A stretch of 64,000 nucleotides of DNA from Acidilobus saccharovorans 345-15. GTDB lineage: Archaea; Thermoproteota; Thermoprotei_A; Sulfolobales; Acidilobaceae. Under the pieces are notes generated by a model. That model did not search any database. It was not told the DNA's origin and was given only the letters and a program-made list of their open reading frames with translations. Location of the stretch: assembly GCF_000144915.1 (NCBI RefSeq), contig NC_014374.1, positions 1,364,001 through 1,428,000 of the forward strand. The letters run 5' to 3'. This document shows, piece after piece, positions 1 through 64,000 of the stretch; position 1 is the stretch's first letter, and every line of letters starts with the position of its first letter. The translations under genes were made by a program, and so were the position numbers.

Positions 1-237
1 GTGCATCTTAAAGATGTTCACGCCCTTGAACAGGACCTCGCCCGAGACCACCTTAAGCGGGGGCCTCATGGTGTTTGACAGGACGCTTCCAAGCGTGCTC
101 TTCCCGCTGCCGCTCTCGCCCACGACTCCCAGGACCTGCCCCTGCTCCAAGTCAAAGGAGACGCCGTCCACGGCCTTGACCTCGCCGGCCGACGTGAAGT
201 AGTACGCCTTGAGGTCCCTTACCTCGAGCAGCTTCAA
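1..237 (-). CDS. dppD: Peptide/oligosaccharide ABC transporter ATPase, DppD/OppD type (partial)
   Basis: The N-terminal 79 codons of an ABC ATPase; the rest lies beyond the left window edge. It opens with a TTG start after a TGAGGG ribosome site and reads [10 protein letters not shown], then a Walker A motif GESGSGKST, then the FKGVNIF stretch typical of DppD/OppD proteins. It would hydrolyse ATP in the cytoplasm to power the two permeases encoded just upstream, from whose last stop codon it is only 3 nt away. Same operon as DppB and DppC. In hyperthermophiles this transporter class often carries cello- or other oligosaccharides rather than peptides; the neighbouring GH12 glucanase favours that here, by inference. 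Confidence 0.88.
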
Positions 238-240
238 CCC

Positions 241-1128
241 TCATGCACCCCTCAGCCTTGGGTTAAACACCCTGTCCATGCCTATTGCTATTGCCGTGAG
301 CGAGGTTGCCACGAGAATTATTACTACCACTGGCGGCATCCACCACCACCACCAATTGTAAACTAGGGCTCCCCAGCCCCAGGCGTAGCCTATCATGAGG
401 CCAAGGGTTATGGTGTTCCCGGGGCCAAGCCCTATGGCGTCGAGCCCCACGTCTGCCATGAGCGCCCCGTTGAGCGTCATCACGAGCATTATAGCTATGT
501 AGGGGAGCATCTGAGGCATTATCTCCGTGAGGGCTATGGACAGCCCGCCCATGCCGTTGAGCCTGGCGACGGTGACGTAGTCCCTGCTCCTCATGTTCAG
601 GGCAAAGCTCCTGTAGGCCCTCGCCCCCCAGGGCCACGAGAACGCGCCTATTATTACGGCCTCGAGCTGAAGGCCTGGATGGTGAACTATGGAGGCTATC
701 AGCAGGAGTATGGTAAAGGTGGGTATGACTAGGAACGTGTTGGTAAGGAAGTTGAGCACGGCGTCAGGTATGCCCCCCATGAAGCCGGCTATGATGCCTA
801 TGGCCAGGCCTATGAGAGTGGCCAGGACGGCCGCCACTGTAGCGACGAACAGCGTGTGCTGCGTGCCGAAGAGGAGCTGGGAGAAGACGTCCTGCCCGAA
901 GCCCGTAGTGCCTAACAAGTACTTAGCCGACGGGGGGCTGTTCAGTGGCCCCACAGGGGCCAGGTAGTCCTTGTAGGGGGCTATCACGCCGGCCAGGAGG
1001 GCGGGGACTACTACTATAAGGAGAACTATCACACCCCCCAGGAAGAACCTCTCCCTCAGGAGGGACCAGAGCAGGGAGTTCCTGATGCTCTGGACCTCAA
1101 CCTTAGGCCTTGGGATTCTCCTGCTCAA
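241..1128 (-). CDS. dppC: ABC transporter permease, DppC type
   Basis: A 295-residue inner permease of the peptide/nickel class. The N-terminal cytoplasmic tail is followed by a first membrane segment near residues 31-50 and a long external loop containing YLLGTTGFGQDVFSQLLFG, the hallmark of DppC proteins (usually LGTDxxGRDVxSRL). About five more membrane segments follow, with the EAA-type loop near residues 165-195 (ARAYRSFALNMRSRDYV). The TTG start follows the DppB stop by 7 nt, so the genes are probably translated from one message. It forms the membrane channel with DppB. Length is normal for the family. Confidence 0.9.
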   Translation of the reverse strand: MSRRIPRPKVEVQSIRNSLLWSLLRERFFLGGVIVLLIVVVPALLAGVIAPYKDYLAPVGPLNSPPSAKYLLGTTGFGQDVFSQLLFGTQHTLFVATVAAVLATLIGLAIGIIAGFMGGIPDAVLNFLTNTFLVIPTFTILLLIASIVHHPGLQLEAVIIGAFSWPWGARAYRSFALNMRSRDYVTVARLNGMGGLSIALTEIMPQMLPYIAIMLVMTLNGALMADVGLDAIGLGPGNTITLGLMIGYAWGWGALVYNWWWWWMPPVVVIILVATSLTAIAIGMDRVFNPRLRGA

Positions 1129-1135
1129 GGCATCA

Positions 1136-2173
1136 TCACTCCCCTACCTCGGCCACCCTGACCCTGGGGTCAAGCACGCTGTAGAGTATGTCAACAATGT
1201 AGTTAGCTAGCAGCACCACGGTCGCTATAACGACGAAGACCCCGGCCACTGTGAGGTAGTCGTTGTCTGTGGCAGCTATGCCCATTATGTAGCCCATGCC
1301 AGGGTAGCCAAATATGAACTCGAGCACGTAGGAGCCGCCCACCACGGTTCCGAGGCTGAGCGCCAGGCCAGTTATCTGAGGCAGGAAGGCGTTCTTCATG
1401 GCGTACCTCGACAGTATCGAGGGGCGGATCCCCAGGGCCTCGCCGTAGTTCATGTAGTCGCTTCCCTTCTCGTTAATTATGAGCTGCCTCATGCCGAGGA
1501 CCCAGCCGCCTAGCGAGACTATGGTTACAGAGGCGAAAGGCAGTATCCAGTGCCTGAAGAATATCGGAAGGTAGGACCAGGTGAGCCTGGGTATCGCTGA
1601 AAACGTGTACCCAGTGGCAGGGAGCCAGTGGAGGTCCACCGCAAACACAAGTATGAGCAGGAGGCCAAGCACGAAGAACGGTATATTGTTTATAGCCACA
1701 AAGGCTATCATCGAGGCCTTGTCAGTTATGGTGCCCGTCTTCCTGTAGCCTATCTGGGCCCCCAGTATGTTGCCAATGACCCAGGCCACCACCGTGGAAG
1801 GTATTATTAATATAAGGTCATAGGGCAGCGCCTCAGCTATAACCTTGTTGACAGTGGCTGGGAAGAACGCTATCGAGGGCCCGAGGTTCCCGTGGAGCAG
1901 GTCCTCCCAGAAGTGGACGTACTGCAGCCACAGCGGCTCGTTGGCGCCGAAGAGCCCCTCTATGTAGTTGACCATCTCCTTATACTCCTGTGGCGATATC
2001 ATGGAGGAGCCCTGGGTCAGCGACCTGACCATCTGCGAGACCGTGATCTCAACGGCGTTGTAGGGCAGGAGGCGAGGGACGATCCACGCCACCGTCACCG
2101 CCACGAACCACGTAAGCAGGTAATACAATCCCTTATACAGTACGTGCTTTACGAACGGCGAAAGCCTAAACAT
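1136..2173 (-). CDS. dppB: ABC transporter permease, DppB type
   Basis: Permease partner of DppC. I chose the ATG that gives MFRLSPFVKHVLYKG (345 aa). A longer reading to 2260 exists, but it would run through the TATA region shared with the divergent binding-protein gene. The protein has an N-terminal membrane helix, an external segment with FGANEPLWLQYVHFWEDLLHGNLGPS (the DppB signature usually ends GDLGxS) and five C-terminal membrane helices, with a conserved RQLIINEKGSDYM loop. A TATA-like TACTTAAAA lies about 40 nt upstream. First gene of the leftward dpp operon. Confidence 0.9.
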   Translation of the reverse strand: MFRLSPFVKHVLYKGLYYLLTWFVAVTVAWIVPRLLPYNAVEITVSQMVRSLTQGSSMISPQEYKEMVNYIEGLFGANEPLWLQYVHFWEDLLHGNLGPSIAFFPATVNKVIAEALPYDLILIIPSTVVAWVIGNILGAQIGYRKTGTITDKASMIAFVAINNIPFFVLGLLLILVFAVDLHWLPATGYTFSAIPRLTWSYLPIFFRHWILPFASVTIVSLGGWVLGMRQLIINEKGSDYMNYGEALGIRPSILSRYAMKNAFLPQITGLALSLGTVVGGSYVLEFIFGYPGMGYIMGIAATDNDYLTVAGVFVVIATVVLLANYIVDILYSVLDPRVRVAEVGE

Positions 2174-2276
2174 CTTCACGCCTCGTATATTAGGTGTAAC
2201 TGACTGCGTGGTTTTAAGTATACCTTTAACAAAGTTAAACATGCACTTAAATCTGTGCACAATGTTCTATACCTAC
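2174..2276. promoter_or_regulatory. Divergent promoter between dppB and the binding-protein gene
   Basis: About 100 bp drive two genes in opposite directions. On the minus strand ACTTAAAA near 2212-2219 sits about 40 nt before the dppB ATG. On the plus strand ACTTAAAT near 2244-2251 sits about 27-30 nt before the ATG at 2277, so that transcript would be leaderless or nearly so. A shared control region fits co-regulation of the binding protein with its permease. No clear palindromic operator was seen. Confidence 0.5.
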
Positions 2277-4463
2277 ATGAGTGAGAGAGTGAAAGGCAGG
2301 TCTTTAGGATTTCTTGGCATAGCAGTTATAGCGGTCTTCATAATAGCCATGGCAGGGTACCTCGCCCCAGCTGTAAACTTTAGCCCTGTCAGGGCCCAGA
2401 CTACGACCTCGCTGATTTCGCTGCCTCCGGATCAGACGGTGTACGCGGGCGGCGTAAGCTGGAGCCCAATAACCACGCTCAACCCGTTCTCCACGGCAAA
2501 CGTGATAGACGCGCTGGAGCTGGGCATAGTGTACTTGCCGCTGTTCCTCTGGTCCCCCGTGACGCTGCAGTACTACCCGGCCCTAGGCGAGAACTTCACG
2601 GTAACGTCAGTTACGGTGCCCGCCTCCATGGTCTATGGGCCTAACGCCACGGGCACTGTGGAGAGGGCCGCGCTTCTCGTGTGGATATGGCCTAACGCCA
2701 CCTGGCAGGACGGCCAGCCTGTGACGGCGGACGACGTTGCCTTCACGTACTACCTAGGCAAGTACTACCCCTCGCTTGCATGGGGCTGGCTGTGGTCCCC
2801 AGGGCCTGGGGCGCTGCTGAACGTCACGCCAGTTAACAATAAGGAGGTCGAGTTCATATTCAACAGCTCACCCTCGTCGCCGCCGTGGGGCAACATACTT
2901 GCGATACTTACAAGCCCGTCGTACCCGGTGCTCCCGCTTCACGAGTTCTACCCGAGCCTCAGCGACTTCTTCGCCAACGCCTCTAAGTGGAGCCCAATAA
3001 CTTGGAACCCCAACACGTCACAGGTGATAGGCGACGGCCCATATGAGATATACGCCTACACCCCAAGCGAGGTAGTCTTCAAGAAGTGGAGCGGCTGGTG
3101 GGGCTGGAACATATGGAACGTGCCTGACAACGGCGCATACGCTCCAACATACCTGGCGGACGTAGTGATAACCTCAAATCCACAGGCCATATCAATGTTT
3201 GAGAGCGGGGAGATGACGTGGGGCGGCTACTTCCTGACCAACGTGTGGCAGCTCAGGACCAACGGTATATACACCTACCTGAGCCACGCTCCATGGAACC
3301 TGCAGGAGGGCCCGTGGGTGACGCTCCTCATAAATGAGATGTACCCGCCGTACAACATAACCCTCGTGAGGAGGGCAATAGCATATGCCATAAACACTGA
3401 GCAGCTGGCCCAGGTAGGGGAGAACGGGCAGGAGGAGCCAGCTAACATAAGCAACGGATTCGGCTTCTTCGCGCCATACAACATCTACAGCAAGGCGTGG
3501 GGCAGGTACATAAACATGAGCATAGTACAGAAGTACGGCTGGACCTTCAACTTAACCGAGGCCAAGCTCCTCATGGACGAGGTGGCTAAGGAGTACGGCT
3601 GGCACATGAACTCGCAGGGCTACTGGGTGACGCCGCAGGGATGGGTTGTTAACGCCACAATAATAGTGCCCTACGGCTGGACCGACTGGATGACGGACGC
3701 CCAGCTCATAGCCCAGAACCTGTCTAAGATAGGGATTGACGCCTCAACGGTGTTCCCATCATACAGCCAGTGGTACAGCGATGTGGCGGAGGGCGAGTAC
3801 TCGATGTCACTGATGTGGTCATGGTCGGGCGTAATACCCAACACCTGGTTTGAGTACTTCCTCTGGACCACGGGCACAGCGCCAGTCGGCAGCTGGGCGT
3901 GGGCTGACATGGAGAGGTTCAACAACACGGCCGCGTGGCAGGCCTACAACGACATGAGGGAGATATACACAATAAACCCAGACAACATGAGCGCCCTCAT
4001 GCCGCTCTACGACAACCTGCTAACCATACTGTTAAACTACACGCCCGTCATACCGCTGTTAACTAACGGTATATGGTACGAGTACTCAACCACGTACTGG
4101 CAGGGATGGCCCAACGAGACCACGGGCTACCTCTTCCCGCCAGCCCCATGGGACAACCCAGGCAACGCCTACGTGTTAGTGCACCTGTACCCCAAGGGGG
4201 TCACAATTACGACCACCACCTCAACAACCACAACACCTACCACAACGACAACCACGTCTACCACCACGACCACCACCTCAACAACCACAACCACCAGTAC
4301 TACATCAACTACATCTACTACGTCAACAACCACAACACCTACAACTACTTCAACGCCCGTGCCCAGCAAGAAGCCTTCATACACAGGGCTCTACATAGGC
4401 ATCGCTGTAGTAGTAATAATAATTGTGATAGTGGCGGCCGTTCTGGCCCTTAGGAGAAGATGA
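2277..4463 (+). CDS. Membrane-anchored ABC solute-binding protein, family 5 (OppA/DppA-like)
   Basis: Extracellular substrate-binding protein of the SBP_bac_5 family. From the ATG at 2277 it has 728 residues: a signal-type hydrophobic helix near 10-30, a binding domain of about 600 residues with many N-glycosylation sequons and family phrases such as PVTADDVAFTYYLGKYYP and ALGENFTVT, then a Thr-rich stalk at about 641-696 and a C-terminal helix (700-724) followed by RRR. This anchoring is usual in crenarchaea, where the protein stands on the membrane under the S-layer. The long Trp/Tyr content of the binding domain would suit sugar stacking. It is divergent from dppBCD and 23 nt upstream of a GH12 glucanase, so a cello-oligosaccharide ligand is the best guess; peptides remain possible. 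Confidence 0.9.
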   Translation: MSERVKGRSLGFLGIAVIAVFIIAMAGYLAPAVNFSPVRAQTTTSLISLPPDQTVYAGGVSWSPITTLNPFSTANVIDALELGIVYLPLFLWSPVTLQYYPALGENFTVTSVTVPASMVYGPNATGTVERAALLVWIWPNATWQDGQPVTADDVAFTYYLGKYYPSLAWGWLWSPGPGALLNVTPVNNKEVEFIFNSSPSSPPWGNILAILTSPSYPVLPLHEFYPSLSDFFANASKWSPITWNPNTSQVIGDGPYEIYAYTPSEVVFKKWSGWWGWNIWNVPDNGAYAPTYLADVVITSNPQAISMFESGEMTWGGYFLTNVWQLRTNGIYTYLSHAPWNLQEGPWVTLLINEMYPPYNITLVRRAIAYAINTEQLAQVGENGQEEPANISNGFGFFAPYNIYSKAWGRYINMSIVQKYGWTFNLTEAKLLMDEVAKEYGWHMNSQGYWVTPQGWVVNATIIVPYGWTDWMTDAQLIAQNLSKIGIDASTVFPSYSQWYSDVAEGEYSMSLMWSWSGVIPNTWFEYFLWTTGTAPVGSWAWADMERFNNTAAWQAYNDMREIYTINPDNMSALMPLYDNLLTILLNYTPVIPLLTNGIWYEYSTTYWQGWPNETTGYLFPPAPWDNPGNAYVLVHLYPKGVTITTTTSTTTTPTTTTTTSTTTTTTSTTTTTSTTSTTSTTSTTTTPTTTSTPVPSKKPSYTGLYIGIAVVVIIIVIVAAVLALRRR

Positions 4464-4486
4464 AAGGGCTCCTAAGGGTGAACTAA

Positions 4487-5698
4487 TTGCCTAAACGCAT
4501 TTTTGTTTTTCTTGCCGTGATAGTCGTGCCTTTAGTTCTTGTCGGCTTCCTAAGTTCGCAGTGTTCAGCAGGGCCAGTGGCAAGGGGCCAAGGGATAGGT
4601 GGATGGGATAACATACAGCTGGTGCCAGCGACTAATGCAACTCAGCTTCAGGCAGTTCCATGCATAGCAGTATCGCAGGCCCCTGGCGGCCCGTACGCTC
4701 AGCTCAACCTCACGTTGCCTTCAGAGGTAAGCGCTGTGATTATGACAGACGTCTGGAACACCAGAAGCGGAGGCGGGGATGTCACAGTAAGGGCCTGCAG
4801 GACGCACGTCTCAGCTTACGTAAACGTCAGCAGTGCCACCGCGTCAGACATTTATGACACCGTCATGGGCTACCCTGAGATCATGTACGGCTACAAGCCC
4901 TGGGGGCAGACGGTCACAGGGGAGTCCCCCTACCTGCAGCTGCCACAAATGGTGGGCCGCCTGCCCCCCATACTGGCCTACCTTAACTACACCCTTAACT
5001 TCACTAACGGCAGGGGCGACTTCTCCTTCGACATCTGGGTCACCAGGAGCTATGAGCCATCCTCAGTCACATCAGGGGACCTAGAGGTCATGGTGTGGTT
5101 CTACCACACCCCCGGCTTCAACCCCATGGGTTACCCCGCTCCCAACGCGACATTCTACGTGCCGACCTTCATAAATGGAACTCCTGTGAACGCGACGTGG
5201 CAGGCCTACGTGGCCAGGAGCATACCGTGGACATACATAGCGATGGTCCTCAGCCCTCCGGTGAGCAGCGGCTCCATAGAGGTTCCGCTGACCCAGCTGC
5301 TCGGCGACGCGGGCCAGCTCTACGATAGGCTGTGGAACTACAGCTTTAACGACATGTACCTCAACGACATCGAGCTAGGAATGGAGTACACCTCGCTGAA
5401 GTGGCCCCCTGTGGACGTCAGCGTAACCGCGTGGTACAGGCTCTACTCCTTTGGGTTCCTAGTGCCGCTGGAGGCCACAACCACTGTAACGAAGGTAGTG
5501 ACCCAGACGGCTTCACCTATGGCATTAACTAGCACCACAACCACAACAACTATTATGACATCTATCATCACCAGCTCAGTCAAGGCAACGTCTGCAGGGC
5601 GTCAGGAGGCCAACTCCATTTACTTAGCTGCGGCCGCAGCCATAGTAGGCATATTGATTGGCTTTTATTTAGGCAGCAGGCGCAGGGCAGGGCATTAA
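4487..5698 (+). CDS. Membrane-anchored GH12 endo-beta-glucanase
   Basis: Predicted extracellular cellulase/beta-glucanase of glycoside hydrolase family 12. The 403 residues comprise a signal helix (5-22), a catalytic jelly-roll (about 35-330), a Thr/Ser stalk (330-371) and a C-terminal helix with SRRR stop-transfer (377-398). Family signs are GYPEIMYGYKPWG, the DLEVMVW strand carrying the likely nucleophile E200, and GMEYTS carrying the likely acid/base E300. It starts with TTG 23 nt after the binding-protein gene, so the two are probably cotranscribed. Its role would be to release cello-oligosaccharides at the cell surface for uptake. A paralogue without signal peptide lies at 34591. Specificity (cellulose, mixed-linkage glucan, xyloglucan) cannot be told from sequence. 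Confidence 0.85.
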   Translation: MPKRIFVFLAVIVVPLVLVGFLSSQCSAGPVARGQGIGGWDNIQLVPATNATQLQAVPCIAVSQAPGGPYAQLNLTLPSEVSAVIMTDVWNTRSGGGDVTVRACRTHVSAYVNVSSATASDIYDTVMGYPEIMYGYKPWGQTVTGESPYLQLPQMVGRLPPILAYLNYTLNFTNGRGDFSFDIWVTRSYEPSSVTSGDLEVMVWFYHTPGFNPMGYPAPNATFYVPTFINGTPVNATWQAYVARSIPWTYIAMVLSPPVSSGSIEVPLTQLLGDAGQLYDRLWNYSFNDMYLNDIELGMEYTSLKWPPVDVSVTAWYRLYSFGFLVPLEATTTVTKVVTQTASPMALTSTTTTTTIMTSIITSSVKATSAGRQEANSIYLAAAAAIVGILIGFYLGSRRRAGH

Positions 5699-5808
5699 TA
5701 GAGGTTATTAGATTTCTTTCTGTATTCATTAATGTTTAATAATATGTATTCATAAGTTATAACAAACATATTAAAAGTTCAGAATAGGTTAGTAAGACTG
5801 GTGATAAA

Positions 5809-5901
5809 ATGAGCAGGAGGTCCCAGGGGGACTCCAGGAAGGAGGACTCAAGGGACAGGTGGCTCAGGTACGTGACTCTGGCCATGATGTCAGCGCCATA
5901 G
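5809..5901 (+). CDS. Possible 30-residue protein of unknown function
   Basis: A short frame begins at an ATG and encodes a basic, polar first half (MSRRSQGDSRKEDSRDRWLR) ending in YVTLAMMSAP. The TATA-like ATATTAAAAG at 5768-5777 is about 35 nt upstream, so a nearly leaderless transcript is plausible. It could also be the decayed 5' end of a membrane protein, since many permeases begin with a charged tail and then a hydrophobic stretch. The surrounding 5699-5957 region is AT-rich at first and holds no other gene. Weakly supported. Confidence 0.3.
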   Translation: MSRRSQGDSRKEDSRDRWLRYVTLAMMSAP

Positions 5902-5957
5902 TTTAAACGGGCGGCGACCTCAGGCCTTTAACTTCCTCCCCTTTTAAGGAACTCTGG

Positions 5958-7202
5958 GTGTCGCTGCTGATCCAGCTTGGCGACCAGCTGATACCTACCC
6001 TTGACGACCTGAGGCCCAGGAACTCCAAGGTGCTGGTCAGGGTCGACTTTAACTCCCCGGTTAACGACTCGGGCATGCTTATGGACGACTCAAGGATAAG
6101 GGCCCACCTCCAGACGGTAAGGGAGCTCGTAGACGAGGGGAACAGCGTCGTCCTCATGTCGCACCAGGGCAGGCCGGGCGGGAGAGACTTCGTGAGCCTC
6201 TCACAGCACGCCAAGGTCCTCTCGAGGTACCTGGGGGTTGAGGTGAAGTTCATAGAGGACGTCATGGGCCCCTACGCGAGGCAGTCCATAAGGTCGCTGG
6301 GGCAGGGGGAGGTGGCCATGCTTGAGAACGTCAGGTTCGCCTCTGAGGAGCTGGTCGAGTCGCCCCCGAGGCAGCAGGCCAACACGTTCCTGGTCAGGTA
6401 CCTCTCGCCCCTCTTCAACTACTACGTTAACGACGCCTTCGCCACGGCCCACAGGAGCCAGCCCAGTGTGGTGGGCTTCCCCCTGGTGCTGCCGTCAGCC
6501 GCGGGGAGGCTCATGGAGAGCGAGGTCAGGGCGCTGGCAAAGGTGCTCGACAGGTCCCTGGGGCCAAAGGTCTTCGTGCTGGGAGGCGCTAAGGTGGCCG
6601 ACACCCTCAAGGTCATAGAGAACCTGGTGAGGAACAGGCTGGCAGACAGGATACTCACGGGAGGGCTGGTGGGCGAGCTGTTCGCCGTGGCCAAGGGCGT
6701 AATGCTGAGCATACAGAGCATGGAGGCCCTCGAGAGGTCGGGGGCCCTGGCGCTTCTCCCCAGGGCAAGGAGGATATTAATGAGCGGGGCCCCCATAGAG
6801 GTGCCCATGGACTACAGGGTGATGGCCGGCGGCGAGGTGAGGGAGGAACCCTTGGGCAGGGTGAGCGGGCTGATAATGGACATAGGCAGCGGCACGGTCG
6901 AGGTCTACTCATCAATGATTGAGGACGCGGGCCTCACAGTGATAAGGGGGCCCATGGGCGTCGTCGAGCTCCCCCAGTTCAGGGAGGGCACAATGGCCGT
7001 CCTCAGGGCCGCCATGGAGGGCAAGGGGTACACGGTAATCGGAGGGGGCCACGTGGCCGCCCTCAGCGGCCTTGAACCTGGCGCCAGCAACTCCAGGGTC
7101 CACGTCTCCACCGGGGCCGCGGCGTTCCTGGCATTCCTCTCCGGCGAGGGCCTGCCAGCCCTTGAGGCCCTGTCGCAGTCAGCTAAGGGGGTGAGAGCTT
7201 GA
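5958..7202 (+). CDS. pgk: Phosphoglycerate kinase
   Basis: Cytosolic enzyme that interconverts 1,3-bisphosphoglycerate + ADP and 3-phosphoglycerate + ATP. The 414 residues show the substrate-binding motifs RVDFNSPV (about 27-34), SHQGRPGG (about 67-74) and AHRSQPSVVGFP (about 164-175), the hinge region GGAKVADTLKVIENL and the C-terminal archaeal GGGH motif in place of the bacterial GGGD. The start is GTG. The last codons overlap the stress-protein gene by 4 nt (TTGA), showing translational coupling. A non-phosphorylating GAPN is also encoded in this window, so PGK may serve mainly gluconeogenesis, by analogy with other hyperthermophilic archaea. Confidence 0.96.
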   Translation: MSLLIQLGDQLIPTLDDLRPRNSKVLVRVDFNSPVNDSGMLMDDSRIRAHLQTVRELVDEGNSVVLMSHQGRPGGRDFVSLSQHAKVLSRYLGVEVKFIEDVMGPYARQSIRSLGQGEVAMLENVRFASEELVESPPRQQANTFLVRYLSPLFNYYVNDAFATAHRSQPSVVGFPLVLPSAAGRLMESEVRALAKVLDRSLGPKVFVLGGAKVADTLKVIENLVRNRLADRILTGGLVGELFAVAKGVMLSIQSMEALERSGALALLPRARRILMSGAPIEVPMDYRVMAGGEVREEPLGRVSGLIMDIGSGTVEVYSSMIEDAGLTVIRGPMGVVELPQFREGTMAVLRAAMEGKGYTVIGGGHVAALSGLEPGASNSRVHVSTGAAAFLAFLSGEGLPALEALSQSAKGVRA

Positions 7203-7624
7203 GCGAACAGGGAAGCGGCGAGCCGAGCTACACGGTCAGCTTCTGGCTTAAGGAGCTCCTGGTGCCTGTCGACGGCTCAGGCTCGAGCATGAAGGCCCTC
7301 GACCTGGCCATAGACTTTGCGATGAGGTACGGCTCCAGGATAACAGTCCTCTTCGTGTGCCCCGACGCCTCAAGGGTCGAGTCCGTGAGGAAGCAGGTTG
7401 AGGAGAAGGCCTCGGGCAGGGCGGAGATAACGTTTAAGGCAGTAAGTTATGACCCCTCCACGTCAAGCGTCGCCAACGAGATACTGAAGGCCATAGCTGA
7501 GGGCTCATACGACGCTGTAATAATGGGGGCCCGGGGGACCAGCATAAATGGCGACATAAACGTCGGCTCGGTGGCAATGGCCGTGGCGGCCCACGCGCCG
7601 GTCACCGTGATACTCGTCAGGTGA
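7199..7624 (+). CDS. Universal stress protein (UspA) family
   Basis: A single-domain UspA protein of 141 residues. The N-terminal strand reads LLVPVDGSGSSMKALDLAIDFA, and the C-terminal nucleotide-binding signature is GARGTSINGDINVGSVAMAVAAHAPVTVILV, matching the G-2X-G-9X-G(S/T) pattern of ATP-binding members. The TTG start overlaps the pgk stop, so its expression is tied to glycolysis/gluconeogenesis. Its cellular role is not predictable beyond ATP-dependent regulation or stress response. Confidence 0.88.
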   Translation: MSEQGSGEPSYTVSFWLKELLVPVDGSGSSMKALDLAIDFAMRYGSRITVLFVCPDASRVESVRKQVEEKASGRAEITFKAVSYDPSTSSVANEILKAIAEGSYDAVIMGARGTSINGDINVGSVAMAVAAHAPVTVILVR

Positions 7625-7671
7625 CGCGACATAATGAGGTAAACTAATATATCTAGAACTCACACATCCCT

Positions 7672-8817
7672 GTGGGCTCCTGGTTGAGCTCAAGGTCAGC
7701 CCTTGTCGGGGTCCTAGTGCCCTTCATGCTCTCGGCTTACGCCGTCTTCTCGATCTCGCTGGCGGTCAGCCAGCTCTCGGAGTACCTCTCGGAGCCGCCG
7801 TCCCTGGTCCTCGTCGCGGTGCTGCTGAGCTTCATAGGAGGCGCAGCGGGGGGCGTCATGATTGGCTACGTGGCTGACAGGCTCGGGAGGAGGCCGGCCA
7901 TAATGATATCGTCCATCCTCTTCGGGGCCTCGGTGCTGATGGCGTCGTTCATGAGGGCCCTCTGGGAGCTCTACGCCCTGTGGTTCCTGGTCGGCGTTGG
8001 GGTGAACTCGCTGAACGGGGTCTCCTACGCCGTTGTGGTTGAGGTCCTCAGGTCCTCCAAGGGGGTCTTCGGGGGGTTCATGCAGGGCCTCTACTTCGTT
8101 GGATTCCTGCTTGACGTCGTCACTTTTGCCCTGGTCAGGTACTGGAGGCCTTACTTCCTCACAGTCGGCGCCGTAAGCCTTGTGGCCTCGCTCGCCGCCT
8201 CGCTGCTGGTCCCTGAGACCGCCAGGAGGTGGGCCAGGCCGGCCTCAAGCATGGCCAGGATGGGCAGGGGGCTCGCAGTCGTAACTGTTGGCCTCACTGC
8301 CATAGTCGCCGGGGCCTTCATGTTCTCCGTGCCCCTGCTCTCGGTGACCCCATCCTTCCTGCCCAGCATGGGGCTGGGCCAGGGGCTGCTCATGGGCCTC
8401 TCGCTCCTGGGGCTGGCTAGCTTCACGCTGGCGGGGTACCTGTCAGACAGGTATGGGAGGCTGCCCGTCCAGGCCGCGTTCGCCGCCATGGGCCTCGCCT
8501 CCTCGGCGCTCCTCATACCTGCCTACCGCGGCCTCCTCGGGGCCCTGGCCCTGGCCCTCATGTTCTTCTTCACCGGCTACTTCGGCTACGCCGGAGTGTG
8601 GGCAGGCGAGACTTACCCGGCCGAGTACAGGGCCACGGCGACCAACGTGGTGTTCGTGGTGGGCAGAATAATGGGAGGGCTCTCGGCAGTCGTGGCGGCC
8701 TCCCTCTTCCCCGCGTCGCTGAGGGTCGGCACGGCGCTCACGTGTATCATAGCCAACGTTATAGCCCTGGCGGGCTCAGGGGTCTACCTTTACGGCAGAA
8801 GGCTTGAGGGCAAGTGA
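7672..8817 (+). CDS. MFS transporter
   Basis: A 381-residue integral membrane protein with about 12 hydrophobic helices. The loop between helices 2 and 3 carries MFS motif A (GYVADRLGRRPA) and the second half repeats it (GYLSDRYGRLPV), as expected for the internally duplicated superfamily. A proline/arginine cluster VPETARRW after helix 6 resembles the sugar- and organic-acid-porter branches. The start is GTG; the TATA-like ACTAATATAT is about 25-30 nt upstream, so the message is likely leaderless. Substrate unknown. Confidence 0.85.
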   Translation: MGSWLSSRSALVGVLVPFMLSAYAVFSISLAVSQLSEYLSEPPSLVLVAVLLSFIGGAAGGVMIGYVADRLGRRPAIMISSILFGASVLMASFMRALWELYALWFLVGVGVNSLNGVSYAVVVEVLRSSKGVFGGFMQGLYFVGFLLDVVTFALVRYWRPYFLTVGAVSLVASLAASLLVPETARRWARPASSMARMGRGLAVVTVGLTAIVAGAFMFSVPLLSVTPSFLPSMGLGQGLLMGLSLLGLASFTLAGYLSDRYGRLPVQAAFAAMGLASSALLIPAYRGLLGALALALMFFFTGYFGYAGVWAGETYPAEYRATATNVVFVVGRIMGGLSAVVAASLFPASLRVGTALTCIIANVIALAGSGVYLYGRRLEGK

Positions 8818-8867
8818 AGGCTGTGGTGGGCGGCATCACCAGGCGCTGGGCTGCTGCCCGGGGCCCG

Positions 8868-10340
8868 TCACCTGTGCCCCGGGCTCAGGCCCCTGAGCGG
8901 GGGCACTGAGTTCAGGTGCTCTATCTCGTCCGTTATCGCCCTGCTTTTGGCTATCTCCCTGTATATGAATGCCGAGGGCCTCCAGTGGAGCCTCTTGGTC
9001 GAGTAGTCAACCATGAGGAGCCCGAACCTCTTGCTGAAGCCCGAGGCCCACTCGTAGTTGTCCGCCAGGGACCAGTGCAGGTAGCCAATCACGTTGACGC
9101 CGTCCTGCAGGGCCCTGTGCACCTGGTACACGTGGGAGACGAGGTAGTAGGGCCTCTGGTAGTCGCCCTCGTCAGCTATGCCGTTCTCAGTTACGAGCAG
9201 CGGCAGGTGGTACCGGTCCCAGTACTCCTTCAGCACATTATAGAGGCCCTCAGGGTAGAACTCCCAGCCGAAGTCGCTGCACGGCCTCCCGGCCGGGCTC
9301 ACGCCGTTGGGCTCGCAGCCGTGGCCGTAGCCGGGCACTATTTCATATCCGCTTCCCCTTGCCCTCACGACCTGCCTAGTGTAGTAATTAACTCCTATCC
9401 AGTCAAGCCTTCCTTTAAGGTCATCCCTCGTGGAGCCCCCGAGCTGCCCCCTTACCACGGCGTCAAAGAACGCCCACCTGTTGTCAAACTTAGCCCTCTC
9501 AGCGGCCTCCCTGTCGGCGTCGGTGAGCGGCGTGAAGTCGGAGTTGGCGTAGATGACCCCAACGGGCTTCTTGGTGATTGCCTTCACCGCGTCATAAGCC
9601 CTGGCGTGGGCCTGCACCAGGTTCTTCATGGCCCTCCCAGCGCACTCGAGGCACAGGTAGCCGGGCGGGAAGCCGGACTTGACGGCAGCGTAGCCGAGCC
9701 CCCAGACAACGTTTGGCTCATTCATGGTTGAGTACATGTAGACCAGGTCGTCAAGCTTCCAGGCTACGTAGGCCGAGAACTTGGCGAACTCTATGACGGT
9801 CCTCACGTCAAGCCAGCCCGAGGGTGCCGAGAGGTTCCCTCTCCTTATCGCTATGGGGTCGTGGAGCCAGAGGGGCAGGGGCCAGTGGTAGAGGTTCAGT
9901 ATGAACGTTATCCCCCTTGACCTGAGGTCGCTGAACATCTCCCTGTAGTGGTTAATGGCGTCCCTGTTGGCCATCTTGTCCAGCTGCTCCAGCGCGCCCT
10001 CGCTTACATAGACTGACAGCACGTCGTCACCCTTGACCTCGGCGTCCACCTTGACGTCGAAGGTAGGCCTTGGGAATATCCTGCTCCACTCGACCCCTAT
10101 CCTGGCGGCTGTAAGCCCCATCGCCTGGGCGGCGTCGTGGAACTTCCTGTAGTTGCCCCAGTAGCCGGGGCCGTTCTCAGGGAAGTCCCCGCTCACGAGG
10201 CCGGCGGCTATGTTCTCGCGGTCGTGGACCCAGGCGTACCAGTCGCTGTTCGGGTCCTCGCTGCCTGGGGTCCCCATCTCGGACTGGAAGCCCGCCTGGG
10301 ACCAGCCGAACAGGAAGTCCTTTGGGAAGGTAACTGCCAA
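8868..10340 (-). CDS. lacS: GH1 beta-glycosidase (LacS-like)
   Basis: Cytosolic family 1 glycosidase of 490 residues, close in length and pattern to Sulfolobus beta-glycosidase. It begins [18 protein letters not shown], has the acid/base in TMNEPNV (E208) and the nucleophile in LLVTENG (E385), and ends with [20 protein letters not shown]. It would hydrolyse beta-linked disaccharides and cello-oligosaccharides to monosaccharides. The TTG start lies about 35 nt after a TTTAAATTTT promoter element near 10372-10381. Convergent with the MFS gene. It is the logical intracellular partner of the two GH12 glucanases in this window. Confidence 0.95.
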
Positions 10341-10384
10341 TTACATCGCCGCTCAGCAGGTGGTCCCGCTAAAATTTAAAGGCT

Positions 10385-11266
10385 TCAGGGGTGGGACGAC
10401 AGGGCTATTGCAATGGAGTAGGCCGTGGCCAGGAGGACGGTGACGTAGAACCTGTACCTGTTGGCCTTCAACAGGGGCTCGCTCCTGACGCCTAACACCG
10501 TCAGCACGGCCGGCACCGCGGCGGGGGCCACTGCCAGGGTGAGCAGCCCCCAGGGCCAGAGCAGGGCCGCCGGGAGCAGCAGGGACGTCAGCACCATGGC
10601 AGCGTAAAGCCAGGACGCAGCTGCCTTGCCTACCCTGACGGGCAGGGTCCTCACCCCATGGGCCTTGTCCCACTCGTAGTCCCTTATGTTGTCAGCCAGC
10701 ACCACAGAGGAGGTTATGAAGGCCATTGGCAGCGAGAGGACGGCCTCCCTGAGGGAGAGCGCGCCGGATACGGTGTAGGCGGCGCCCACTATCATTAGGA
10801 CTGCTGTCACGAAGACGTCAAGCTCGCCCAGCCCCATGTACTTAAGCCCTACTGGGCCGCTGTAACAGAAAAGCAGGAAGGCGCCCACGGCCAGGAAGAG
10901 GGGCAGCAGCGGCCTGTTGAAGGCCAGGGTAGCGATGGCCACGAGGGCGGAGCCGAAGGCGAAGAGCGATGCCCCGAAGGCCTTGAGTCTCCCCAGGTCT
11001 ATGCCAAGGCCGTAGAAGCTGTGCGGCCTCATCATTACGCCCGGGGCCCCGGGGGCGTCCACGCCCCTGACAGTGTCAAAATAATCGTTCAGCACGTTCT
11101 CAGCCGCCTGGAACGAGACGACCCCTAAGGCCACCATTGCCGTGAGCGCTATGGACATTGGCCTGAAGCCGCAGAAGTAGCTCATAGCTATCACGCCGCC
11201 CACCACTGCCCTGGTGAGGCTGTTGAGGAGCGACCATGGCCTGGTCGCGGTAAAGTACTTCCTCAG
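10385..11266 (-). CDS. UbiA-family prenyltransferase (MenA-like), probable CTG start
   Basis: Membrane enzyme that would transfer a prenyl chain to an aromatic or similar acceptor. It shows the two Asp-rich motifs of the family, NVLNDYFDTVRGVD and DNIRDYEWDKAHG, and about eight membrane helices. The first ATG/GTG/TTG in frame (GTG at 11206) would remove LRKYFTATRPWSLLNS, which contains the conserved RPWS segment that opens UbiA proteins. No standard start lies further upstream before a stop, but CTG at 11266 does, 1 nt past the UbiD stop. I therefore extend to CTG (293 aa). Last gene of the transporter-UbiD-UbiA operon. Candidate role: quinone synthesis; a lipid-modifying role is possible. 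Confidence 0.8.
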   Translation of the reverse strand: MRKYFTATRPWSLLNSLTRAVVGGVIAMSYFCGFRPMSIALTAMVALGVVSFQAAENVLNDYFDTVRGVDAPGAPGVMMRPHSFYGLGIDLGRLKAFGASLFAFGSALVAIATLAFNRPLLPLFLAVGAFLLFCYSGPVGLKYMGLGELDVFVTAVLMIVGAAYTVSGALSLREAVLSLPMAFITSSVVLADNIRDYEWDKAHGVRTLPVRVGKAAASWLYAAMVLTSLLLPAALLWPWGLLTLAVAPAAVPAVLTVLGVRSEPLLKANRYRFYVTVLLATAYSIAIALSSHP

Positions 11267-11267
11267 G

Positions 11268-12692
11268 CTACAGGCCGTACTCGGCCCACCTCCTGTTCAC
11301 AAGCTCCACGGTGTCCCTGTCGGGCTCCAGCTCCTCCGGGGGCTCCCCTCCAGTCTCGTCCTTCAGCTTCCTGGTGGCGTCAACTATCAGCTTGCTGCCC
11401 ACCCTCCTCCTCGGCAGGTAGGAGACGTCGAGCTCGTCGGCAGGGGCCTGGGGCACTACTATGACGTCCCTCGAGGGGTCCACGAAGCTTGAGACCGCCC
11501 AGGTTACCTGCCCCAGGTCGTGCGGGTTCACGTCGCTGTCAACCACAATTATTATCTTTGTGAGCGACATCTGGCCGGTGCCCAGGAGGCCCATGGCGAC
11601 CCTCACGGCCTCGCCTGGGAACCTCTTCCTTATTGACACTACGGCCAGCCCCTGGACCCACCCCTCCGCCGGGAACGAGACGTCAACCACCTCTGGGAAG
11701 AGGTACCTGATCAGGGGCAGGAAGGTCCTCTCCACCACCTTGGCTATCACGGAGTCCTCCATGGGTGGCCTTCCCACGACCGTGCCGTAGTAGATGGGGT
11801 CGGGCCTCGCGTAGGCCCTCTCAAGCTTGAAGGTCGGGAACTGCCTGTCGGGCCTGTCGTAGAACCCGACGTGGTCCCCGAAGGGCCCCTCCGGCCTCAG
11901 GTCCTCCAGGTCTATGTAGCCCTCAAGCACGACCTCGGCGTGGGCGGGCACCCTTATGCCGTTGGGGAGCTGGTGCACCTCGACGCCCTCCCCCCTCAGC
12001 GAGCCGGCCACTAGGTACTTGTCAAGTGGGTATGGCGCGGGCATCACTCCGGCCAGCAGCGTGCCCGGGTCAGCGCCTATCACTAGGGCCGCCGGCATCC
12101 TGCCCTCGCCCCTCTCCCTCGCCCTGGCCTCCTCAGCGTAGCCCCTCTTGTAGGTCTGCCAGTGGACCACGGCCTCCCTCTCATTTACTATCATGACCCT
12201 GTAGACGCCGAAGTTGGTCGACTCGCCCAGCTCGCCGGACTCCCTGTGCACGAGCAGCGCGTAGGTGAGGTACCTGCCCCCGTCCTTGGGCCACGTCTTA
12301 AAGGCCGGGAGGTCTGTAAGCCTCAGGTCCGGCCTCTCCTCGAAGTCGGGCCTCCCCTGCCTCGGCAGATATGAGGCCGCCCTGAGCAGGGAGGTCACGT
12401 TGCCCCTGATTACGTCAGCCGGGGACGGCATCCTGGACCCGAGCTCGTCAAGGCTGCTGACGCCGAGGCCAAGCTTCACCGCGTCCTCGCAGCAGAATAT
12501 GTTGCCCGCGACCCTCCACCCTGGGCTCCCCTCGACGTCCTCAAAGAGCACCGCGGGCCCCCCTGACCTCATGAGCCTCCTCAGGATCTCGGGTATCTCA
12601 AGCACTGGGGAGACCCTGGCCTTAACCCTCCTCAGCATCCCCCTGGACTCGAGGAGGTCCAGGTACTGCCTCAGGTCCCTCAGGGCCATCAT
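11268..12692 (-). CDS. UbiD-family decarboxylase
   Basis: A 474-residue member of the UbiD family, which decarboxylates aromatic or alpha,beta-unsaturated acids using prenylated FMN. Family features visible are LRDLRQYLDLLESRGML at the N-terminus, GPFGDHVGFYDRP in the middle (the E..D/H region near the active site), and SVIAKVVERTFLPLIRYLFPEVVDV. The ATG start overlaps the ABC ATPase stop by 4 nt (ATGA). No UbiX flavin prenyltransferase is visible nearby. Directly followed by the UbiA-like gene: the pair resembles the classical order of reactions on a hydroxyaromatic acid in quinone synthesis, but the acid substrate is unknown. Confidence 0.9.
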   Translation of the reverse strand: MMALRDLRQYLDLLESRGMLRRVKARVSPVLEIPEILRRLMRSGGPAVLFEDVEGSPGWRVAGNIFCCEDAVKLGLGVSSLDELGSRMPSPADVIRGNVTSLLRAASYLPRQGRPDFEERPDLRLTDLPAFKTWPKDGGRYLTYALLVHRESGELGESTNFGVYRVMIVNEREAVVHWQTYKRGYAEEARARERGEGRMPAALVIGADPGTLLAGVMPAPYPLDKYLVAGSLRGEGVEVHQLPNGIRVPAHAEVVLEGYIDLEDLRPEGPFGDHVGFYDRPDRQFPTFKLERAYARPDPIYYGTVVGRPPMEDSVIAKVVERTFLPLIRYLFPEVVDVSFPAEGWVQGLAVVSIRKRFPGEAVRVAMGLLGTGQMSLTKIIIVVDSDVNPHDLGQVTWAVSSFVDPSRDVIVVPQAPADELDVSYLPRRRVGSKLIVDATRKLKDETGGEPPEELEPDRDTVELVNRRWAEYGL

Positions 12693-13369
12693 GACCACCC
12701 CGCGGCCTTCCTTATCAGCTCAGCCCTCCCGCTTGGCGGGACCTTCCTTAGGTCCTCGTGGGCTACCACCCTGCCTGGCCTTCCAGCTATAGCAGTGACC
12801 ACGTCGGCCACCTGGGCCGTCTCCTCGATCTGGTGGCTCACGATTATAATTGTCTTCCCCTCGCGCGCCAGCGACCTGACTATGTCGTTGAGCGACCTGA
12901 CGGCCTCCAGGTCGAGGCCCGTGTAGGGCTCGTCGAGGAGGAGCACGTCAGGGTCTGTGATCAGGGACCTGGCTATAGCCACCTTCCTCCTGGTGCCGCC
13001 GCTGAGCTCCCTGGGGTATGAGCCCAGGAACCTGGTTATGCCGAGCCTCTCAGCTATCTTAACTGCCTCCTCCCTGGCCCTCTCCATGGGCATGCCGGCG
13101 ACCTCCAGGGGCAGCGTTATGTTTCTCAGCGCTGACCTCCACGGCAGGAGTGAGTCGCCCTGGGGAACCAGCGAGACCCTTCCCTCCACCTTGACGAGGC
13201 CCTCGTCAGGCCTTATTATGCCAGCTATTATCCTGAGCAGCGTGGTCTTGCCGACACCGTTTGGCCCGACCACGGCGTGGACCTCGCCCGCCCTGGCCTC
13301 AAGGCTGACCCGCTGCAGGACTGCGACCCTACCGAAGGCCTTTGACACGTCCCTGACCAGCGCTGTCAC
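12689..13369 (-). CDS. ABC transporter ATPase, NitT/TauT class (SsuB/ThiZ-like)
   Basis: Cytoplasmic ATPase of about 226 residues. Walker A is GPNGVGKTT, the Q-loop region VPQGDSLLPWRS, the signature LSGGTRRKVAIARSL and Walker B VLLLDEPYTGLD, followed by a switch His in IIIVSHQ. The chosen GTG overlaps the permease stop by 4 nt (GTGA) and has GGATGGA before it; a longer ATG reading to 13390 would overlap the permease more. Third gene of the operon. It energises import through the adjacent permease. Confidence 0.9.
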   Translation of the reverse strand: MTALVRDVSKAFGRVAVLQRVSLEARAGEVHAVVGPNGVGKTTLLRIIAGIIRPDEGLVKVEGRVSLVPQGDSLLPWRSALRNITLPLEVAGMPMERAREEAVKIAERLGITRFLGSYPRELSGGTRRKVAIARSLITDPDVLLLDEPYTGLDLEAVRSLNDIVRSLAREGKTIIIVSHQIEETAQVADVVTAIAGRPGRVVAHEDLRKVPPSGRAELIRKAAGWS

Positions 13370-14106
13370 TCCATCCACTTCATGGCCCACCTCTCTATGG
13401 GCCTCAGGGCGCCCAGGTCAATGATAACCATGACGAGCACCAGCAGCAGGGACCAGGCCTCGAAGGCGGCGTACTGGTGGAGCTCGAAGAAGAGGTAGAG
13501 CCCGTACCCTATGCCCCCGGCCGTGCCGAAGGCCTCGGCCACGGGGGACACTATGAGGGCCACGCCCAGGGCTGACCTGGAGCCTGAGGCGAAGTAGGGG
13601 ACGGAGGCCGGTAGGTCTATGTAGGCGAGCCTCCTGAGCCCCCTGAGCCCCAGGGCGGCCGCCAGGTCCCCGAACCTTGCCCTTGAGGCGTTGAGGCCCT
13701 CTATAAGCGAGGTCTCAAGGGGAGGGAACGCCGAGAGGCCGCTGACCAGTATGGGCACGAGCCTGCTTGAGAAACCGAGCAGTATGAGCAGGGCCAGGCT
13801 CCAGGCCACTGGGGTGACGCTGTGTAGTATCTCCCTGACGGTCTCAACCGTTGACTCGCCAAGGTCGCCGAGCTCGTAGACGGCCACCCCGGCGACGGCC
13901 ATGGCAGAGGCCACGGCATACCCCCCTATGGCGTCAATAAGTGTTACCGCGGTGCTCCACGCGGCCTCGGCTGGGTGGGCTGCAAGGTACCTGATGGCGG
14001 GCGCGGGGCCAGGTATGAGGCCTGAGGAGAGCTCGGAGGAGAGCTGCCAGACCGCTATCACCAGGGCGACGCCTAGCAGGTAGCCGGCAGCCCTTCTGGC
14101 GGTCAT
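13366..14106 (-). CDS. ABC transporter permease, NitT/TauT class
   Basis: A 246-residue membrane protein with about six helices and the BPD_transp_1 fold: an EAA-like loop (EGLNASRARFGDLAAALGLRGLRRLAYIDLPASVPYFASGSRSALGVAL) typical of SsuC/TauC/ThiX permeases. It sits 2 nt after the binding-protein stop and overlaps the ATPase by 4 nt. Together these three form a complete importer for a small anionic or heteroaromatic compound (sulfonate, nitrate, pyrimidine precursor or similar); the ligand is unknown. Confidence 0.88.
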   Translation of the reverse strand: MTARRAAGYLLGVALVIAVWQLSSELSSGLIPGPAPAIRYLAAHPAEAAWSTAVTLIDAIGGYAVASAMAVAGVAVYELGDLGESTVETVREILHSVTPVAWSLALLILLGFSSRLVPILVSGLSAFPPLETSLIEGLNASRARFGDLAAALGLRGLRRLAYIDLPASVPYFASGSRSALGVALIVSPVAEAFGTAGGIGYGLYLFFELHQYAAFEAWSLLLVLVMVIIDLGALRPIERWAMKWME

Positions 14107-14107
14107 G

Positions 14108-15118
14108 TCAGCTGAGCCCCAGGTCGCTGCACGTTAATATCCTTGAGGTGTTGGGCATCGCTGTGAAGAAGCCTGACCTGACCAGGTACTGCCACTCGGA
14201 CACCAGCTCCTGGTACTCCTGCTGGTTTATGCAGACAGACGTTGGGGTGTCGTTGGTGGAGGCCCACACCAGCTGGGACACGTTGCCGGGCACGCCGTAG
14301 AGCTTCTCAAGGGCGAGGGCCGCCAGGCTCTCGTTGTGGTCCCAGGCCTCGGCCGACTCAGCGTGCAGGGTGAGCACGTTGACCAGCAGGTGCCTGTTGC
14401 TGACAAGCTTTGACGTGGCCACCCAGACGAGGAAAGGAGCCGTCTCCTGCCCGGTCAGGTTGTGCCACATCTCCTGGTAGGTGGCTATGACCCTCATGTG
14501 GTAGAGCTCCACCGCCTCGGCCAGCATGGGCTGCCATATGACGCCCGCCTGGGCCGAGCCTGTGAGCACGGCGTCTATGACGTTCCCTGGGGCGGCGTTT
14601 ATGACGTGGACCACGTCGGGGCCCGTCAGGTTAGGCGACACGGTTAGGTTGTAGAGCTCCTTCATCATTATCACGAAGAGGTAGTAGGTGCCCGTGCCCA
14701 CGGGTATGGCGACTGTCTTGCCTGCCAGCTGGGCCGGCGAAGTTATGTTCGAGCCCGCGGGCACAACTATTCCCTGGAATAGCGGGAAGTCGACGGCGAC
14801 CACGTAGGTGTTGTTGCTCTGCAGCAGGGCCAGCCCGGCCAGGTCAGCTGGCAGTATGGCTATGTCAACCTCGCCCCTGAGCAGGGCGTCGAAGAGCGAG
14901 GGCGTGAGCGAGTAAATCACGTAGTTAACCTTGACGGGGACGTTTGATATCGACGGGTCAACCCTGTAGGCGTCGAAGGAGGAGACGCCAACCGATATGC
15001 TCCCGACGCTCACCGAGCTGCTGCCATGGCTGACCACGAGGGCCACCGAGGCCCCTATGACAATAACTATGATAATGACCGCGGCCACCAGCAGCGCAGG
15101 CCTCGTGATAACCACCAA
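14108..15118 (-). CDS. ABC solute-binding protein, NMT1/TauA-like
   Basis: First gene of the operon. An N-terminal helix (residues about 8-28) anchors or exports the protein; the remainder resembles NMT1-like periplasmic-binding proteins: KVNYVIYSLTPSLFDALLRGEVDIAILPADLAGLALL, then LAGKTVAIPVGTGTYYLFVIMMKELY and DAVLTGSAQAGVIWQPMLAEAV. These phrases are shared by TauA, SsuA and ThiY proteins. TTG start, with the alternative GTG next to it. TTTAAATTTA about 35 nt upstream provides the promoter. No stalk or C-terminal helix, unlike the family 5 binding protein at 2277. The coupling to UbiD and UbiA is the unusual part. Confidence 0.87.
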   Translation of the reverse strand: MVVITRPALLVAAVIIIVIVIGASVALVVSHGSSSVSVGSISVGVSSFDAYRVDPSISNVPVKVNYVIYSLTPSLFDALLRGEVDIAILPADLAGLALLQSNNTYVVAVDFPLFQGIVVPAGSNITSPAQLAGKTVAIPVGTGTYYLFVIMMKELYNLTVSPNLTGPDVVHVINAAPGNVIDAVLTGSAQAGVIWQPMLAEAVELYHMRVIATYQEMWHNLTGQETAPFLVWVATSKLVSNRHLLVNVLTLHAESAEAWDHNESLAALALEKLYGVPGNVSQLVWASTNDTPTSVCINQQEYQELVSEWQYLVRSGFFTAMPNTSRILTCSDLGLS

Positions 15119-15300
15119 AGGGTGGTGTGCAGGCCTTAAATTTAAACTTAACCTGTTAGAGTTAAAATTTCTAGAGGTTATAATTAAAACACCATTAAAA
15201 TCGCTGATTGAAACCCCTCAAACCCTTAGCTGGGATAGCATATGGCAAAAAGGCTTAACAATATTAAGTTAGATCACCTCACACAGAGCCGGAGTGAAGG

Positions 15301-16764
15301 TTGCCCGCAAAGGTCATTCTAAGGCCTGAGGTCGACTCCTTCTACTCCTTCTACAAGGTTGCCGTGGGCGAGGAGCACTGCAGGGGTCTGGCGTGTTACG
15401 CGGCCAGGTCCCTCAACCCTGAGGCCTGGAAGAAGGCTGTGGCACAGCAGCCGCCCACCTACTGCCTCGGCAAGTGCTACGCCGGGCCCTCAAGCACTCT
15501 GACCCGCGACCTTCCAAGGGTTGAGGTCAGGTCCAGGAAGGCCATAGTGCTCAGGCACATAGTGGACGGGCCGGTCAGGTCGCTGCAGCAGTACCTTCAG
15601 CTCGGCGGCATGAGGGGCCTGGAGAGGGCCCTCTCCATGCCCCAGGCCGAGGTCATTGATGAGGTAAAGAGGTCCCAGCTCAGGGGCAGGGGAGGCGCTT
15701 ACTTCCCAACGGGCCTCAAGTGGGAGTCAGCCATGAGGCAGGCGGCGCCAACCAAGTACGTCGTCGTCAACGGGGACGAGGGGGACGCGGGGGCCTACGT
15801 GGACAGGTTCCTCATGGAGTGGGACCCTTACCTTGTTATTGAGGGCGCGCTGATAGCTGCCTATGCAATAGGCGCAGGCAAGGTTTACTTCTACATAAGG
15901 AGGGAGTACCCGGGCGCTGTGGCTGCGGTGAGGAGGGCAGTAGAGGAGGTCAGGGAGGCCGGCTACATAGGAAGCAAGGCCAGCAGGGGGCCTAACGTTG
16001 AACTTGAGGTCCACGTGGGCAGGGGCTCCTACGTTGTGGGCGAGGAGACCGCTATGATAAACGCCATAATGGGCAGGAGGCCCGAGCCCACCCCGAGGCC
16101 TCCTTACCCAACCGAGAGGGGGCTATTCGGCATGCCGACAGTTGTGAACAACGTGGAGACGCTCTCCAGCGTCCCCTGGATAATAGAGAACGGAGGCGAT
16201 GCCTACGCGGAGCTGGGCTTCAGCAGGAGCAGGGGGACCAAGGTGCTTAGCCTGAGCTCAACGTTCTCGAGGCCTGGCCTCTACGAGGTCGAGTTCGGCG
16301 TCAGCCTCAGGGAGGTGGTCTACGACATGGGAGGGGGGGTGAGGTTCGGGAAGCTGAAGTTCCTGGTGGTTGGGGGACCCCTCGCGGGGCCTGTGCTCCC
16401 CTCAGAGCTTGACGTGAAGCTCGGCGTGGAGGAGCTGAGGGCCATAGGGGCCAGCCTGGGCCACGGCAACGTCATAGCTTTCAGCGACGACACCAGTATG
16501 CTTGAGGCGCTTCACGAGATCGTTCACTTCGCCTCCTTCGAGTCGTGCGGCAAGTGCTTCCCGTGCAGGCTCGGCACGGCCAGGGCTGACGAGATATTGG
16601 AGGAGGCCCTCAGCAGGGGATACCTGACTCCCGCTGAGGCGGACGAGCTGAAGTCAATAGCCACGGCAATGAGAGCTGCCAGCCTCTGCGGCCACGGCCA
16701 GGCCACGGGCGACGCCATACTCTCGTTCCTGGCGAAGGGGGCGGACGAAATGGTCAGGGGGTGA
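15301..16764 (+). CDS. fdhB: NADH-binding NuoEF-like beta subunit of formate dehydrogenase
   Basis: A 487-residue fusion. Residues 1-90 carry C27-x4-C32 and C55-x3-C59, the spacing of the thioredoxin-like [2Fe-2S] domain of NuoE. The rest is NuoF: RGRGGAYFPTGLKW and NGDEGDAGAYVDR (NADH and FMN sites), GEETAMINAIMGRRPEPTPRPPYP, and near residue 415 CGKCFPCRLG plus a later Cys for a [4Fe-4S] cluster. It would pass electrons from formate to NAD(P)+. The TTG start has GGAGTGA 4 nt before it, and a TATA-like AATATTAAG lies upstream. Its GTGA overlap with fdhA shows the two are one unit. Related to bacterial FdsB-type subunits. Confidence 0.9.
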   Translation: MPAKVILRPEVDSFYSFYKVAVGEEHCRGLACYAARSLNPEAWKKAVAQQPPTYCLGKCYAGPSSTLTRDLPRVEVRSRKAIVLRHIVDGPVRSLQQYLQLGGMRGLERALSMPQAEVIDEVKRSQLRGRGGAYFPTGLKWESAMRQAAPTKYVVVNGDEGDAGAYVDRFLMEWDPYLVIEGALIAAYAIGAGKVYFYIRREYPGAVAAVRRAVEEVREAGYIGSKASRGPNVELEVHVGRGSYVVGEETAMINAIMGRRPEPTPRPPYPTERGLFGMPTVVNNVETLSSVPWIIENGGDAYAELGFSRSRGTKVLSLSSTFSRPGLYEVEFGVSLREVVYDMGGGVRFGKLKFLVVGGPLAGPVLPSELDVKLGVEELRAIGASLGHGNVIAFSDDTSMLEALHEIVHFASFESCGKCFPCRLGTARADEILEEALSRGYLTPAEADELKSIATAMRAASLCGHGQATGDAILSFLAKGADEMVRG

Positions 16765-19430
16765 GCGGGGTGGCAGTCAGGATTAAGGTTAACGGCGTCG
16801 AGCATGAAGTTGATGGCAACCTGAGCCTCCTCGAGGCCCTCAGGAGGCTCGGCTACTACGTGCCAAGCCTATGCTACGACGACAGGCTTGGCCCCCAGGG
16901 GTCGTGTAGGCTGTGCGTCGTCGAGGTAAACGGCAGGCTGGTGACCAGCTGCACCACTAAGGTCCAGGACGGCATGGAAGTCAGGACCGACAGCGAGCAG
17001 GTGAACCAGGTTAGGAGGGAGGTGCTGAGGCTCCTGGCAAGGAGCTACCCAAGGGACGCTTACGCCAGGTACCCGTTCAAGGAGTTCCACGTGGCTATGA
17101 GCAAGTACGGCGTTGAGCCTCAGGGAACCGAGAGGCAGGACCTCGTGGACCTCTCGCACCCCTACATAGTCGTTGACATGAACAGGTGCATCAAGTGCTT
17201 CAGGTGCGTGAAGGCCTGCGACGAGGTTCAGGGCTACCACGTCTGGAGGGCGTGGGGCCGCGGCGGCAGGATAATGATAAGGCCAGACGGCCCTGACTTC
17301 GCCCACAGCTCCTGCGTGAGCTGTGGCCTCTGCGTCGACGTCTGCCCCACGGGGGCCCTTGAGGACAGGAGCGTGCTGATCTACGGGTGGCCGGACTCGT
17401 GGGTCAAGACAACGTGTCCCTACTGCGGCGTCGGCTGTGAGCTTGACGTCGGAGTCAAGGACGGGAGGATAGTGGACGTCAGGCCGTCCAGGACGTCAGT
17501 TGTGAACAGGGGGAACCTCTGCGTCAAGGGCAGGTACGCGTGGGACTACATATATTCACAGGACAGAGTGCTGAGGCCGCTGATCAAGGTCAACGGCGAG
17601 TGGCGCGAGGTCAGCTGGGACGAGGCGATAGGCTTCGTCGCCTCAAGGCTGAAGGAGATACTGGCCAAGTACGGCCCGGGCAGCGTGGGGGTACTTGTAG
17701 GTGCGAGGGTAACTAACGAGGAGGAGTACCTGGCCGGCAGGTTTGCCAGGGTGGTGCTGGGAACGAACAACGTTGACAGCTGCGCGAGGGTCTGCCACGA
17801 GCCCTCCGCCCAGGGCCTTGAGGACATGTTGGGCACGGGAGGCGCCACAAACACGTTTGAGGACATAGACCTGGCCAGGACAATAATGGTCGTGGGCTCT
17901 AACACCACCGAGAACCACCCGGTCATAGGGAACAGGATCAAGCTGCTCGCGGAGCAGGGCAAGGTGAAGCTGATAGTCGTGGACCCAAGGAGGACGGAGA
18001 TCGCTGAGTACGCCGACTACCACCTGGCCCTGAGGCCTGGCACCGACGTGGTGCTCTTTAATGCAATGGCTAACGTGATAATAAGCGAGGGCCTCATAGA
18101 CAGGGAGTTCGTGGCAGAGAGGGTCGACGGCCTTGAGGAGTTCGAGGACGTAGTCAGGAACTACACGCCTGAGTTCGCTGAGAGGATAACAGGGGTTAAG
18201 GCAAACCTAATAAGGGAGGCGGCGAGGCTCTACGCAACTAACAGGCCCTCAATGATATTCTGGGGCCTCGGCGCCACCGAGCACATACAGGGGACGGAGA
18301 TCATATATCAGCTCATAGACCTCGCGCTCCTCACGGGCAACGTTGGCAGGCCGGGCTCAGGCCTCATGCCGCTGAGGGGCAAGAACAACGTCCAGGGCAC
18401 TGCTATAATGGGGGACCACCCTAAGAAGCTGCCCGGCTCGGTGCCGCTGGCCCAGAACTTGGAGAGGTTTGAGAAGCTTTGGGGGGTCAGGCTTAACCCC
18501 AACCCCGGGCTCGACGGCATCGAGATGGTCGACGCTGCCATGAGGGGTGACCTGAAGGCGCTCATAGTGTTCGGCGAGGACGTGGTCATGTCGCACCCGT
18601 ACAGGGAGATGACCGAGAGGGCGCTCTCAAAGCTGGAGCTCCTAGTGCTTGTTGACATGTTCCACAACGAGACCTCCAGGTACGCCCACGTCTTCCTGCC
18701 GGCGGCCAGCTCCTTTGAGAAGGAGGGCACCTTCACCAACGCCGAGAGGAGGATCCAGAGGGTGAGGAAGGTCATAGAGCCCCTGGGCGAGTCCCTGCCC
18801 GACTGGCAGATAATAATTAGGCTGGCCAAAGCCATGGGTTACGGGGACTACTTCAGGTACTCGTCGCCCGAGGACGTGTGGAACGAGATAAGGTCCGCGT
18901 GGCCGGCGGTCTACGGCATAACTTACGAGAGGCTGGAGAGGGAGGGGGGCCTGCCCTACCCAACCCCAGGCCTCGACGCCCCGCCGGTCAAGGTGCTCCA
19001 CGTTAACCAGTTCACCGTAGGCAGGAGGGCCAGGCTGAGGCCCGTGGCCTACATACCGTCGCCGGAGCAGCCAACGGAGGAGTACCCGTTCACGCTGATA
19101 ACCGGCAGGACCCTCTACCACTTCAACATGGGCTCCATGACGAGGCGCACCGGGGACCAGGTCATAGAGCCCGAGGACTTCATAGAGATAAGTGAGGACG
19201 ACGCCAGGGCCCTGGGCATAGGCGACGGCGACATGGTCAGGGTCACCAGCAGGTGGGGCTCAGCGGTGGTCAGGGCGAGGATATCAAGGAGGGTCTCCAG
19301 GGGCACAGCCTTCGCCACGGTGCACCACCCCGAGGCCTCAATTAACTACGTGGTCTCGCCTGCGGTCGACAGGATATCCCACATACCGGAGTACAAGGTG
19401 ACGGCCGTCAGGATAGAGAGGGTCTCCTGA
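16761..19430 (+). CDS. fdhA: Formate dehydrogenase catalytic alpha subunit (Mo/W-bisPGD)
   Basis: An 889-residue catalytic subunit. Domains in order: [2Fe-2S] ferredoxin (Cys in SLCYDD, GSCRLC, TSCTTK), a NuoG-like segment, two [4Fe-4S] clusters (CIKCFRCVKAC, CVSCGLCVDVCP), a further cluster (CPYCGVGC) and the molybdopterin domain ending in the dinucleotide-binding C-terminus. The active site reads RVCHEPS with C345-H346, so the metal ligand is cysteine, not selenocysteine. With the NuoEF subunit it makes a soluble NAD-linked enzyme oxidising formate to CO2. Start GTG overlaps fdhB; a GTG at 16770 is an alternative. The 3' end overlaps the convergent MobA-like gene by 23 nt. Confidence 0.94.
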   Translation: MSGVAVRIKVNGVEHEVDGNLSLLEALRRLGYYVPSLCYDDRLGPQGSCRLCVVEVNGRLVTSCTTKVQDGMEVRTDSEQVNQVRREVLRLLARSYPRDAYARYPFKEFHVAMSKYGVEPQGTERQDLVDLSHPYIVVDMNRCIKCFRCVKACDEVQGYHVWRAWGRGGRIMIRPDGPDFAHSSCVSCGLCVDVCPTGALEDRSVLIYGWPDSWVKTTCPYCGVGCELDVGVKDGRIVDVRPSRTSVVNRGNLCVKGRYAWDYIYSQDRVLRPLIKVNGEWREVSWDEAIGFVASRLKEILAKYGPGSVGVLVGARVTNEEEYLAGRFARVVLGTNNVDSCARVCHEPSAQGLEDMLGTGGATNTFEDIDLARTIMVVGSNTTENHPVIGNRIKLLAEQGKVKLIVVDPRRTEIAEYADYHLALRPGTDVVLFNAMANVIISEGLIDREFVAERVDGLEEFEDVVRNYTPEFAERITGVKANLIREAARLYATNRPSMIFWGLGATEHIQGTEIIYQLIDLALLTGNVGRPGSGLMPLRGKNNVQGTAIMGDHPKKLPGSVPLAQNLERFEKLWGVRLNPNPGLDGIEMVDAAMRGDLKALIVFGEDVVMSHPYREMTERALSKLELLVLVDMFHNETSRYAHVFLPAASSFEKEGTFTNAERRIQRVRKVIEPLGESLPDWQIIIRLAKAMGYGDYFRYSSPEDVWNEIRSAWPAVYGITYERLEREGGLPYPTPGLDAPPVKVLHVNQFTVGRRARLRPVAYIPSPEQPTEEYPFTLITGRTLYHFNMGSMTRRTGDQVIEPEDFIEISEDDARALGIGDGDMVRVTSRWGSAVVRARISRRVSRGTAFATVHHPEASINYVVSPAVDRISHIPEYKVTAVRIERVS

Positions 19431-20253
19431 GCAGGGCCCTCAGCCTCTCGACCCTCCTGGCCACGTCAAGTCCAAGGGCCTGGGCGTCAAGCAGTGAGTG
19501 GAGCTCGAGGTGCCACACCCTCAGCCGCCTGTAGGCCGCCGACTCCTCTCGGAAGGCCAGGGCCGCCCCCTGAACGTCGCCAGCAGCTGCCAGCGAGACT
19601 GCCTTCCTGTAGGCGGTCGGGTCGAGCTCAACGGTCCTCCGCGGCCCCCTCGACCTCGGAGGCCTGTCGCCCGGGACGTCAAGGTCATAGAACCTGGCCT
19701 GGCCGCCCAGCGGCGAGGCGCCAACGAGCCTAGAACTTGAGGACCTCAGCAGGTCCGTCATCCTCGCCCTTAGCCCGAGCGACGCCTTAGAGCACATGAG
19801 GTCCACGGCCTCCCTCAGCAGGCCTGTGGGGCCGCAGACGAAGGAGGGGTTGACGAGGCCCCCGCTCATCAGAGGCGAGGCGAGCCTCTCGGCGCACTGC
19901 CTGAGCAGGGCCTCAAGGCTTCCTGTCGTCGCCCACGCCGCGTCGCCCGGCATTACGAGCACGCGGTCCGAGCTCACGTGCCCTATTGCGCTTGCAACGC
20001 CCCTCGGCGGGCCCCCGCACGGGAGCTGGGGCAGGTCCTCGACAACCCTCGCGCCGGCCAGGAGCCCGCCAAGCCTTGAGATCTCCTCCCGCGAGGACAC
20101 CACTATGACGTCGCCCACCTCCGCGGCCACGCTAAGAACCCTTGATATCAGAGGCCTCCCGTTGAAGGGGGCCAGCAGCTTGTCCGAGCCAAACCTTGAT
20201 GAGGAGCCGCCCGCCACTACTATTACTTCAGGCTTCCCCGGCACCCCTTTCAC
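19408..20253 (-). CDS. mobA: MobA-like nucleotidyltransferase
   Basis: NTP-transferase domain of the MobA class: EVIVVAGGSSSRFGSDKLLAPFNGRPLISRV (the G-rich nucleotide site LAGGxSxRxGxDK), VVSSREE, then VMPGDAAW. It may attach GMP or CMP to molybdopterin, which the neighbouring formate dehydrogenase needs; sugar-nucleotide or MocA-like roles are alternatives. I start at GTG (MKGVPGKPEVIVV, 281 aa); the upstream reading has no domain sense. The C-terminal 60 or so residues after the catalytic domain form a helical extension of unknown role, rich in Leu and Arg. It overlaps the preceding small membrane-protein gene by 26 nt and the fdhA end by 23 nt. Confidence 0.78.
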   Translation of the reverse strand: MKGVPGKPEVIVVAGGSSSRFGSDKLLAPFNGRPLISRVLSVAAEVGDVIVVSSREEISRLGGLLAGARVVEDLPQLPCGGPPRGVASAIGHVSSDRVLVMPGDAAWATTGSLEALLRQCAERLASPLMSGGLVNPSFVCGPTGLLREAVDLMCSKASLGLRARMTDLLRSSSSRLVGASPLGGQARFYDLDVPGDRPPRSRGPRRTVELDPTAYRKAVSLAAAGDVQGAALAFREESAAYRRLRVWHLELHSLLDAQALGLDVARRVERLRALLRRPSLS

Positions 20254-20437
20254 CGCGGGGCACGAGCAGCGCGGCCCAGAAGGCCACGGAGGCAAGGAGC
20301 ATGGCGACCCCGGCGTACATAGTGTACCTGCAGGCGCCGCAGCCAAGGGCCACGGCCAGGGCGCTCAGGAACATGGCTACGGCGCCAACGCCTCCGAGGA
20401 GCGACGCCGCAAGAGTGGAGACGTCGTCCTTTTCCAA
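20228..20437 (-). CDS. Small two-helix membrane protein
   Basis: A 69-residue protein with TTG start after AGGGGGAT. Two hydrophobic helices (about residues 13-32 and 40-60) are separated by a short loop with CGAC. The charged tail is PRGERGAGEA. It overlaps the start of the MobA-like gene, so both are likely made from one message. Not recognised as any family; its position suggests a link to formate oxidation or cofactor assembly, but that is only inference. Confidence 0.55.
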   Translation of the reverse strand: MEKDDVSTLAASLLGGVGAVAMFLSALAVALGCGACRYTMYAGVAMLLASVAFWAALLVPRGERGAGEA

Positions 20438-20654
20438 CGGGATCCCCCTTACCTGACGCCCTGCAGGCCTTATGTCTGCAGCGGCAGCCAAAGCATGCAC
20501 CGCGGAGGCCTATTATGTGAGTGAGCCCGCTGGGCCCTGGGAAGGCCGTCAACGTGGGAGACCTGCCCCAGGGCGGCCGCCCTCGGGGGCGAAGTGGGTT
20601 TGCGACACGCCCAGGCGTCTCGCGCCAAATATTTCCCTTCCGCCTAGCCCTGCG

Positions 20655-21077
20655 GTGGGCGCGCTGATAACCTATCAGAGGGACGAGGCGCTTGAGAGGG
20701 CCGTCAAGTGCGTAATAGAGAGCGCTGGGCTTAACTACATAGACCCCGGCAGGGTCTATGTCATAAGGAGCAGGGGCTCGAGGTCAAGGGCCATAGCCAG
20801 GATATACTCAATGCCGTCCGCCTGGAGGTACGCCCTTAACATGGAGCCTGCCTACCTCATAGAGTTCATCTCTGAGAAGTTCGACAGGCTCACGCCAGGG
20901 AGGAAGGCCGAGGTCATAGTTCACGAGCTGCTCCACATACCCATGGCCTTCAGCGGCGGCCTGAGGCCCCACGGCAAGTACGTCAACGACAGGGTGGCGG
21001 CGAGGATAGCCGCTAGGGTTGACAGGAGCTGCCTTGAGGCTTTAAGCTTGACAGGACAGCAGGGACTGGGCCGATGA
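20655..21077 (+). CDS. Predicted metallopeptidase (COG4900-like)
   Basis: A 140-residue protein with the zinc-binding pattern HELLHIP (His-Glu-x-x-His) near residue 90, preceded by RKAEVIV. The N-terminal part (LITYQRDEALERAVKCVIESAGLNYIDPGRVYVIRSRGSRSRAIARIYSMP) resembles archaeal putative metallopeptidases of unknown substrate. The GTG start is about 30 nt after AAATATTT (20624-20631), so the message should be leaderless; the much longer upstream reading lacks sense. The stop codon overlaps the 5' end of a C/D box sRNA candidate. Confidence 0.72.
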   Translation: MGALITYQRDEALERAVKCVIESAGLNYIDPGRVYVIRSRGSRSRAIARIYSMPSAWRYALNMEPAYLIEFISEKFDRLTPGRKAEVIVHELLHIPMAFSGGLRPHGKYVNDRVAARIAARVDRSCLEALSLTGQQGLGR

Positions 21078-21127
21078 TGTCACCATCAGTGTCGGAGCCG
21101 TGAAGACGGGTTATCCCCCTGAGGCCC
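21068..21127 (+). ncRNA. Candidate dual-guide C/D box sRNA
   Basis: A compact archaeal C/D architecture is visible: terminal stem GGGCC (21068-21072) with GGCCC (21123-21127); C box ATGATGT (21074-21080); 12-nt guide; D' CGGA (21093-21096); short spacer; C' GTGAAGA (21100-21106); 12-nt guide CGGGTTATCCCC (21107-21118); D box CTGA (21119-21122). A TATA-like GCTTTAAGC lies about 25 nt upstream of the stem. The D guide pairs with GGGGAUAACCC, which as I recall occurs in crenarchaeal 16S rRNA near position 130; the nucleotide opposite the fifth guide base is an A. Such RNAs direct 2'-O-methylation by aFib/Nop5/L7Ae. The C box has T in place of the final A. Confidence 0.65.
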
Positions 21128-22441
21128 CTAGATCCTCATCAGCTGCCTGGCCGCCAAAACCACCGGGTCCCAGGCCCTCCCAGAGCTGGGGTGGTAGCCT
21201 ATCTCGACGAAGAACAGCTCCTCGGCGGTCATCCTCTTCATAATAGCTGCGGCTATGACGCCCAGCCTCCCTATGACCTCCTCAGGCCCCGCGACCTGGC
21301 CCCCTATTATGACCCCGCTGGACTCCTCGGCCAGGAGCTTCACAGTCACATCGCCGCCGCCCGGGTAGTACCTGGCCCTCGACCTGGTGGTTATTATTGA
21401 CGTCACGTACCTTATGTTGGCCCTCCTCGCCTCGGCCTCGTTGAGGCCAACCCTGCCAAAGGCGACGCCCTCAAACCTAGTCACTATGTCGCCCAGGACG
21501 CCGGGGAACCTCTTGTCGCCCCCAGCCGCGTTGACCCCCGCCACAAGGCCGGACTTGTTGGCTATGGGGGCCAGGGGCCTCCAGTCAGGCTGCCCCGTGA
21601 CCATGTTCCTGTGTTCCATGGCGTCACCAGCAGCGAAGGCGTAGTCGTAGGTCGCCTGCAGCCTGTCGTCAACTGCAATGGCCCCATGGGGGCCCAGCCT
21701 CAGCTGTCCCCTGACAAGGTCAACGTCTGGCTCAACCCCTACGGCGGCCACCACCAGGTCAGACCTCAGCTCGCTGCCGTCGCTGAGCCTAACCCTGTCC
21801 CCGCTCGCCTCGGCCACAGTCACCCCGAGCCTCAGGTCGACGCCCGCCCTCCTGGCCATCTCCGTCAGGCCTGAGCCCAGCTCCTCGTCCAGGTCCCTGC
21901 TCATCAGGTAGGGCCCCCTGTGCACCAGGTGAATGACCTTGCCCATGTTCCTCAGCTGCTCGGCCATCTCGACGCCCAGGACGCCTCCGCCAACCACGGT
22001 GACCTCCCTGGCCGCCTCTGCGGCCCTCCTGGCGGTTTCGGCGTCAGCAGGGTGGTGAACGTAGATCACCTTGGCGTCGTCGACGTTGTTGAGCCTCCTG
22101 GGCCTCGCGCCCGTGGCTATGACGAGCCTGTCGAACTCAAGCTTGACCCTCTGACCGCCCATCCTGGCAACCGCTACCCTTGACTTAACGTCAAGCTCCT
22201 CCGCCTCGGCGTTCGTTATAACCTCTATGTTCCTCCTCTCCCTGAAGAACTTGACGTCGTAGGCCTGGAGCAGCCAGTAATCCTTGAACAGCCCGCCTAT
22301 GTAGTAGGGCACGCCGCAGGGGGCGTGGCTTATTATGTTGGTCCTCTCGAGGACCGTTATCCTTGCGTCAGGGGCCCTCCTCCTGGCCCAGGAGGCCGCT
22401 GACATGCCGGCAGCTCCGCCGCCTATGACGAGTATCTCCAT
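21128..22441 (-). CDS. CoA-disulfide reductase / NADH oxidase-like flavoprotein
   Basis: FAD- and NAD(P)H-dependent oxidoreductase of 437 residues. FAD site GGGAAGMSAA at the N-terminus; single redox Cys42 in SHAPCGVPYYIGG, the mark of CoA-disulfide reductases and related NADH oxidases; NAD site VVGGGVLGVEMAEQL; second FAD motif YAFAAGDAMEH; C-terminal dimerisation domain ending with MTAEELFFVEIGYHPSSG, which closes CoADR-type active sites. No rhodanese extension. Likely keeps CoA thiols reduced or detoxifies oxygen or sulfur compounds. ATG start. Confidence 0.87.
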   Translation of the reverse strand: MEILVIGGGAAGMSAASWARRRAPDARITVLERTNIISHAPCGVPYYIGGLFKDYWLLQAYDVKFFRERRNIEVITNAEAEELDVKSRVAVARMGGQRVKLEFDRLVIATGARPRRLNNVDDAKVIYVHHPADAETARRAAEAAREVTVVGGGVLGVEMAEQLRNMGKVIHLVHRGPYLMSRDLDEELGSGLTEMARRAGVDLRLGVTVAEASGDRVRLSDGSELRSDLVVAAVGVEPDVDLVRGQLRLGPHGAIAVDDRLQATYDYAFAAGDAMEHRNMVTGQPDWRPLAPIANKSGLVAGVNAAGGDKRFPGVLGDIVTRFEGVAFGRVGLNEAEARRANIRYVTSIITTRSRARYYPGGGDVTVKLLAEESSGVIIGGQVAGPEEVIGRLGVIAAAIMKRMTAEELFFVEIGYHPSSGRAWDPVVLAARQLMRI

Positions 22442-22474
22442 GCACTTCCCTTGCTACCCGCTGATGCCGGGAGT

Positions 22475-23863
22475 TTAACGCTCAGCTACTGCCTCCGGCC
22501 TGAAGCCCCTGTTGAGAAGCGGCCTGCAGCCCCCGCTCAGGTCGACCTCTATTGGCCTCATTGACGGCATGGGCTCCCCCCAGACCCTGAGCGGCTCAAG
22601 GATCGCCCTGTTCCCCCTGGCGGAGAGGTAGAAGACATAGTCATAGTAGCCCGAGAGCGGCACGCTCCAGACGGAGTCCCTGGGCGAGGCGTAGAGGTGG
22701 AACGTGCTTATGTTCATTGAGGCCCTCCTGAGCAGCGTCCTGTAGACGAGCCCCACGTAATCGCCCCTCTCGCTGAACTCGCTGAGCAGGTGGATCCCCT
22801 CAACTATAACTACGTCCGGCCTGAAGCTGACGTCGCTGGAGTAAGTCATTATTTCAGCCTCGCCTATGGTGAGCGAGGACGCGTCGTAGCTCTCGACGAA
22901 GAGGTTATCAGCCCTATTAGTGACTTCAGGCCCACAGCCCTCCATTACGTCTCTCATGCTTGCTATGCCATGTATGAAGGAGCCCATCTTGACCCTGAGG
23001 CCCGAGGCCAGGGCTGGCGCGGCCAGGTACCAGAGGGAGAACTTGGTGGGATCGAGCGAAGGGTCGTATACTATTAGCGTGCCGGTGCCCATGGGCATCA
23101 CAAGGTCGTCGAGGCGGTACCTGCGCGCGGGCTTCACCCCGCTGGGCAGTGCCTCGGGCCTGAGGGGCGGTGCGAACTCGACGCCCCTCCCGGTGAAGGC
23201 GTAGGGGAGGGACGCGTACCCTATGTTCGTCCCCCTCATCTTCCTCACCTCCGCGTACCTCTCCAGCTTACCCTTGACGACCCTGTACCTCAGGACTATT
23301 ATGCCGTCAACTATGAACTCCTCGGGCCCCAGGCCTGAGGCCTCCTGGCCCACGGGGAGCTCTGAGATAAGCAGCGCCGTCGCCCCCCTCCTCTTGAGCC
23401 CAAGGTAGAGGGCCGAGTGCATTATCTCCCTCGCCCTGGGAGGGTCCCTGGCGAGCTGCTCAACCGCTGTGACGCTGTCAATTACAACCCTCTTCGCCCC
23501 CATGCTGTCGGCCTGAGACAGCACGTCCTCGACCACGTCCCCCAGGGCCTCCGGGTCGCTGACGCTCAGCGCCTCGTAGTACCTGAACAGGCCCCTGCCC
23601 TCCAGGGGCCTGAAGTCCATGTTGAACTGAAGGGCGTTGGCCATGAAGTCCTCCCTGGGCTCAACGAAGCTCACGTAAAGGGAGGGCTCCCCGGATGAGG
23701 CGCCCTGGTAGGCGAACTGGCTCGCCAGCGTGGTCTTCCCCGCCCCGGGGTAGCCGGCGACCAGTATTATGGAGCCCCTCGGCACGCCCTCAGAGAACAT
23801 GTCGTCTAGGCCTGGCACCCCAAGGAGTATCCTCTGCCTGGCGGCCTGGCTGCTCTGGCTCAA
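22475..23863 (-). CDS. KaiC-like RecA-superfamily ATPase, second domain degenerate
   Basis: A 462-residue archaeal KaiC-family protein. The first RecA domain is intact: GVPGLDDMFSEGVPRGSIILVAG, Walker A GYPGAGKT (37-44), Walker B-like RVVIDSVTAV and ALLISELP. The second half repeats the fold (LIVYDPSLDPTKFSLWYLAAPALASGLRVKMGS, DVVIVEGIHLLSEF) but has no usable Walker A Lys. Proteins of this kind are signalling or scaffold ATPases in archaea; targets unknown. TTG start; ATTAAAAACC near 23912-23921 is the promoter. Probably its own transcription unit. Confidence 0.8.
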   Translation of the reverse strand: MSQSSQAARQRILLGVPGLDDMFSEGVPRGSIILVAGYPGAGKTTLASQFAYQGASSGEPSLYVSFVEPREDFMANALQFNMDFRPLEGRGLFRYYEALSVSDPEALGDVVEDVLSQADSMGAKRVVIDSVTAVEQLARDPPRAREIMHSALYLGLKRRGATALLISELPVGQEASGLGPEEFIVDGIIVLRYRVVKGKLERYAEVRKMRGTNIGYASLPYAFTGRGVEFAPPLRPEALPSGVKPARRYRLDDLVMPMGTGTLIVYDPSLDPTKFSLWYLAAPALASGLRVKMGSFIHGIASMRDVMEGCGPEVTNRADNLFVESYDASSLTIGEAEIMTYSSDVSFRPDVVIVEGIHLLSEFSERGDYVGLVYRTLLRRASMNISTFHLYASPRDSVWSVPLSGYYDYVFYLSARGNRAILEPLRVWGEPMPSMRPIEVDLSGGCRPLLNRGFRPEAVAER

Positions 23864-24017
23864 CGCTACAACCTCTGCTCAGTCATGGACAGGATATTGT
23901 CGCAGTGGGTTTTTAATCTAACTCCCCCGGCGCGTTAACCCTAGAAAGTAAACCCTTTTATGGGACCAGACCTTTCCATGGGCGTATTTTTATCTTCCCC
24001 AGGCAGCAAAGGGCGCG

Positions 24018-25232
24018 GTGCAAGAGGGCTTGATGTCGAGGGTCTCCGAGGCCGAGCTCAACAGGAGGCTGAGGGCCCTCAGGGAAAGGGTAGCCGCCGC
24101 AGGGGCCCAGGCGGCCGTGCTTACTTCCTCCGTAAGCATATTCTACTTCACAAACCTCTCGTTCATAACCACTGAAAGGCCCGTTGTAGTCATAGTGCCT
24201 GTGGACGGTGAGCCCTTCGCGGTCCTGCCGAGCGTCGAGATGGGCCACGCGGAGTACAGGAACTCCAGGTGGGGAGGCGTTGTCAAGCGCTTTGAGTACT
24301 ACTTTGACTACCCCGGGGAGGTGCACGTGGCCAACTTCATAGCCGACGCCATAGCAGGCTCTGGGCTAAGGCATGTCATGGGGGAGTCCCTGGGGCCCAA
24401 GGGGGCCTACGGCTACTCTGGCCCGCCTCTCCAGGAGCTGCTTGCCAAGAGGGGGGTCAAGTGGACCGACATGGGCGACCTGGTGGCGGAGATGAGGCTC
24501 ACTAAGTCGCAGGAGGAGCTCTCGCTTATAGAGGAGAGCGGCAGGTGGGCCTCAAGGGCCATAGACAAGGCCATGGAGCTTATGGCCCCGGGCAGGTGGG
24601 ACTGGGAGGTCTCGCTGGAGGCCAGCCTCGAGGTCAGCAGGGAGATGAACAGCCGCTACTCGCCCTACGTGCCCCTCAGGGGCACCGTGGGCTGGGTCGT
24701 GGGCTTCAGGGGGCAGGTGGGCGAGTTCTCGGCCTACCCCCACGCCCTGGTGGCGGAGAGGCCCATGAGGGAGGGGGACGTCATTGGGATAGGCTCCGGG
24801 CCCGAGGTGGGGGGCTACTTCGCTGAGCTCGAGAGGACCCTCGTCCTTGGGACGCCGAGCAGGGAGGTGAGGGAGCACTTCGACAAGATGCTGAAGGTGA
24901 GGCAGGCGGCCATTGAGTCCCTGAGGCCAGGCGCCAGGGCCTCAGACGTGGACAGGGCCATGAGGACCAGGGCAAGGGAGCTCGGGGTGGATGGCCTGCT
25001 GAGGCACCACAGCGGCCACGGCCTGGGGCTTGAGGAGCACGAGCCCCCGTTCCTCGACGTCGGCAATGGCCAGGAGCTCAGGCCGGGCATGGTAGTGACC
25101 ATAGAGCCGGGCCTTTACGTGCCCGGCCTCGGGGGCTTCAGGCACAGCGACACCTTCGTCATAACTGAGGACGGCGCCAGGAGGCTGACAAGTTACCCGG
25201 AGGACATAGACGAGCTCACAGTAAGGCGCTAG
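24018..25232 (+). CDS. M24-family peptidase (Xaa-Pro aminopeptidase/dipeptidase-like) with altered metal ligands
   Basis: A 404-residue pita-bread protein: N-terminal creatinase domain (ALRERVAAAGAQAAVLTSSVSIFYFTNLSF) and C-terminal M24 domain. The HHSGHGLGLEEHEPP and TIEPGLY motifs are present. Canonical PepP/PepQ use DxG...GYxxDxTRT; here the text is GIGSGPEVGGYFAELERT, so the first Asp is Gly and the second Glu, and the last Glu ligand in RxED is Ser (FRHSD). It may therefore bind metal differently or act on other amide bonds. GTG start at 24018, or ATG at 24033 after GAGGGC; TATTTTTA near 23985 is the promoter. The end overlaps nep1 by 4 nt, convergent. Confidence 0.82.
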   Translation: MQEGLMSRVSEAELNRRLRALRERVAAAGAQAAVLTSSVSIFYFTNLSFITTERPVVVIVPVDGEPFAVLPSVEMGHAEYRNSRWGGVVKRFEYYFDYPGEVHVANFIADAIAGSGLRHVMGESLGPKGAYGYSGPPLQELLAKRGVKWTDMGDLVAEMRLTKSQEELSLIEESGRWASRAIDKAMELMAPGRWDWEVSLEASLEVSREMNSRYSPYVPLRGTVGWVVGFRGQVGEFSAYPHALVAERPMREGDVIGIGSGPEVGGYFAELERTLVLGTPSREVREHFDKMLKVRQAAIESLRPGARASDVDRAMRTRARELGVDGLLRHHSGHGLGLEEHEPPFLDVGNGQELRPGMVVTIEPGLYVPGLGGFRHSDTFVITEDGARRLTSYPEDIDELTVRR

Positions 25233-25876
25233 AGCTCGTAGTAGGCGTTAGCTATAGAGCACGCCACGTCCCACGACTTGAGGGGCTCCCCCTCCCTTAT
25301 CCTGTAGTACTTGAGGGCCAGGGACTTCACCTCGTCAGAGAAGTCGCCCCTCGGGAAGGCCCCGAAGCCTACTGGAACACCGAGGGACGAGGCCTCCCTG
25401 AGGACTGAGAGCGTGTCTGAGCTGGCCCCGCCCTCAGAGAACACTATGATCCTCCTGTCCCCCAGGAAATCCCTGAGGCTGTCCGCCACCTTCCACGCTA
25501 GCGGCCTCCCGCTCGGCGGCACCCTGTTGTCCCTCAGCAGCTGCGCCATGAGTCCCTTGAACCTGTCGTAGTTCTTTGGAACCCTTACGTCTGGGGCGAA
25601 AGCGAACACCCTGCCGTCCTGGACGTGCATGTAGACCTCCACCTTGCCCTCCAGCACCGGCCTCTTCTCGAGCAGGTTCAGGAGGCTGAGGTGCACTATG
25701 TCCGGCCTGCCCCTCCTCCACCAGCCCTCCAGCGACCTCATAGCCTTCCAGTGCAGGCCAGCGTCGAGGACCATCTCCTCCGGCCTGAGGCCGTACCTCC
25801 TGGCCGTCTTGACCACCTGGGGGTGGGAGGCGAGCTCCCTGGGGATGACCTCCAGCGCGGAGTCCAGGAGGAGCAC
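25229..25876 (-). CDS. nep1: rRNA pseudouridine N1-methyltransferase Nep1 (Emg1)
   Basis: SPOUT-class methyltransferase of 215 residues that methylates N1 of a pseudouridine in helix 35 of 16S rRNA and helps build the small subunit. Family stretches are clear: GLHWKAMRSLEGWWRRGRPDIVHLSLLNLLEKRP, RVPKNYDRFKGLMAQLL, and the knot region IIVFSEGGASSDTL and VPVGFGAFPRGDFS. GTG start with GGTGAGGGG about 12 nt upstream. Length is normal for archaeal Nep1. Confidence 0.93.
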   Translation of the reverse strand: MLLLDSALEVIPRELASHPQVVKTARRYGLRPEEMVLDAGLHWKAMRSLEGWWRRGRPDIVHLSLLNLLEKRPVLEGKVEVYMHVQDGRVFAFAPDVRVPKNYDRFKGLMAQLLRDNRVPPSGRPLAWKVADSLRDFLGDRRIIVFSEGGASSDTLSVLREASSLGVPVGFGAFPRGDFSDEVKSLALKYYRIREGEPLKSWDVACSIANAYYEL

Positions 25877-25953
25877 GGTGAGCTTGGCCAGGCCCCCTCA
25901 CCCTATACTAACATAGGAAATACAGAGATGGAGAAAGGGCTGCGCAGCGGCGT

Positions 25954-26880
25954 CTACTCATAGTCTTCGCCGCCCTCCTCGGCCTCCCCCTTGCCCTCCC
26001 TGCCCCAGAGCTCCCTTCTCCTGGCCTCCAGCTGGTTCACCTCAACCCCCATCAGCTCAGCCGCCGTGAGCAGCCTGACGCCGGTGTCCTCAGCGGCCCT
26101 GTAGTGCTCCCTCAGCCTCTCCCTGTAGTTGAGGTCCCTGAGGAGGTGGTGGTCAACTACTATGGTTTCGGCCACACGGGCCTTGATCAGCTCCATCAGG
26201 CCATCCAGGCCCCTCTGGACGGCCTCAACGGGCACCTTGAAGCCGGCGAAGTAGGTGGGAGGGCCGCTGAGCACCAGGAGCCTGGCCCCCGCCCATGACT
26301 TTAGCTGCTCCACGGCCTGGGGGTCCGCGGGCCCCTGGGAGTCGCTGGCGAATATTATGGATTCGCCGTCGCACGAGGCCCTGACCATTATCAGCCTCCC
26401 CACCTTGGTGCCCGGCTCGCCGTGCCACACGGGCGGGGAGAACTCGAGCGTCAGGTCCCCCACCCTGAAGGTCTGCCCGTCGGCGTAGGACACCTGGGAG
26501 TTCTGCTCAACCTTGCCCTCAACAAGGAACCTCCTGGCCCTCCCCCTCTGGCTCCAGTTGATGTTACTGTTTGGGTCCTTGATGAGGAGCCTCTTGCCGT
26601 AGTAGAGGTCTGGCCTGTCCTTGAGGTAGTGGTCGTAGTGGTAGTGCGTTATTATTATAGCGTCCGAGCTGGAGACCTCCTCGGCTATCCTCTCAAGGGC
26701 GCTGTGAAGCGCCTGGAGCTCAAGCTGGTGGGGCGGCAGGCCGTACCTCCTGGGCGCGAGCGAGGCGCCGAGGTCTATGCCGAGCCTGACGCCGCAGGCC
26801 TCTGCCACGGTCGCTATGCTCCTCACGCCCATGCTGTCGGCCGCGAGTATAGAGACGTCGAAGGGCCCAGCCCTTACCAA
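25954..26880 (-). CDS. Metallo-beta-lactamase fold hydrolase, UPF0282 family
   Basis: A 308-residue predicted hydrolase (COG2248/UPF0282). It has AADSMGVRSIATVAE near the start, the metal-binding ITHYHYDHY motif near residue 78, HGEPGTKVGRLIMV (third His), FASDSQGP (bridging Asp) and a late VVDHHLLRDL. The C-terminus ends with an acidic tail GEAEEGGEDYE. Substrate unknown; the family is archaeal and conserved. TTG start. Confidence 0.87.
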   Translation of the reverse strand: MVRAGPFDVSILAADSMGVRSIATVAEACGVRLGIDLGASLAPRRYGLPPHQLELQALHSALERIAEEVSSSDAIIITHYHYDHYLKDRPDLYYGKRLLIKDPNSNINWSQRGRARRFLVEGKVEQNSQVSYADGQTFRVGDLTLEFSPPVWHGEPGTKVGRLIMVRASCDGESIIFASDSQGPADPQAVEQLKSWAGARLLVLSGPPTYFAGFKVPVEAVQRGLDGLMELIKARVAETIVVDHHLLRDLNYRERLREHYRAAEDTGVRLLTAAELMGVEVNQLEARRRELWGREGKGEAEEGGEDYE

Positions 26881-26975
26881 GCTCCCGCCGAGGACCCTGT
26901 GGCCCCCGGCGATAGTAAGCGTTTACACCTGCGGCTCAGGGTTAAAGGCACAAGCGGACCTGGGCCTGGGAGGGG

Positions 26976-27614
26976 TTAGAGGCGCTCTCAGTAATACTCT
27001 CGAGCGAGAACCCGACGCTGCAGAGGGACCTTGAGGCCCTCTACCCGGGCCAGTTCAAGTTCTTCTACATGCAGTACAGGCCCGGCCACGGCATAAGGAA
27101 GGACGAGATGGACATCATGTTCGCCGAGCTCTCCAAGATAAAGGGGGAGGCGGAGCGGGCCGACGGCATACTCTACGCCAGGTCCTACGGCGCCTTCAAG
27201 GAGTTCCAGTTCAGGCTGCTCAGGGACTTCTTCTCGGTGCCCGTGGTGATAGCCACCGAGGCCATACTCACCAGGCTCAGGGAGCTCAGGGCCAGGAGGG
27301 TCTACCTGGTGACCCCCTACAACCATTGGAGGCACGACTACGAGGTCAGGTGGCTCAGGGATAACGGCTTCGAGGTGGTGGGCTCCATAGCGCTGGGCAG
27401 GACGGGGGGCAAGGCCATAGCGTCAACGCCCCACGAGCTTGTGATAGACGCTGTCAGCGTGGCCCAGAGGAGCGAGGCCGACGCGATATACGTGGCGTGC
27501 ACGATACTTTCAACGCTCCCCGTCCTCGACAGGCTGAGGGGGAGGCTGCCCGTGGTCACGGCCTCCTCAGCGATGCTCGACGTGGCCAGGGAGATCGGCA
27601 TCTTCAAGGGGTGA
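26976..27614 (+). CDS. Asp/Glu racemase / maleate isomerase-like protein, start codon unclear
   Basis: A protein of the Asp/Glu/hydantoin racemase and arylmalonate decarboxylase fold. The reading frame encodes [23 protein letters not shown], equivalent to the family N-terminus with its SSN-type substrate loop, then later [14 protein letters not shown] with the catalytic-type Cys, and [14 protein letters not shown]. The first ATG is at 27069, after the conserved loop. Upstream to the stop no ATG/GTG/TTG occurs; TTA at 26976 is where a start is expected, preceded by GGGAGGGG and by a TATA-like GTTAAAGG (26941-26948). Possibly a non-standard start or a sequence error. Its 3' end overlaps the next gene by 4 nt (GTGA). 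Confidence 0.68.
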
Positions 27615-28531
27615 GCCGGTTGCTCTCCATAAGCTCCGAGCTGCTCGGGTTCCTCAGGCTCAGGGAGGGCACGGTAGAGGTCATAGACAGGGCCCCTCCC
27701 TCTGACGAGCAGCTGGTGGGGCTAGTCAAGGAGGCCATGGAGAGGGAGAAGTCCCTGGTGTCGGGCCTCAGGCTGGGCGACGACATGAAGTACGCCATAG
27801 ACGTGGGCCTCACCAACGCGTCCTCAGGGCTCCTCTACCCGGCCGAGGTGGCCGTCAGGTTCTTCCTCGAGAGGGGCTCGCTGTGCCTCATAGCGTCGAG
27901 GACCACGGAGCTCTACATAAAGGCCCTTAGGGAGAGGGCCTGGCACGCCATGGTAGATGACGGCTACATAGTGAGGAGCGGGCCGGAGGCCGTGGGCAGG
28001 GTGAAGAAGCTGAGCGGCAGGAAGAGCCTTGAGGGGGACGCCATATTCCTTGCCGGGAAGCCCGTGTGCGAAAGGCACCTTAAGTGGCCCGAGTACTCAA
28101 AGCCCATTGAGGAGCTGCCCCTCGAGAAGAAGTACCTTAAGGCGACCCTCGACACCAGGAAGAGGAAGAAGGGCTCGGCAATAAGGTGCGCGTTCTGCAA
28201 CAGGGAGGCCAGGTACTTCACCTTACCCATGATAAAGGCCAGCGCCCTGGTCTTCATAGCGAGCTACCTGGCCGGCCTTAACCCCGAGGGGCCCATGGAG
28301 CTCTACTCAAACCTCTCCAGGGTTCTCCACCCCTACGGCTTCTCGTGGCTGAGACCCGAGGCGGCGTTCACCGTGTGGGCCAGGGACATGCTGACTGCGG
28401 CCTTCTACGTTAACTCCATGCTCGGCTTCCCGCTGCCGAGGGTCAGCCCGAGGAAGGCCCCGGCCGAGGCCGCGCTCGAGCAGCTGCTGTCCATAAGCGA
28501 CACTGACGAGGCCTCAAATGCCCCCGCATAG
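27611..28531 (+). CDS. Protein of unknown function with CxxC motif, linked to radical-SAM genes
   Basis: A 306-residue protein that I do not recognise. The GTG start overlaps the racemase stop. Visible are a helical N-terminal half, [14 protein letters not shown], a Lys/Arg-rich stretch [22 protein letters not shown] with a CxxC pair that could bind zinc or iron, and a hydrophobic segment [17 protein letters not shown]. The gene ends 20 nt before the SPASM radical-SAM gene and shares its direction. It could be a partner or substrate-recruiting protein for that enzyme, by position only. Confidence 0.7.
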
Positions 28532-28551
28532 GGCTCCCCAAGGGAAGTAGG

Positions 28552-29607
28552 TTGCTGTGGCTGGTGTTTACCACGGGCTTCTGCAACCTGAGGTGTGACT
28601 ACTGCGGCGGCTCCTTCCCAAGCAAGGTGGTGCCCTACACGGTGAGGTACGACATTGAGAAGCTTAAGAGGCTCGTGGAGGCGGACCCCCAGGCCACGGT
28701 CATATTTTACGGCGGCGAGCCCCTGGCCAACCCCAGGTTCGTAGAGGAGTTCATGGACAGGGTCAGGGCCAGGAGGTACGGCGTGCAGACCAACGGAACG
28801 CTCTACAGGCTGCTGCCCGACCCCTACTGGAAAAGGATGAGCGTGGCCCTCCTCTCAATAGACGGCAGGGAGTCGGTCACCGACAGGCACAGGGGCAGGG
28901 GGGTCTACAGGAGGGTGCTGGAGGCCGCCAGACACCTCAAGTCCCTAGGGGTTGAGACGATAGCTAGGATGGCGGTGACCCAGGACACGGACATATACGA
29001 GGACGTCATGCACCTCCTGGGCCTCGGGCTCTTCGACAAGGTGCACTGGCAGCTTGACGTGGTCTGGTCGCCCAGGTGGGACTTCGAGGGGTGGGCCGAG
29101 AGGAGCTACTTGCCCGGGGTGAGGAGGCTCGTGGACCTCTTCATCTCGGAGCTCAGGAGGGGCAGGGTGCTCAAGATAATTCCAATACTCGGCGTGGTGA
29201 GCGCCCACTTCTTCGGCGGCTACCCCGGCTCGCCGTGCGGCGCGGGCTACAGGAGCGTGGCCGTGAGCACTGACGGCAGGGTGCTCGCCTGCCCCATAGC
29301 AGTTTACGAGAGGTGGGCCGAGCTGGGCACCGTGGACGGGGGGTTCAGGCTCATGGGCCCCTACCTGGCCAAGGAGTGCGCCTCCTGCCCCTACAGGAGG
29401 TACTGCGGCGGCCGCTGCCTCTACGCCTCGATAGAGAGGGACTGGGGCGAGGAGGGCTTCACGGCAGTTGACAGGGTCACCAGGGCCTACCTTGACGCCG
29501 TGCTCTCAATAATACCGGAGGTGGAGCGGCTGGTAAAGGAGGGCGCCGTGAGGCTGGAGGACCTGAGGTATGACCCAACTGAGGACTCCACTGAGGTCAT
29601 ACCGTGA
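28552..29607 (+). CDS. Radical SAM/SPASM protein, putative peptide-modifying (AF0577-like)
   Basis: A 351-residue radical-SAM enzyme. C11-x3-C15-x2-C18 (CNLRCDYCGG) binds the SAM cluster; FYGGEPL is the GGE motif; the C-terminal SPASM region has Cys in GSPCGAGYRS, VLACPIA and CASCPYRRYCGGRCLYAS for auxiliary clusters. It resembles the archaeal putative peptide-modifying family named after AF0577. Such enzymes install thioether or C-C links in peptides, or activate other enzymes. No obvious precursor peptide was seen in the short gaps beside it. TTG start. Confidence 0.85.
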   Translation: MLWLVFTTGFCNLRCDYCGGSFPSKVVPYTVRYDIEKLKRLVEADPQATVIFYGGEPLANPRFVEEFMDRVRARRYGVQTNGTLYRLLPDPYWKRMSVALLSIDGRESVTDRHRGRGVYRRVLEAARHLKSLGVETIARMAVTQDTDIYEDVMHLLGLGLFDKVHWQLDVVWSPRWDFEGWAERSYLPGVRRLVDLFISELRRGRVLKIIPILGVVSAHFFGGYPGSPCGAGYRSVAVSTDGRVLACPIAVYERWAELGTVDGGFRLMGPYLAKECASCPYRRYCGGRCLYASIERDWGEEGFTAVDRVTRAYLDAVLSIIPEVERLVKEGAVRLEDLRYDPTEDSTEVIP

Positions 29608-29659
29608 GCCTCGGGGCTCAGGGTTATTAGCCTTGGAGCCCGCGCTGTAGCTGAAGGTC

Positions 29660-30400
29660 ATGTCGCTGCTGCCCGACCTAGGCAACAGGAGGCCCGTCAG
29701 GCCGAACAGGTCCTGGAACCCGGTCACTGGCTGCCCCCACCTGTGCACCTACTGCTGGGCCATGAAGCTGATAGAGGGGAAGCTCAGGGACAGCCCCAAG
29801 TACAGGAACGGCTTCGCGCCGACGCTCCATGAGGAGGACCTTGAGAGGGCTAGGTTCAGGCCCGGCGACACCGTGTTCGTGGTCGACATGGGCGACCTGT
29901 TTAGTGACGCCGTGCCCTCTGAGTGGATAGCTAGGGTGCTCAGGAGGGCCAGGGAGTTCCCATCAACGAGGTTCATGTTCCTGACCAAGAACCCTGCCAG
30001 GTACAGCGAGTTCCTGGACCTCTTCCCCAGGAGCTCGGTGCTGGGGGCCACCATAGAGACCAACAGGGACGACCTTGCTAGGTCGGTGTCTAGGGCCCCT
30101 CCGCCGTCGGCCAGGCACGAGGCCATGGCTGAGCTCAGGTGGCCCTACAAGTACGTCTCAATAGAGCCGATAATGGACTTCGACCTGGACGTCATGGTCT
30201 CCTGGGTGGCTGACATAAGGCCGGTGAGCGTTCACGTGGGCTACGACAACTGGAACTCAAGGCTGCCTGAGCCTCCTCTATGGAAGGCAAGGGAGCTGGT
30301 CAGGAGGCTCTCCTCCGTGGCCCCCGTGGCCCTGGGCTCCATGAGGGAGCCGTGGTACGAAGCCGCGTTTAGGAGGAGGCTGGGGAGCGCAGTTCTCTGA
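29660..30400 (+). CDS. Radical SAM protein of the DUF5131/Gp37-Gp68 type
   Basis: A 246-residue protein with WNPVTGCPHLCTYCWA; C25-x3-C29-x2-C32 binds the SAM cluster. Later DMGDLFSDAVP, FMFLTKNPARY and WPYKYVSIEPIMDFD match the DUF5131/phage Gp37/Gp68 group, whose reactions are unknown. ATG start, with a TATA-like GGTTATTAG about 35 nt upstream, so it may have its own promoter even though it follows the SPASM gene by 52 nt. Confidence 0.82.
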   Translation: MSLLPDLGNRRPVRPNRSWNPVTGCPHLCTYCWAMKLIEGKLRDSPKYRNGFAPTLHEEDLERARFRPGDTVFVVDMGDLFSDAVPSEWIARVLRRAREFPSTRFMFLTKNPARYSEFLDLFPRSSVLGATIETNRDDLARSVSRAPPPSARHEAMAELRWPYKYVSIEPIMDFDLDVMVSWVADIRPVSVHVGYDNWNSRLPEPPLWKARELVRRLSSVAPVALGSMREPWYEAAFRRRLGSAVL

Positions 30401-30422
30401 AGTCCTGGAGCATCTCTGTTAA

Positions 30423-30496
30423 CTGACGAGTTCCCTCGCCACTTGGGCCCGAGGGGCTGAGGAGCGCGCTCGTCAGAAGGCTTTATCTTTGACGAG
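30423..30496. promoter_or_regulatory. TATA-flanking palindromic operator candidate
   Basis: CTCGTCA (30469-30475) and TGACGAG (30490-30496) form an inverted repeat whose 14-nt centre contains the TATA-like CTTTATC element of the regulator gene. A third copy, CTGACGAG, lies at 30423-30430. The placement is what an autorepressor would use to block TBP/TFB binding; the gene directly downstream encodes a winged-helix protein. The outer two copies could alternatively pair in RNA with an inner CCCTCG/CGAGGG stem and act as a terminator of the upstream gene. Confidence 0.5.
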
Positions 30497-30525
30497 TCGC
30501 TTCACGTAACTGAGCGGGTGGGCGG

Positions 30526-31596
30526 TTGTCAGAGGACGTGTTTGACGCCCTGTCGCACCCGACCAGGAGGGCCATAATAAGGGCCCTGGGCGACAGGGGG
30601 CACCTGACCTTTACAGAGCTCATGGACGCCGCCGGGGTCAAGGACACGGGCACCATGACCTTCCACCTGAGGAGGCTCTCGCAGCTCATCGCGAGGAACA
30701 GCTCAGGCGAGTATGAGCTGACGGAGCTCGGGAGGAGGGCCTACGAGGCTATAAAGGTGGTGGAGCAGAAGGGCCAGGAGCAGGCCAACGTCAGGGCTGA
30801 GGCGAGGGGCGGCGAGGAGGGCCTCCTTGTTATATCTAATAGGCTTCACGTTGACATCACAAGGTCCCTGCTGGAGGACGCGAGGGCCCAGGGCAAGAGG
30901 GTGCTCGTCAGCGACTGCATAAGCGTGAGCGTAACCGATGACGTGGACGAGGCCCTCGTCAGGGAGGCCCTGGAGGGTATAAGGGATGTCGTGAGCGTCG
31001 AGGCGCCCAAGTGGCTGGCTGGCGTCCTTGAGCCCAGGCTCAGCGACGTGGTGGTTGTAAGCTACAGGGACCACGTCAAGGGGCACGGAGGCGCCTACGC
31101 CTTAGGCCTCGGCTGGCTGGACAGGCTGCTGGGGAAAGCCGTAGGTAACGCTGTTGGAGCTGCCTTGGGCGAGGCGGCCGGGAAGGGGTCCGAGGTGTAC
31201 TCCACCTCAATAGGGCCGGTCAGGGCTGTGAGGGTAAACCTGAAGAGGAGCTCCCTGAGGCTGGAGCAGGGAGAGGGCAAGGTAACGGTTTACCCATACT
31301 GGAGGGGTTGCAAGCACGACGTGAGCGTTAAGGACGAAGAGCTCATAATAAGCTCTGACGGCTGCTACGTTGAGGTCTCCCTGCCCCCTGGCGCCTCCTC
31401 CCTCGCACTGGAGGCCGAGAAGGGCGACATCAAGCTGGCCTACGGCGGCCTGAGCTCGTTTGAGGCTGACATGCTGGAGTCCTCCCTCTCAGCCTCCCTG
31501 AGGGACCTGGGCAGAATGACGGCTGAGCTCGACCTCAGCGACAGCGAGGCCAACCTTGAACTGTCGTATGGTGAGCTCAGGGGGGGTCCAGGATAG
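30526..31596 (+). CDS. ArsR-like winged-helix regulator fused to beta-rich domain (frame ends early)
   Basis: The N-terminal 75 residues form an ArsR-like winged helix: VFDALSHPTRRAIIRALGDRGHLTFTELMDAAG, then FHLRRLSQLIARNSSGEYELTELGRRAYEAI. Residues 90-200 are of uncertain fold, and 210-356 are short repeated strands (KVTVYPYWRGCKHDVSVKDEELIISSDGCYVEVSLPPGASSLALEAEKGDIKLAYGGLSS) like the DUF4097 adhesin-type solenoid. The frame stops at TAG after a G7 run; the next frame continues the same strand pattern to 31796. TTG start. It is followed by an ABC-2 exporter, which it probably controls. See the separate entry for the continuation. Confidence 0.8.
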   Translation: MSEDVFDALSHPTRRAIIRALGDRGHLTFTELMDAAGVKDTGTMTFHLRRLSQLIARNSSGEYELTELGRRAYEAIKVVEQKGQEQANVRAEARGGEEGLLVISNRLHVDITRSLLEDARAQGKRVLVSDCISVSVTDDVDEALVREALEGIRDVVSVEAPKWLAGVLEPRLSDVVVVSYRDHVKGHGGAYALGLGWLDRLLGKAVGNAVGAALGEAAGKGSEVYSTSIGPVRAVRVNLKRSSLRLEQGEGKVTVYPYWRGCKHDVSVKDEELIISSDGCYVEVSLPPGASSLALEAEKGDIKLAYGGLSSFEADMLESSLSASLRDLGRMTAELDLSDSEANLELSYGELRGGPG

Positions 31597-31796
31597 CGGT
31601 TGACGCCGAGGGAAGCAGCGTTGACATTAATGCCACCGTCAGGGGGAGCGCCTCGGTAACGCCGAGGGTTAAGGAGAGCGAGGACAGCTCAATCTCAATA
31701 GACGTCGACAGCTCCCTGGGCGGCGGCGAGGGCTCCATAGTCTTTGAGCTGAGCTCGAGCGAGAGCCGCGTGAAGGCCAAGTTCAGGAGGGAATGA
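31580..31796 (+). pseudogene. Out-of-frame continuation of the regulator's beta-rich domain
   Basis: After the G7 run at 31580-31586 a shifted frame reads GGSRIAVDAEGSSVDINATVR and on to KAKFRRE before a TGA at 31794-31796. It has no start codon of its own, and its alternating strand pattern matches the upstream domain. One extra G, or two fewer, would join it to the preceding frame. It ends 3 nt before the ABC ATPase start, the normal spacing for an operon gene. Either a real frameshift mutation, polymerase slippage at the run, or a sequencing error. Confidence 0.7.
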
Positions 31797-31799
31797 AGA

Positions 31800-32633
31800 G
31801 TGGATGCTGCCATAGAGGTGGAGGGGCTGAGCAGGTCATACGGTAAGGTGGTCGCCCTGGAGGGCGTCAGCCTGAAGGTGATGAGGGGCGAGCTGGTATC
31901 CCTCCTGGGCCCCAACGGCGCCGGCAAGACGACCCTTGTGAAGCACCTGTACTGCGAGCTCAGGCCCCAGTCAGGCAGCGTCAGGGTGCTGGGCGGCGAC
32001 CCCTGCGACAGGAGGGTGAGGCTAAGGCTCGGCGTAGCCCCGCAGGAGGCGACCCCCTTCATGGACCTCACGGTATTTGACAACGTCTACTACGCGGCCA
32101 GGATAAGGGGTGTCCCGGGCAGCAAGGCCAAGGCCATGGCCGAGGAGACCGTGAGGGCCCTGGGGCTCTGGGAGCACAGGGACAAGTACGTCATAGACCT
32201 CTCCGGAGGGCTTAAGAGGAGGACCCTGATAGCCATGGCGGTGGTCCACAGGCCCGAGGTCCTCATACTTGACGAGCCCACGACCGGCCTTGACCCCGAG
32301 GCCAGGAGGGAGCTGTGGGACCTGCTGAGGCAGCTCAAGGGCGAGGGGAGGGCCATACTCCTGACGACACACTACATGGAGGAGGCCGAGGCGCTCTCGG
32401 ACAGGGTGTACTTCATAAACAGGAAGGTGATAGCCGAGGGGACGCCGGCGGAGCTGAGGAAGAGGTTCGCCTACTACTACGAGGTCGTTGACCTGGAGGA
32501 GGGCAGGGTCTACAAGGTCAGGGAGGACGAGGTCAGGGACTTCGTGTCAAGGCTTAGGGGGAGGTTCGAGGTGAGGGCCCCGTCCCTCGAGGAGGTGTAC
32601 CTGGAGGTGATGAAGGGTGCTCAGGGAGCTTGA
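31800..32633 (+). CDS. ABC-2 exporter ATPase
   Basis: A 277-residue ATPase of the CcmA/NodI/drug-exporter class. Walker A GPNGAGKTT, Q-loop VAPQEATPFMDLTV, signature LSGGLKRRTLIAMAVV, Walker B VLILDEPTTGLDPEARRELW, switch His TTHYMEEAEAL. The C-terminal region typical for this class follows (FAYYYEVVDLEEGRVYKVREDEV). GTG start; it overlaps the permease gene by 17 nt. Forms an exporter with that permease, likely for drugs, lipids or peptides. Confidence 0.93.
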   Translation: MDAAIEVEGLSRSYGKVVALEGVSLKVMRGELVSLLGPNGAGKTTLVKHLYCELRPQSGSVRVLGGDPCDRRVRLRLGVAPQEATPFMDLTVFDNVYYAARIRGVPGSKAKAMAEETVRALGLWEHRDKYVIDLSGGLKRRTLIAMAVVHRPEVLILDEPTTGLDPEARRELWDLLRQLKGEGRAILLTTHYMEEAEALSDRVYFINRKVIAEGTPAELRKRFAYYYEVVDLEEGRVYKVREDEVRDFVSRLRGRFEVRAPSLEEVYLEVMKGAQGA

Positions 32634-33333
32634 GTCGCTGGCCGAGATGTTCATCAAGGAGGCCAGGACCTGGATAGCGGTGAACCTGTTCTTCATGATA
32701 GTGTTCCCGGTGGCCATAATAGCGTCGTTCGGCTACATAGTGAGCAGGCAGGACGCCTACTACCTGGTGTCGGGGACAATAGTCTTCCAGGTGGCCCTCT
32801 CCGGCATGCTCTCAGTGCCGAACAACATAGGCATGGACAGGCAGGGCGGCAGGATCTCAATCATGATAGCCAGCGGGGTGCCGCTGTGGGCGTATGCTAT
32901 GACGTCCGCGCTCGTCAACAACGTCTTTGCCGTGCTGTCAGGCCTGCTCATAGTTGGGGTGGCGGCGGCGCTAAGGTACATAGCGGTCAGCGCCGTCGAC
33001 GTTGCCTACCTCACAGTTGCACTGCTCCTAAGCACGTTCGAGGGCTCCATGGTTGGCCTGCTGATAGCTGCAAGGATAAGGAACTGGAGGCTGCTGCAGC
33101 AGGTGACGCAGATAGCGTCGTTCACGCTCACCTTCTTCGCGCCGGTCTACTTCCCGCTCTCGGCGGTGCCCAGGTACCTGCTGCCGCTGGCCATGCTTGA
33201 GCCCACGACTTACGCGGCGCAGGCCATAAGGCTCTCGCTCCTCGGCAGCCCGGCGTCGCTTCTCTGGGGGCTGGCGGCCCTGGCCTACGGCGCTGTCTTT
33301 GGAGCTGTGGCGGGCAGGTGGGGGCTGGCGTGA
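32617..33333 (+). CDS. ABC-2 type exporter permease
   Basis: A 238-residue protein with about six membrane helices, starting with an amphipathic helix (LRELESLAEMFIKEARTWI). The conserved ABC-2 stretch is FFAPVYFPLSAVPRYLLPLAMLEPTTYAAQAIRLSLLG, close to the family signature in drug and lipid exporters. It overlaps the ATPase gene and converges end to end with the glycosyltransferase gene. Substrate unknown; the regulator upstream suggests a stress-inducible export system. Confidence 0.88.
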   Translation: MLRELESLAEMFIKEARTWIAVNLFFMIVFPVAIIASFGYIVSRQDAYYLVSGTIVFQVALSGMLSVPNNIGMDRQGGRISIMIASGVPLWAYAMTSALVNNVFAVLSGLLIVGVAAALRYIAVSAVDVAYLTVALLLSTFEGSMVGLLIAARIRNWRLLQQVTQIASFTLTFFAPVYFPLSAVPRYLLPLAMLEPTTYAAQAIRLSLLGSPASLLWGLAALAYGAVFGAVAGRWGLA

Positions 33334-34476
33334 TCACTTTAGCTCGTTGACGTACTTGGCCAGGCTCTCCTTGAATGAGCTGTAGCTGAACCTCCTTGCT
33401 ACCTCGGCTGAGGCGGCCGACAGCTTGGACCACCTCTCCTCGTCGCCCAGGAGCCCCGATATGGCCCTGGCGGCCTCCTCGGGCGTGGCGTAGCCGAGCC
33501 CCCGATCCACCCTTGAGGCCATGTCGGTCCACCCTCCCCCGTCCCTGTAGACCACCGGCACGGCCCCGGCTGCCATGCCCTCAGCTATCGCGATGCCGAA
33601 GTGCTCCGCGAAGGGAGGGTGGAGGTAGATTTTGGCCCTGGCGTAGAGCCCCAGCAGCTCGCCCCTGGGCACGTTGAACTTCAGGTGAACCATGTCGTCA
33701 ACCCCCAGCCTCCTGGCCTCCCCCATTATGGCCTCTATGACCGGCCCCGAGTAGCTGGCCGTGGAGCCTACTATGTAGAACTCCGCCCTCACGCCCATCT
33801 CCCTGGCGGCCCTGGCTATTGCAGGGATGACATCAAGCCTCTTCTCGGGGCTGAACCTGGACACGGTGAGCACCAGGGGCTCCTTCTCGACCTTCCTAGC
33901 GGCCTCGCCTATGGCCTCCACCTCAACTGGGGGGTAGAGGACCCTCGCCTCAACGCCGTAGGCCTGCTTAACCTTTTCGGCAGTCCACGAGCTGTTGGTC
34001 AGCACCAGCCTCGGGGGCCTCCTGGAGGCCTCCCTCAGCACGGGCCTCGCTGCGAGCCTCACGGCCAGGTTGTAGGCCCGCCTCAGGCCGCCCCCTCCCA
34101 TGTAGTCCAGGAGGGCCGGGTAATGTATGTAGACGGCGTCCGAGGGGAAGGGCACGTTGGCCTGGGTCTCGAATATCAGCTCGTAGCCCTCCTCCCTGAG
34201 CCTGGGGAGGCCATCCCTCATGAAGGCCCTCAGGGCCAGTATCCTCCTGAGCCTGGTCAGCCTGTTCCTGGAGATGCCCTCGAGCGGGAACCCTATGTCC
34301 AGGACCCTGGGCGGAGGCTCCCCAGGGGCCAGGAGCTGCCAGGCGCTGGCGCTGAGCCTCATCGTGTAGAGGTCCGCCTCGTGCCCCAGCTCCCTCAGCG
34401 CCCTGTAGACGCTTATGGCCAGCCTCTCCCCGCCGCCCGCCTCCTCTATCAGCGTGTGAACAACTGCTACCTTCAT
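33334..34476 (-). CDS. GT4-family glycosyltransferase
   Basis: A 380-residue GT-B enzyme. The N-terminal half begins VAVVHTLIEEAGGGERLAISVYRAL, the nucleotide-sugar half contains LVLTVSRFSPEKRLDVIPAIARA and the EX7E-type stretch HPPFAEHFGIAIAEGMAAGAVPVVYRDGGG. Domain arrangement recalls ALG11-like mannosyltransferases, which would fit N-glycan or glycolipid building at the membrane. ATG start, with CTTTTATTT about 35 nt upstream. Single gene, convergent with the exporter permease. Confidence 0.88.
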   Translation of the reverse strand: MKVAVVHTLIEEAGGGERLAISVYRALRELGHEADLYTMRLSASAWQLLAPGEPPPRVLDIGFPLEGISRNRLTRLRRILALRAFMRDGLPRLREEGYELIFETQANVPFPSDAVYIHYPALLDYMGGGGLRRAYNLAVRLAARPVLREASRRPPRLVLTNSSWTAEKVKQAYGVEARVLYPPVEVEAIGEAARKVEKEPLVLTVSRFSPEKRLDVIPAIARAAREMGVRAEFYIVGSTASYSGPVIEAIMGEARRLGVDDMVHLKFNVPRGELLGLYARAKIYLHPPFAEHFGIAIAEGMAAGAVPVVYRDGGGWTDMASRVDRGLGYATPEEAARAISGLLGDEERWSKLSAASAEVARRFSYSSFKESLAKYVNELK

Positions 34477-34590
34477 GACTTACCATAGCTGGAAATGCCA
34501 TGCAGCAAATAAAAGCGTGAGGGCCCCACGGCATGTGCGCGCCAACAGAGGATATAGCCCCCTGCAGCCCCCCTAGCTGGGAAAGCCCTC

Positions 34591-35466
34591 TTGGCGTCCC
34601 TTGGAGGCTACCTAAACCTGGTCCCTCCCAGCGGCCTCAGGGACTGCGTCGCCGCGTCCTCAACCAAGGCGGGGGAGTCAAGCTGGGTTACAGTGAAGGA
34701 CCCTCAGGGCCATGGCATAGCCGTTGACCCCAACCCGTGGAACACCTGGGAGGGCTCAGGCAGCTCCTCGGTGAAGCTCTGTAGTGACGGACTTGACGTG
34801 GTGGTCTCCTACAGCGAGGCCACGGCGGCGAGGCCGCCCGAGACGGTGCTCGGCTACCCGGAGGTGATATACGGCTACAAGCCGTGGGGCGCCCTCTCAA
34901 CGCCGACGTCCCCCCTGCTCCAGCTGCCCGCCAAGGTTGGCCAGCTCCCCCAGGCGCTCGTGTACGTTGACTACTCAGTGGAGTTCCCCAACGGCAGGGG
35001 CAACCTGGCGTTCGACCTGTGGCTCACGAGGGGGCCGGGCCAGAACGGCGTGGGGCCCCGGGAGCTCGAGGTCATGATATGGCTCTACCGCACCCCGGGC
35101 TTCAACCCCATGGGCTACCAGTCGCCCAGCTCAACCCTTGCCCTGCCGACCATAGTTAATGGCAGGCCTGGGATTGTTAACTGGGGAGTTTACATAGCCG
35201 ACCCCATGGGCCCGGGCCGCTGGACCTACGTTGCCTTCACCCTCGAGCCCCCGCTGGCCTCGGGAAGCGTTGTGGTGCCCCTGACCCTTGTGCTGAGGTC
35301 GCTGAGGGACCTACTGCCATGGGGCAACGAGGTGAGCGACCTCTACCTCAACGGCCTTGAGCTTGGCATGGAGTACACCTCGCTGACCTGGCCGCCTACC
35401 AGGGTGAGCGTCATGGCCAGGTACAGGCTGAACTCATACGGTGTCCTGGTCCTCCCCCAGGCTTAA
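34591..35466 (+). CDS. GH12 endo-beta-glucanase without signal peptide
   Basis: Paralogue of the anchored GH12 at 4487. The 291 residues are just the catalytic jelly-roll: GYPEVIYGYKPWG, FPNGRGNLAFDLWLTR, the nucleophile strand ELEVMIWLYRTPGFNPMG (E160) and LELGMEYTSLTWPP (acid/base E261). TTG start; a TATA-like GGATATAG at 34550-34557 is about 35 nt upstream, so this start is supported. No frame before it encodes a signal helix, and there is no C-terminal anchor. It may be cytosolic, or exported by another route, or have lost its leader. Confidence 0.82.
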   Translation: MASLGGYLNLVPPSGLRDCVAASSTKAGESSWVTVKDPQGHGIAVDPNPWNTWEGSGSSSVKLCSDGLDVVVSYSEATAARPPETVLGYPEVIYGYKPWGALSTPTSPLLQLPAKVGQLPQALVYVDYSVEFPNGRGNLAFDLWLTRGPGQNGVGPRELEVMIWLYRTPGFNPMGYQSPSSTLALPTIVNGRPGIVNWGVYIADPMGPGRWTYVAFTLEPPLASGSVVVPLTLVLRSLRDLLPWGNEVSDLYLNGLELGMEYTSLTWPPTRVSVMARYRLNSYGVLVLPQA

Positions 35467-35551
35467 GACTTAATAGCCCCCGCTGAAGCCACTCCGTGGC
35501 CTCTGAGGAGGGATTGGGGGATGTCAGTTCGCGTGGCACTCGCGGGCCTCC

Positions 35552-38326
35552 ATTGGTAAGCCCGCGTTAGGTCTAGCGGTAGTCTTTATTGTAGTTCTCG
35601 CGCTCCTGGGCGTCCTCCTGTGGCACCACTTTAATGGCAGCGCAACGCCCACAAGCACGACGGAGCAGCAGGCGCACTCCCTGCTGCCCCCAGCCCTGAG
35701 CTCCTACACGGCAATAGCCGGGCAGCCCCTTTACATAACCGTGACCTCGTACTCGCCGTCGCCCGGCCAGTACGTTATCATCTACACAGGAGACGGCAGC
35801 GACGTGAACTCAACTGCGGGCTCCGCGCAGGTCACGTATGCCTACCCAGGCCACTACCTGGTGTACTACGCCATATATAAGAACGGCCAGCTCGTGGGCA
35901 GCTCCCAGGGCAACCTGCTGGAGGTCCTCGTGGCCCCGCCGCAGTTCAACGAGAGCTACGCCCAGCTCATAACAGTGCCCGTCATAGCCCCCTCGGCCCA
36001 GGTCATCAACGTAAGCCAGCCCGTCAACCTCTCGGCGGGCTTCCTGCAGCCGCCCTCGGGCACCAACATGACCATAGAGGAGTACGTCTGGAACCTGGGC
36101 AACGGCACGACGATAACCATACCTTCAGTCAACGGCACGGGCTACGCCGAGCAGGTGGCCCTCACGGGCTCAGGGAACGTGACCTACCTGGAGCCAAAGG
36201 AGAACCCGGTGACAGTCAAGTACACAAAGCCGGGCCTCTACACGGTGTGTCTCACAGTAGTTACGGAGAACGCGAGCAGCGGGGCCACGTATAACTACAC
36301 CTCGTGCTACACGTTGGCCGTGAGCTCGTCCAAGGAGAGGTTCTCAATATTCGCGCCGCAGCTCTCGGTCCCCAACCCCGGCACCATTGTGGTTGCCGAG
36401 AACGTGCCAGGAGGGCCCTTCAGCTTCGACCCGGCAATAGACTACGAGACCGTGGGCTTTGAGGTCATAGACAACATATTCGCGTCCCTGCTGATATACG
36501 ACGGCCCGTACACTACCAAGTTCATACCCATGGCTGCTGAGTACATACCTACTGTGGGCAACTGGTCAAACGTCACCGCCAGGCACCTCTACGGGGCCAT
36601 ATCGCCCAACTACACAGTTTACGTTTTCAAGGTCAGGCCAGGCCTCAGGGCGGCCAACGGCGACCCCATAACAGCTTATGACGTCTGGTACAGCCTTGTC
36701 AGGGACATACTGCTGGCCGGAGGTGTGCCCTCCACGAGGGGCTGGATCCTGGCTCAGTACCTCATACCGAACTACACGCCGTTCACCTTCGTTGTGACCT
36801 CCCCCAACGACACTCAGGGCGCGGAGGAGATAGTGAACGCCGTAACCTATGACAACGCCACCGACACGGTGACGTTCCACCTGGTGAGGCCCGTGGCCCC
36901 TCAGGTGTTCTTCACAGCACTGGCCGAAGGCTGGGGGCCTGGGATACTTGACGCCAAGTGGCTTGAGGAGGTCGGCGACGGTATAAACCTCACTGGGCTC
37001 TACGACCACAACATGACCCAGCTGGCGGAGGCCTTCTACAGCTACGAGCAGACGGCCAACGAGTGGGACTATAACGAGGAGGTCAGGTGGGATCCCATGG
37101 CTACAGGGCCCTACTACATAGCTGCCTACACGCCGGGCCAGAGCATAGTGCTCAAGCCAAACCCATACTGGCCGACCAACATAACTGATATACCGAGGCC
37201 CAACGACACCGTAATCATAGAGTGGGTCAAGGACCCGACAACCGCTTACGAGCTCTTCGCCTCAGGCCAGGCCGACATAGTCACGAACCTGCCGAACAGC
37301 TTCATGCCGAGCATAGAGCAGCTGGAGAGCGAGGGCGAGGCGAGGGTTTACGAGTTCCCGAGCCTCCTTGAGGAGTTCTTCGGCTTTAACCTTAACATAA
37401 CCGAGTCCCTGCTCTCTCAGCTCAACCCGGCCTACCACATACCGGGCTGGTACTTAGCCAACCCGCTCGTCAGGGAGGCCTTCGCCTACGCCTTCAACTA
37501 CACCGAGTACATAGACGACATAGTCGGCAACGTGAAGTATCACTTCAACTTCGGCAGTCTTTACTGCGGAGCTATAATCAAGGGACTAGATATATACATA
37601 CCCCCCTCCGAGCTCACGGGCTGCCCGACCTTCAACCTCACGTACGCAAAGCAGCTGCTGGAGGAGAGCGGGTTCTACAACATAAGCGTCTACTTCCCCA
37701 TCGTGATATCAAGCGGCGACACCACCGACTACACCGCCGCCCAGATGTGGGCCGCGGCCCTCCACAACATAGACCCGAACATAGTGGCCCAGCCCCTCTA
37801 CCTCCCGTGGCCCACAATGCTCTCCTACTGGGTGCCTGGCATGAACCCTATGGCTATATGGAACAGCGGCTACGTGGCCGACTACCCGCTGGCCTCGGAC
37901 ATGATGAACGCCCAGTACACGGGCACCGTGTGGGTGGAGCCTGACGGCTGGAACGCGACCTACCTCGAGAACCTCAGCGCGTACTTCAACCAGTCAAGGG
38001 TAAGCTACCCAGGGCTGAGCCCGAGCGTCGAGCCTGAGATAGGCAGGTGGCTCTGGCAGGAGGCAGTGGAGTACCAGGAGCTCCAGAACCTCATAGCGGA
38101 GGCTGACAGCGTCGAGCTGACGAACTCCACGGCGGCTTTGCCGCTCTTTAAGCATTCTGAGGACCTGGCCATAGAGCTCTATATGTACGTCTACACGATA
38201 CAGCCCAACGCATACTGGATAGTGAAGCCCTACATAACGGGCTACATGGGCTCTGTCGCATGGGAGGAGAACCCCATGATAGGCGGCGGAGGGGACGCCA
38301 TATACTGGTGGTGGGTCAAGGCCTAG
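35552..38326 (+). CDS. PKD-domain-containing ABC solute-binding protein, family 5; start unclear
   Basis: A large anchored binding protein. An N-terminal helix (LGLAVVFIVVLALLGVLLW) is followed by a Thr/Ser/Gln stretch, two beta-sandwich PKD-like repeats (TGDGSDVNSTAGSAQVTYAYPGHYLVYY; YVWNLGNG...VTVKYTKPGLYTVCLTV) and an OppA-type domain of about 640 residues (FDPAIDYETVGFEVIDNIFASLL). The first standard start, GTG at 35741, lies after the helix. In frame upstream no ATG/GTG/TTG occurs; ATT at 35552 is the nearest plausible codon. A +1 frame offers ATG at 35521 with GGAGGG before it, so a small indel may have broken the start. PKD modules are usual in secreted polymer-binding proteins. Confidence 0.75.
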   Translation: MGKPALGLAVVFIVVLALLGVLLWHHFNGSATPTSTTEQQAHSLLPPALSSYTAIAGQPLYITVTSYSPSPGQYVIIYTGDGSDVNSTAGSAQVTYAYPGHYLVYYAIYKNGQLVGSSQGNLLEVLVAPPQFNESYAQLITVPVIAPSAQVINVSQPVNLSAGFLQPPSGTNMTIEEYVWNLGNGTTITIPSVNGTGYAEQVALTGSGNVTYLEPKENPVTVKYTKPGLYTVCLTVVTENASSGATYNYTSCYTLAVSSSKERFSIFAPQLSVPNPGTIVVAENVPGGPFSFDPAIDYETVGFEVIDNIFASLLIYDGPYTTKFIPMAAEYIPTVGNWSNVTARHLYGAISPNYTVYVFKVRPGLRAANGDPITAYDVWYSLVRDILLAGGVPSTRGWILAQYLIPNYTPFTFVVTSPNDTQGAEEIVNAVTYDNATDTVTFHLVRPVAPQVFFTALAEGWGPGILDAKWLEEVGDGINLTGLYDHNMTQLAEAFYSYEQTANEWDYNEEVRWDPMATGPYYIAAYTPGQSIVLKPNPYWPTNITDIPRPNDTVIIEWVKDPTTAYELFASGQADIVTNLPNSFMPSIEQLESEGEARVYEFPSLLEEFFGFNLNITESLLSQLNPAYHIPGWYLANPLVREAFAYAFNYTEYIDDIVGNVKYHFNFGSLYCGAIIKGLDIYIPPSELTGCPTFNLTYAKQLLEESGFYNISVYFPIVISSGDTTDYTAAQMWAAALHNIDPNIVAQPLYLPWPTMLSYWVPGMNPMAIWNSGYVADYPLASDMMNAQYTGTVWVEPDGWNATYLENLSAYFNQSRVSYPGLSPSVEPEIGRWLWQEAVEYQELQNLIAEADSVELTNSTAALPLFKHSEDLAIELYMYVYTIQPNAYWIVKPYITGYMGSVAWEENPMIGGGGDAIYWWWVKA

Positions 38327-38367
38327 GCGGGGCCCATGTTTTATAGGCCAGAGGGCCCCCAGTTCCT

Positions 38368-38443
38368 GGGCCCGTGGCGCAGCCAGGATCAGCGCGCCAG
38401 CCTCCGGAGCTGGTGGTCCCGGGTTCAAATCCCGGCGGGCCCG
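38368..38443 (+). tRNA. tRNA-Arg (CCG)
   Basis: A complete cloverleaf: acceptor GGGCCCG with CGGGCCC, D stem GCGC/GCGC, anticodon stem CCAGC/GCTGG around loop CTCCGGA (anticodon CCG at loop positions 3-5), T stem CCGGG/CCCGG with TTCAAAT, discriminator G. No intron; CCA is not encoded. A TATA-like GTTTTATA ends about 20 nt upstream. Confidence 0.93.
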
Positions 38444-38533
38444 CTGTTTAGTCATTATCGGTAAAGTAAGCGCCCGTAACTTTGTAACATAAAATATATT
38501 TTCCCTCCAGAGTTACACACTTGCAGAGGCTAA

Positions 38534-40354
38534 GTGGTGGACATTATGAGGTCTTCAATCCCCGCGCTCGTGGCTGTCCTGCTGGCCGTCCTGCTTATGG
38601 CCCCCATGGCAGGCGCCGTGTCTTCCCCCAGGGCTTACCCGCAGCTGCCAGCCGCCCACGAGGCCGCGCCATACCCAGGCCCCCTTAACTTAGCTGCTAG
38701 GGACCTGGGGGTCGCGGGCAACCATGACGGCTACTACTCCTTCCAGGCCTTCAGGTACGTGCCGCCCAACGAGACGCCCACTGTCATATGGATAGGCAAG
38801 AACGTGGTCTTCAACCACACTGGCCTGCCCTACAACGCCACGGTCTACATACCTCCTGGGAACTACAGCCTGATACTGCTCAACATGTCAATAAGGGAGC
38901 TTGGGGGCACTCAGTATGACACGGTAGCGTACGTCTTCGCCAACGGGACCCCGCTGCTCTGGGGCTCTACTCAGGAGATACTGAACTCCACTACAACGGT
39001 TGACGTGACGCTTTTCGAGAACCTGCTCAGGGGTCCCGTGAGGTTCCAGTTCATGGTGCCCAACGGCTACGCCCCCTCCATAGGGATAACGGGCTACTAC
39101 GTGGCCAACGTCAGCCTGCTGCTCTACAAGGGGAGCCCGCCGCCCGGCCTGCCGAACTACTTCATACCGCTCTTCGTGAACAAGCTTGGCTACTCTATGA
39201 CGCCTTCAATAAACGCGTACAATGACTACGTTGAGCAGCAGGTGACGATACCCAACGGCACCTACAGGGCGTGGTTGATACTCTACACCAAGGGCAACGC
39301 CTATGACGAGTTCTGGTACACCAACATACCAGCGGTCAGGTACGTCAAGGTCTACTACAACGGTCACCTGGCAGGCGTGGTGAACCCGTTCGAGACCATC
39401 TACACTGGCGGCATAGACCTGTTCTGGTGGAAGCCTGTGCCCTCAATAAACACGCTCTCGTTCCACATGCCTGACATAGTTGACCTGACACCGCTGCTGG
39501 CCTACGGGCTCAACGCGACGTTAGCGATACACATAGCTGACCTGCTGGCCTCCTCAGAGGCCCTGGGCGTGCCGGGCACCGAGTTCAACTGGAACCTCGG
39601 GGGCGTGCTGCTGCTTTGGGTCAACAGCAGCAACCCGCTCGTTGGAGCCAAGGTGATAACTGGCCAGGCCTCGTACCACGACTCGGGCCCGCTCATAATG
39701 AACCAAGGCGTTGCCGGCCTCTACTTCCAGGAGGGGGCCAGCTACTTCATAAACTACACGTCCCTGCTTGAGTTCGAGCACGGCCAGGAGGTCGTGAGCA
39801 GCCAGCAGGAGGGAGTGGCCACCGTGGACCAGGCGTACAACTACGCCGGCACGTTTGCCTACAACTACCTTGACGAGGACTTCACCGTGAGCTCGTGGGC
39901 CCAGGGCTACGGGCCCTACAGGCTGTGGGTGAGCGCCAACTGGCCCGTGACCCTCTACTACGACTTCGTGGCGATACCCATAACCCCGCCGACGAGGTTC
40001 CCGTACAACGCGACCTTCCTGCAGAACGGGAGCATAGCCCTAGCGCCAACCTACGCTTTAAGCTACGCCTGGCCAGGCTATAACTTCACCGAGAGCCTCA
40101 ACTACGACCTCAGCGCCGTGGGAGGCTTCGCGGGCATACTGGAGTTCATAAACCCGACGGGCGCGGTCATAATTGGGCTGACGTCGAACAACGCGCTGAC
40201 CCAGAAGTCCTTAACGGCTGAGGTGCTGGTGAACGGCAGGGGCTTCGAGGAGAACGCCTACCTTGAGGGCTTCCAGAACAGCACCGTTAACACGGCAGGC
40301 TACCTAATAGCTAACCAGTTCAGCTACCAGCTCATAAACGGGGGCCTCCAGTAA
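38534..40354 (+). CDS. Secreted peptide-N-glycosidase A-like amidase
   Basis: A 606-residue secreted protein with a signal helix (about residues 8-28). It resembles PNGase A enzymes, which cut the amide bond between Asn and N-glycans. Family-like stretches: GGTQYDTVAYVFANGTPLLWGSTQE (compare GxQ(F/Y)DRxxxxxxxGxxxxxxST), VEQQVTIPNGTYRAWLILYTKGNAYDEFWYTNIP, and YHDSGPLIMNQG. Many N-glycosylation sites. No C-terminal anchor, so it may be released. GTG start at 38534, or ATG at 38546; the TATA-like AAAATATATT is upstream at about 38490. Together with the sedolisin it may strip and digest glycoproteins. Confidence 0.75.
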   Translation: MVDIMRSSIPALVAVLLAVLLMAPMAGAVSSPRAYPQLPAAHEAAPYPGPLNLAARDLGVAGNHDGYYSFQAFRYVPPNETPTVIWIGKNVVFNHTGLPYNATVYIPPGNYSLILLNMSIRELGGTQYDTVAYVFANGTPLLWGSTQEILNSTTTVDVTLFENLLRGPVRFQFMVPNGYAPSIGITGYYVANVSLLLYKGSPPPGLPNYFIPLFVNKLGYSMTPSINAYNDYVEQQVTIPNGTYRAWLILYTKGNAYDEFWYTNIPAVRYVKVYYNGHLAGVVNPFETIYTGGIDLFWWKPVPSINTLSFHMPDIVDLTPLLAYGLNATLAIHIADLLASSEALGVPGTEFNWNLGGVLLLWVNSSNPLVGAKVITGQASYHDSGPLIMNQGVAGLYFQEGASYFINYTSLLEFEHGQEVVSSQQEGVATVDQAYNYAGTFAYNYLDEDFTVSSWAQGYGPYRLWVSANWPVTLYYDFVAIPITPPTRFPYNATFLQNGSIALAPTYALSYAWPGYNFTESLNYDLSAVGGFAGILEFINPTGAVIIGLTSNNALTQKSLTAEVLVNGRGFEENAYLEGFQNSTVNTAGYLIANQFSYQLINGGLQ

Positions 40355-40378
40355 GGGTCGGTTTCAGCTAACCCTTAA

Positions 40379-40403
40379 TTTTATTTTTCTTTTATCTTTT
40401 ATC
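40379..40403 (+). terminator. T-rich terminator after the PNGase A-like gene
   Basis: A tract of T runs interrupted by single A or C (TTTTATTTTTCTTTTATC and onward) begins about 25 nt after the stop codon. Pyrimidine-rich tracts of this kind end transcription in archaea without a required hairpin. Confidence 0.6.
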
Positions 40404-40591
40404 TTATCTTGAAGTTTCCTCCGCGCTGACGATAAGGCCTCAGGCCGTGAAGCCTCGTCACAGTTCTCGCGGTTGGGCTCCGTGGGAACGTTTGTCCTCA
40501 TCGGCCTGGGCTAAGGTAGGTCCCAGGGCTAATAAGCTCAAGCCGAGGCGGCCTTAAACTTAAAACTCCAAGCACCTGGAACCAGCAAGGT
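40404..40591. other. Intergenic region with possible structured RNA
   Basis: No coding sequence seen. The stretch holds nested complementary segments: CCTGGG (40505-40510) with CCCAGG (40522-40527), enclosed by TCGGC (40501-40505) with GCCGA (40542-40546). GGCCTCAGGCC near 40436 is a short palindrome. It could encode a small RNA; no box motifs or known family could be assigned. CCTTAAACTTAAAACTCC at 40551-40568 is likely the promoter of the following tRNA. Confidence 0.3.
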
Positions 40592-40670
40592 GCGGCGGTA
40601 GTCTAGCCTGGACTAGGACGTCGGCCCTCCAAGCCGAAGGTCCCGGGTTCAAATCCCGGCCGCCGCACCA
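40592..40670 (+). tRNA. tRNA-Gly (TCC), with C33 and encoded CCA
   Basis: Acceptor GCGGCGG with CCGCCGC, D stem GTCT/GGAC, anticodon stem TCGGC/GCCGA around CCTCCAA, T stem CCGGG/CCCGG, discriminator A and an encoded CCA. The anticodon at loop positions 3-5 is TCC. Position 33, nearly always T, is C here. No alternative pairing puts a T at position 33. Promoter CTTAAACTTAAAA lies 25-40 nt upstream. Confidence 0.88.
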
Positions 40671-40801
40671 CTTCTTGGAGTCGCACACCTATGAGCCACG
40701 GCTTTAATTAGCGTTGGACTGCGACAGTGACAGCTGTCAAGCGAGGCCTAAGGGCTGAAAGGCCCGTCTGGCGACATCATCTAAGGAAAGGCCTTTAGAC
40801 T
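40671..40801. other. Intergenic region before the amino-acid permease
   Basis: No gene seen. Contains GCTTTAATTAGC near 40701 and GGCCTTTAGAC near 40792 as possible promoter elements for the permease gene, and the palindrome GACAGTGACAGCTGTC at 40726-40741. Nothing else assigned. Confidence 0.35.
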
Positions 40802-42289
40802 TTGCCCCGCCCCCTGCGCAGAGGGTGGGCTTCTGTGGGATCCCAACTTAGGAGGGGCTCCATGCCTTTTTACGCCATGGTTGCTGCCGTGGTCGCCGGA
40901 GTCCTTCCAATCATAGGCCCCATAGAGGTCACGGCGTTCATAAGCGACTCAGGACCCGCCGCCATATGGCCTGTTATTATAGGTTACGTGCTCTTCGTGC
41001 TGGTCTCCCTTCCAATACTGGAGTACACCAGGATAGTGTCATTTGCCGGCGGCTACTACGGCCTGGCCGAGCTGGGCTTCGGCAAGGGCGCCGGCAAGTT
41101 CACGGCCCTGGGCAACTACTTCTTCTACAACTGGTGGCAGGCCGCCAACGCGTTCTTCATAGGCTGGCTGCTCGTTGACACCGTTTACTACGCATACCAC
41201 GTCATGCTGCCCATCTGGGCCTGGCTGCTCGCCAGCGTGGCCACGCTTGTGGTGACCTATGCAATGTCGGTACAGCCCGCCAGGAGGCTTGGCATAGCCA
41301 TAACTGCAGCCGTGCTTACAACGCTTGTGATTGTGGTGGCCTTCACGGCGGCCGTGATAGCCAGGAGCCCGTACAACTCGGCCTACTACCTCAACCCTGC
41401 CAACAGCGCAGGCGGCCTCAGGGGCCTCATGCTGGCCACCGCCATAGTGGGCTTCTTCACCTTCGCTGGCTACGGCACGGCCCTCTTCTACTCCGAGGAG
41501 GGTGTCAACCCGACCAGGGACGTCTGGAAGGCAATATACGTGGGGCTCACCGTGTCTGCCGTGGCCATAGCTCTGGCGGCCTACTCGGAGCTGGTGGCCG
41601 TCCCCAGGAGCGAGCTGTCCCAGGTGACGTCCTCGGCCCTGCCCCAGCTGGTGGCCTGGTCAAGGTACTTCCCCCTCAGCGCCCTGGTGGGGCTTAACTT
41701 CCTCATACTCGTGGTCTCCCTGATAGCCTTCGGCGCGGGAGGGGGGTCGCAGGCCAGGCTCCTCTGGGCCATGGCCAGGGATAACTTCATATCAAGCGGC
41801 TGGCTTAAGGAGCTCAACAGGCACGGCGTTCCAGCGAACGCGGCCCTCCTAGACTTCGCGCTGGCCCTCGCAACGACCCTTGCGGTGGCGGCCTCCCTGG
41901 TCAAGGTCTACGGGTACAACCCCAACACGGTGGCCGTGGCCTGGTATGTCATGGGCACCGCGTCAAGCATAACGTGGTACTTCCACCACTTCGTGCCCGA
42001 GTTCGGCCTCTTCCCGTACGTGAGGAGGCACCCTGAGCTGGGGTTCTCAAAGCTTAGGCTCGCGGTCTCAGGCCTGGCCTTCCCAGTGCTTGGCACCGCG
42101 CTCTTCGTCTACACCTTCTACGAGGGCGTCGTGAGCGACCTTGTGGAGCCTTACTTTGCCTTCATGGTGACGTCGCTGCTGGTGGTTGTTGGCATCGCAG
42201 CCTACACGGCGTACAGGGCCTCCAAGGGGGCCCTCGGCGAGAGCGTCGTGAGCTACATGGCTGTCGAGGCTGGGAGGTCCAAGGAGTGA
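40802..42289 (+). CDS. APC-superfamily amino-acid permease
   Basis: A 495-residue membrane protein with about 12 helices. Near the start AAVVAGVLPIIGPIEVTAFISDSGPAAIWPVIIGYVLFVLVSLPILEYTR gives the first helices, with a GPIE stretch in the position of the usual unwound helix 1. Later TAIVGFFTFAGYGTALFYSEEGVNPTRDVWKAI is the conserved APC region after helix 6 (F.GFE...EE..NP.R..P.AI). SQARLLWAMARDNFISSGWLKELNRHGVPANA is the RxxxAMARDG loop. It would import amino acids or similar solutes with H+ or Na+. TTG start; GTG at 40835 is an alternative. Confidence 0.88.
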   Translation: MPRPLRRGWASVGSQLRRGSMPFYAMVAAVVAGVLPIIGPIEVTAFISDSGPAAIWPVIIGYVLFVLVSLPILEYTRIVSFAGGYYGLAELGFGKGAGKFTALGNYFFYNWWQAANAFFIGWLLVDTVYYAYHVMLPIWAWLLASVATLVVTYAMSVQPARRLGIAITAAVLTTLVIVVAFTAAVIARSPYNSAYYLNPANSAGGLRGLMLATAIVGFFTFAGYGTALFYSEEGVNPTRDVWKAIYVGLTVSAVAIALAAYSELVAVPRSELSQVTSSALPQLVAWSRYFPLSALVGLNFLILVVSLIAFGAGGGSQARLLWAMARDNFISSGWLKELNRHGVPANAALLDFALALATTLAVAASLVKVYGYNPNTVAVAWYVMGTASSITWYFHHFVPEFGLFPYVRRHPELGFSKLRLAVSGLAFPVLGTALFVYTFYEGVVSDLVEPYFAFMVTSLLVVVGIAAYTAYRASKGALGESVVSYMAVEAGRSKE

Positions 42290-42410
42290 GGTAAGCAGCC
42301 CAGAGCCTGCCCGGGCCCTTGAAGGCCTCCCCTAGAGGTTCACAGGCTTAGTTTTTGTGCTTTGAGCTTCGCGCTGCGGTTCAGCGTGAGGCCCTCCTCA
42401 GGGAACAGCA

Positions 42411-43730
42411 TTACAGAGGCGCGGCTGGCCTGGGTGAGGACACGCTCTCCAGCAGGGCCCTCCTGGTGTCGTAGCCCCTGAGCCTCCAGAGCACCGAGGT
42501 CGCGGCCCCAACGCCCCAGAGGGCTATGTTAAAGAGCACGAACTGCCACTCGCTCCAGCTGCTGGTGACGTAGAGGGACACGTCGTAGGAGGCTATGGGC
42601 ACCGCCCTCACCAGGCCTATCATGGTCGCCCTAATGTGCGTCGGGAAGAGCACCGGCTCATAGATCGTCCTGACGGCCCACGCGAGCTCGCTGAAGACCA
42701 TGTTTAGGAAGAGCAGCGGGTAGAAGAGGGAGAGGAACCCCTGGGAGCCAAGGTAGCGGAGCGCCAAAGCTATTGGTATCATTGAGAGGAAGCCGCCTAC
42801 GTAGGCAAGTAACGTGAAGTTCCTGGTGTCCATGATGTCAGGCAGGAAGGCCGCCGGCACCCCCGCTATGGAAGCGCCCAGGAGGGCCACCAGCTGTATG
42901 AAGTACACCGTGGCGCCGCTGTAGTAGAAGTAGGCTATGGTGAACGCCATGAGGCCGAACGTTAAGTACTGGGAGAGGCCAAGCAGCGCAAGGAAGGCGT
43001 ACCTGCCGCCTATGCCAACTGTCGGGCTCACGCTTGACACCTGCTCGCTGGGCTGCGAGACCAGGGCCGAGGCCTCCCTTGAGGCCCTATCGCTCATCCC
43101 CTTAGTCATGAGCCACCTGACGGACTCCGGCATCGTCGCCCTCACAGCGAAGGTGACAGCCAGCGCGACGGCCGTGGCTACCAGCAGCGCAAGGGCGGCG
43201 TAGAGGTAGGAGTTGGTGCTAGTATACGTAAGGTACAGCACGGCTGCCCCCACGGCGCCCCCTATGTTGTTAAAGTTGGGCGAGAGCACGAGCACCCTGT
43301 TCCTGTACTTGGCCGGCGTGTTCTCAGCGAGGAACGCGAGCGACACGGGCACGTCGCCCTCTATGCCAATTTTCATTACGGCCGCCCCGGCGAGGCCAGC
43401 GAGGACAGCGATAAGCCCCCTGCCGGCCGTGATCACGAGGTCGAGGCCAAGAACTAGGAGGCCGACGCCTATCAGGGACATGGTGACGTAGAAGGCCCCC
43501 TTCCTGGCGAGCGTGGTGTCCGAGAGCCTGCCTATGGCTATGTCACCTATGAAGTCAAACGCATAGAAGGCTATGAGGAAGGCCAGGCTCCTGTGAAACG
43601 CGAAGTACCCCGCGGGGCCTATCATGGCCTCAAGGCCCCATATGAACATGCCGAGGCTCGTTGACGTGAATATTAGCCCGTGGGCCGAGGTCCACCTTGA
43701 GCTGTCGAGCCGACGGGCCAGCTCCTCCAA
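42411..43730 (-). CDS. MFS transporter
   Basis: A 439-residue carrier with about 12 helices. Motif A-like text is weak (IGRLSDTTLARKG), and the segment AFLAENTPAKYRNRVLVLSPNFNNIGGAVG recalls the sugar/organic-acid porter loop PAxxRG. The second half ends with LFPTHIRATMIGLVRAVPI, also typical of that group. TTG start. Convergent with the APC permease. Substrate unknown. Confidence 0.82.
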   Translation of the reverse strand: MEELARRLDSSRWTSAHGLIFTSTSLGMFIWGLEAMIGPAGYFAFHRSLAFLIAFYAFDFIGDIAIGRLSDTTLARKGAFYVTMSLIGVGLLVLGLDLVITAGRGLIAVLAGLAGAAVMKIGIEGDVPVSLAFLAENTPAKYRNRVLVLSPNFNNIGGAVGAAVLYLTYTSTNSYLYAALALLVATAVALAVTFAVRATMPESVRWLMTKGMSDRASREASALVSQPSEQVSSVSPTVGIGGRYAFLALLGLSQYLTFGLMAFTIAYFYYSGATVYFIQLVALLGASIAGVPAAFLPDIMDTRNFTLLAYVGGFLSMIPIALALRYLGSQGFLSLFYPLLFLNMVFSELAWAVRTIYEPVLFPTHIRATMIGLVRAVPIASYDVSLYVTSSWSEWQFVLFNIALWGVGAATSVLWRLRGYDTRRALLESVSSPRPAAPL

Positions 43731-43829
43731 GCCCTACACCGCGTTGTTACTACTGGGGGTGGTAAAATGCCTTTCCTACATAGGTTGGGCTGATGTAGAA
43801 AGGTGCGAGGAAGAGTCCCCTAAAAAGGC

Positions 43830-43940
43830 CTACCACTGGGGCGGCAGGAAGGCCTGAGCCACTAACATGGCCTCACAGGGAGGCATGGGGGAGTAGACCT
43901 CAGGCGACTGCCTCCTCTTGGACTTCCTCAGCAGGCTCAC
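43830..43940 (-). CDS. 36-residue basic small protein of unknown function
   Basis: A short gene with strong expression signals: GTG start, a near-perfect ribosome site GAGGTGAT 6 nt upstream, and TTTAAAAAC about 55 nt upstream as TATA box. The product begins MSLLRKSKRRQSPEVYSPMP, then PCEAMLVAQAFLPPQW. A basic head is followed by a Pro/aromatic tail with one Cys; no membrane helix. It resembles no family known to me. It lies between an MFS gene and a sedolisin gene. Confidence 0.55.
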   Translation of the reverse strand: MSLLRKSKRRQSPEVYSPMPPCEAMLVAQAFLPPQW

Positions 43941-44093
43941 TTGCTATCACCTCTTTTTGCCTTAGTTATTAGTATAGGATAGCGGGCGAAGTTTTTAAAC
44001 AGTAACACTTATCGCGCCGGGTCTATCCCAGCTCAGTGGGAATTAAATGAGGCGGCGGTCCTGCACATCGCTCCGGCCCTCCGGCCTTGTTCA

Positions 44094-47000
44094 ATGAATA
44101 TTAACGCCTCCAACGGTCAGCTACTGGGTGGCCGCTTGAAGGGAGTCCTGGGCCTCCTGCTGGTGGCTATTCTCCTGATAGCGATGGTATCGCCTGCAGA
44201 GGCGGAGGCCATGGGGATTAGGCCGCAGCAGCCGCCACAGAGGCTCGCCGAGCCGCTGCCGGGCTTCAGGCTGGTAGGCCAGGCGCCTCCGCAGTCGCAG
44301 GTTGTTGGTGTCCTCTACGTGCCGCTGAGGGACGTGCCCCTCATATTCTACTACGCCCAGGCCGTCAGCGACCCCGGCTCGCCGCTCTACCATAAGTTCC
44401 TGACGCCCTCCCAGGCAGCAAGCATGTTCTACCCCTCAGGGGAGGTAAGGGAGGCCGTGGGCTACCTCAGGTCCCACGGCCTGAGGGTGATAGCTGTCGC
44501 GGGCTCAATGATAGCCTTCAGCGGCCCGGCCTCGGCCATAGAGAGGGCCCTGGGGGTCTCAATAGGGGTCTTCAGCAACGGCACCTCCAGCTACTACGCC
44601 GTCACAGGCTACAGGGGCAACCCGCTGGGCCTACTGCCCTACGTCTCAAACGTCACGGGCCTCGTTTTCAGGCCGCTGCTATCGCTCGCCTCATTCACGC
44701 CAATTAAGGGCCAGGAGGTGTACGTGACCACCGAGGCCTACCCCCTGACCAAGGTGGCCCTCGCCTATAACGTGACGCCGCTCTACTCCAGGGGCTACAC
44801 GGGACAGGGGGTAAACGTTGGAATTGTCGACCTCTATGGCGACCCTGAGATCTACCAGGTAATGTCTTATTACGATAAGGCGTTCGGCCTCCCGCCGGTC
44901 AACCTCACGGTCGTGCCCATAGGCCCATATAACCCTAACCTGGGCGTGCTGACGGGCTGGGACGTGGAGATAGACCTGGACGTGGAGGCAGTGCACTCCA
45001 TTGCGCCGAGGGCCCACATATACCTTTACATAGCGGCTGGCTACCTGCCGCTCTCCGCAGTGATAGCCTACATAGACCAGCACGACAACGTCTCAATAGT
45101 GAGCCAGAGCTTCGGCATACCGGAGTCCATGTTCTCTAACATGGGGGCGCCATTCTACTACTACAACGTCTACCTGAGCGACGTCTACTACGCCCTCGGC
45201 GCGGCGGAGGGCATAACATTCCTGGCGGCCAGCGGCAACGGCGGGGGCATGGGCTACAGCGCTGGGCCCGTGGGGGACGTCAACTACCCTGCCTCCTCGC
45301 CCTGGGTTTTGGCGGTGGGGGGCACCACGACGTACCTGGACTTTTACCCCAACGGCAGCGTGAGCTCCTATTACAGCACTGCCTGGTCCTCGGCGGGCTT
45401 CGTGCCGTACATGCAGAACGTGGGCGGCTCCACGGGCGGCTACAGCGCCTATGAGCCGATGCCGTGGTGGCAGGAGGGGGTGGCGCCGAGGCCCCCCGAG
45501 GGCTTCCCGCACGGCAGGGCCGTGCCCGACGTCTCGGCCAACGCAAACATATTCCCAGGCGTCTATGAGGTGACATACAATAACGTAACTATAGTCGAGG
45601 GAGGCACTAGCGAGGCGTCGCCCCTGACGGCTGGCCTCCTGGCCCTGGTCGAGGGCTACGTTGGCCACGGGCTCGGCCTCATAGCGCCAACGCTCTACGC
45701 GATGTACAGGGCCTACCCAGCGGCCATAGATGGGGTCACCTTCGGCTACAACATACCGTGGAGGGCCAGGGGCAACTACAGCCTCGTCACGGGCCTAGGC
45801 ACTATAAACGCTGGCCAGCTGGCCTTCGCGTTGAGCAACAAATACATAATGGACAGGGTCAAGTCGATGCTCCCGTCCCTCTCAGTTAAGGTCAACGTCA
45901 TCGGCGCGCCGAGCGACCTGGAGCTGGTGCCGGGGCACAGGGTGACGGTCGTAGCTAACATAACATACCCTGACGGGGCCCCTGTGGCCTTCGGCAGCTT
46001 CCAGGTGACTCTGGAGACAGCCCAGGGGGTCGGGCTCACGCAAAGCATGACGTTCAACGGCACCCTCTGGGAGGCAGAGGTTACAGTGCCGGCCAACGTC
46101 TCAGGCCCCACGCTAATAGTTGTGGGCGGCTCCTCGGGGGGCCTCAGGGGCGAGTCGTTCATCGAGGGCTTCATAGGCTACTTTGTGTCGTTCGCGTACC
46201 CCACCGCCGCGTACCCGTGGGACCCCTCGCTTGGGCTCCCGGTAGAGGTCAACCTGACGTACGTTAACGGGACGCCGGGGCCCCAGATAACCTATAACGT
46301 GTCGCTGCTGTACTATAATTACGTCACGAACTCCTACTCGGTTTACAACAGCACTGTAATTGTGGTTCAGGGCAACTTCGCCCAGGGCGTGGTGACGTTC
46401 CGCGCGCCCTACGGCTACGTGCTCATGGAGGCCAGGCCGCCGGCCTTCGGCGTGGTGCCGATGTTCTTCGGGGACAGCCTGCAGGACACGGTTGTCCTCG
46501 GCGAGAGCGCCATGATGCCTGGCACAGTTGAGCCAGGCCAGGATATAGTTGTCATGGGCTACGTGCTCCCGCCCGTTGAGACCCAGGCCTACACCTCCTA
46601 CAGCACGGGCCAGTCCCTCTTCGACACCATAGCGTTGGGCAGCAACGTCACGGTGACCCTTGAGTACCTCAACGGGACGCCCGTGGCCTCCTCCCAGGCG
46701 TTCTACGACCCGGCCCTGGGCTACTACCTGGGTACCCTGAAGGTGCCGCAGCTGAGGCCTGGCCTCTACTGGGTGCTGCTCAACGCCTCCTATAACTCCA
46801 CCACGCTGGGCGGCCTCGTGGAGGGCTACGGGGTCGACATGATATACGTGGGGCAGCAGCTCAATATCAGGGCCTGGGCCGCGCCTAGCGAGCCGGCCGA
46901 GGGGCAGGGGGTGACCATTTACGCGGACGTCACCTACCAGAACGGCACCCCCGTCAGGTACGGCCTCTTCTCGGCGGTCCTGGTGCCCAAGGCAGATGCC

Positions 47001-47969
47001 AGCGCCTACTGGCAGCTTGACGGCGAGCCGCAGGCCACAGTAATGCTTTACTACAACTCGACCCTCGGCCTGTGGGTCGGCAGCGCCGTCATGCCATCAC
47101 TTTACTCGCAGGGGAGCACGGGGCTCTCGGGCCTCTACCTCGGAGAGCCCTGGGTCGCCGTCATCACGGGAGCGTCGTTTAACGGCATGCCTGCCAGGCC
47201 AGCGGTAAACGTAACTATAATGGAGACCAAGTACGCCTACTACGCCAACGAGACCCTCGGGCCCGGCAGCTTCTACCCCTATGACGACCTCTTCTATGAC
47301 GTTAACATAACTGGCTACAGCGGCCCCATAGAGGACTCCATCCTCAACGGCACGGTCTACATAGTGGACAGCAACGTGACCCTGGTAAACGTGAGGTCCC
47401 TGGGCCGGCTCTACTTGGTCAACAGCACGGCGAAGCTGATGGAGTCCCAGCTCAGCTACCTTGGCGTGAGGGGCGGCACGGTGTACCTCTACGCCTCAGA
47501 CGTGGTTAACAGGCTGAGCTCCAACGGCACGGTCAGCTACGTGCTGCCCAGCAGGCTGATGAACATAATAGAGCTTGACACCAACACTGCAATAGCCAAC
47601 CTCAGCAGGCAGCTGAGGTCCATCTATTACTACCTGAACTCAAGGATATCCAGCCTCAACCAGACCGCTGAGGGCCTAAGCCTCTCGCTGAGGGAGCTGA
47701 ACAGCACCGTGGCGATGTTGAGCGGTGACGTCGCCAAGCAGTCCGAGGAGCTGAGCTCCAACGTCACCCAGCTGAGCCTCCAGCTCCACTTCCTTAGCCA
47801 GGAGGTCAACGCCGCGAACTCCACAGCCCTTGAGGCGCAGGCCGGCTCCCAGAGGGCCCTGAGGGAGGCAGGCCTTTACATGGACGCTATGGTGGTCAGC
47901 GCGGCCTCGGCTATAATCTCAGTGGCGGCGCTGGTAAGTGTGACAAGAAAAAGCAAGAGGGGTTCCTAG
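44094..47969 (+). CDS. Membrane-anchored sedolisin (S53) protease with Ig-like domains and coiled coil
   Basis: A 1291-residue secreted acid protease. Order: signal helix (about 18-35); pro-kumamolisin domain (PGFRLVGQAP to about 200); S53 catalytic domain with E292-x3-D296 (DVEIDLDVEAVHS) and nucleophile S506 in GGTSEASP; beta-sandwich repeats, each opening with phrases like EPAEGQGVTIYADVTYQNGTPVRYG; Asn-rich strands; a heptad-like coiled coil (about 1160-1265); a C-terminal helix and KSKRGS. The oxyanion residue, Asp in most sedolisins (SxGD), is N382 here (ASGNGGG), as in subtilisins. It would work at low pH on the cell surface. ATG start; GGAATTAAAT at 44039-44048 is a likely promoter element. 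Confidence 0.9.
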   Translation: MNINASNGQLLGGRLKGVLGLLLVAILLIAMVSPAEAEAMGIRPQQPPQRLAEPLPGFRLVGQAPPQSQVVGVLYVPLRDVPLIFYYAQAVSDPGSPLYHKFLTPSQAASMFYPSGEVREAVGYLRSHGLRVIAVAGSMIAFSGPASAIERALGVSIGVFSNGTSSYYAVTGYRGNPLGLLPYVSNVTGLVFRPLLSLASFTPIKGQEVYVTTEAYPLTKVALAYNVTPLYSRGYTGQGVNVGIVDLYGDPEIYQVMSYYDKAFGLPPVNLTVVPIGPYNPNLGVLTGWDVEIDLDVEAVHSIAPRAHIYLYIAAGYLPLSAVIAYIDQHDNVSIVSQSFGIPESMFSNMGAPFYYYNVYLSDVYYALGAAEGITFLAASGNGGGMGYSAGPVGDVNYPASSPWVLAVGGTTTYLDFYPNGSVSSYYSTAWSSAGFVPYMQNVGGSTGGYSAYEPMPWWQEGVAPRPPEGFPHGRAVPDVSANANIFPGVYEVTYNNVTIVEGGTSEASPLTAGLLALVEGYVGHGLGLIAPTLYAMYRAYPAAIDGVTFGYNIPWRARGNYSLVTGLGTINAGQLAFALSNKYIMDRVKSMLPSLSVKVNVIGAPSDLELVPGHRVTVVANITYPDGAPVAFGSFQVTLETAQGVGLTQSMTFNGTLWEAEVTVPANVSGPTLIVVGGSSGGLRGESFIEGFIGYFVSFAYPTAAYPWDPSLGLPVEVNLTYVNGTPGPQITYNVSLLYYNYVTNSYSVYNSTVIVVQGNFAQGVVTFRAPYGYVLMEARPPAFGVVPMFFGDSLQDTVVLGESAMMPGTVEPGQDIVVMGYVLPPVETQAYTSYSTGQSLFDTIALGSNVTVTLEYLNGTPVASSQAFYDPALGYYLGTLKVPQLRPGLYWVLLNASYNSTTLGGLVEGYGVDMIYVGQQLNIRAWAAPSEPAEGQGVTIYADVTYQNGTPVRYGLFSAVLVPKADASAYWQLDGEPQATVMLYYNSTLGLWVGSAVMPSLYSQGSTGLSGLYLGEPWVAVITGASFNGMPARPAVNVTIMETKYAYYANETLGPGSFYPYDDLFYDVNITGYSGPIEDSILNGTVYIVDSNVTLVNVRSLGRLYLVNSTAKLMESQLSYLGVRGGTVYLYASDVVNRLSSNGTVSYVLPSRLMNIIELDTNTAIANLSRQLRSIYYYLNSRISSLNQTAEGLSLSLRELNSTVAMLSGDVAKQSEELSSNVTQLSLQLHFLSQEVNAANSTALEAQAGSQRALREAGLYMDAMVVSAASAIISVAALVSVTRKSKRGS

Positions 47970-47981
47970 CGGAGGGAACCG

Positions 47982-49517
47982 TCAGAGCCTCCTCGGCTCG
48001 AAGGGAGCAGCTATATAGTAGGGCTCAGTGGCCGCCGCCGTGGTAGTGGTCGTGCTGGTGTAGGCCTCCATGTCCTGGACCCACGCCGCGGCGGCCTGCT
48101 GCAGCGCCTGGGAGGCGTTTGTTATCTGCCCCTCAAGGTAGCCGAGCACCTCCTTCTCAAGGGCCGGCTCAAGGGCGGTGGTGCTTATCGAGACCGCAGG
48201 TATGGCGGCGTAAGCGTGCTCCGCCGCGTAGTAGGTGGCGTTTATCCACTCCCTCTCATATGCTGGGAGCGAGCTGTTCTCGAGCAGCAAGTGGTAGGCC
48301 TCCTTCGATATTGGGAAGTTGGTCATGTTGTAAAACGAGGCCACCTGCAGCTGCGGGCTTGCTATGAAGCTCAGGAACTCCAGCGCCGCTGCCTTGTGCT
48401 GCGAGTACTTGCTGACGCCGAAGAACGTGGCGCCGCCGAGGGCGTAGCCTCCAGGCGCGGGGGCAAGCCTTATCTCGGACAGGTTGTTCTTGTTGGTGAA
48501 GTAGGAGAGCTGTATCGCGAATATGAAGCCTCCTGGGGCGTAGTTGGGCTCCTCCAGCAGGGGCACTATGTTATCATAGGACACCAGGAGCTGGGTGGGC
48601 GGCGGCATGTAGCTGACGAGCTGCCTCTGGACCTCTAGGGCCTCAACGCCTGCTGTGCTGTTGAACGCGGGCGGCGGGAAGCCGTGGCCCCACCAGCTCG
48701 GCACGCACCCCATGAACAGGTCGCCGTAGAGGGGCATCATTCCCATGACGTTGCCGCAGCTCAGGCTGCTGTTGTGCATGTAGTACCACTCGAAGACGAG
48801 GGCGTATGCCTCATAGAGGTCTAGGTCGCCCGGCTGGTCCCAGAGCAGTATACCGTACTTCGTTATGTTGTGGCTCACGAAGAACTTGTCTACATCCACG
48901 ACCTGGCTCCAGTTGCTCCAGGTCCAGGGGTTGAGGCTGAAGCCGTACTCCTCCTGGAACTCGTGTTGCAGCGTGGCGTTGTCAAAGTAGTTGGCGTAGT
49001 AGGCCAACAGCATGACGCTGGTCCCCCTGGCCACGCCGTAGGTCACGTTATTTATGGTGCCTCCCAGGGCCTGGACAGGGTAGATCAGGTCTGACTCATT
49101 TATGTAGGTTGAGTTGAGCGGCACCAGGTAGGGTATGAACTCCATGGCGTTGGCGGGCGTGTAGGTTATGATGTCATACTTGCTCTCCCCGGCCTCCAGC
49201 TCGGTCAGCTCGTTGGTGACGTACTGCGTGAACGGGAACGCTATAACCTGCACCTGTATGTTAGGGTGCTCCTTCTCAAAGAGGCGCGCCGCGAAGTCCA
49301 TGAAGCCCTGGCCCGAGGGGCCGGTGTAGGTGACCACCGTTATTGTGACCTGGGGGCCTGACGATGAAGTTGTTGCGGTAGAAGTTGACTGAGAGCTAGT
49401 GGAGGTAGTAGCTGTCGTTGTCCTGGGCCTTGAGTAGTATAGGAAGGCGCCGACGGCAGCGACTATAACCACAATAATTACGACCGCCGCGAGGGTCGCC
49501 CTGCTCAGGGAGTTCAA
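47982..49517 (-). CDS. ABC sugar-binding protein, family 1 (membrane-anchored)
   Basis: A 511-residue SBP_bac_1 protein. The TTG start (after GGTGAT) gives NSLSRATLAAVVIIVVIVAAVGAFLYY as N-terminal anchor, then a Thr/Ser stalk (about 32-62) and the binding domain: VTVVTYTGPSGQGFMDFAARLFEKEHPNIQVQVIAFPFTQYV, VGVSKYSQHKAAALEFLSFIASPQLQVASFYNMTNFPISKEAY. A longer reading to 49685 overlaps the opposite gene and is rejected. It is a paralogue of the divergent gene at 49652. No permease or ATPase is adjacent. Ligand probably a mono- or oligosaccharide. Confidence 0.88.
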   Translation of the reverse strand: MNSLSRATLAAVVIIVVIVAAVGAFLYYSRPRTTTATTSTSSQSTSTATTSSSGPQVTITVVTYTGPSGQGFMDFAARLFEKEHPNIQVQVIAFPFTQYVTNELTELEAGESKYDIITYTPANAMEFIPYLVPLNSTYINESDLIYPVQALGGTINNVTYGVARGTSVMLLAYYANYFDNATLQHEFQEEYGFSLNPWTWSNWSQVVDVDKFFVSHNITKYGILLWDQPGDLDLYEAYALVFEWYYMHNSSLSCGNVMGMMPLYGDLFMGCVPSWWGHGFPPPAFNSTAGVEALEVQRQLVSYMPPPTQLLVSYDNIVPLLEEPNYAPGGFIFAIQLSYFTNKNNLSEIRLAPAPGGYALGGATFFGVSKYSQHKAAALEFLSFIASPQLQVASFYNMTNFPISKEAYHLLLENSSLPAYEREWINATYYAAEHAYAAIPAVSISTTALEPALEKEVLGYLEGQITNASQALQQAAAAWVQDMEAYTSTTTTTAAATEPYYIAAPFEPRRL

Positions 49518-49651
49518 ACTATCACCTACTTTCCCCGGCTGAAAGTGAAATAAAAGCTGTAGGGCCCTGGAGCGCCGCCGAACATATATAGAGAACAGCC
49601 GTTTATGTAGGTTCAGTAGGTAACCTTTAAATAGAAGGGTACGACTTAAAA
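49518..49651. promoter_or_regulatory. Divergent promoter of the paired binding-protein genes
   Basis: Plus-strand CCTTTAAATAG at about 49625-49635 lies 17-27 nt before the ATG at 49652, giving a leaderless message. On the minus strand CTTTTATTT at about 49548-49556 serves the opposite gene. TAGGTTCAGTAGGTAACC at 49607-49624 has a direct GTAGGT repeat that could bind a regulator. Confidence 0.5.
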
Positions 49652-51091
49652 ATGGTGGTTGCCCTGAACAGGGCCTCGATCTCAAGGGCTGTCCTAGGAG
49701 CAGTCATAGTAGTTGTTGTGGTTGTGGCGGCCCTCGGTGCCTACTACGCGGCCACGGCGACCAGGAGGCCTGTCACCCTGACAGTGGTCACCTACAGCGG
49801 CGCCCCGGCCCAGCCGCTGCTCAGCCTTGCGGCCAGCTTGTTTGAGAAGGAGCACCCCGGCGTCAAGGTTGACGTGGTCACGTTCCCCTACAGTGAGTAC
49901 ATATCGAACGAGCTCTCGGTGCTTGAGGCCAAGAGCCCGGAGTACGACGTGGTCACCTACACTACGACTACCGTGGGCCAGGTGGCGCCTTACCTGCTGC
50001 CCCTGAACTCCTCAGTCATAAACGAGAGCGACATACTTCCGCCTGACCTGCACGCTGCAGGCCTCTACTACAACCCCCTGACAGGCAACACGACGTGGGT
50101 GGGCGTGCCCATACAGACCGACGGCATAGTTATACTTTACAACGCCAAGTACTTCGACAACGCCACCCTGCAGCAGGAGTTCTACAACGAGTACCACGTG
50201 CAGCTGAGCCCGGAGACCTGGGGCAACTGGAGCACCGTACTTGACGTTGACAAGTTCTTCGTCAGCCACAACATAACCAAGTACGGGTTGCTGCTGTACA
50301 CTGACCAGGCCGACCTGCCGGCGAACTCGTTCATGGCGGTCTTCGGGTGGTACTACGTCAGGAACTCGAGCCTCAACTGCGGGAACCTGTTTGGAATGAC
50401 AAGCTTTGGCACAATGTTCATGGGGTGCGTGCCCAGCTGGTGGGGCCACGGCTTCCCGCCGCCCGCCATAAACACCTCGGCCGGGGTGCAGGCGCTGGAG
50501 ACGCTCAAGGAGCTCGTCAGCTACATGCCGCCGCCCACCCAGCTCCAGGTAACATTCTACAACTCGCTGCCCCTGATGCTCAGCGGCCAGGCTCCGGCCA
50601 TAGCTGGCTACCTGGGCCAGCTGCCGAGCATAGCCAACAGCTCCAACGCGAGCTTGGTCGGGGTCGCCCCGCTGCCGGGGGACTCAATAAGGATAGGGCT
50701 GACCTACATAGGGGTTAGCAGGTACTCGCAGCACAAGCAGCTCGCCCTTGAGTTCCTCCAGCTCGTCGAGTCCCCGCAGTTCCAGGTGGAGGCGTTCCTC
50801 AGGACTTTCGTGTTCCCGTCAAGCAGGCAGGCGTATCAGATGATAATATCGAACACTTCCATACCGGCGTACCTGAGGCAGTGGGCCCAGGCAGCCCTCG
50901 CCGCAGCTGGGAAGACCGCATACGTGGCGCCTTACTTCCCTGCCATAACGTCGTCTGTGAACAGCCAGGTCGGCGAGTACCTCTTTAACTACATAGTTGG
51001 CACAACGCCCAGCGCGGAGCAGGCCCTCCAGCAGGCGGCGGCGACCCTGGCCAGGGCGATAGAGGTCTACTACAGCGGCAGCTCATCATAA
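49652..51091 (+). CDS. ABC sugar-binding protein, family 1 (membrane-anchored)
   Basis: A 479-residue paralogue of the gene at 47982, sharing WGNWSTVLDVDKFFVSHNITKYG-type text, CVPSWWGHGFPPP and ISRYSQHK-type phrases. N-terminal helix (RAVLGAVIVVVVVVAALGAYYAA) but almost no stalk. The binding domain begins LTVVTYSGAPAQPLLSLAASLFEKEHPGVKV. ATG start, leaderless. The two copies probably arose by duplication and inversion and may bind different sugars while sharing permeases encoded elsewhere. Confidence 0.88.
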   Translation: MVVALNRASISRAVLGAVIVVVVVVAALGAYYAATATRRPVTLTVVTYSGAPAQPLLSLAASLFEKEHPGVKVDVVTFPYSEYISNELSVLEAKSPEYDVVTYTTTTVGQVAPYLLPLNSSVINESDILPPDLHAAGLYYNPLTGNTTWVGVPIQTDGIVILYNAKYFDNATLQQEFYNEYHVQLSPETWGNWSTVLDVDKFFVSHNITKYGLLLYTDQADLPANSFMAVFGWYYVRNSSLNCGNLFGMTSFGTMFMGCVPSWWGHGFPPPAINTSAGVQALETLKELVSYMPPPTQLQVTFYNSLPLMLSGQAPAIAGYLGQLPSIANSSNASLVGVAPLPGDSIRIGLTYIGVSRYSQHKQLALEFLQLVESPQFQVEAFLRTFVFPSSRQAYQMIISNTSIPAYLRQWAQAALAAAGKTAYVAPYFPAITSSVNSQVGEYLFNYIVGTTPSAEQALQQAAATLARAIEVYYSGSSS

Positions 51092-51504
51092 ACCAGCCTT
51101 GGGGTGAAGCCTTTTTAATATGAAACGTTAAAGCGCTGTGAGTTAAAGTACCGTGGGCTTAAATCAACGGGGCATGTAATATACTGTGTAACTACCATCA
51201 TTTGTTAATGGGGCCTTCCGCTAGTGCCCGCTCTCCTTGGGAAGCCGCGCCCCCGAAGCTTAGGCCTCCCACGGCTCACATGGGAAGAACTTAAGGGCAG
51301 CGCCCGCGGGGGACCGTTAATTTAGGTTAACTTAAATATTTTAATAAAAATAAAAATTTGAGTTGATGGCGCCCCTCCCAGGCGGCCCCTGGGGAGTATC
51401 GGCTAAGCGTCAGGGCGGGCTTAAATAGTCCCAAGCGGACTCAGAGAGACAGGGGAGGTACACCCGGGCCCCACCACGTGAACTCACGGAGGGGCCAAGG
51501 CTCG
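51092..51504 (+). promoter_or_regulatory. CRISPR leader and upstream intergenic region
   Basis: No coding gene over about 410 bp. The first half has several TATA-like patches without a gene. From about 51325 an AT-rich block (TTAACTTAAATATTTTAATA and following A/T) is followed by GC-rich sequence. GGCTTAAATAG at 51418-51428 is a good TATA box for a pre-crRNA starting about 51450, heading into the array. The leader is placed here because the opposite array end has the decayed repeat. Confidence 0.6.
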
Positions 51505-51974
51505 GAATCCGCTCAATGGAATTGAAAGAATACTATTAGTTATCACAGAGCGTTTATAAATTTTCGAATCCGCTCAATGGAATTGAAAGCAGGGTAAATA
51601 CGTCGGCCTTGCCATAGGTGCCATTCTCAGGAATCCGCTCAATGGAATTGAAAGCTATTTTAGTCCTCGGCATGGGCGGAAGCGGCAAGACTTACTGAAT
51701 CCGCTCAATGGAATTGAAAGCTCGCCCATGTTAGCCAGCGCAACCGCAGCGTCTGCTAGGTCGCGGGAATCCGCTCAATGGAATTGAAAGTTATTCAAGA
51801 AAAAGTCCCGGGCAAAGGCCCTTACGCTTGGAATCCGCTCAATGGAATTGAAAGGTTAGCCTTTATGTAGTCCTCTATAGCCTCCCGGACTATTGAATCC
51901 GCTCAATGGAATTGAAAGAGAATCCGTCCAAGGTGGGAGCTCAACGACAGGAATCCATCCAATTTAATTGAAAA
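51505..51974 (+). CRISPR. CRISPR array, 8 repeats, type I-A-like repeat
   Basis: Seven identical 24-nt repeats start at 51505, 51566, 51631, 51697, 51767, 51831 and 51895. Each begins GAATCCGCTC and ends GGAATTGAAAG. An eighth, at 51951-51974, differs at six positions and marks the distal end. Spacers are 37, 41, 42, 46, 40, 40 and 32 nt. The ATTGAAAG ending is typical of crenarchaeal type I-A systems and would be the crRNA 5' tag. No cas gene is present in the window. Several spacers read as open coding frames; spacer 3 encodes ILVLGMGGSGKTY, a P-loop. Confidence 0.97.
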
Positions 51975-51997
51975 GGGTTATTGAAATTAAAAGTCGC

Positions 51998-53542
51998 TCA
52001 CAGGTAGTCCCAGACCCCCTTGCCCTTGTAGTTGTAGATTATGGACTTATACGCAGTGACGAAGTCTATCGTGTACCCTATGCCCTCCCTCCCTATGCCG
52101 GAGTCCTTCATGCCGCCGAAGGGGTAGTAGCCTATGCCGTGCTTCGGGTAGTCGTTTATGTAAACCGCCCCGACCTCGAGCAGCCTGGCGGCCTTCCTTA
52201 TCTTGCTTACGTCGCTGCCGAATATGGCCGCGTCAAGGCCGTACCTCCTGCCGTTGGCTAAGGCTATGGCCTCGTCCAGGCTATTTACCTTGACTATGGC
52301 TGCCAGTGAGGCGAACACCTCCTTGTTGTACATGTAGAGGTCGGGCAGCCTGGAGGCCTCGACCTCTATCAGCGTCGGCTTAATGTAGTTCGGCCCCAGC
52401 TCCTCCACCTTCTCGCCCCCGTGGAGCACCTTGCCTCCCTTGGACACAGCGTCCTTGGTGGCCTCTATGACTTCGTCGGCCGTCCTCACGTCAATCAGCG
52501 GACCCATGTCGGTGCCCTCGTCCCTCGGGTCGCCGACCCTGACCTTGGAGAGCTGCTCGGTCACCTCCTCCTTGAGCTCGTCGTAGACCTCGGGCTCGGC
52601 CAGTATGTACTTTATGGAGTCGCACCTCTGGCCCGAGTAGCTTGTAATCCCAGTCACTATCTTAGATGCGGTCTGTTTTACGTCAGCGTCACTTAGAACT
52701 ATTGCGGGGTCCCCTCCCCCGAGCTCCATGACGTACTGCTTCACGCCCGCCTCCTTTATCACCTGCAGGCCCGTCTCTGTGCTGCCCGTGAACGACACCG
52801 CCGCAACCCTCCTGTCCGCCAGGACCTCGCCCATGTCCCTGCCCCTCATGGGGACCACCGCCAGCGCCTCCGGCGGGAAGCCGGAGTCCACCAGGGCCTT
52901 TGCAAGCGCCAGGGCCGGCAGCGGGTCGGCCTCGGCGGGCTTCACTATCACGGCGTTGCCGGCTATCGCGGAGTAGACTATCTTGTTCACCGCGTCAAAG
53001 AGCGGGTAGTTGAACGGAAGTATTGCAGCCACGACGCCCAGGGGCTCCTTCTTAACTATTGCCTCCGTCTCAAGCGTGTCAGCGGACCAGTCCCCGGGCA
53101 CGAAGTCGCCGTATATCCTCCTGACGTCAAGCTTTGCCAGCCTCAGCCTCTCTATGCTCGCGGCCACCTCGCCCTCCGCCGCCTTCCTTGTCTTGCCCGC
53201 GTTTATCATTAGTATGTTCACCAGGTCCTCCTTCATCCTCTCCAGGGCGTCGGCCGTCCTCTCGAAGATCTCAACCCTCTCCTCGCCCGGCGTCTCCCTG
53301 ATCTTCCTCCTGCCTATGGAGTAGACCCTCTCAAGGATCGAGAGGGCCGTCTGCACGGAGGGCCTGGCGGTAACCGCAGCGGTGCCGAGGTCTATGGGCG
53401 ACCTGACCTCAAGCCTGTCGCCCTCGAGGCTCCACTGGCCCGCGGCGAAGTAGGGGAAAGCCGGCACCTCCCCCTGCCTCACGAACTCCTTCACCGCCTC
53501 TGAGCTCAGGCTCAGCTCGGCCTTCCTCATGATCTCACTCAT
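51998..53542 (-). CDS. gapN: Non-phosphorylating glyceraldehyde-3-phosphate dehydrogenase (GAPN)
   Basis: Aldehyde dehydrogenase of 514 residues that oxidises glyceraldehyde 3-phosphate directly to 3-phosphoglycerate with NAD(P)+. Active-site Cys307 lies in SGQRCDS, the general base E273 in VMELGGGDPAIVL; the cofactor region is VAAILPFNYPLFDAVNKIVYSAIAGNAVIVKPAEADP, and FTGSTETGLQV follows. The C-terminus PFGGMKDSGIGREGIGYTIDFVTAYKSIIYN is close to archaeal GAPNs. ATG start; CTTTTAAACC about 25-30 nt upstream. It bypasses PGK in glycolysis. Its stop is 24 nt from the CRISPR end. Confidence 0.92.
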   Translation of the reverse strand: MSEIMRKAELSLSSEAVKEFVRQGEVPAFPYFAAGQWSLEGDRLEVRSPIDLGTAAVTARPSVQTALSILERVYSIGRRKIRETPGEERVEIFERTADALERMKEDLVNILMINAGKTRKAAEGEVAASIERLRLAKLDVRRIYGDFVPGDWSADTLETEAIVKKEPLGVVAAILPFNYPLFDAVNKIVYSAIAGNAVIVKPAEADPLPALALAKALVDSGFPPEALAVVPMRGRDMGEVLADRRVAAVSFTGSTETGLQVIKEAGVKQYVMELGGGDPAIVLSDADVKQTASKIVTGITSYSGQRCDSIKYILAEPEVYDELKEEVTEQLSKVRVGDPRDEGTDMGPLIDVRTADEVIEATKDAVSKGGKVLHGGEKVEELGPNYIKPTLIEVEASRLPDLYMYNKEVFASLAAIVKVNSLDEAIALANGRRYGLDAAIFGSDVSKIRKAARLLEVGAVYINDYPKHGIGYYPFGGMKDSGIGREGIGYTIDFVTAYKSIIYNYKGKGVWDYL

Positions 53543-53679
53543 GATGTATGTGCGGGGAGAGGGTTTAAAAGAGTGTTAGTACTGTGATTCTGCCTTAGGA
53601 TGTGTATTAAAATTTATACATGCCAAGGCCCTGGGAAGGCGTTTATCCTTCCTGTAACACTGGGAACGTGTGACCAGGT

Positions 53680-54036
53680 ATGTCCTTTGACGTAAGGCAG
53701 GTAGTAAGCATGAGTCCTGACGAGAGGGAGAGGTTCATGACGCAGGTCTTTAACCAGCTGATGGGCATGAGCAGGGAGCAGGTGGTGTCGACGCTGGTGG
53801 AGTTCATAAGGCAGCTGGCGGCCGTCGCCACGGACGAGCAGTACAAGGAGGTGTGCAAGACCAACGTAGGCATCATAGGGAAGCTGCCCGAGGACGTGGC
53901 CAAGCAGGTGGTCCAGATGAGGCTGGAGGCCCAGTCGAGGCTTCCCCCTGGACTGAAGGAGAGGGACCAGCGCCTGCTGATGCAGGCCATAAGCGAGAGC
54001 CCCTACGCTAACAAGGTCATGTCCTTGCTCAAGTGA
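53680..54036 (+). CDS. Conserved archaeal helical protein of unknown function
   Basis: A 118-residue protein, almost wholly helical, with no membrane segment: MSFDVRQVVSMSPDERERFM, then LMGMSREQVVSTLVEFIRQLAAVATDEQYKEVCKTNVGIIGKLPEDVAKQVV. I do not recognise the family, though the style is like small conserved crenarchaeal proteins. ATG start; GCGTTTATCC at about 53639-53648 is the promoter. Followed by a T-rich terminator-like tract near 54056-54072. Confidence 0.72.
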   Translation: MSFDVRQVVSMSPDERERFMTQVFNQLMGMSREQVVSTLVEFIRQLAAVATDEQYKEVCKTNVGIIGKLPEDVAKQVVQMRLEAQSRLPPGLKERDQRLLMQAISESPYANKVMSLLK

Positions 54037-54123
54037 GGCGACCGCGCTCCATTACCTTTCTGATTTTTTCTTTTGGGCTCTAGCCCCTTTAACCGGGGCT
54101 GGCAAGGCTTTCTGGGGGACGCC

Positions 54124-54579
54124 TTGAGGAAGTGCATAGTGGCCAGCGGGGTCCTCGTGGAGGACGGCAGGGTACTCATGATATGGCACAGGAAGCTCGG
54201 CGTCTGGCTCTACCCGGGAGGGCACGTGGAGCCCAACGAGACCCCGAGGGAGGCCGTCGTGAGGGAGTTCAAGGAGGAGACGGGACTTGACGTGGAGGCC
54301 GTGGGCCCTGTCTACAACCTGGGCTCGGGCGAGGTCAGCGACGAGCCCATGCCCATGGCGATACTGCTTGAGACAGTGAGGTACCCCCAGGAGACGCACC
54401 TCCACTACGACCTGATATTCAGGGTCAGGAGGGTCGGAGGGGAGCTCAGGGAGGGCACGTGGATGACGCCCGAGGAGGTGGAGAGGTCAAGGACTTATGA
54501 GAACGTAAAAAGGATCGTGAGGCTCGCCGTGGCCCTGGACTCGGTCACCTCTGGCTCAGGTACTTCATTATCGCGTTAG
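54124..54579 (+). CDS. Nudix hydrolase
   Basis: Hydrolase of nucleoside diphosphate-linked compounds. The Nudix box is GGHVEPNETPREAVVREFKEETGL, fitting GX5EX7REUXEEXGU. The N-terminus MRKCIVASGVLVEDGRVLMIWHRKLGVWLYP is usual for ADP-ribose or dNTP-pool Nudix enzymes. I start at the TTG after GGGGGAC, since a longer reading from 54073 crosses the CCCTTTAACC promoter (about 54086-54095). 151 residues. Its end overlaps the convergent oxidoreductase gene by 35 nt. Confidence 0.86.
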   Translation: MRKCIVASGVLVEDGRVLMIWHRKLGVWLYPGGHVEPNETPREAVVREFKEETGLDVEAVGPVYNLGSGEVSDEPMPMAILLETVRYPQETHLHYDLIFRVRRVGGELREGTWMTPEEVERSRTYENVKRIVRLAVALDSVTSGSGTSLSR

Positions 54580-55618
54580 CGGCGTCCATGCCGCTCTTGA
54601 GGGCCGGGCCCAGCTGGCTCGGCCCGTGGACCACGTCGCCGGCCGCGAAGACCCCCTTCCTGGAGGTCATCATGTCCTTGTCGACAACTATGGTGCCCCA
54701 GTCTGTCAGCTTTATGCCGCAGCACTCCTTCCCCTCGAACGGCGGGGTGGGCCTCTCGCCTATGGCCTCCAGCACGAAGTCAAAGTAGGCGTCAAACTCG
54801 CTCCCAGGTATGGGCTCTGGCCTCGGCCTCTTCTCGCCCGGCGCCTGGACCAGCCTGTTCCTTATGATCCTTGCAATCCTTCTGCCGTTCTCCTCCCTGT
54901 AAGCTATGGGCACTGTTAGCTCCCAGATCTCGACGCCGGAGGCCTCTATGTTAGTCATCTCCATGGGGCCCATGGGGGCCTCGTTCCTGGTCCTCCTGTA
55001 GCTTAGCACTATCCTCCTCATCCTGTCCCTGTACTCTGGGTATGTCCTCGGCACGTAGGCCGCGTCCTCGGCAGTGTAACCTCCACCCACGACCAGCAGG
55101 TCGCCCTTGACGTCGGGCACTATGTCCCAGGGCCTGTAGCCGAACTTAGCCAGGTGGGTCGCAACGAGGAACTCCATCGCGGGGTACACCCAGGGCAGCT
55201 CCTCGCCGGGCACCTTTGACTTGTTGCTGGTCCACGTGCCCGTGGCTATCAGGACGGCGTCGTAGGACTTTATTATGTCCTCAAGGTCGACCACGTTCTT
55301 AGCCTTCACAAGCTCGTCCATCCTTTCAAGGTCCCTGTTGCCGACCTTGGTGTTGAGGACGAACTCCACGCCTGCGTCCATGAGCTCCCTGACCCCCTCC
55401 CTTATGGGGGGCTTCGGTATCCTGTCAACGTGAATGCCGAATATCAGCATGCCTCCCGGCTCGGGCAGCATGTCGTATACGGTGACGTCGTATCCCTTGC
55501 ACTTAAGGACTCCGGCCGCCCCCAGGCCGGCGGTCCCAGCGCCTATGATGGCAACCTTCTTCCCGTTGCTCGGGGGCACCTGGTTGGGCTTACACCTCAG
55601 GAACTTCAAGCCGAGCAC
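54545..55618 (-). CDS. GltD-like FAD/NAD(P)H oxidoreductase
   Basis: A pyridine-nucleotide oxidoreductase resembling the small subunit of glutamate synthase and the alpha subunit of NfnAB or sulfide dehydrogenase. Motifs: KKVAIIGAGTAGLGAAGVL (FAD), PEPGGMLIFGIHVDRIPK (hallmark of GltD proteins), LLVVGGGYTAEDAA (NAD(P)H) and VFAAGDVVHGPSQLGPALKSG (second FAD motif). The usual N-terminal [4Fe-4S] domain is absent; only KFLRCKPNQVPP precedes. GTG start chosen because TATA text lies at 55640-55650; TTG at 55639 is an alternative. Electron partner unknown. Confidence 0.82.
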   Translation of the reverse strand: MLGLKFLRCKPNQVPPSNGKKVAIIGAGTAGLGAAGVLKCKGYDVTVYDMLPEPGGMLIFGIHVDRIPKPPIREGVRELMDAGVEFVLNTKVGNRDLERMDELVKAKNVVDLEDIIKSYDAVLIATGTWTSNKSKVPGEELPWVYPAMEFLVATHLAKFGYRPWDIVPDVKGDLLVVGGGYTAEDAAYVPRTYPEYRDRMRRIVLSYRRTRNEAPMGPMEMTNIEASGVEIWELTVPIAYREENGRRIARIIRNRLVQAPGEKRPRPEPIPGSEFDAYFDFVLEAIGERPTPPFEGKECCGIKLTDWGTIVVDKDMMTSRKGVFAAGDVVHGPSQLGPALKSGMDAANAIMKYLSQR

Positions 55619-55681
55619 CCCTTGCTTCACACGTGTCAAAGAATTTATGCATTAAGAGGCCCAGGACATTGGTGCGGCGCC

Positions 55682-56026
55682 TTGCAGTGCGAGAGGGGGA
55701 CTATCGGGGACTGCAGCGTCTCGTGGATTGTCTGCTCCTCAGGCCTCCCAGGGGCCATCGGGGAGGCGGCTAAACCTTTCAGGTACCTCAGGCCGGGCTC
55801 CCTGCTGCCCGCGGTCTCCCAGGACATGGAGTGGGCCTACTTCCTCTACTTCAACGAGGCCGGGGCGGGCTTCTACCTAGCCATGAGGAACGAGGACTTC
55901 AACAACCCCGCCTGCGCCCAGAGGGTCAAGGAGGAGCTCATGAACAGGGTCGACGAGGTCCTCGAGGGGGACCCGCACAAGGCCGTGGTTGAGTACATAA
56001 TAACCAGTGTGATGTTTCCCCTCTAA
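55682..56026 (+). CDS. Protein of unknown function with Cys-rich N-terminus
   Basis: A 114-residue protein not recognised. TTG start, about 35 nt after GAATTTATG. The N-terminus has Cys at 3, 10 and 17 (MQCERGTIGDCSVSWIVCSS), then EWAYFLYFNEAGAGFYLAMRNEDF and a helical end. It is followed 50 nt later by the TusA-like gene and shares its promoter region with the divergent GltD-like gene. A sulfur or iron-sulfur role is conceivable. Confidence 0.65.
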   Translation: MQCERGTIGDCSVSWIVCSSGLPGAIGEAAKPFRYLRPGSLLPAVSQDMEWAYFLYFNEAGAGFYLAMRNEDFNNPACAQRVKEELMNRVDEVLEGDPHKAVVEYIITSVMFPL

Positions 56027-56076
56027 GTACCTGCCGTTAAAATCGCTGGACCCCTCGGCGTAGCTGGTGGTGGGCC

Positions 56077-56298
56077 CTGCAGGTCTTCGACTACAGGGGG
56101 AAGGAGTGCCCCGAGGGCTACGTCCTGGCCATGAGGGTGATAGACAGGCTCAGCGTTGGCGAGGAGGCGGAGGTGCTCATGGACTCCTGGAGGTGCGCCG
56201 CCATGATAATTTACTCCCTCAAGGAGAACAGGAAGGTCAGGGTCGACGTTGACAAGGACGGCAACGTGATAAGGTTCAGGTTCACGAGGGTCTCCTAG
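56077..56298 (+). CDS. TusA/SirA-like sulfur-carrier protein, CTG start
   Basis: A 73-residue protein: QVFDYRGKECPEGYVLAMRV carries the Cys11-Pro12 motif that defines TusA-type sulfur carriers, followed by VGEEAEVLMDSWRCAAMIIYSLKENRKV and RFRFTRVS, which fit the beta-alpha-beta-alpha-beta-beta fold. No ATG/GTG/TTG exists in frame before the Cys motif; CTG at 56077 comes 4-8 nt after GGTGGTGGG and places two residues before the first strand, as usual in the family. The TATA-like GTTAAAAT (56036-56043) is upstream. It would donate persulfide sulfur for tRNA or cofactor thiolation. Confidence 0.7.
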   Translation: MQVFDYRGKECPEGYVLAMRVIDRLSVGEEAEVLMDSWRCAAMIIYSLKENRKVRVDVDKDGNVIRFRFTRVS

Positions 56299-57004
56299 GC
56301 CCCTCGGCGTACAGTATGCCCACCAGGAACGGCGTGGGCTTGAAGGACACCCTCCTGAACCTCCTCGAGGCCTCCCTCACCAGCTGGCTCGGGGTCAGCA
56401 TGCTGAGCACAGTCCTGTAGATGTCGCCGAACTTGAGGCCGTCCCTGCCGCACCCCATGGCAAGGCCTATGGCGGGGCCTATGTACCTGAACTGCATGAG
56501 CGACATGGCCAGCTCCAGGGAGTTCTCGGGCCTGTAGAGGTCAAGTATGGCGAGCCTCCCGTCGTCCTTCAGCACCCTTGAGAACTCGTCCAGCGCCATC
56601 AGGTAGTTGGCCGCGTCCCTGAAGGAGAACATGGCCACGGCCCCGTCAAAGCTCCCCTCCCTGAAGGGCATGTGCTCGAACATTCCCTGCGCGGCCCCCG
56701 TGCCGTCCCCGGCAGCCCTTGAGGCCCTGAGCAGGTTGAGCGCGCCGGGGTCCATGGCCACTACCTTGGCCCTGGGGTACAGGGCCCTGACCACCTTGGT
56801 TGAGGTGCCCGGGCCGCAGCCCGCGTCAAGTATGGCCTCAGGGGGGTCCCTGTTAAGGCCTATCAGGGCGGCGGCGAGCACCCTGAGCTTCCTGGCTAGG
56901 TAGAAGCTTATGGCGTCGCTCACGGGCTCGTAGCAGCCCTTGGTCGAGAGCCTCTGTATGTCGTCAACTATCAGGTTCCACAGCTCGCCCTCGAGGCCGG
57001 ACAT
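56282..57004 (-). CDS. Class I SAM methyltransferase, UbiE/MenG-like
   Basis: A 240-residue Rossmann methyltransferase. Motif I ILDAGCGPGTSTKVVRALYP, motif II region MPFREGSFDGAVAMFSFRDAANYLMALDEFSRVLKDDGRLAILDLYRP match UbiE/MenG-type enzymes, which methylate the ring of quinones. ATG start; CCTTTTAATTCCC (about 57040-57050) gives it its own promoter inside the end of atpC. It may finish the quinone pathway begun by the UbiD- and UbiA-like enzymes, by inference. Confidence 0.8.
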   Translation of the reverse strand: MSGLEGELWNLIVDDIQRLSTKGCYEPVSDAISFYLARKLRVLAAALIGLNRDPPEAILDAGCGPGTSTKVVRALYPRAKVVAMDPGALNLLRASRAAGDGTGAAQGMFEHMPFREGSFDGAVAMFSFRDAANYLMALDEFSRVLKDDGRLAILDLYRPENSLELAMSLMQFRYIGPAIGLAMGCGRDGLKFGDIYRTVLSMLTPSQLVREASRRFRRVSFKPTPFLVGILYAEGPRRPS

Positions 57005-57050
57005 GAGGTCAAAGGCCCTTTAGCGGCCTGGGCGCTTGGGAATTAAAAGG

Positions 57051-58079
57051 CTAGGCCAGGGCCTGCTCCAGCTCCTCCTGGGTCAGGTTGAGCATTATGC
57101 CGCTGAGCGCGGACCTTATGTTGTCGACCTCTAGCATAAGCAGCGTCAGGGCGGCGGCCACCAGGGCCGGCGTGAACGGGTAGCCCTCGTATACGGCCTC
57201 GGCGGCCCTCTGGGCGGCCAGCCTGGCTGACCTCCTGACCGAGACCATGAGCTCCCTCCTGGTCTTCCCCTCAAGCCTTGAGCGCCTCAGCAGCGGGGCC
57301 ACGTCGAGGATCAGCCCCGAGAGCTCGCCCTCGAAGCCCCTCTCGTAGGCAGCTGCCATCAGGTCCCAGCTGACGCCGCAGACCTTGGGCCCCTCTATGG
57401 CTCTGGCGAAGGTCTTGGGGTTCACCCTTATGGCCCAGGCCTCCAGGACGCCCAGGGCGGCCCTCTCCTCTATAAGCGGGCACACGACGCTCTCTACGTC
57501 GCCCACGTCCTTGCTGGTGAAGCCCGCCACCGCGCTCCTGAACATGATGAACGAGCCGGTGAGCGAGAAGAACGTGAAGACCTCGGGCTGCCTGAGCTCA
57601 GCGTAGGCCTCAGAGGCCATGGCAAGGGTCTTGGCCAGGTCCCTGTCCCTCACCACCTCCTGGAGCCTCGTCATCGTGGGCGAGGCCTCGACCTCCTGCA
57701 GGACGTAAGCCATGGAGCCGAGCCTCCACTCCGCTGAGGGCAGCCACCTCGGCGGCCTCTGGCCCTCAGCTATCGCCCTGGCCACTATCATAAGGTCCTC
57801 GACCTCCTTAGCTTTGGCGAAAGCGGCTGCCAGCCCCTTGGCCTCGTCAGGGGAGAGCCTGTAGACCTCCTCCACCGTCGAGAAGTAGAGCGACGCCAGG
57901 GCCCTCTCCACGCCCTCCAGATCCTTGGCCTCGGCCACGGGCGCGTACATGCTGTCCCTGAGGACTGCTACGGCCTCGGCGAGCGGAGGGGCCAGCTCCC
58001 TCACCTTGGGGCCAAGCATCCTAGACTTGAGGTACCTCAGCAGGGGGACTACCTTAGCGTAGTCAGCAGGCCCAGCCAA
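57051..58079 (-). CDS. atpC: A-type ATP synthase subunit C
   Basis: A 342-residue all-helical protein with the three-fold repeat pattern of archaeal AtpC (V-ATPase d/C), the socket linking the central stalk to the membrane rotor. Near the start KSRMLGPKVRELAPPLAEAV and LRDSMYAPVAEAKDLEGVERAL; later FSLTGSFIMFRSAVAGFTSKDVGDVESVV; the C-terminus PALVAAALTLLMLEVDNIRSALSGIMLNLTQEEL contains the conserved EVxNxR-type segment. It follows the stalk gene by 10 nt. The catalytic A and B genes are not in this window. Confidence 0.83.
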   Translation of the reverse strand: MAGPADYAKVVPLLRYLKSRMLGPKVRELAPPLAEAVAVLRDSMYAPVAEAKDLEGVERALASLYFSTVEEVYRLSPDEAKGLAAAFAKAKEVEDLMIVARAIAEGQRPPRWLPSAEWRLGSMAYVLQEVEASPTMTRLQEVVRDRDLAKTLAMASEAYAELRQPEVFTFFSLTGSFIMFRSAVAGFTSKDVGDVESVVCPLIEERAALGVLEAWAIRVNPKTFARAIEGPKVCGVSWDLMAAAYERGFEGELSGLILDVAPLLRRSRLEGKTRRELMVSVRRSARLAAQRAAEAVYEGYPFTPALVAAALTLLMLEVDNIRSALSGIMLNLTQEELEQALA

Positions 58080-58089
58080 GGGCTACACC

Positions 58090-58452
58090 TCAGCCGGAGA
58101 GGGCCTTCTTGACGGCCTCCACTACAGCCTGAACGGCCGCCTCCCTGTTCTGCTGGGCGAGTTTGTTGAGCCTCTCCTCCGCCTCAGCCAGCCTCCTCCT
58201 CAGGTCCTCATCGACCTTGGCCTTCTCGGCGTTGTAGGCCTCCTCCAGCTCCCTGGAGGCCTCCGCTATTAGGGGGTCAACTGAGGAGGCCAGCCTCGAT
58301 GACAGCTCGTCGGCGGCCTTAACAATGTTGGCCTGCTGCTCCTTCACGTAGGCCTCGGCGTCCCTCAGCCTGGACTCAAAGCTGACCACGGCGTTCAGCA
58401 GCCTGTCCACGGCGCCCTTGGATGACAAGCCCAGCACCGGTAAGTTGGCCAC
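58090..58452 (-). CDS. A-type ATP synthase peripheral stalk subunit (AtpH-like)
   Basis: A 120-residue protein that is mostly coiled coil: AVVSFESRLRDAEAYVKEQQANIVKAADELSSRLASSVDPLIAEASRELEEAYNAEKAKVDEDLRRRLAEAEERLNKLAQQ. Short helical proteins of this type are the AhaH/AtpH (V-ATPase G/H) peripheral stalk subunits, and the gene directly precedes atpC. GTG start; GCTTTTAACC about 20 nt upstream implies a leaderless transcript. Confidence 0.68.
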   Translation of the reverse strand: MANLPVLGLSSKGAVDRLLNAVVSFESRLRDAEAYVKEQQANIVKAADELSSRLASSVDPLIAEASRELEEAYNAEKAKVDEDLRRRLAEAEERLNKLAQQNREAAVQAVVEAVKKALSG

Positions 58453-58646
58453 GGCCTTGGTTAAAAGCGTTTAAGGCCAGCGCTATTCGTCAGCAGGGTC
58501 GTCAGGGCCAACGTTAACGGTTGCAGCAGCCTGTTTTAAGCGCTGAGAGGACTCACAGTTGCCCTCCAACGTGACCATGCCCTAGGCCTCTGCCTGAGCA
58601 AGAGGCCCTAAAAACCTCCGCAGGGAGATAGTTAGGGCGTCTGAGC

Positions 58647-59291
58647 TTGGAGCGCGTGCGGGTCTTAGGTGACGAGCTGCCATACGCAAGGTGGCTGCTC
58701 CTGAAGCTGAGGGACAGGAGGACCGACTCGCCTACCTTCAGGTACTACATGAGGGAGGCGGGCAGGCTCCTGGCTATAATGTCGTCAGCTGAGCTGGAGT
58801 GGACCAAGGAGTCCGTCACCACGCCGCTGGGGGTGCAGACGGAGGAGCTTAACCTGGCGGCCCCTCCGCTGCTTGTGGGCGTCCTGGGCGCCGCCCTGCC
58901 GCTCCTCGAGGGCTTCTCCGAGGTCTACCCACAGGCCCCGGTTGGCCTCGTGGCGGCCAGGAGGCTCGAGGACAGGGACGGCGTTAAAGTCGAGCTCTAC
59001 TACAGGAGGCTGCCGAGGGTCCACGAGGGGGTTGCAGTCGTCCTCGACCCTATGCTGGCCACCGGCAGGACCCTTGACAGGGTGATATCGGAGGTCAAGT
59101 CCCTCGGCTCTGGCAAGGTGATAGTTGGCTCGGTCATAGCGTCAAAGCAGGGGCTGTCCTTTATACTCTCAAGGCACCCGGACGTGTCCATTTACACGCT
59201 TGCCGTGGACCCAGAGCTTAACACGTCGTTCTTCATAGTCCCGGGGCTGGGCGACGCGGGGGACAGGGGCCTCGGGGTCTCGCCGCCTTAG
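58647..59291 (+). CDS. upp: Uracil phosphoribosyltransferase
   Basis: Salvage enzyme making UMP from uracil and PRPP. The 214 residues include LRDRRTDSPTFRYYMREAGRLLAI, TTPLGVQTEEL and the PRPP loop VVLDPMLATGRTL, then GSVIASKQGLSFILSRHPDVSIYTLAVDPELN and a C-terminal uracil-binding ELNTSFFIVPGLGDAGDRGLG. All are hallmarks of Upp. TTG start; CCCTAAAAACC (58604-58614) is the promoter. Its stop overlaps the convergent crotonase gene by 4 nt. Confidence 0.94.
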   Translation: MERVRVLGDELPYARWLLLKLRDRRTDSPTFRYYMREAGRLLAIMSSAELEWTKESVTTPLGVQTEELNLAAPPLLVGVLGAALPLLEGFSEVYPQAPVGLVAARRLEDRDGVKVELYYRRLPRVHEGVAVVLDPMLATGRTLDRVISEVKSLGSGKVIVGSVIASKQGLSFILSRHPDVSIYTLAVDPELNTSFFIVPGLGDAGDRGLGVSPP

Positions 59292-60043
59292 GCCCTTTTC
59301 CTGTTGAGGAACTGCAGCACCCTCTCGCGCACCACCGGCCTCGCGGTGAACGCAGCCAGGGTCCTCAGCCCCTTGTCGCTCAGGGCCTGCATCTTGGCCT
59401 CAGCCATGAGGGCCCTGGCCGCCGCAACTGCCTCGGGCTCGGCTTCGGCTATCTTGGCTGAGACCTCCTCGACCGTCGACCTCAGCTGCTCCACGCCGTC
59501 CACGACGCCGTTTATTATTCCGTACCTCGCCGCCTCCTCCGCAGTTATGAGGTCGCCCGTGAGCACAAGGTATGAGATCACCTTGGGCATGCCGAGCAGC
59601 ATGCCTATGGTCGAGGAGGCCGGGGGCACCATGCCGTACCTCAGCGGCGGCAGGCCAAACTTGGCCCACTTAACTGCGTATGCCAGGTCGGCGGCGTAGA
59701 GCACCTCAAAGCCGGCGCCCAGGGCGTAGCCGTTAACCGCGGCTATGACGGGCTTCCTGCAGTTGAAGGCGGCCCTGCAGAAGCCCCCGAGGCCGTCATA
59801 CATGAGCCTCCAGGCGTCCTCCTCGCTCTGGGCCTCGGCGGTCTCCTTGAGGTCTATGCCAGTTATGAAGAACTTCTCGCCGGCCCCGGTTATAGCTACG
59901 GTTGCCGTCGAGCCGCTGGAGCACTCGGCGTTTATCGCCTGCGTGAGCTCCTGGAGGTCCCTGTAGCCCAGCGAGTTGCCGGCCTCCTGCCTGTCAACTA
60001 TTATCCAGGAGGTGTGCTCGCTCCTCTCAACCCTTATGGCCAT
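59288..60043 (-). CDS. Enoyl-CoA hydratase/isomerase (crotonase) family
   Basis: A 251-residue crotonase-fold protein. AITGAGEKFFITGIDLKETAEAQS gives the first oxyanion segment, KPVIAAVNGYALGAGFEVLYAADLAYAVKWAKFGLPPLRYGMVPP the second, with one catalytic-type Glu in GFEV. The usual second Glu at GLPEvxLG is replaced (LPPLRYG), so hydratase activity may differ. ATG start. Last gene of the leftward group that includes the CoA-transferase and CitE-like lyase, so it probably acts on the same CoA esters. Confidence 0.83.
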   Translation of the reverse strand: MAIRVERSEHTSWIIVDRQEAGNSLGYRDLQELTQAINAECSSGSTATVAITGAGEKFFITGIDLKETAEAQSEEDAWRLMYDGLGGFCRAAFNCRKPVIAAVNGYALGAGFEVLYAADLAYAVKWAKFGLPPLRYGMVPPASSTIGMLLGMPKVISYLVLTGDLITAEEAARYGIINGVVDGVEQLRSTVEEVSAKIAEAEPEAVAAARALMAEAKMQALSDKGLRTLAAFTARPVVRERVLQFLNRKRA

Positions 60044-60075
60044 GTTATCCCCAGTGAGCCAACGCGCTCAAGGTA

Positions 60076-60489
60076 TTAATGCCTTTCATTGTCGTCCAGC
60101 AGTATAAAGGCCCTCCTGTACCCCGGGCCCGACACTATGACTGCCCTCCTGGGCCTCGCGGCGTCGGCCGAGAGGTAAGCGGCGAAGGCGAGGCCAAGGA
60201 GTATGCCGTAGTATGCCACAGTTATCGCGAAGCCCGCCCTGAGCGACCACGGCGGGTAGGAGGCCACCATCAGGGCCGCCAGGGCGAGCGATATTGCCAG
60301 AGACGCCAGGGCCCTGGAGCCCCCAAGGCTGGCCCTCCCAAGGGAGGCGCTGCCCCTGAGCCTGAGCTCCCCTCCTGGGGTAACCAGGATTACCTCGTCG
60401 CCCTCCACCCTGTAGGATATGGCGAGGCCCTCGGCCCTCAAGCTCAGCCCCGCAGCGGCCTGGGCCGCGGGAGATAAATGCTCAGCCAA
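60076..60489 (-). CDS. Small membrane protein of unknown function
   Basis: A 137-residue protein: a beta-rich soluble head (LAISYRVEGDEVILVTPGGELRLRG), two or three hydrophobic helices (ALASLAISLALAALMVAS; FAITVAYYGILLGLAFAAY) and a short tail. TTG start, overlapping the CoA-transferase stop by 8 nt. Not recognised. The coupling suggests it is made with the CoA enzymes. Confidence 0.65.
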   Translation of the reverse strand: MAEHLSPAAQAAAGLSLRAEGLAISYRVEGDEVILVTPGGELRLRGSASLGRASLGGSRALASLAISLALAALMVASYPPWSLRAGFAITVAYYGILLGLAFAAYLSADAARPRRAVIVSGPGYRRAFILLDDNERH

Positions 60490-61651
60490 CGACGCCGTCA
60501 GCCCTCAGGGACTCCAACTCCTTGTCGTCAAAGCCCAGCTCCCTGAGCACCTCCTCCGTCTGCTCCCCCTGCCTCGCGGGCGGCGGGGACCTGATCTGGG
60601 GCCTGACCCCGTTGAGCCTGCCCGGGAACGAGATGAGGCCGTAGGGGGACCCGCTGACCCGCTCCATGTCCTCCCTCGAGTAGGGGTCAGAGAACAGCTC
60701 TGACAGCGTGTAGACGGGGGCCACAGGCACCCCAGCCTTCCTGAGGAGGTCGACCCAGTGGTCCCTGGGCCTCGTCGAGAAGACCTCCTGGAGCCTCCTG
60801 TTTATGTATTCCCTCCTGCTCACCCTGGCCAGGTTGCCCTGGAGCTCCCTGTCCTCCGCCAGGTCCCTCAGGCCAAGGGCCTCGCACAGCTTGGCCCACT
60901 GCCTGTCGTTAACCACAGCAACCACGAACCACCTGCCGTCAGAGCCCACGTAGGCCTGGTGAGGCGCATATGACGGGTGTTCGTGGCCCAGCCTCTCCGG
61001 GTCCCTGCCGGTGGCCAGGAAGGCGTTGACCAGGTAGTTCATGGAGTATAGGCCTACGTCAAACAGGTAGGCCTCGGCGTAGTAGGGCCTCCTGCCCGAG
61101 TAGAGCCCCGCCAGGGCCTCGAGGGCCGCCATGTAGCCCGTGAATATGTCGAAGAGGGCGAAGGGGACCCTGAGGGGAGGGTCCGAGGGGGTCCCGAGGG
61201 ACATCATGAGCCCGCTCATGGCCTGGACTACCATGTCATAGGCCGGCAGGTCGCCGTACTGAGAGTCGGGCCTGAAGCCCTTTATGCTGACGTACACCAG
61301 GTCCCTGTTGACCTTGAACAGGGACTCGGGGTCGACGCCGAGCCTCTCCCTTACGCCTGGCCTGAAGTTCTCGAGGACCACGTGCGAGGACCCAGCCAGC
61401 CTGGCTATGACCTCCCTGGCCCTCGGGTGCCTTAGGTTAACCGCCACGCTCTTCTTGTTCCTGTTAGACGCAGCAAATATGGCGCTGAGCCCTCCCACCA
61501 CCGGGGCCGCCTGCCTGACCTCGTCGCCCTCGGGCGGCTCGACCTTTATGACCTCGGCCCCCATGTCGGCCAGTAGCATGGAGGCGAAGGGGCCGGCCAC
61601 CGCGTGGGTGAAGTCAAGGACCCTCACGCCCTCAAGCGGCAGGCCGCTCAA
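60482..61651 (-). CDS. Class III CoA-transferase (CaiB/BaiF family), catalytic Asp apparently replaced
   Basis: A 389-residue protein starting PLEGVRVLDFTHAVAGPFASMLLADMGAEVIKVEPP, the standard CaiB/FRC N-terminus, and with FRPGVRERLGVD and SIKGFRPDSQYGDLPAYDMVVQAMSGLM. Enzymes of the family move CoA between carboxylic acids through an Asp in the stretch D-V-S-x-x-D. Here the stretch is D198-V-G-L-Y-S203, so Ser takes the place of the second Asp. It overlaps the CitE-like gene by 4 nt (TTGA). Possible CoA acceptor: a C4-C5 dicarboxylate. May be active by another residue or may bind only. Confidence 0.86.
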   Translation of the reverse strand: MSGLPLEGVRVLDFTHAVAGPFASMLLADMGAEVIKVEPPEGDEVRQAAPVVGGLSAIFAASNRNKKSVAVNLRHPRAREVIARLAGSSHVVLENFRPGVRERLGVDPESLFKVNRDLVYVSIKGFRPDSQYGDLPAYDMVVQAMSGLMMSLGTPSDPPLRVPFALFDIFTGYMAALEALAGLYSGRRPYYAEAYLFDVGLYSMNYLVNAFLATGRDPERLGHEHPSYAPHQAYVGSDGRWFVVAVVNDRQWAKLCEALGLRDLAEDRELQGNLARVSRREYINRRLQEVFSTRPRDHWVDLLRKAGVPVAPVYTLSELFSDPYSREDMERVSGSPYGLISFPGRLNGVRPQIRSPPPARQGEQTEEVLRELGFDDKELESLRADGVVG

Positions 61652-62472
61652 GCGCCCTCACCGTAGTCCTCGAGCAGCCTCTTGGCGGTGGCGTAGTGCA
61701 CGTAGTCCACCAGCTGGTCCCTGAACCTTATGGCCCCCCTGCCCTGCCTGGCCGCGGACTCGTAGGCCTTAACTATCTCCCTGGCAAGCTCCAGCTCCTC
61801 CTTGGACGGCGTGAAGACGGCGTTTGCTATAGGTATCTGGGAGGGGTGTATGACCTGCTTGCCCACGTACCCAAGGGCCCTGGCCTCCCTGCACTCGGCC
61901 TCAAAGCCGGCGAGGTCCCTCAGGTCGAAGAACACGGAGTCTATGGGGTCCACCCCGTAGGCCTTGGCGTAGACCACTATGGCAGTCTTGGCGTACTCGT
62001 TCCTCTGGTACCTCTGCGCCTGTCCCCCGACGCTCAGGGCCAGGTCAGCTGGGCCGTAGGTTATGGCCGCCACCCCCTCGGAGGTCACCAGGTCCTCGAT
62101 CCTCGCGAGCCCCCTGGCGGTCTCAACTATGGGCTCCAGGCTGACCCCCAGGGACCTGTGTATGAAGCTCAGGTCCCCCTCCGCCTTAGGTATGACGACC
62201 AGGTCTACGTCGAGCTCAGAGAGCAGGGCAAGGTCCTTGAGGCCCTCCTTGGTAGAAGGCGAGTTTACCCTGACGGCCAGCTCCCTCCTGCCCCAGTCAA
62301 GCTCCTTGACCAGCCTCCTGAGCAGGTCCCTCGCCTCGTCCTTCTTGTCGGGCGGCACCGCGTCCTCAAGGTCTATTATCACGCTGTCCGCCTCCAGCTC
62401 GGTGCTCTTCCTTATCATGTGCTCGTTGTTCCCGGGCACGTAGAGCTGGGACCTCCTCCTCAAGCCCGGCAC
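61648..62472 (-). CDS. CitE-like malyl/citramalyl-CoA lyase
   Basis: A 274-residue TIM barrel of the HpcH/HpaI-CitE group. LRRRSQLYVPGNNEHMIRKSTELEADSVIIDLEDAVPPDKKDEAR has the conserved Arg/Glu/Asp layout, ELAVRVNSP the strand with the substrate Arg, VVIPKAE and PIVETARGLARIEDL the Mg-binding part; GYVGKQVIHPSQI closes the barrel. Such enzymes cleave malyl-, methylmalyl- or citramalyl-CoA to acetyl-CoA plus a keto acid. GTG start; GTAATAAACG (about 62495-62504) is the promoter. First gene of the leftward CoA-ester group. Confidence 0.88.
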   Translation of the reverse strand: MPGLRRRSQLYVPGNNEHMIRKSTELEADSVIIDLEDAVPPDKKDEARDLLRRLVKELDWGRRELAVRVNSPSTKEGLKDLALLSELDVDLVVIPKAEGDLSFIHRSLGVSLEPIVETARGLARIEDLVTSEGVAAITYGPADLALSVGGQAQRYQRNEYAKTAIVVYAKAYGVDPIDSVFFDLRDLAGFEAECREARALGYVGKQVIHPSQIPIANAVFTPSKEELELAREIVKAYESAARQGRGAIRFRDQLVDYVHYATAKRLLEDYGEGA

Positions 62473-62615
62473 CGCCGCTGTCTCGCTGAGAAGCGTTTAT
62501 TACGCACAGGCCCTTTTGCTTTAATTATAACTTTCGTCTAAAGTCTACTTGACAATTGTCTATACTTTTAATCCTGCCGCAGCTCAGCCTCAGGCAATAG
62601 CTCAGGTGGCGCAGG

Positions 62616-63905
62616 TTGAGTGGGTCCAGCAAGAGCCTGGGCGAGGCCCTTAAGCTGGCTATATCCGCGAACCTGGGGTGGGGCTTTGAGCTCTTCGACT
62701 TCGTCGTATACCTTTACGCTGGAACCACTATGGCTGAGCTCTTCTTCCCGTCAAGCGTTAAGATAGCAAGCCTCCTGGAGTTCTACTTGACCCTTGTCAT
62801 AGGCTACCTCGCAAGGCCCGTAGGCGGCGTCATATTCGGCCACTACGGCGACAGGCTGGGCAGGAAGAGGCTCTGGTTCGTCTCGCTCCTGGGCATGGGC
62901 ATCTCCACGATAGCCATAGGCTTCCTGCCGACCTACGCAGCCATAGGCATAGCGGCGCCCATTGCAATAGTGCTCCTCAGGGTGGTCCAGGGGCTCTTCG
63001 TGGCGGGCGAGTGGAGCGGCGGGATGACTTTTGTCGTTGAGAACGCCCCTGACCACCTCCGCGGCCTCCTGGGCGGGATACAGCAGGGAGGGGCTGCCCT
63101 CGGCCTCATATTTGCGGCCATAGCCTCCGAGGTCGCAAGCTACTTCGCCCCGACGCCGGCGCAGTTCGCGTCATATGGCTGGAGGGTAATGTTCTGGTTC
63201 GGCGCTATCCCCCTAGCAATAGCCCTCGCCGTGAGGTGGAGGGTCTCGGAGAGCGTGGAGTGGCTGGCCAAGGCCAGGGGCGACCCGGAGAAGGTGCCAA
63301 TACTCACCGTGTTCAGGAGGTGGTGGAGCCTCGTGATAATTTCGACCCTAATAATAGTTGGCGAGGCCACCGTCTACTACGGGGTGGTCGCCTTCATGCC
63401 CGACTTCCTCCAGAACAACGTCGGTATGCCATCCGGCGAGATCGCCATGGTTGTCCTCGTCACAAACATCGTCTGGTTCGTGACCTCACCCCTCTTCGGC
63501 TACATAAGCGACATAATAAGGTCCAGGAAGCTTTACCTGGCGGCTGCCTACGCGCTGATAGCGGCTACTTCCTATCCAGTGCTCCGCATGCTCTACAGCG
63601 GCAGCTACGCGGCCGCCCTGGCGGCGGGCGCAGTCGTGGGCCTGCTGTTCTCATGGCAGTACGCCGTCCTGCCGGCGTTCCTGGGCGAGAACATAAGCAC
63701 GAGGGTGAGGTACTCCTACATAGCCTTCGTCATAAACGTTGGCGTGGCCCTCTCGTCCCTAGCGCCGTTCGCGGTGACTTACCTGGGCTACAGGATTAAC
63801 AACACGCCCCTCGCAAACATACTGGTTGCCATCGGGGCGGCCGTGCTCGCCATGACATTCACCCTGGCGTCGCCCAGGGACAGGATAGGGGCCCCGCTCA
63901 TGTAA
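62616..63905 (+). CDS. MFS metabolite:H+ symporter (MHS family)
   Basis: A 429-residue carrier of the MHS group (KgtP, ProP, ShiA). Helix 1 reads ISANLGWGFELFDFVVYLYAGTTMAELFFPSS, the MHS opening pattern; motif A is GHYGDRLGRKRLWFVSLLGMGISTIAIGFLPTYAAIG; RVVQGLFVAGEWSGGMTFVVENAPDHLRG is typical of this group. TTG start; CTTTTAATCC (about 62567) is the promoter. Divergent from the CitE-like gene, so it probably imports the organic acid that cluster degrades. Confidence 0.9.
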   Translation: MSGSSKSLGEALKLAISANLGWGFELFDFVVYLYAGTTMAELFFPSSVKIASLLEFYLTLVIGYLARPVGGVIFGHYGDRLGRKRLWFVSLLGMGISTIAIGFLPTYAAIGIAAPIAIVLLRVVQGLFVAGEWSGGMTFVVENAPDHLRGLLGGIQQGGAALGLIFAAIASEVASYFAPTPAQFASYGWRVMFWFGAIPLAIALAVRWRVSESVEWLAKARGDPEKVPILTVFRRWWSLVIISTLIIVGEATVYYGVVAFMPDFLQNNVGMPSGEIAMVVLVTNIVWFVTSPLFGYISDIIRSRKLYLAAAYALIAATSYPVLRMLYSGSYAAALAAGAVVGLLFSWQYAVLPAFLGENISTRVRYSYIAFVINVGVALSSLAPFAVTYLGYRINNTPLANILVAIGAAVLAMTFTLASPRDRIGAPLM

Positions 63906-64000
63906 TTAGTAGCTGGCCTCCACGACCCTAGCCCCCTCGGCCCCGGCCTCGAGGGCCCTGACCCAGCGCGAGTGGGCCGAGAGGGCACTAACCACGTCGT
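63906..64000 (-). CDS. C-terminal fragment of an unidentified protein
   Basis: The last 31 codons of a leftward gene are inside the window and read DVVSALSAHSRWVRALEAGA, then EGARVVEASY, before TAA. It is a short helix-rich end with codon use like the neighbours; too little to assign a family. Convergent with the MHS carrier, two genes ending back to back. Confidence 0.55.
   Translation of the reverse strand, partial: DVVSALSAHSRWVRALEAGAEGARVVEASY

Follow-up and report, generated by a model that had tools for sequence, protein, structure and literature searches.

A conserved two-gene module of an arginine-type AMDase-fold enzyme and a helical partner protein in Sulfolobaceae and Acidilobus

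Arylmalonate decarboxylase (AMDase, EC 4.1.1.76), maleate cis-trans isomerase and the hydantoin and Asp/Glu racemases share a superfamily fold of two Rossmann-like lobes. The racemases use two cysteines, one per lobe. AMDases have a single cysteine, with glycine at the first-Cys position, which in racemases is occupied by a second Cys (PMC4996985). Another protein of this fold, ST0656 of Sulfolobus tokodaii, is a solved structural-genomics orphan (PDB 2dgd), described as 'function unknown' or as a hypothetical arylmalonate decarboxylase. HEPN ribonucleases are recognised by an Rx4-6H motif, with a polar residue after the arginine, and by Ex3[KR] in helix 2; the histidine lies at the border of helix 3 and the following loop (PMC3710099). 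Literature searches on TIGR04084/AF0577, on ST0656, and on HEPN together with AMDase returned nothing relevant. New here are an obligate gene pair, a Cys-to-Arg change in its enzyme, and a parallel pair that contains ST0656.

The locus lies in a 64 kb window, the whole stretch of DNA analysed, of a closed Acidilobus genome of 1,496,453 bases (G000). Four open reading frames follow one another on the + strand. Genes 1 and 2 overlap by 4 nt (GTGA), and gaps of 20 nt and 52 nt precede genes 3 and 4. Reading of the ORFs confirmed the coordinates of the original prediction. The features are as follows.

26976..27614, + strand: gene 1, read as 212 codons, AMDase/maleate-isomerase-fold enzyme of the Arg type with one catalytic Cys
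27180..27182, + strand: Arg69 of gene 1, at the first catalytic Cys position (G74 of AMDase), the same in all 16 members
27498..27500, + strand: Cys175 of gene 1 (IYVACT), the conserved superfamily catalytic Cys by alignment
27611..28531, + strand: gene 2, dedicated partner of 306 aa with a GTG start, predicted to be all-helical; it carries a CHCC site and belongs to no known family
27845..27859, + strand: E79-x3-R83 of gene 2 in long helix 75-97, invariant, resembling the HEPN helix-2 Ex3[KR] element
28067..28198, + strand: putative zinc site of gene 2 (C153, H156 ... C193, C196), invariant in 18/18 members
28310..28339, + strand: gene 2 motif N234-x-S-R-x-x-H-P-Y-G243, end of helix 226-238 and loop before helix 249-271
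28552..29607, + strand: gene 3, TIGR04084 (AF0577) radical-SAM/SPASM protein, neighbour outside the module, TTG start, 351 aa
29660..30400, + strand: gene 4, DUF5131 radical-SAM protein, outside the module, 246 aa

Genes 3 and 4 belong to the families originally proposed for them. Gene 3 matches TIGR04084 (rSAM_AF0577) over its full length with 570.9 bits (NCBIfam cut-off 225), and its sequence holds C11-x3-C15-x2-C18 and a C-terminal SPASM Cys set. Gene 4 scores 68.3 bits against DUF5131 (Pfam gathering score 28.9). PADLOC matches of the two genes were weak or generic radical-SAM/DUF5131 matches.

The original prediction treated all four genes as one cluster, whose racemase-like and radical-SAM enzymes might have a modified peptide or amino acid as their product. 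The close packing of the genes on one strand here and the SPASM subfamily of gene 3 speak for such a cluster; the neighbourhoods of gene 3 elsewhere speak against it. Of 60 related genomes, 15 carry a strong relative of gene 3. In the ten of these read for neighbourhood besides this one, genes 1 and 2 were never beside gene 3 (0/10). DNA synteny with the sister genome G003 (L101) runs from window positions 24030-26960 directly to 28553-30379, and the 1.6-kb block of genes 1 and 2 is extra in G000. Thus, in this genome, genes 1 and 2 are inserted between two genes that adjoin in both G003 and G002; in those two genomes a metallo-beta-lactamase gene adjoins gene 3. The synteny rules out a four-gene operon. 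Genes 3 and 4 are adjacent in G000, G003 and G001 and not in G002; their pairing is an Acidilobus-level neighbourhood. In two Sulfolobaceae a class I aminoacyl-tRNA synthetase gene directly follows gene 3. Genes 3 and 4 are therefore an unrelated neighbouring unit, since genes 1 and 2 are absent beside gene 3 elsewhere, their block is extra in G000, and gene 3 has other contexts. They became neighbours of the gene 1 and gene 2 pair in this genome only, and gene 3 is an ordinary TIGR04084 member placed next to the module by chance. A RiPP-type peptide-modification cluster was also sought: no precursor gene lies between the genes, as originally reported, the 20- and 52-nt gaps being too small for one, and the maturase neighbourhood is not conserved. 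The gene 1 product is moreover no two-Cys racemase, since it lacks the second racemase Cys (see below). A peptide-modifying racemase and SPASM system is hence barely credible. The cluster is indeed tight here, as first described, but this arrangement is private to one genome and comprises two units.

The first of these units is conserved. Using a profile of the gene 1 subfamily (A3), which separates members (≥344 bits) from paralogues (≤103 bits), we found 16 members: in 14 of 31 Sulfolobaceae species examined, in G000, and on a contig titled Candidatus Micrarchaeota (L114, placement by title; GC 31%). A gene 2 homologue adjoins the enzyme gene in all 16 genomes. The pair is tandem in seven genomes, with overlaps of 4-35 nt, and convergent in nine, where the genes either overlap by 54 or 141 nt or lie 3 nt apart; they overlap in 15/16 pairs. 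On either gene tree at least two changes of orientation are needed. Gene 2 occurs without the enzyme in two genomes, G003 (Acidilobus) and G430 (Metallosphaera-genus), and the enzyme never occurs without gene 2 (0/16). Because the scan of the whole collection relied on exact peptide patterns, it may miss distant members. No third conserved neighbour was seen across Sulfurisphaera/Stygiolobus-like, Metallosphaera-like and other groups, where contexts vary by genus. Genes 1 and 2 (26976-28531) are a self-contained, conserved two-gene module. The expectation that conserved co-occurrence would reveal a system was thus borne out for genes 1 and 2, but not for the combination of gene 2 and the AF0577-like gene.

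In both gene trees the Acidilobus pair is nested inside Sulfolobaceae, and holding Sulfolobaceae together is rejected by the AU test (p=0.009 for gene 1, p=0.028 for gene 2). This nesting, with the rejection, makes horizontal transfer of the pair likely. Gene 2 belongs to a family of patchy distribution that is exchanged horizontally among Sulfolobaceae and Acidilobus, and not to an unrelated housekeeping family, which had been named as an outcome that would count against a system. The idea that gene 2 came from a phage or plasmid was rejected: there was no relative in IMG/VR, the plasmid collection or BFVD folds, and none significant in PHROGs. Likewise, no relatives of the pair were found in viral contigs or plasmids. 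Genes 1 and 2 have no PADLOC match, and a known defence system was set aside.

The gene 1 product is predicted to have the superfamily fold. Its model (pLDDT 91.7) finds ST0656 as the best match among PDB folds (Foldseek E 2e-14, TM 0.76), followed by maleate isomerase and AMDase, and the profile comparison with ST0656 gives E 1.5e-26. The strongest family match is Pfam AMDase (44.2 bits, above the cut-off). The scores against Asp_Glu_race (26.7 bits, cut-off 31) and the NCBIfam AMDase equivalog (50.5 bits, cut-off 225) are both below threshold. Like AMDase, gene 1 has a single Cys (Cys175, equivalent to Cys188) and the Tyr of the TPY motif. Unlike AMDase, it has Arg in place of G74 and Thr in place of G189, and its motifs ILYARSYG and IYVACTIL depart from the AMDase motifs LMGTSLSF and ILLSCGGL. 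With maleate cis-trans isomerase and the hydantoin and Asp/Glu racemases it shares the C-terminal Cys motif (ACT); it differs from them in the Arg at the first Cys and in having no hydantoinase neighbours. In an alignment of 14 superfamily members, C175 and T176 never vary. In the same position as R69, Arg was found in 7/7 pair-type and ST0656-type sequences, and Cys in 7/7 other archaeal (hydantoin-racemase-like) paralogues. Within the subfamily R69 is present in 16/16 members and C175 is retained. Having neither the Gly of AMDases nor the second Cys of racemases, the gene 1 subfamily falls outside both groups. From its sequence, two-base racemisation by the gene 1 product is unlikely, and the original term 'racemase-like' was too specific. 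Two catalytic positions separate the two-Cys racemases from the Arg-type group, and automatic labels such as 'Asp/Glu racemase' or 'AMDase' on the latter are hence likely wrong. Several of the Cys-type archaeal paralogues adjoin genes that, by ORF reading, resemble hydantoinases.

These residues bear on another account of the pair, namely an ordinary small-molecule racemase or isomerase beside an incidental helical neighbour, kept adjacent by overlap or joint transfer. Horizontal exchange of the pair and the overlap of most gene pairs would fit. Against this, adjacency has outlasted the changes of orientation, beyond what overlap alone explains, the enzyme is always accompanied by its partner, and the first catalytic Cys is gone. 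We consider this account distinctly unlikely.

We favour a different explanation, to which we give an even chance: gene 1 encodes a cofactor-free one-cysteine enzyme acting on a small carboxylate, with the gene 2 product as its obligatory partner. The AMDase/maleate-isomerase fold would bind the carboxylate, with Cys175 as the sole acid/base and Arg69 additionally holding an anionic group in place. The chemistry would be decarboxylation, lyase or isomerisation instead of two-base racemisation. The gene 2 product would be dedicated to the enzyme, either as a physical subunit or as supplier or user of its substrate. The enzyme would depend on gene 2, and gene 2 could do part of the job alone. 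The two genomes with the partner only favour such dependence over gene 2 being a toxin checked by gene 1. Three observations sit less well with the one-cysteine enzyme. There is no third conserved neighbour to indicate a pathway, contexts being genus-dependent. The partner of ST0656 has HEPN-like features (see below), which suggest a role with RNA and not in metabolism. Finally, gene 1 has an abnormal start in G000 and is absent from G003.

The start of gene 1 needs comment. No ATG, GTG or TTG lies between the upstream in-frame stop (26943-26945) and 27069, the first ATG, and homologues begin at about 26985. Across the ORF, only four places deviate from columns that are invariant in 14 Sulfolobaceae, which indicates that gene 1 was under selection until recently. 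The start may be non-canonical, the gene may have decayed very recently, or the sequence may contain an error. The abnormal start, together with the absence of gene 1 from G003, suggests that the gene may be decaying in Acidilobus.

Gene 2 had been noted as unknown, with a CxxC. Its lack of a family stands: no match was found in Pfam (also at E=10), NCBIfam, PDB sequences, PDB folds by Foldseek, or viral folds. The CxxC proved to be half of the invariant C153/H156/C193/C196 site. The AlphaFold2 model, built from 13 rows, is mainly helical (pLDDT 90.4, pTM 0.89). A search with it, proposed originally as a way to find a peptide-binding domain, gave no PDB-fold match; gene 2 represents a protein family that is confidently modelled and has no counterpart among the solved folds. 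Among 18 members, 43 residues are invariant. Beside the residues of the putative zinc site they include E79, R83, E87, R88, W111, H112, K209, Y232, N234, S236, R237, H240, P241, Y242, R258 and D259. Two features recall HEPN domains. One is Ex3R in a long helix, and the other is a conserved His where a helix gives way to the loop that leads into the last helix, preceded by a large insert; both fit the HEPN scheme with helices 2 and 3 numbered by our own assignment. Unlike in HEPN proteins, the spacing of R237-x2-H240 is 2, not 4-6, there is no HMM or fold match, and gene 2 has a putative zinc site.

The parallel with ST0656 extends to gene neighbourhood. ST0656-like enzymes share with gene 1 the Arg-for-Cys change, and they too obligately adjoin a dedicated partner gene. 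ST0656-like enzymes and a 233-aa protein occur in the same 12 Sulfolobaceae genomes, and by coordinates the genes are adjacent and divergent in 12/12; in G437, an additional genome, the ST0656-like match is only partial. Hence, both Arg-type enzymes have dedicated partners. The two pairs differ in that the enzymes are 27-32% identical and the ST0656 partner, from another family (RNLLAHGE), lacks the CHCC site and is divergently encoded. In five sequences of this partner, R194-N195-x3-H199 and E109-x3-R113 are invariant, so that the protein has both HEPN motifs, Rx4-6H with a polar residue behind the Arg, and Ex3[KR]. Neither a HEPN model nor any other in Pfam matched it at E=10, and homology between the two partner families was not detected (hhalign probability 0.4%). 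We hypothesise that the two partner families are of one kind. ST0656 and its relatives thereby gain a genetic handle: one obligately linked partner per Arg-type enzyme.

The second pair raises an RNA-acting or regulatory module as a possible, though unlikely, alternative. Gene 2 would be a HEPN-like domain, divergent and built of four helices (56-71, 75-97, 226-238 and 249-271) with a zinc insert between helices 2 and 3. The racemase-fold protein would be its regulator or antagonist, and ST0656 with its 233-aa neighbour would form another system on the same plan. This alternative draws on both HEPN motifs in the 233-aa partner, on E79-x3-R83 and H240 of gene 2, which lie at HEPN topological positions (PMC3710099), and on the ST0656-like enzymes, which carry the Arg too and adjoin that partner in 12/12 genomes. 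It is weakened by the Arg-His spacing in gene 2, by the lack of a match of either partner family to any HEPN model in Pfam even at E=10, by the lack of a Foldseek HEPN match for gene 2, and by the lack of profile similarity between the families. In addition, the two enzyme-less partners do not fit a toxin whose only antitoxin is the enzyme, and no defence-island context was seen. Extended to all Arg-type racemase-fold proteins of Sulfolobales, such a scheme would make them controllers of HEPN-like helical effectors, with canonical motifs in the ST0656 partner and a zinc-bearing divergent form in gene 2, in regulatory or toxin-antitoxin-like two-protein systems, not metabolic racemases; we rate this broader proposal as distinctly unlikely. 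ST0656-type and gene 1-type enzymes coexist in several genomes.

Gene 1, the AMDase/maleate-isomerase-fold enzyme, has no ATG, GTG or TTG start codon at the place where its homologues begin (window 26946-27068). Despite this, a Shine-Dalgarno-like sequence, GGGAGGGG, is present at 26968-26975. In the sister Acidilobus genome, G003, gene 1 is wholly absent. There, one copy of a ~90-bp interspersed repeat lies between the metallo-beta-lactamase and radical-SAM genes, which is the site of the gene 1/gene 2 pair in A. saccharovorans. Another copy is immediately upstream of the orphan gene 2. Copies in G003 include:

C1:839069-839163 (locus L116), ~90-bp repeat
C1:935550-935638, ~90-bp repeat

The repeat was matched 21 times in G003 and 12 times in G001, with two weak matches in A. 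saccharovorans; none was found in G002. A search against Rfam gave no match.

Six genomes from genera g38 and g41 (L092-L096 and L129) carry the pair convergently, with a 3' overlap of exactly 141 nt. Hence, gene 2 there has a C-terminal extension antisense to the last 47 codons of the enzyme gene. The pair is also found, in convergent arrangement, on a contig titled Candidatus Micrarchaeota (L114:5935-7350, JAJZBL010000001.1; GC 31%), and may have passed between Sulfolobales and a DPANN archaeon.

The gene for the ST0656-type enzyme, named for the nearest solved relative of gene 1 (PDB 2dgd), is divergently adjoined by a gene for an uncharacterised 233-aa protein in 12 of 12 genomes (G218 and 11 other Sulfolobaceae). 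In G218 (C1, ~640 kb) these are:

L143:7204-7875 (-), ST0656-type enzyme
L143:7913-8614 (+), 233-aa protein

The 233-aa protein contains HEPN-type motifs (VRNLLAHGE and Ex3R); Pfam, PDB and PADLOC yielded no family. Separately, between this locus and the gene 1/gene 2 pair of G218, L143:12282-12975 holds a probable MNT/HEPN toxin-antitoxin gene pair, as read from sequence.

In two Sulfolobaceae, the gene directly 3' of the TIGR04084 radical-SAM gene encodes a class I aminoacyl-tRNA synthetase with leucyl-type domains:

L104:7103-10990, radical-SAM then synthetase gene
L105:6369-10296, radical-SAM then synthetase gene

The DUF5131 gene (window 29660-30400) matched two PADLOC candidate-defence models, PDC-M41B and PDC-M30B, probably reflecting only its DUF5131 domain.
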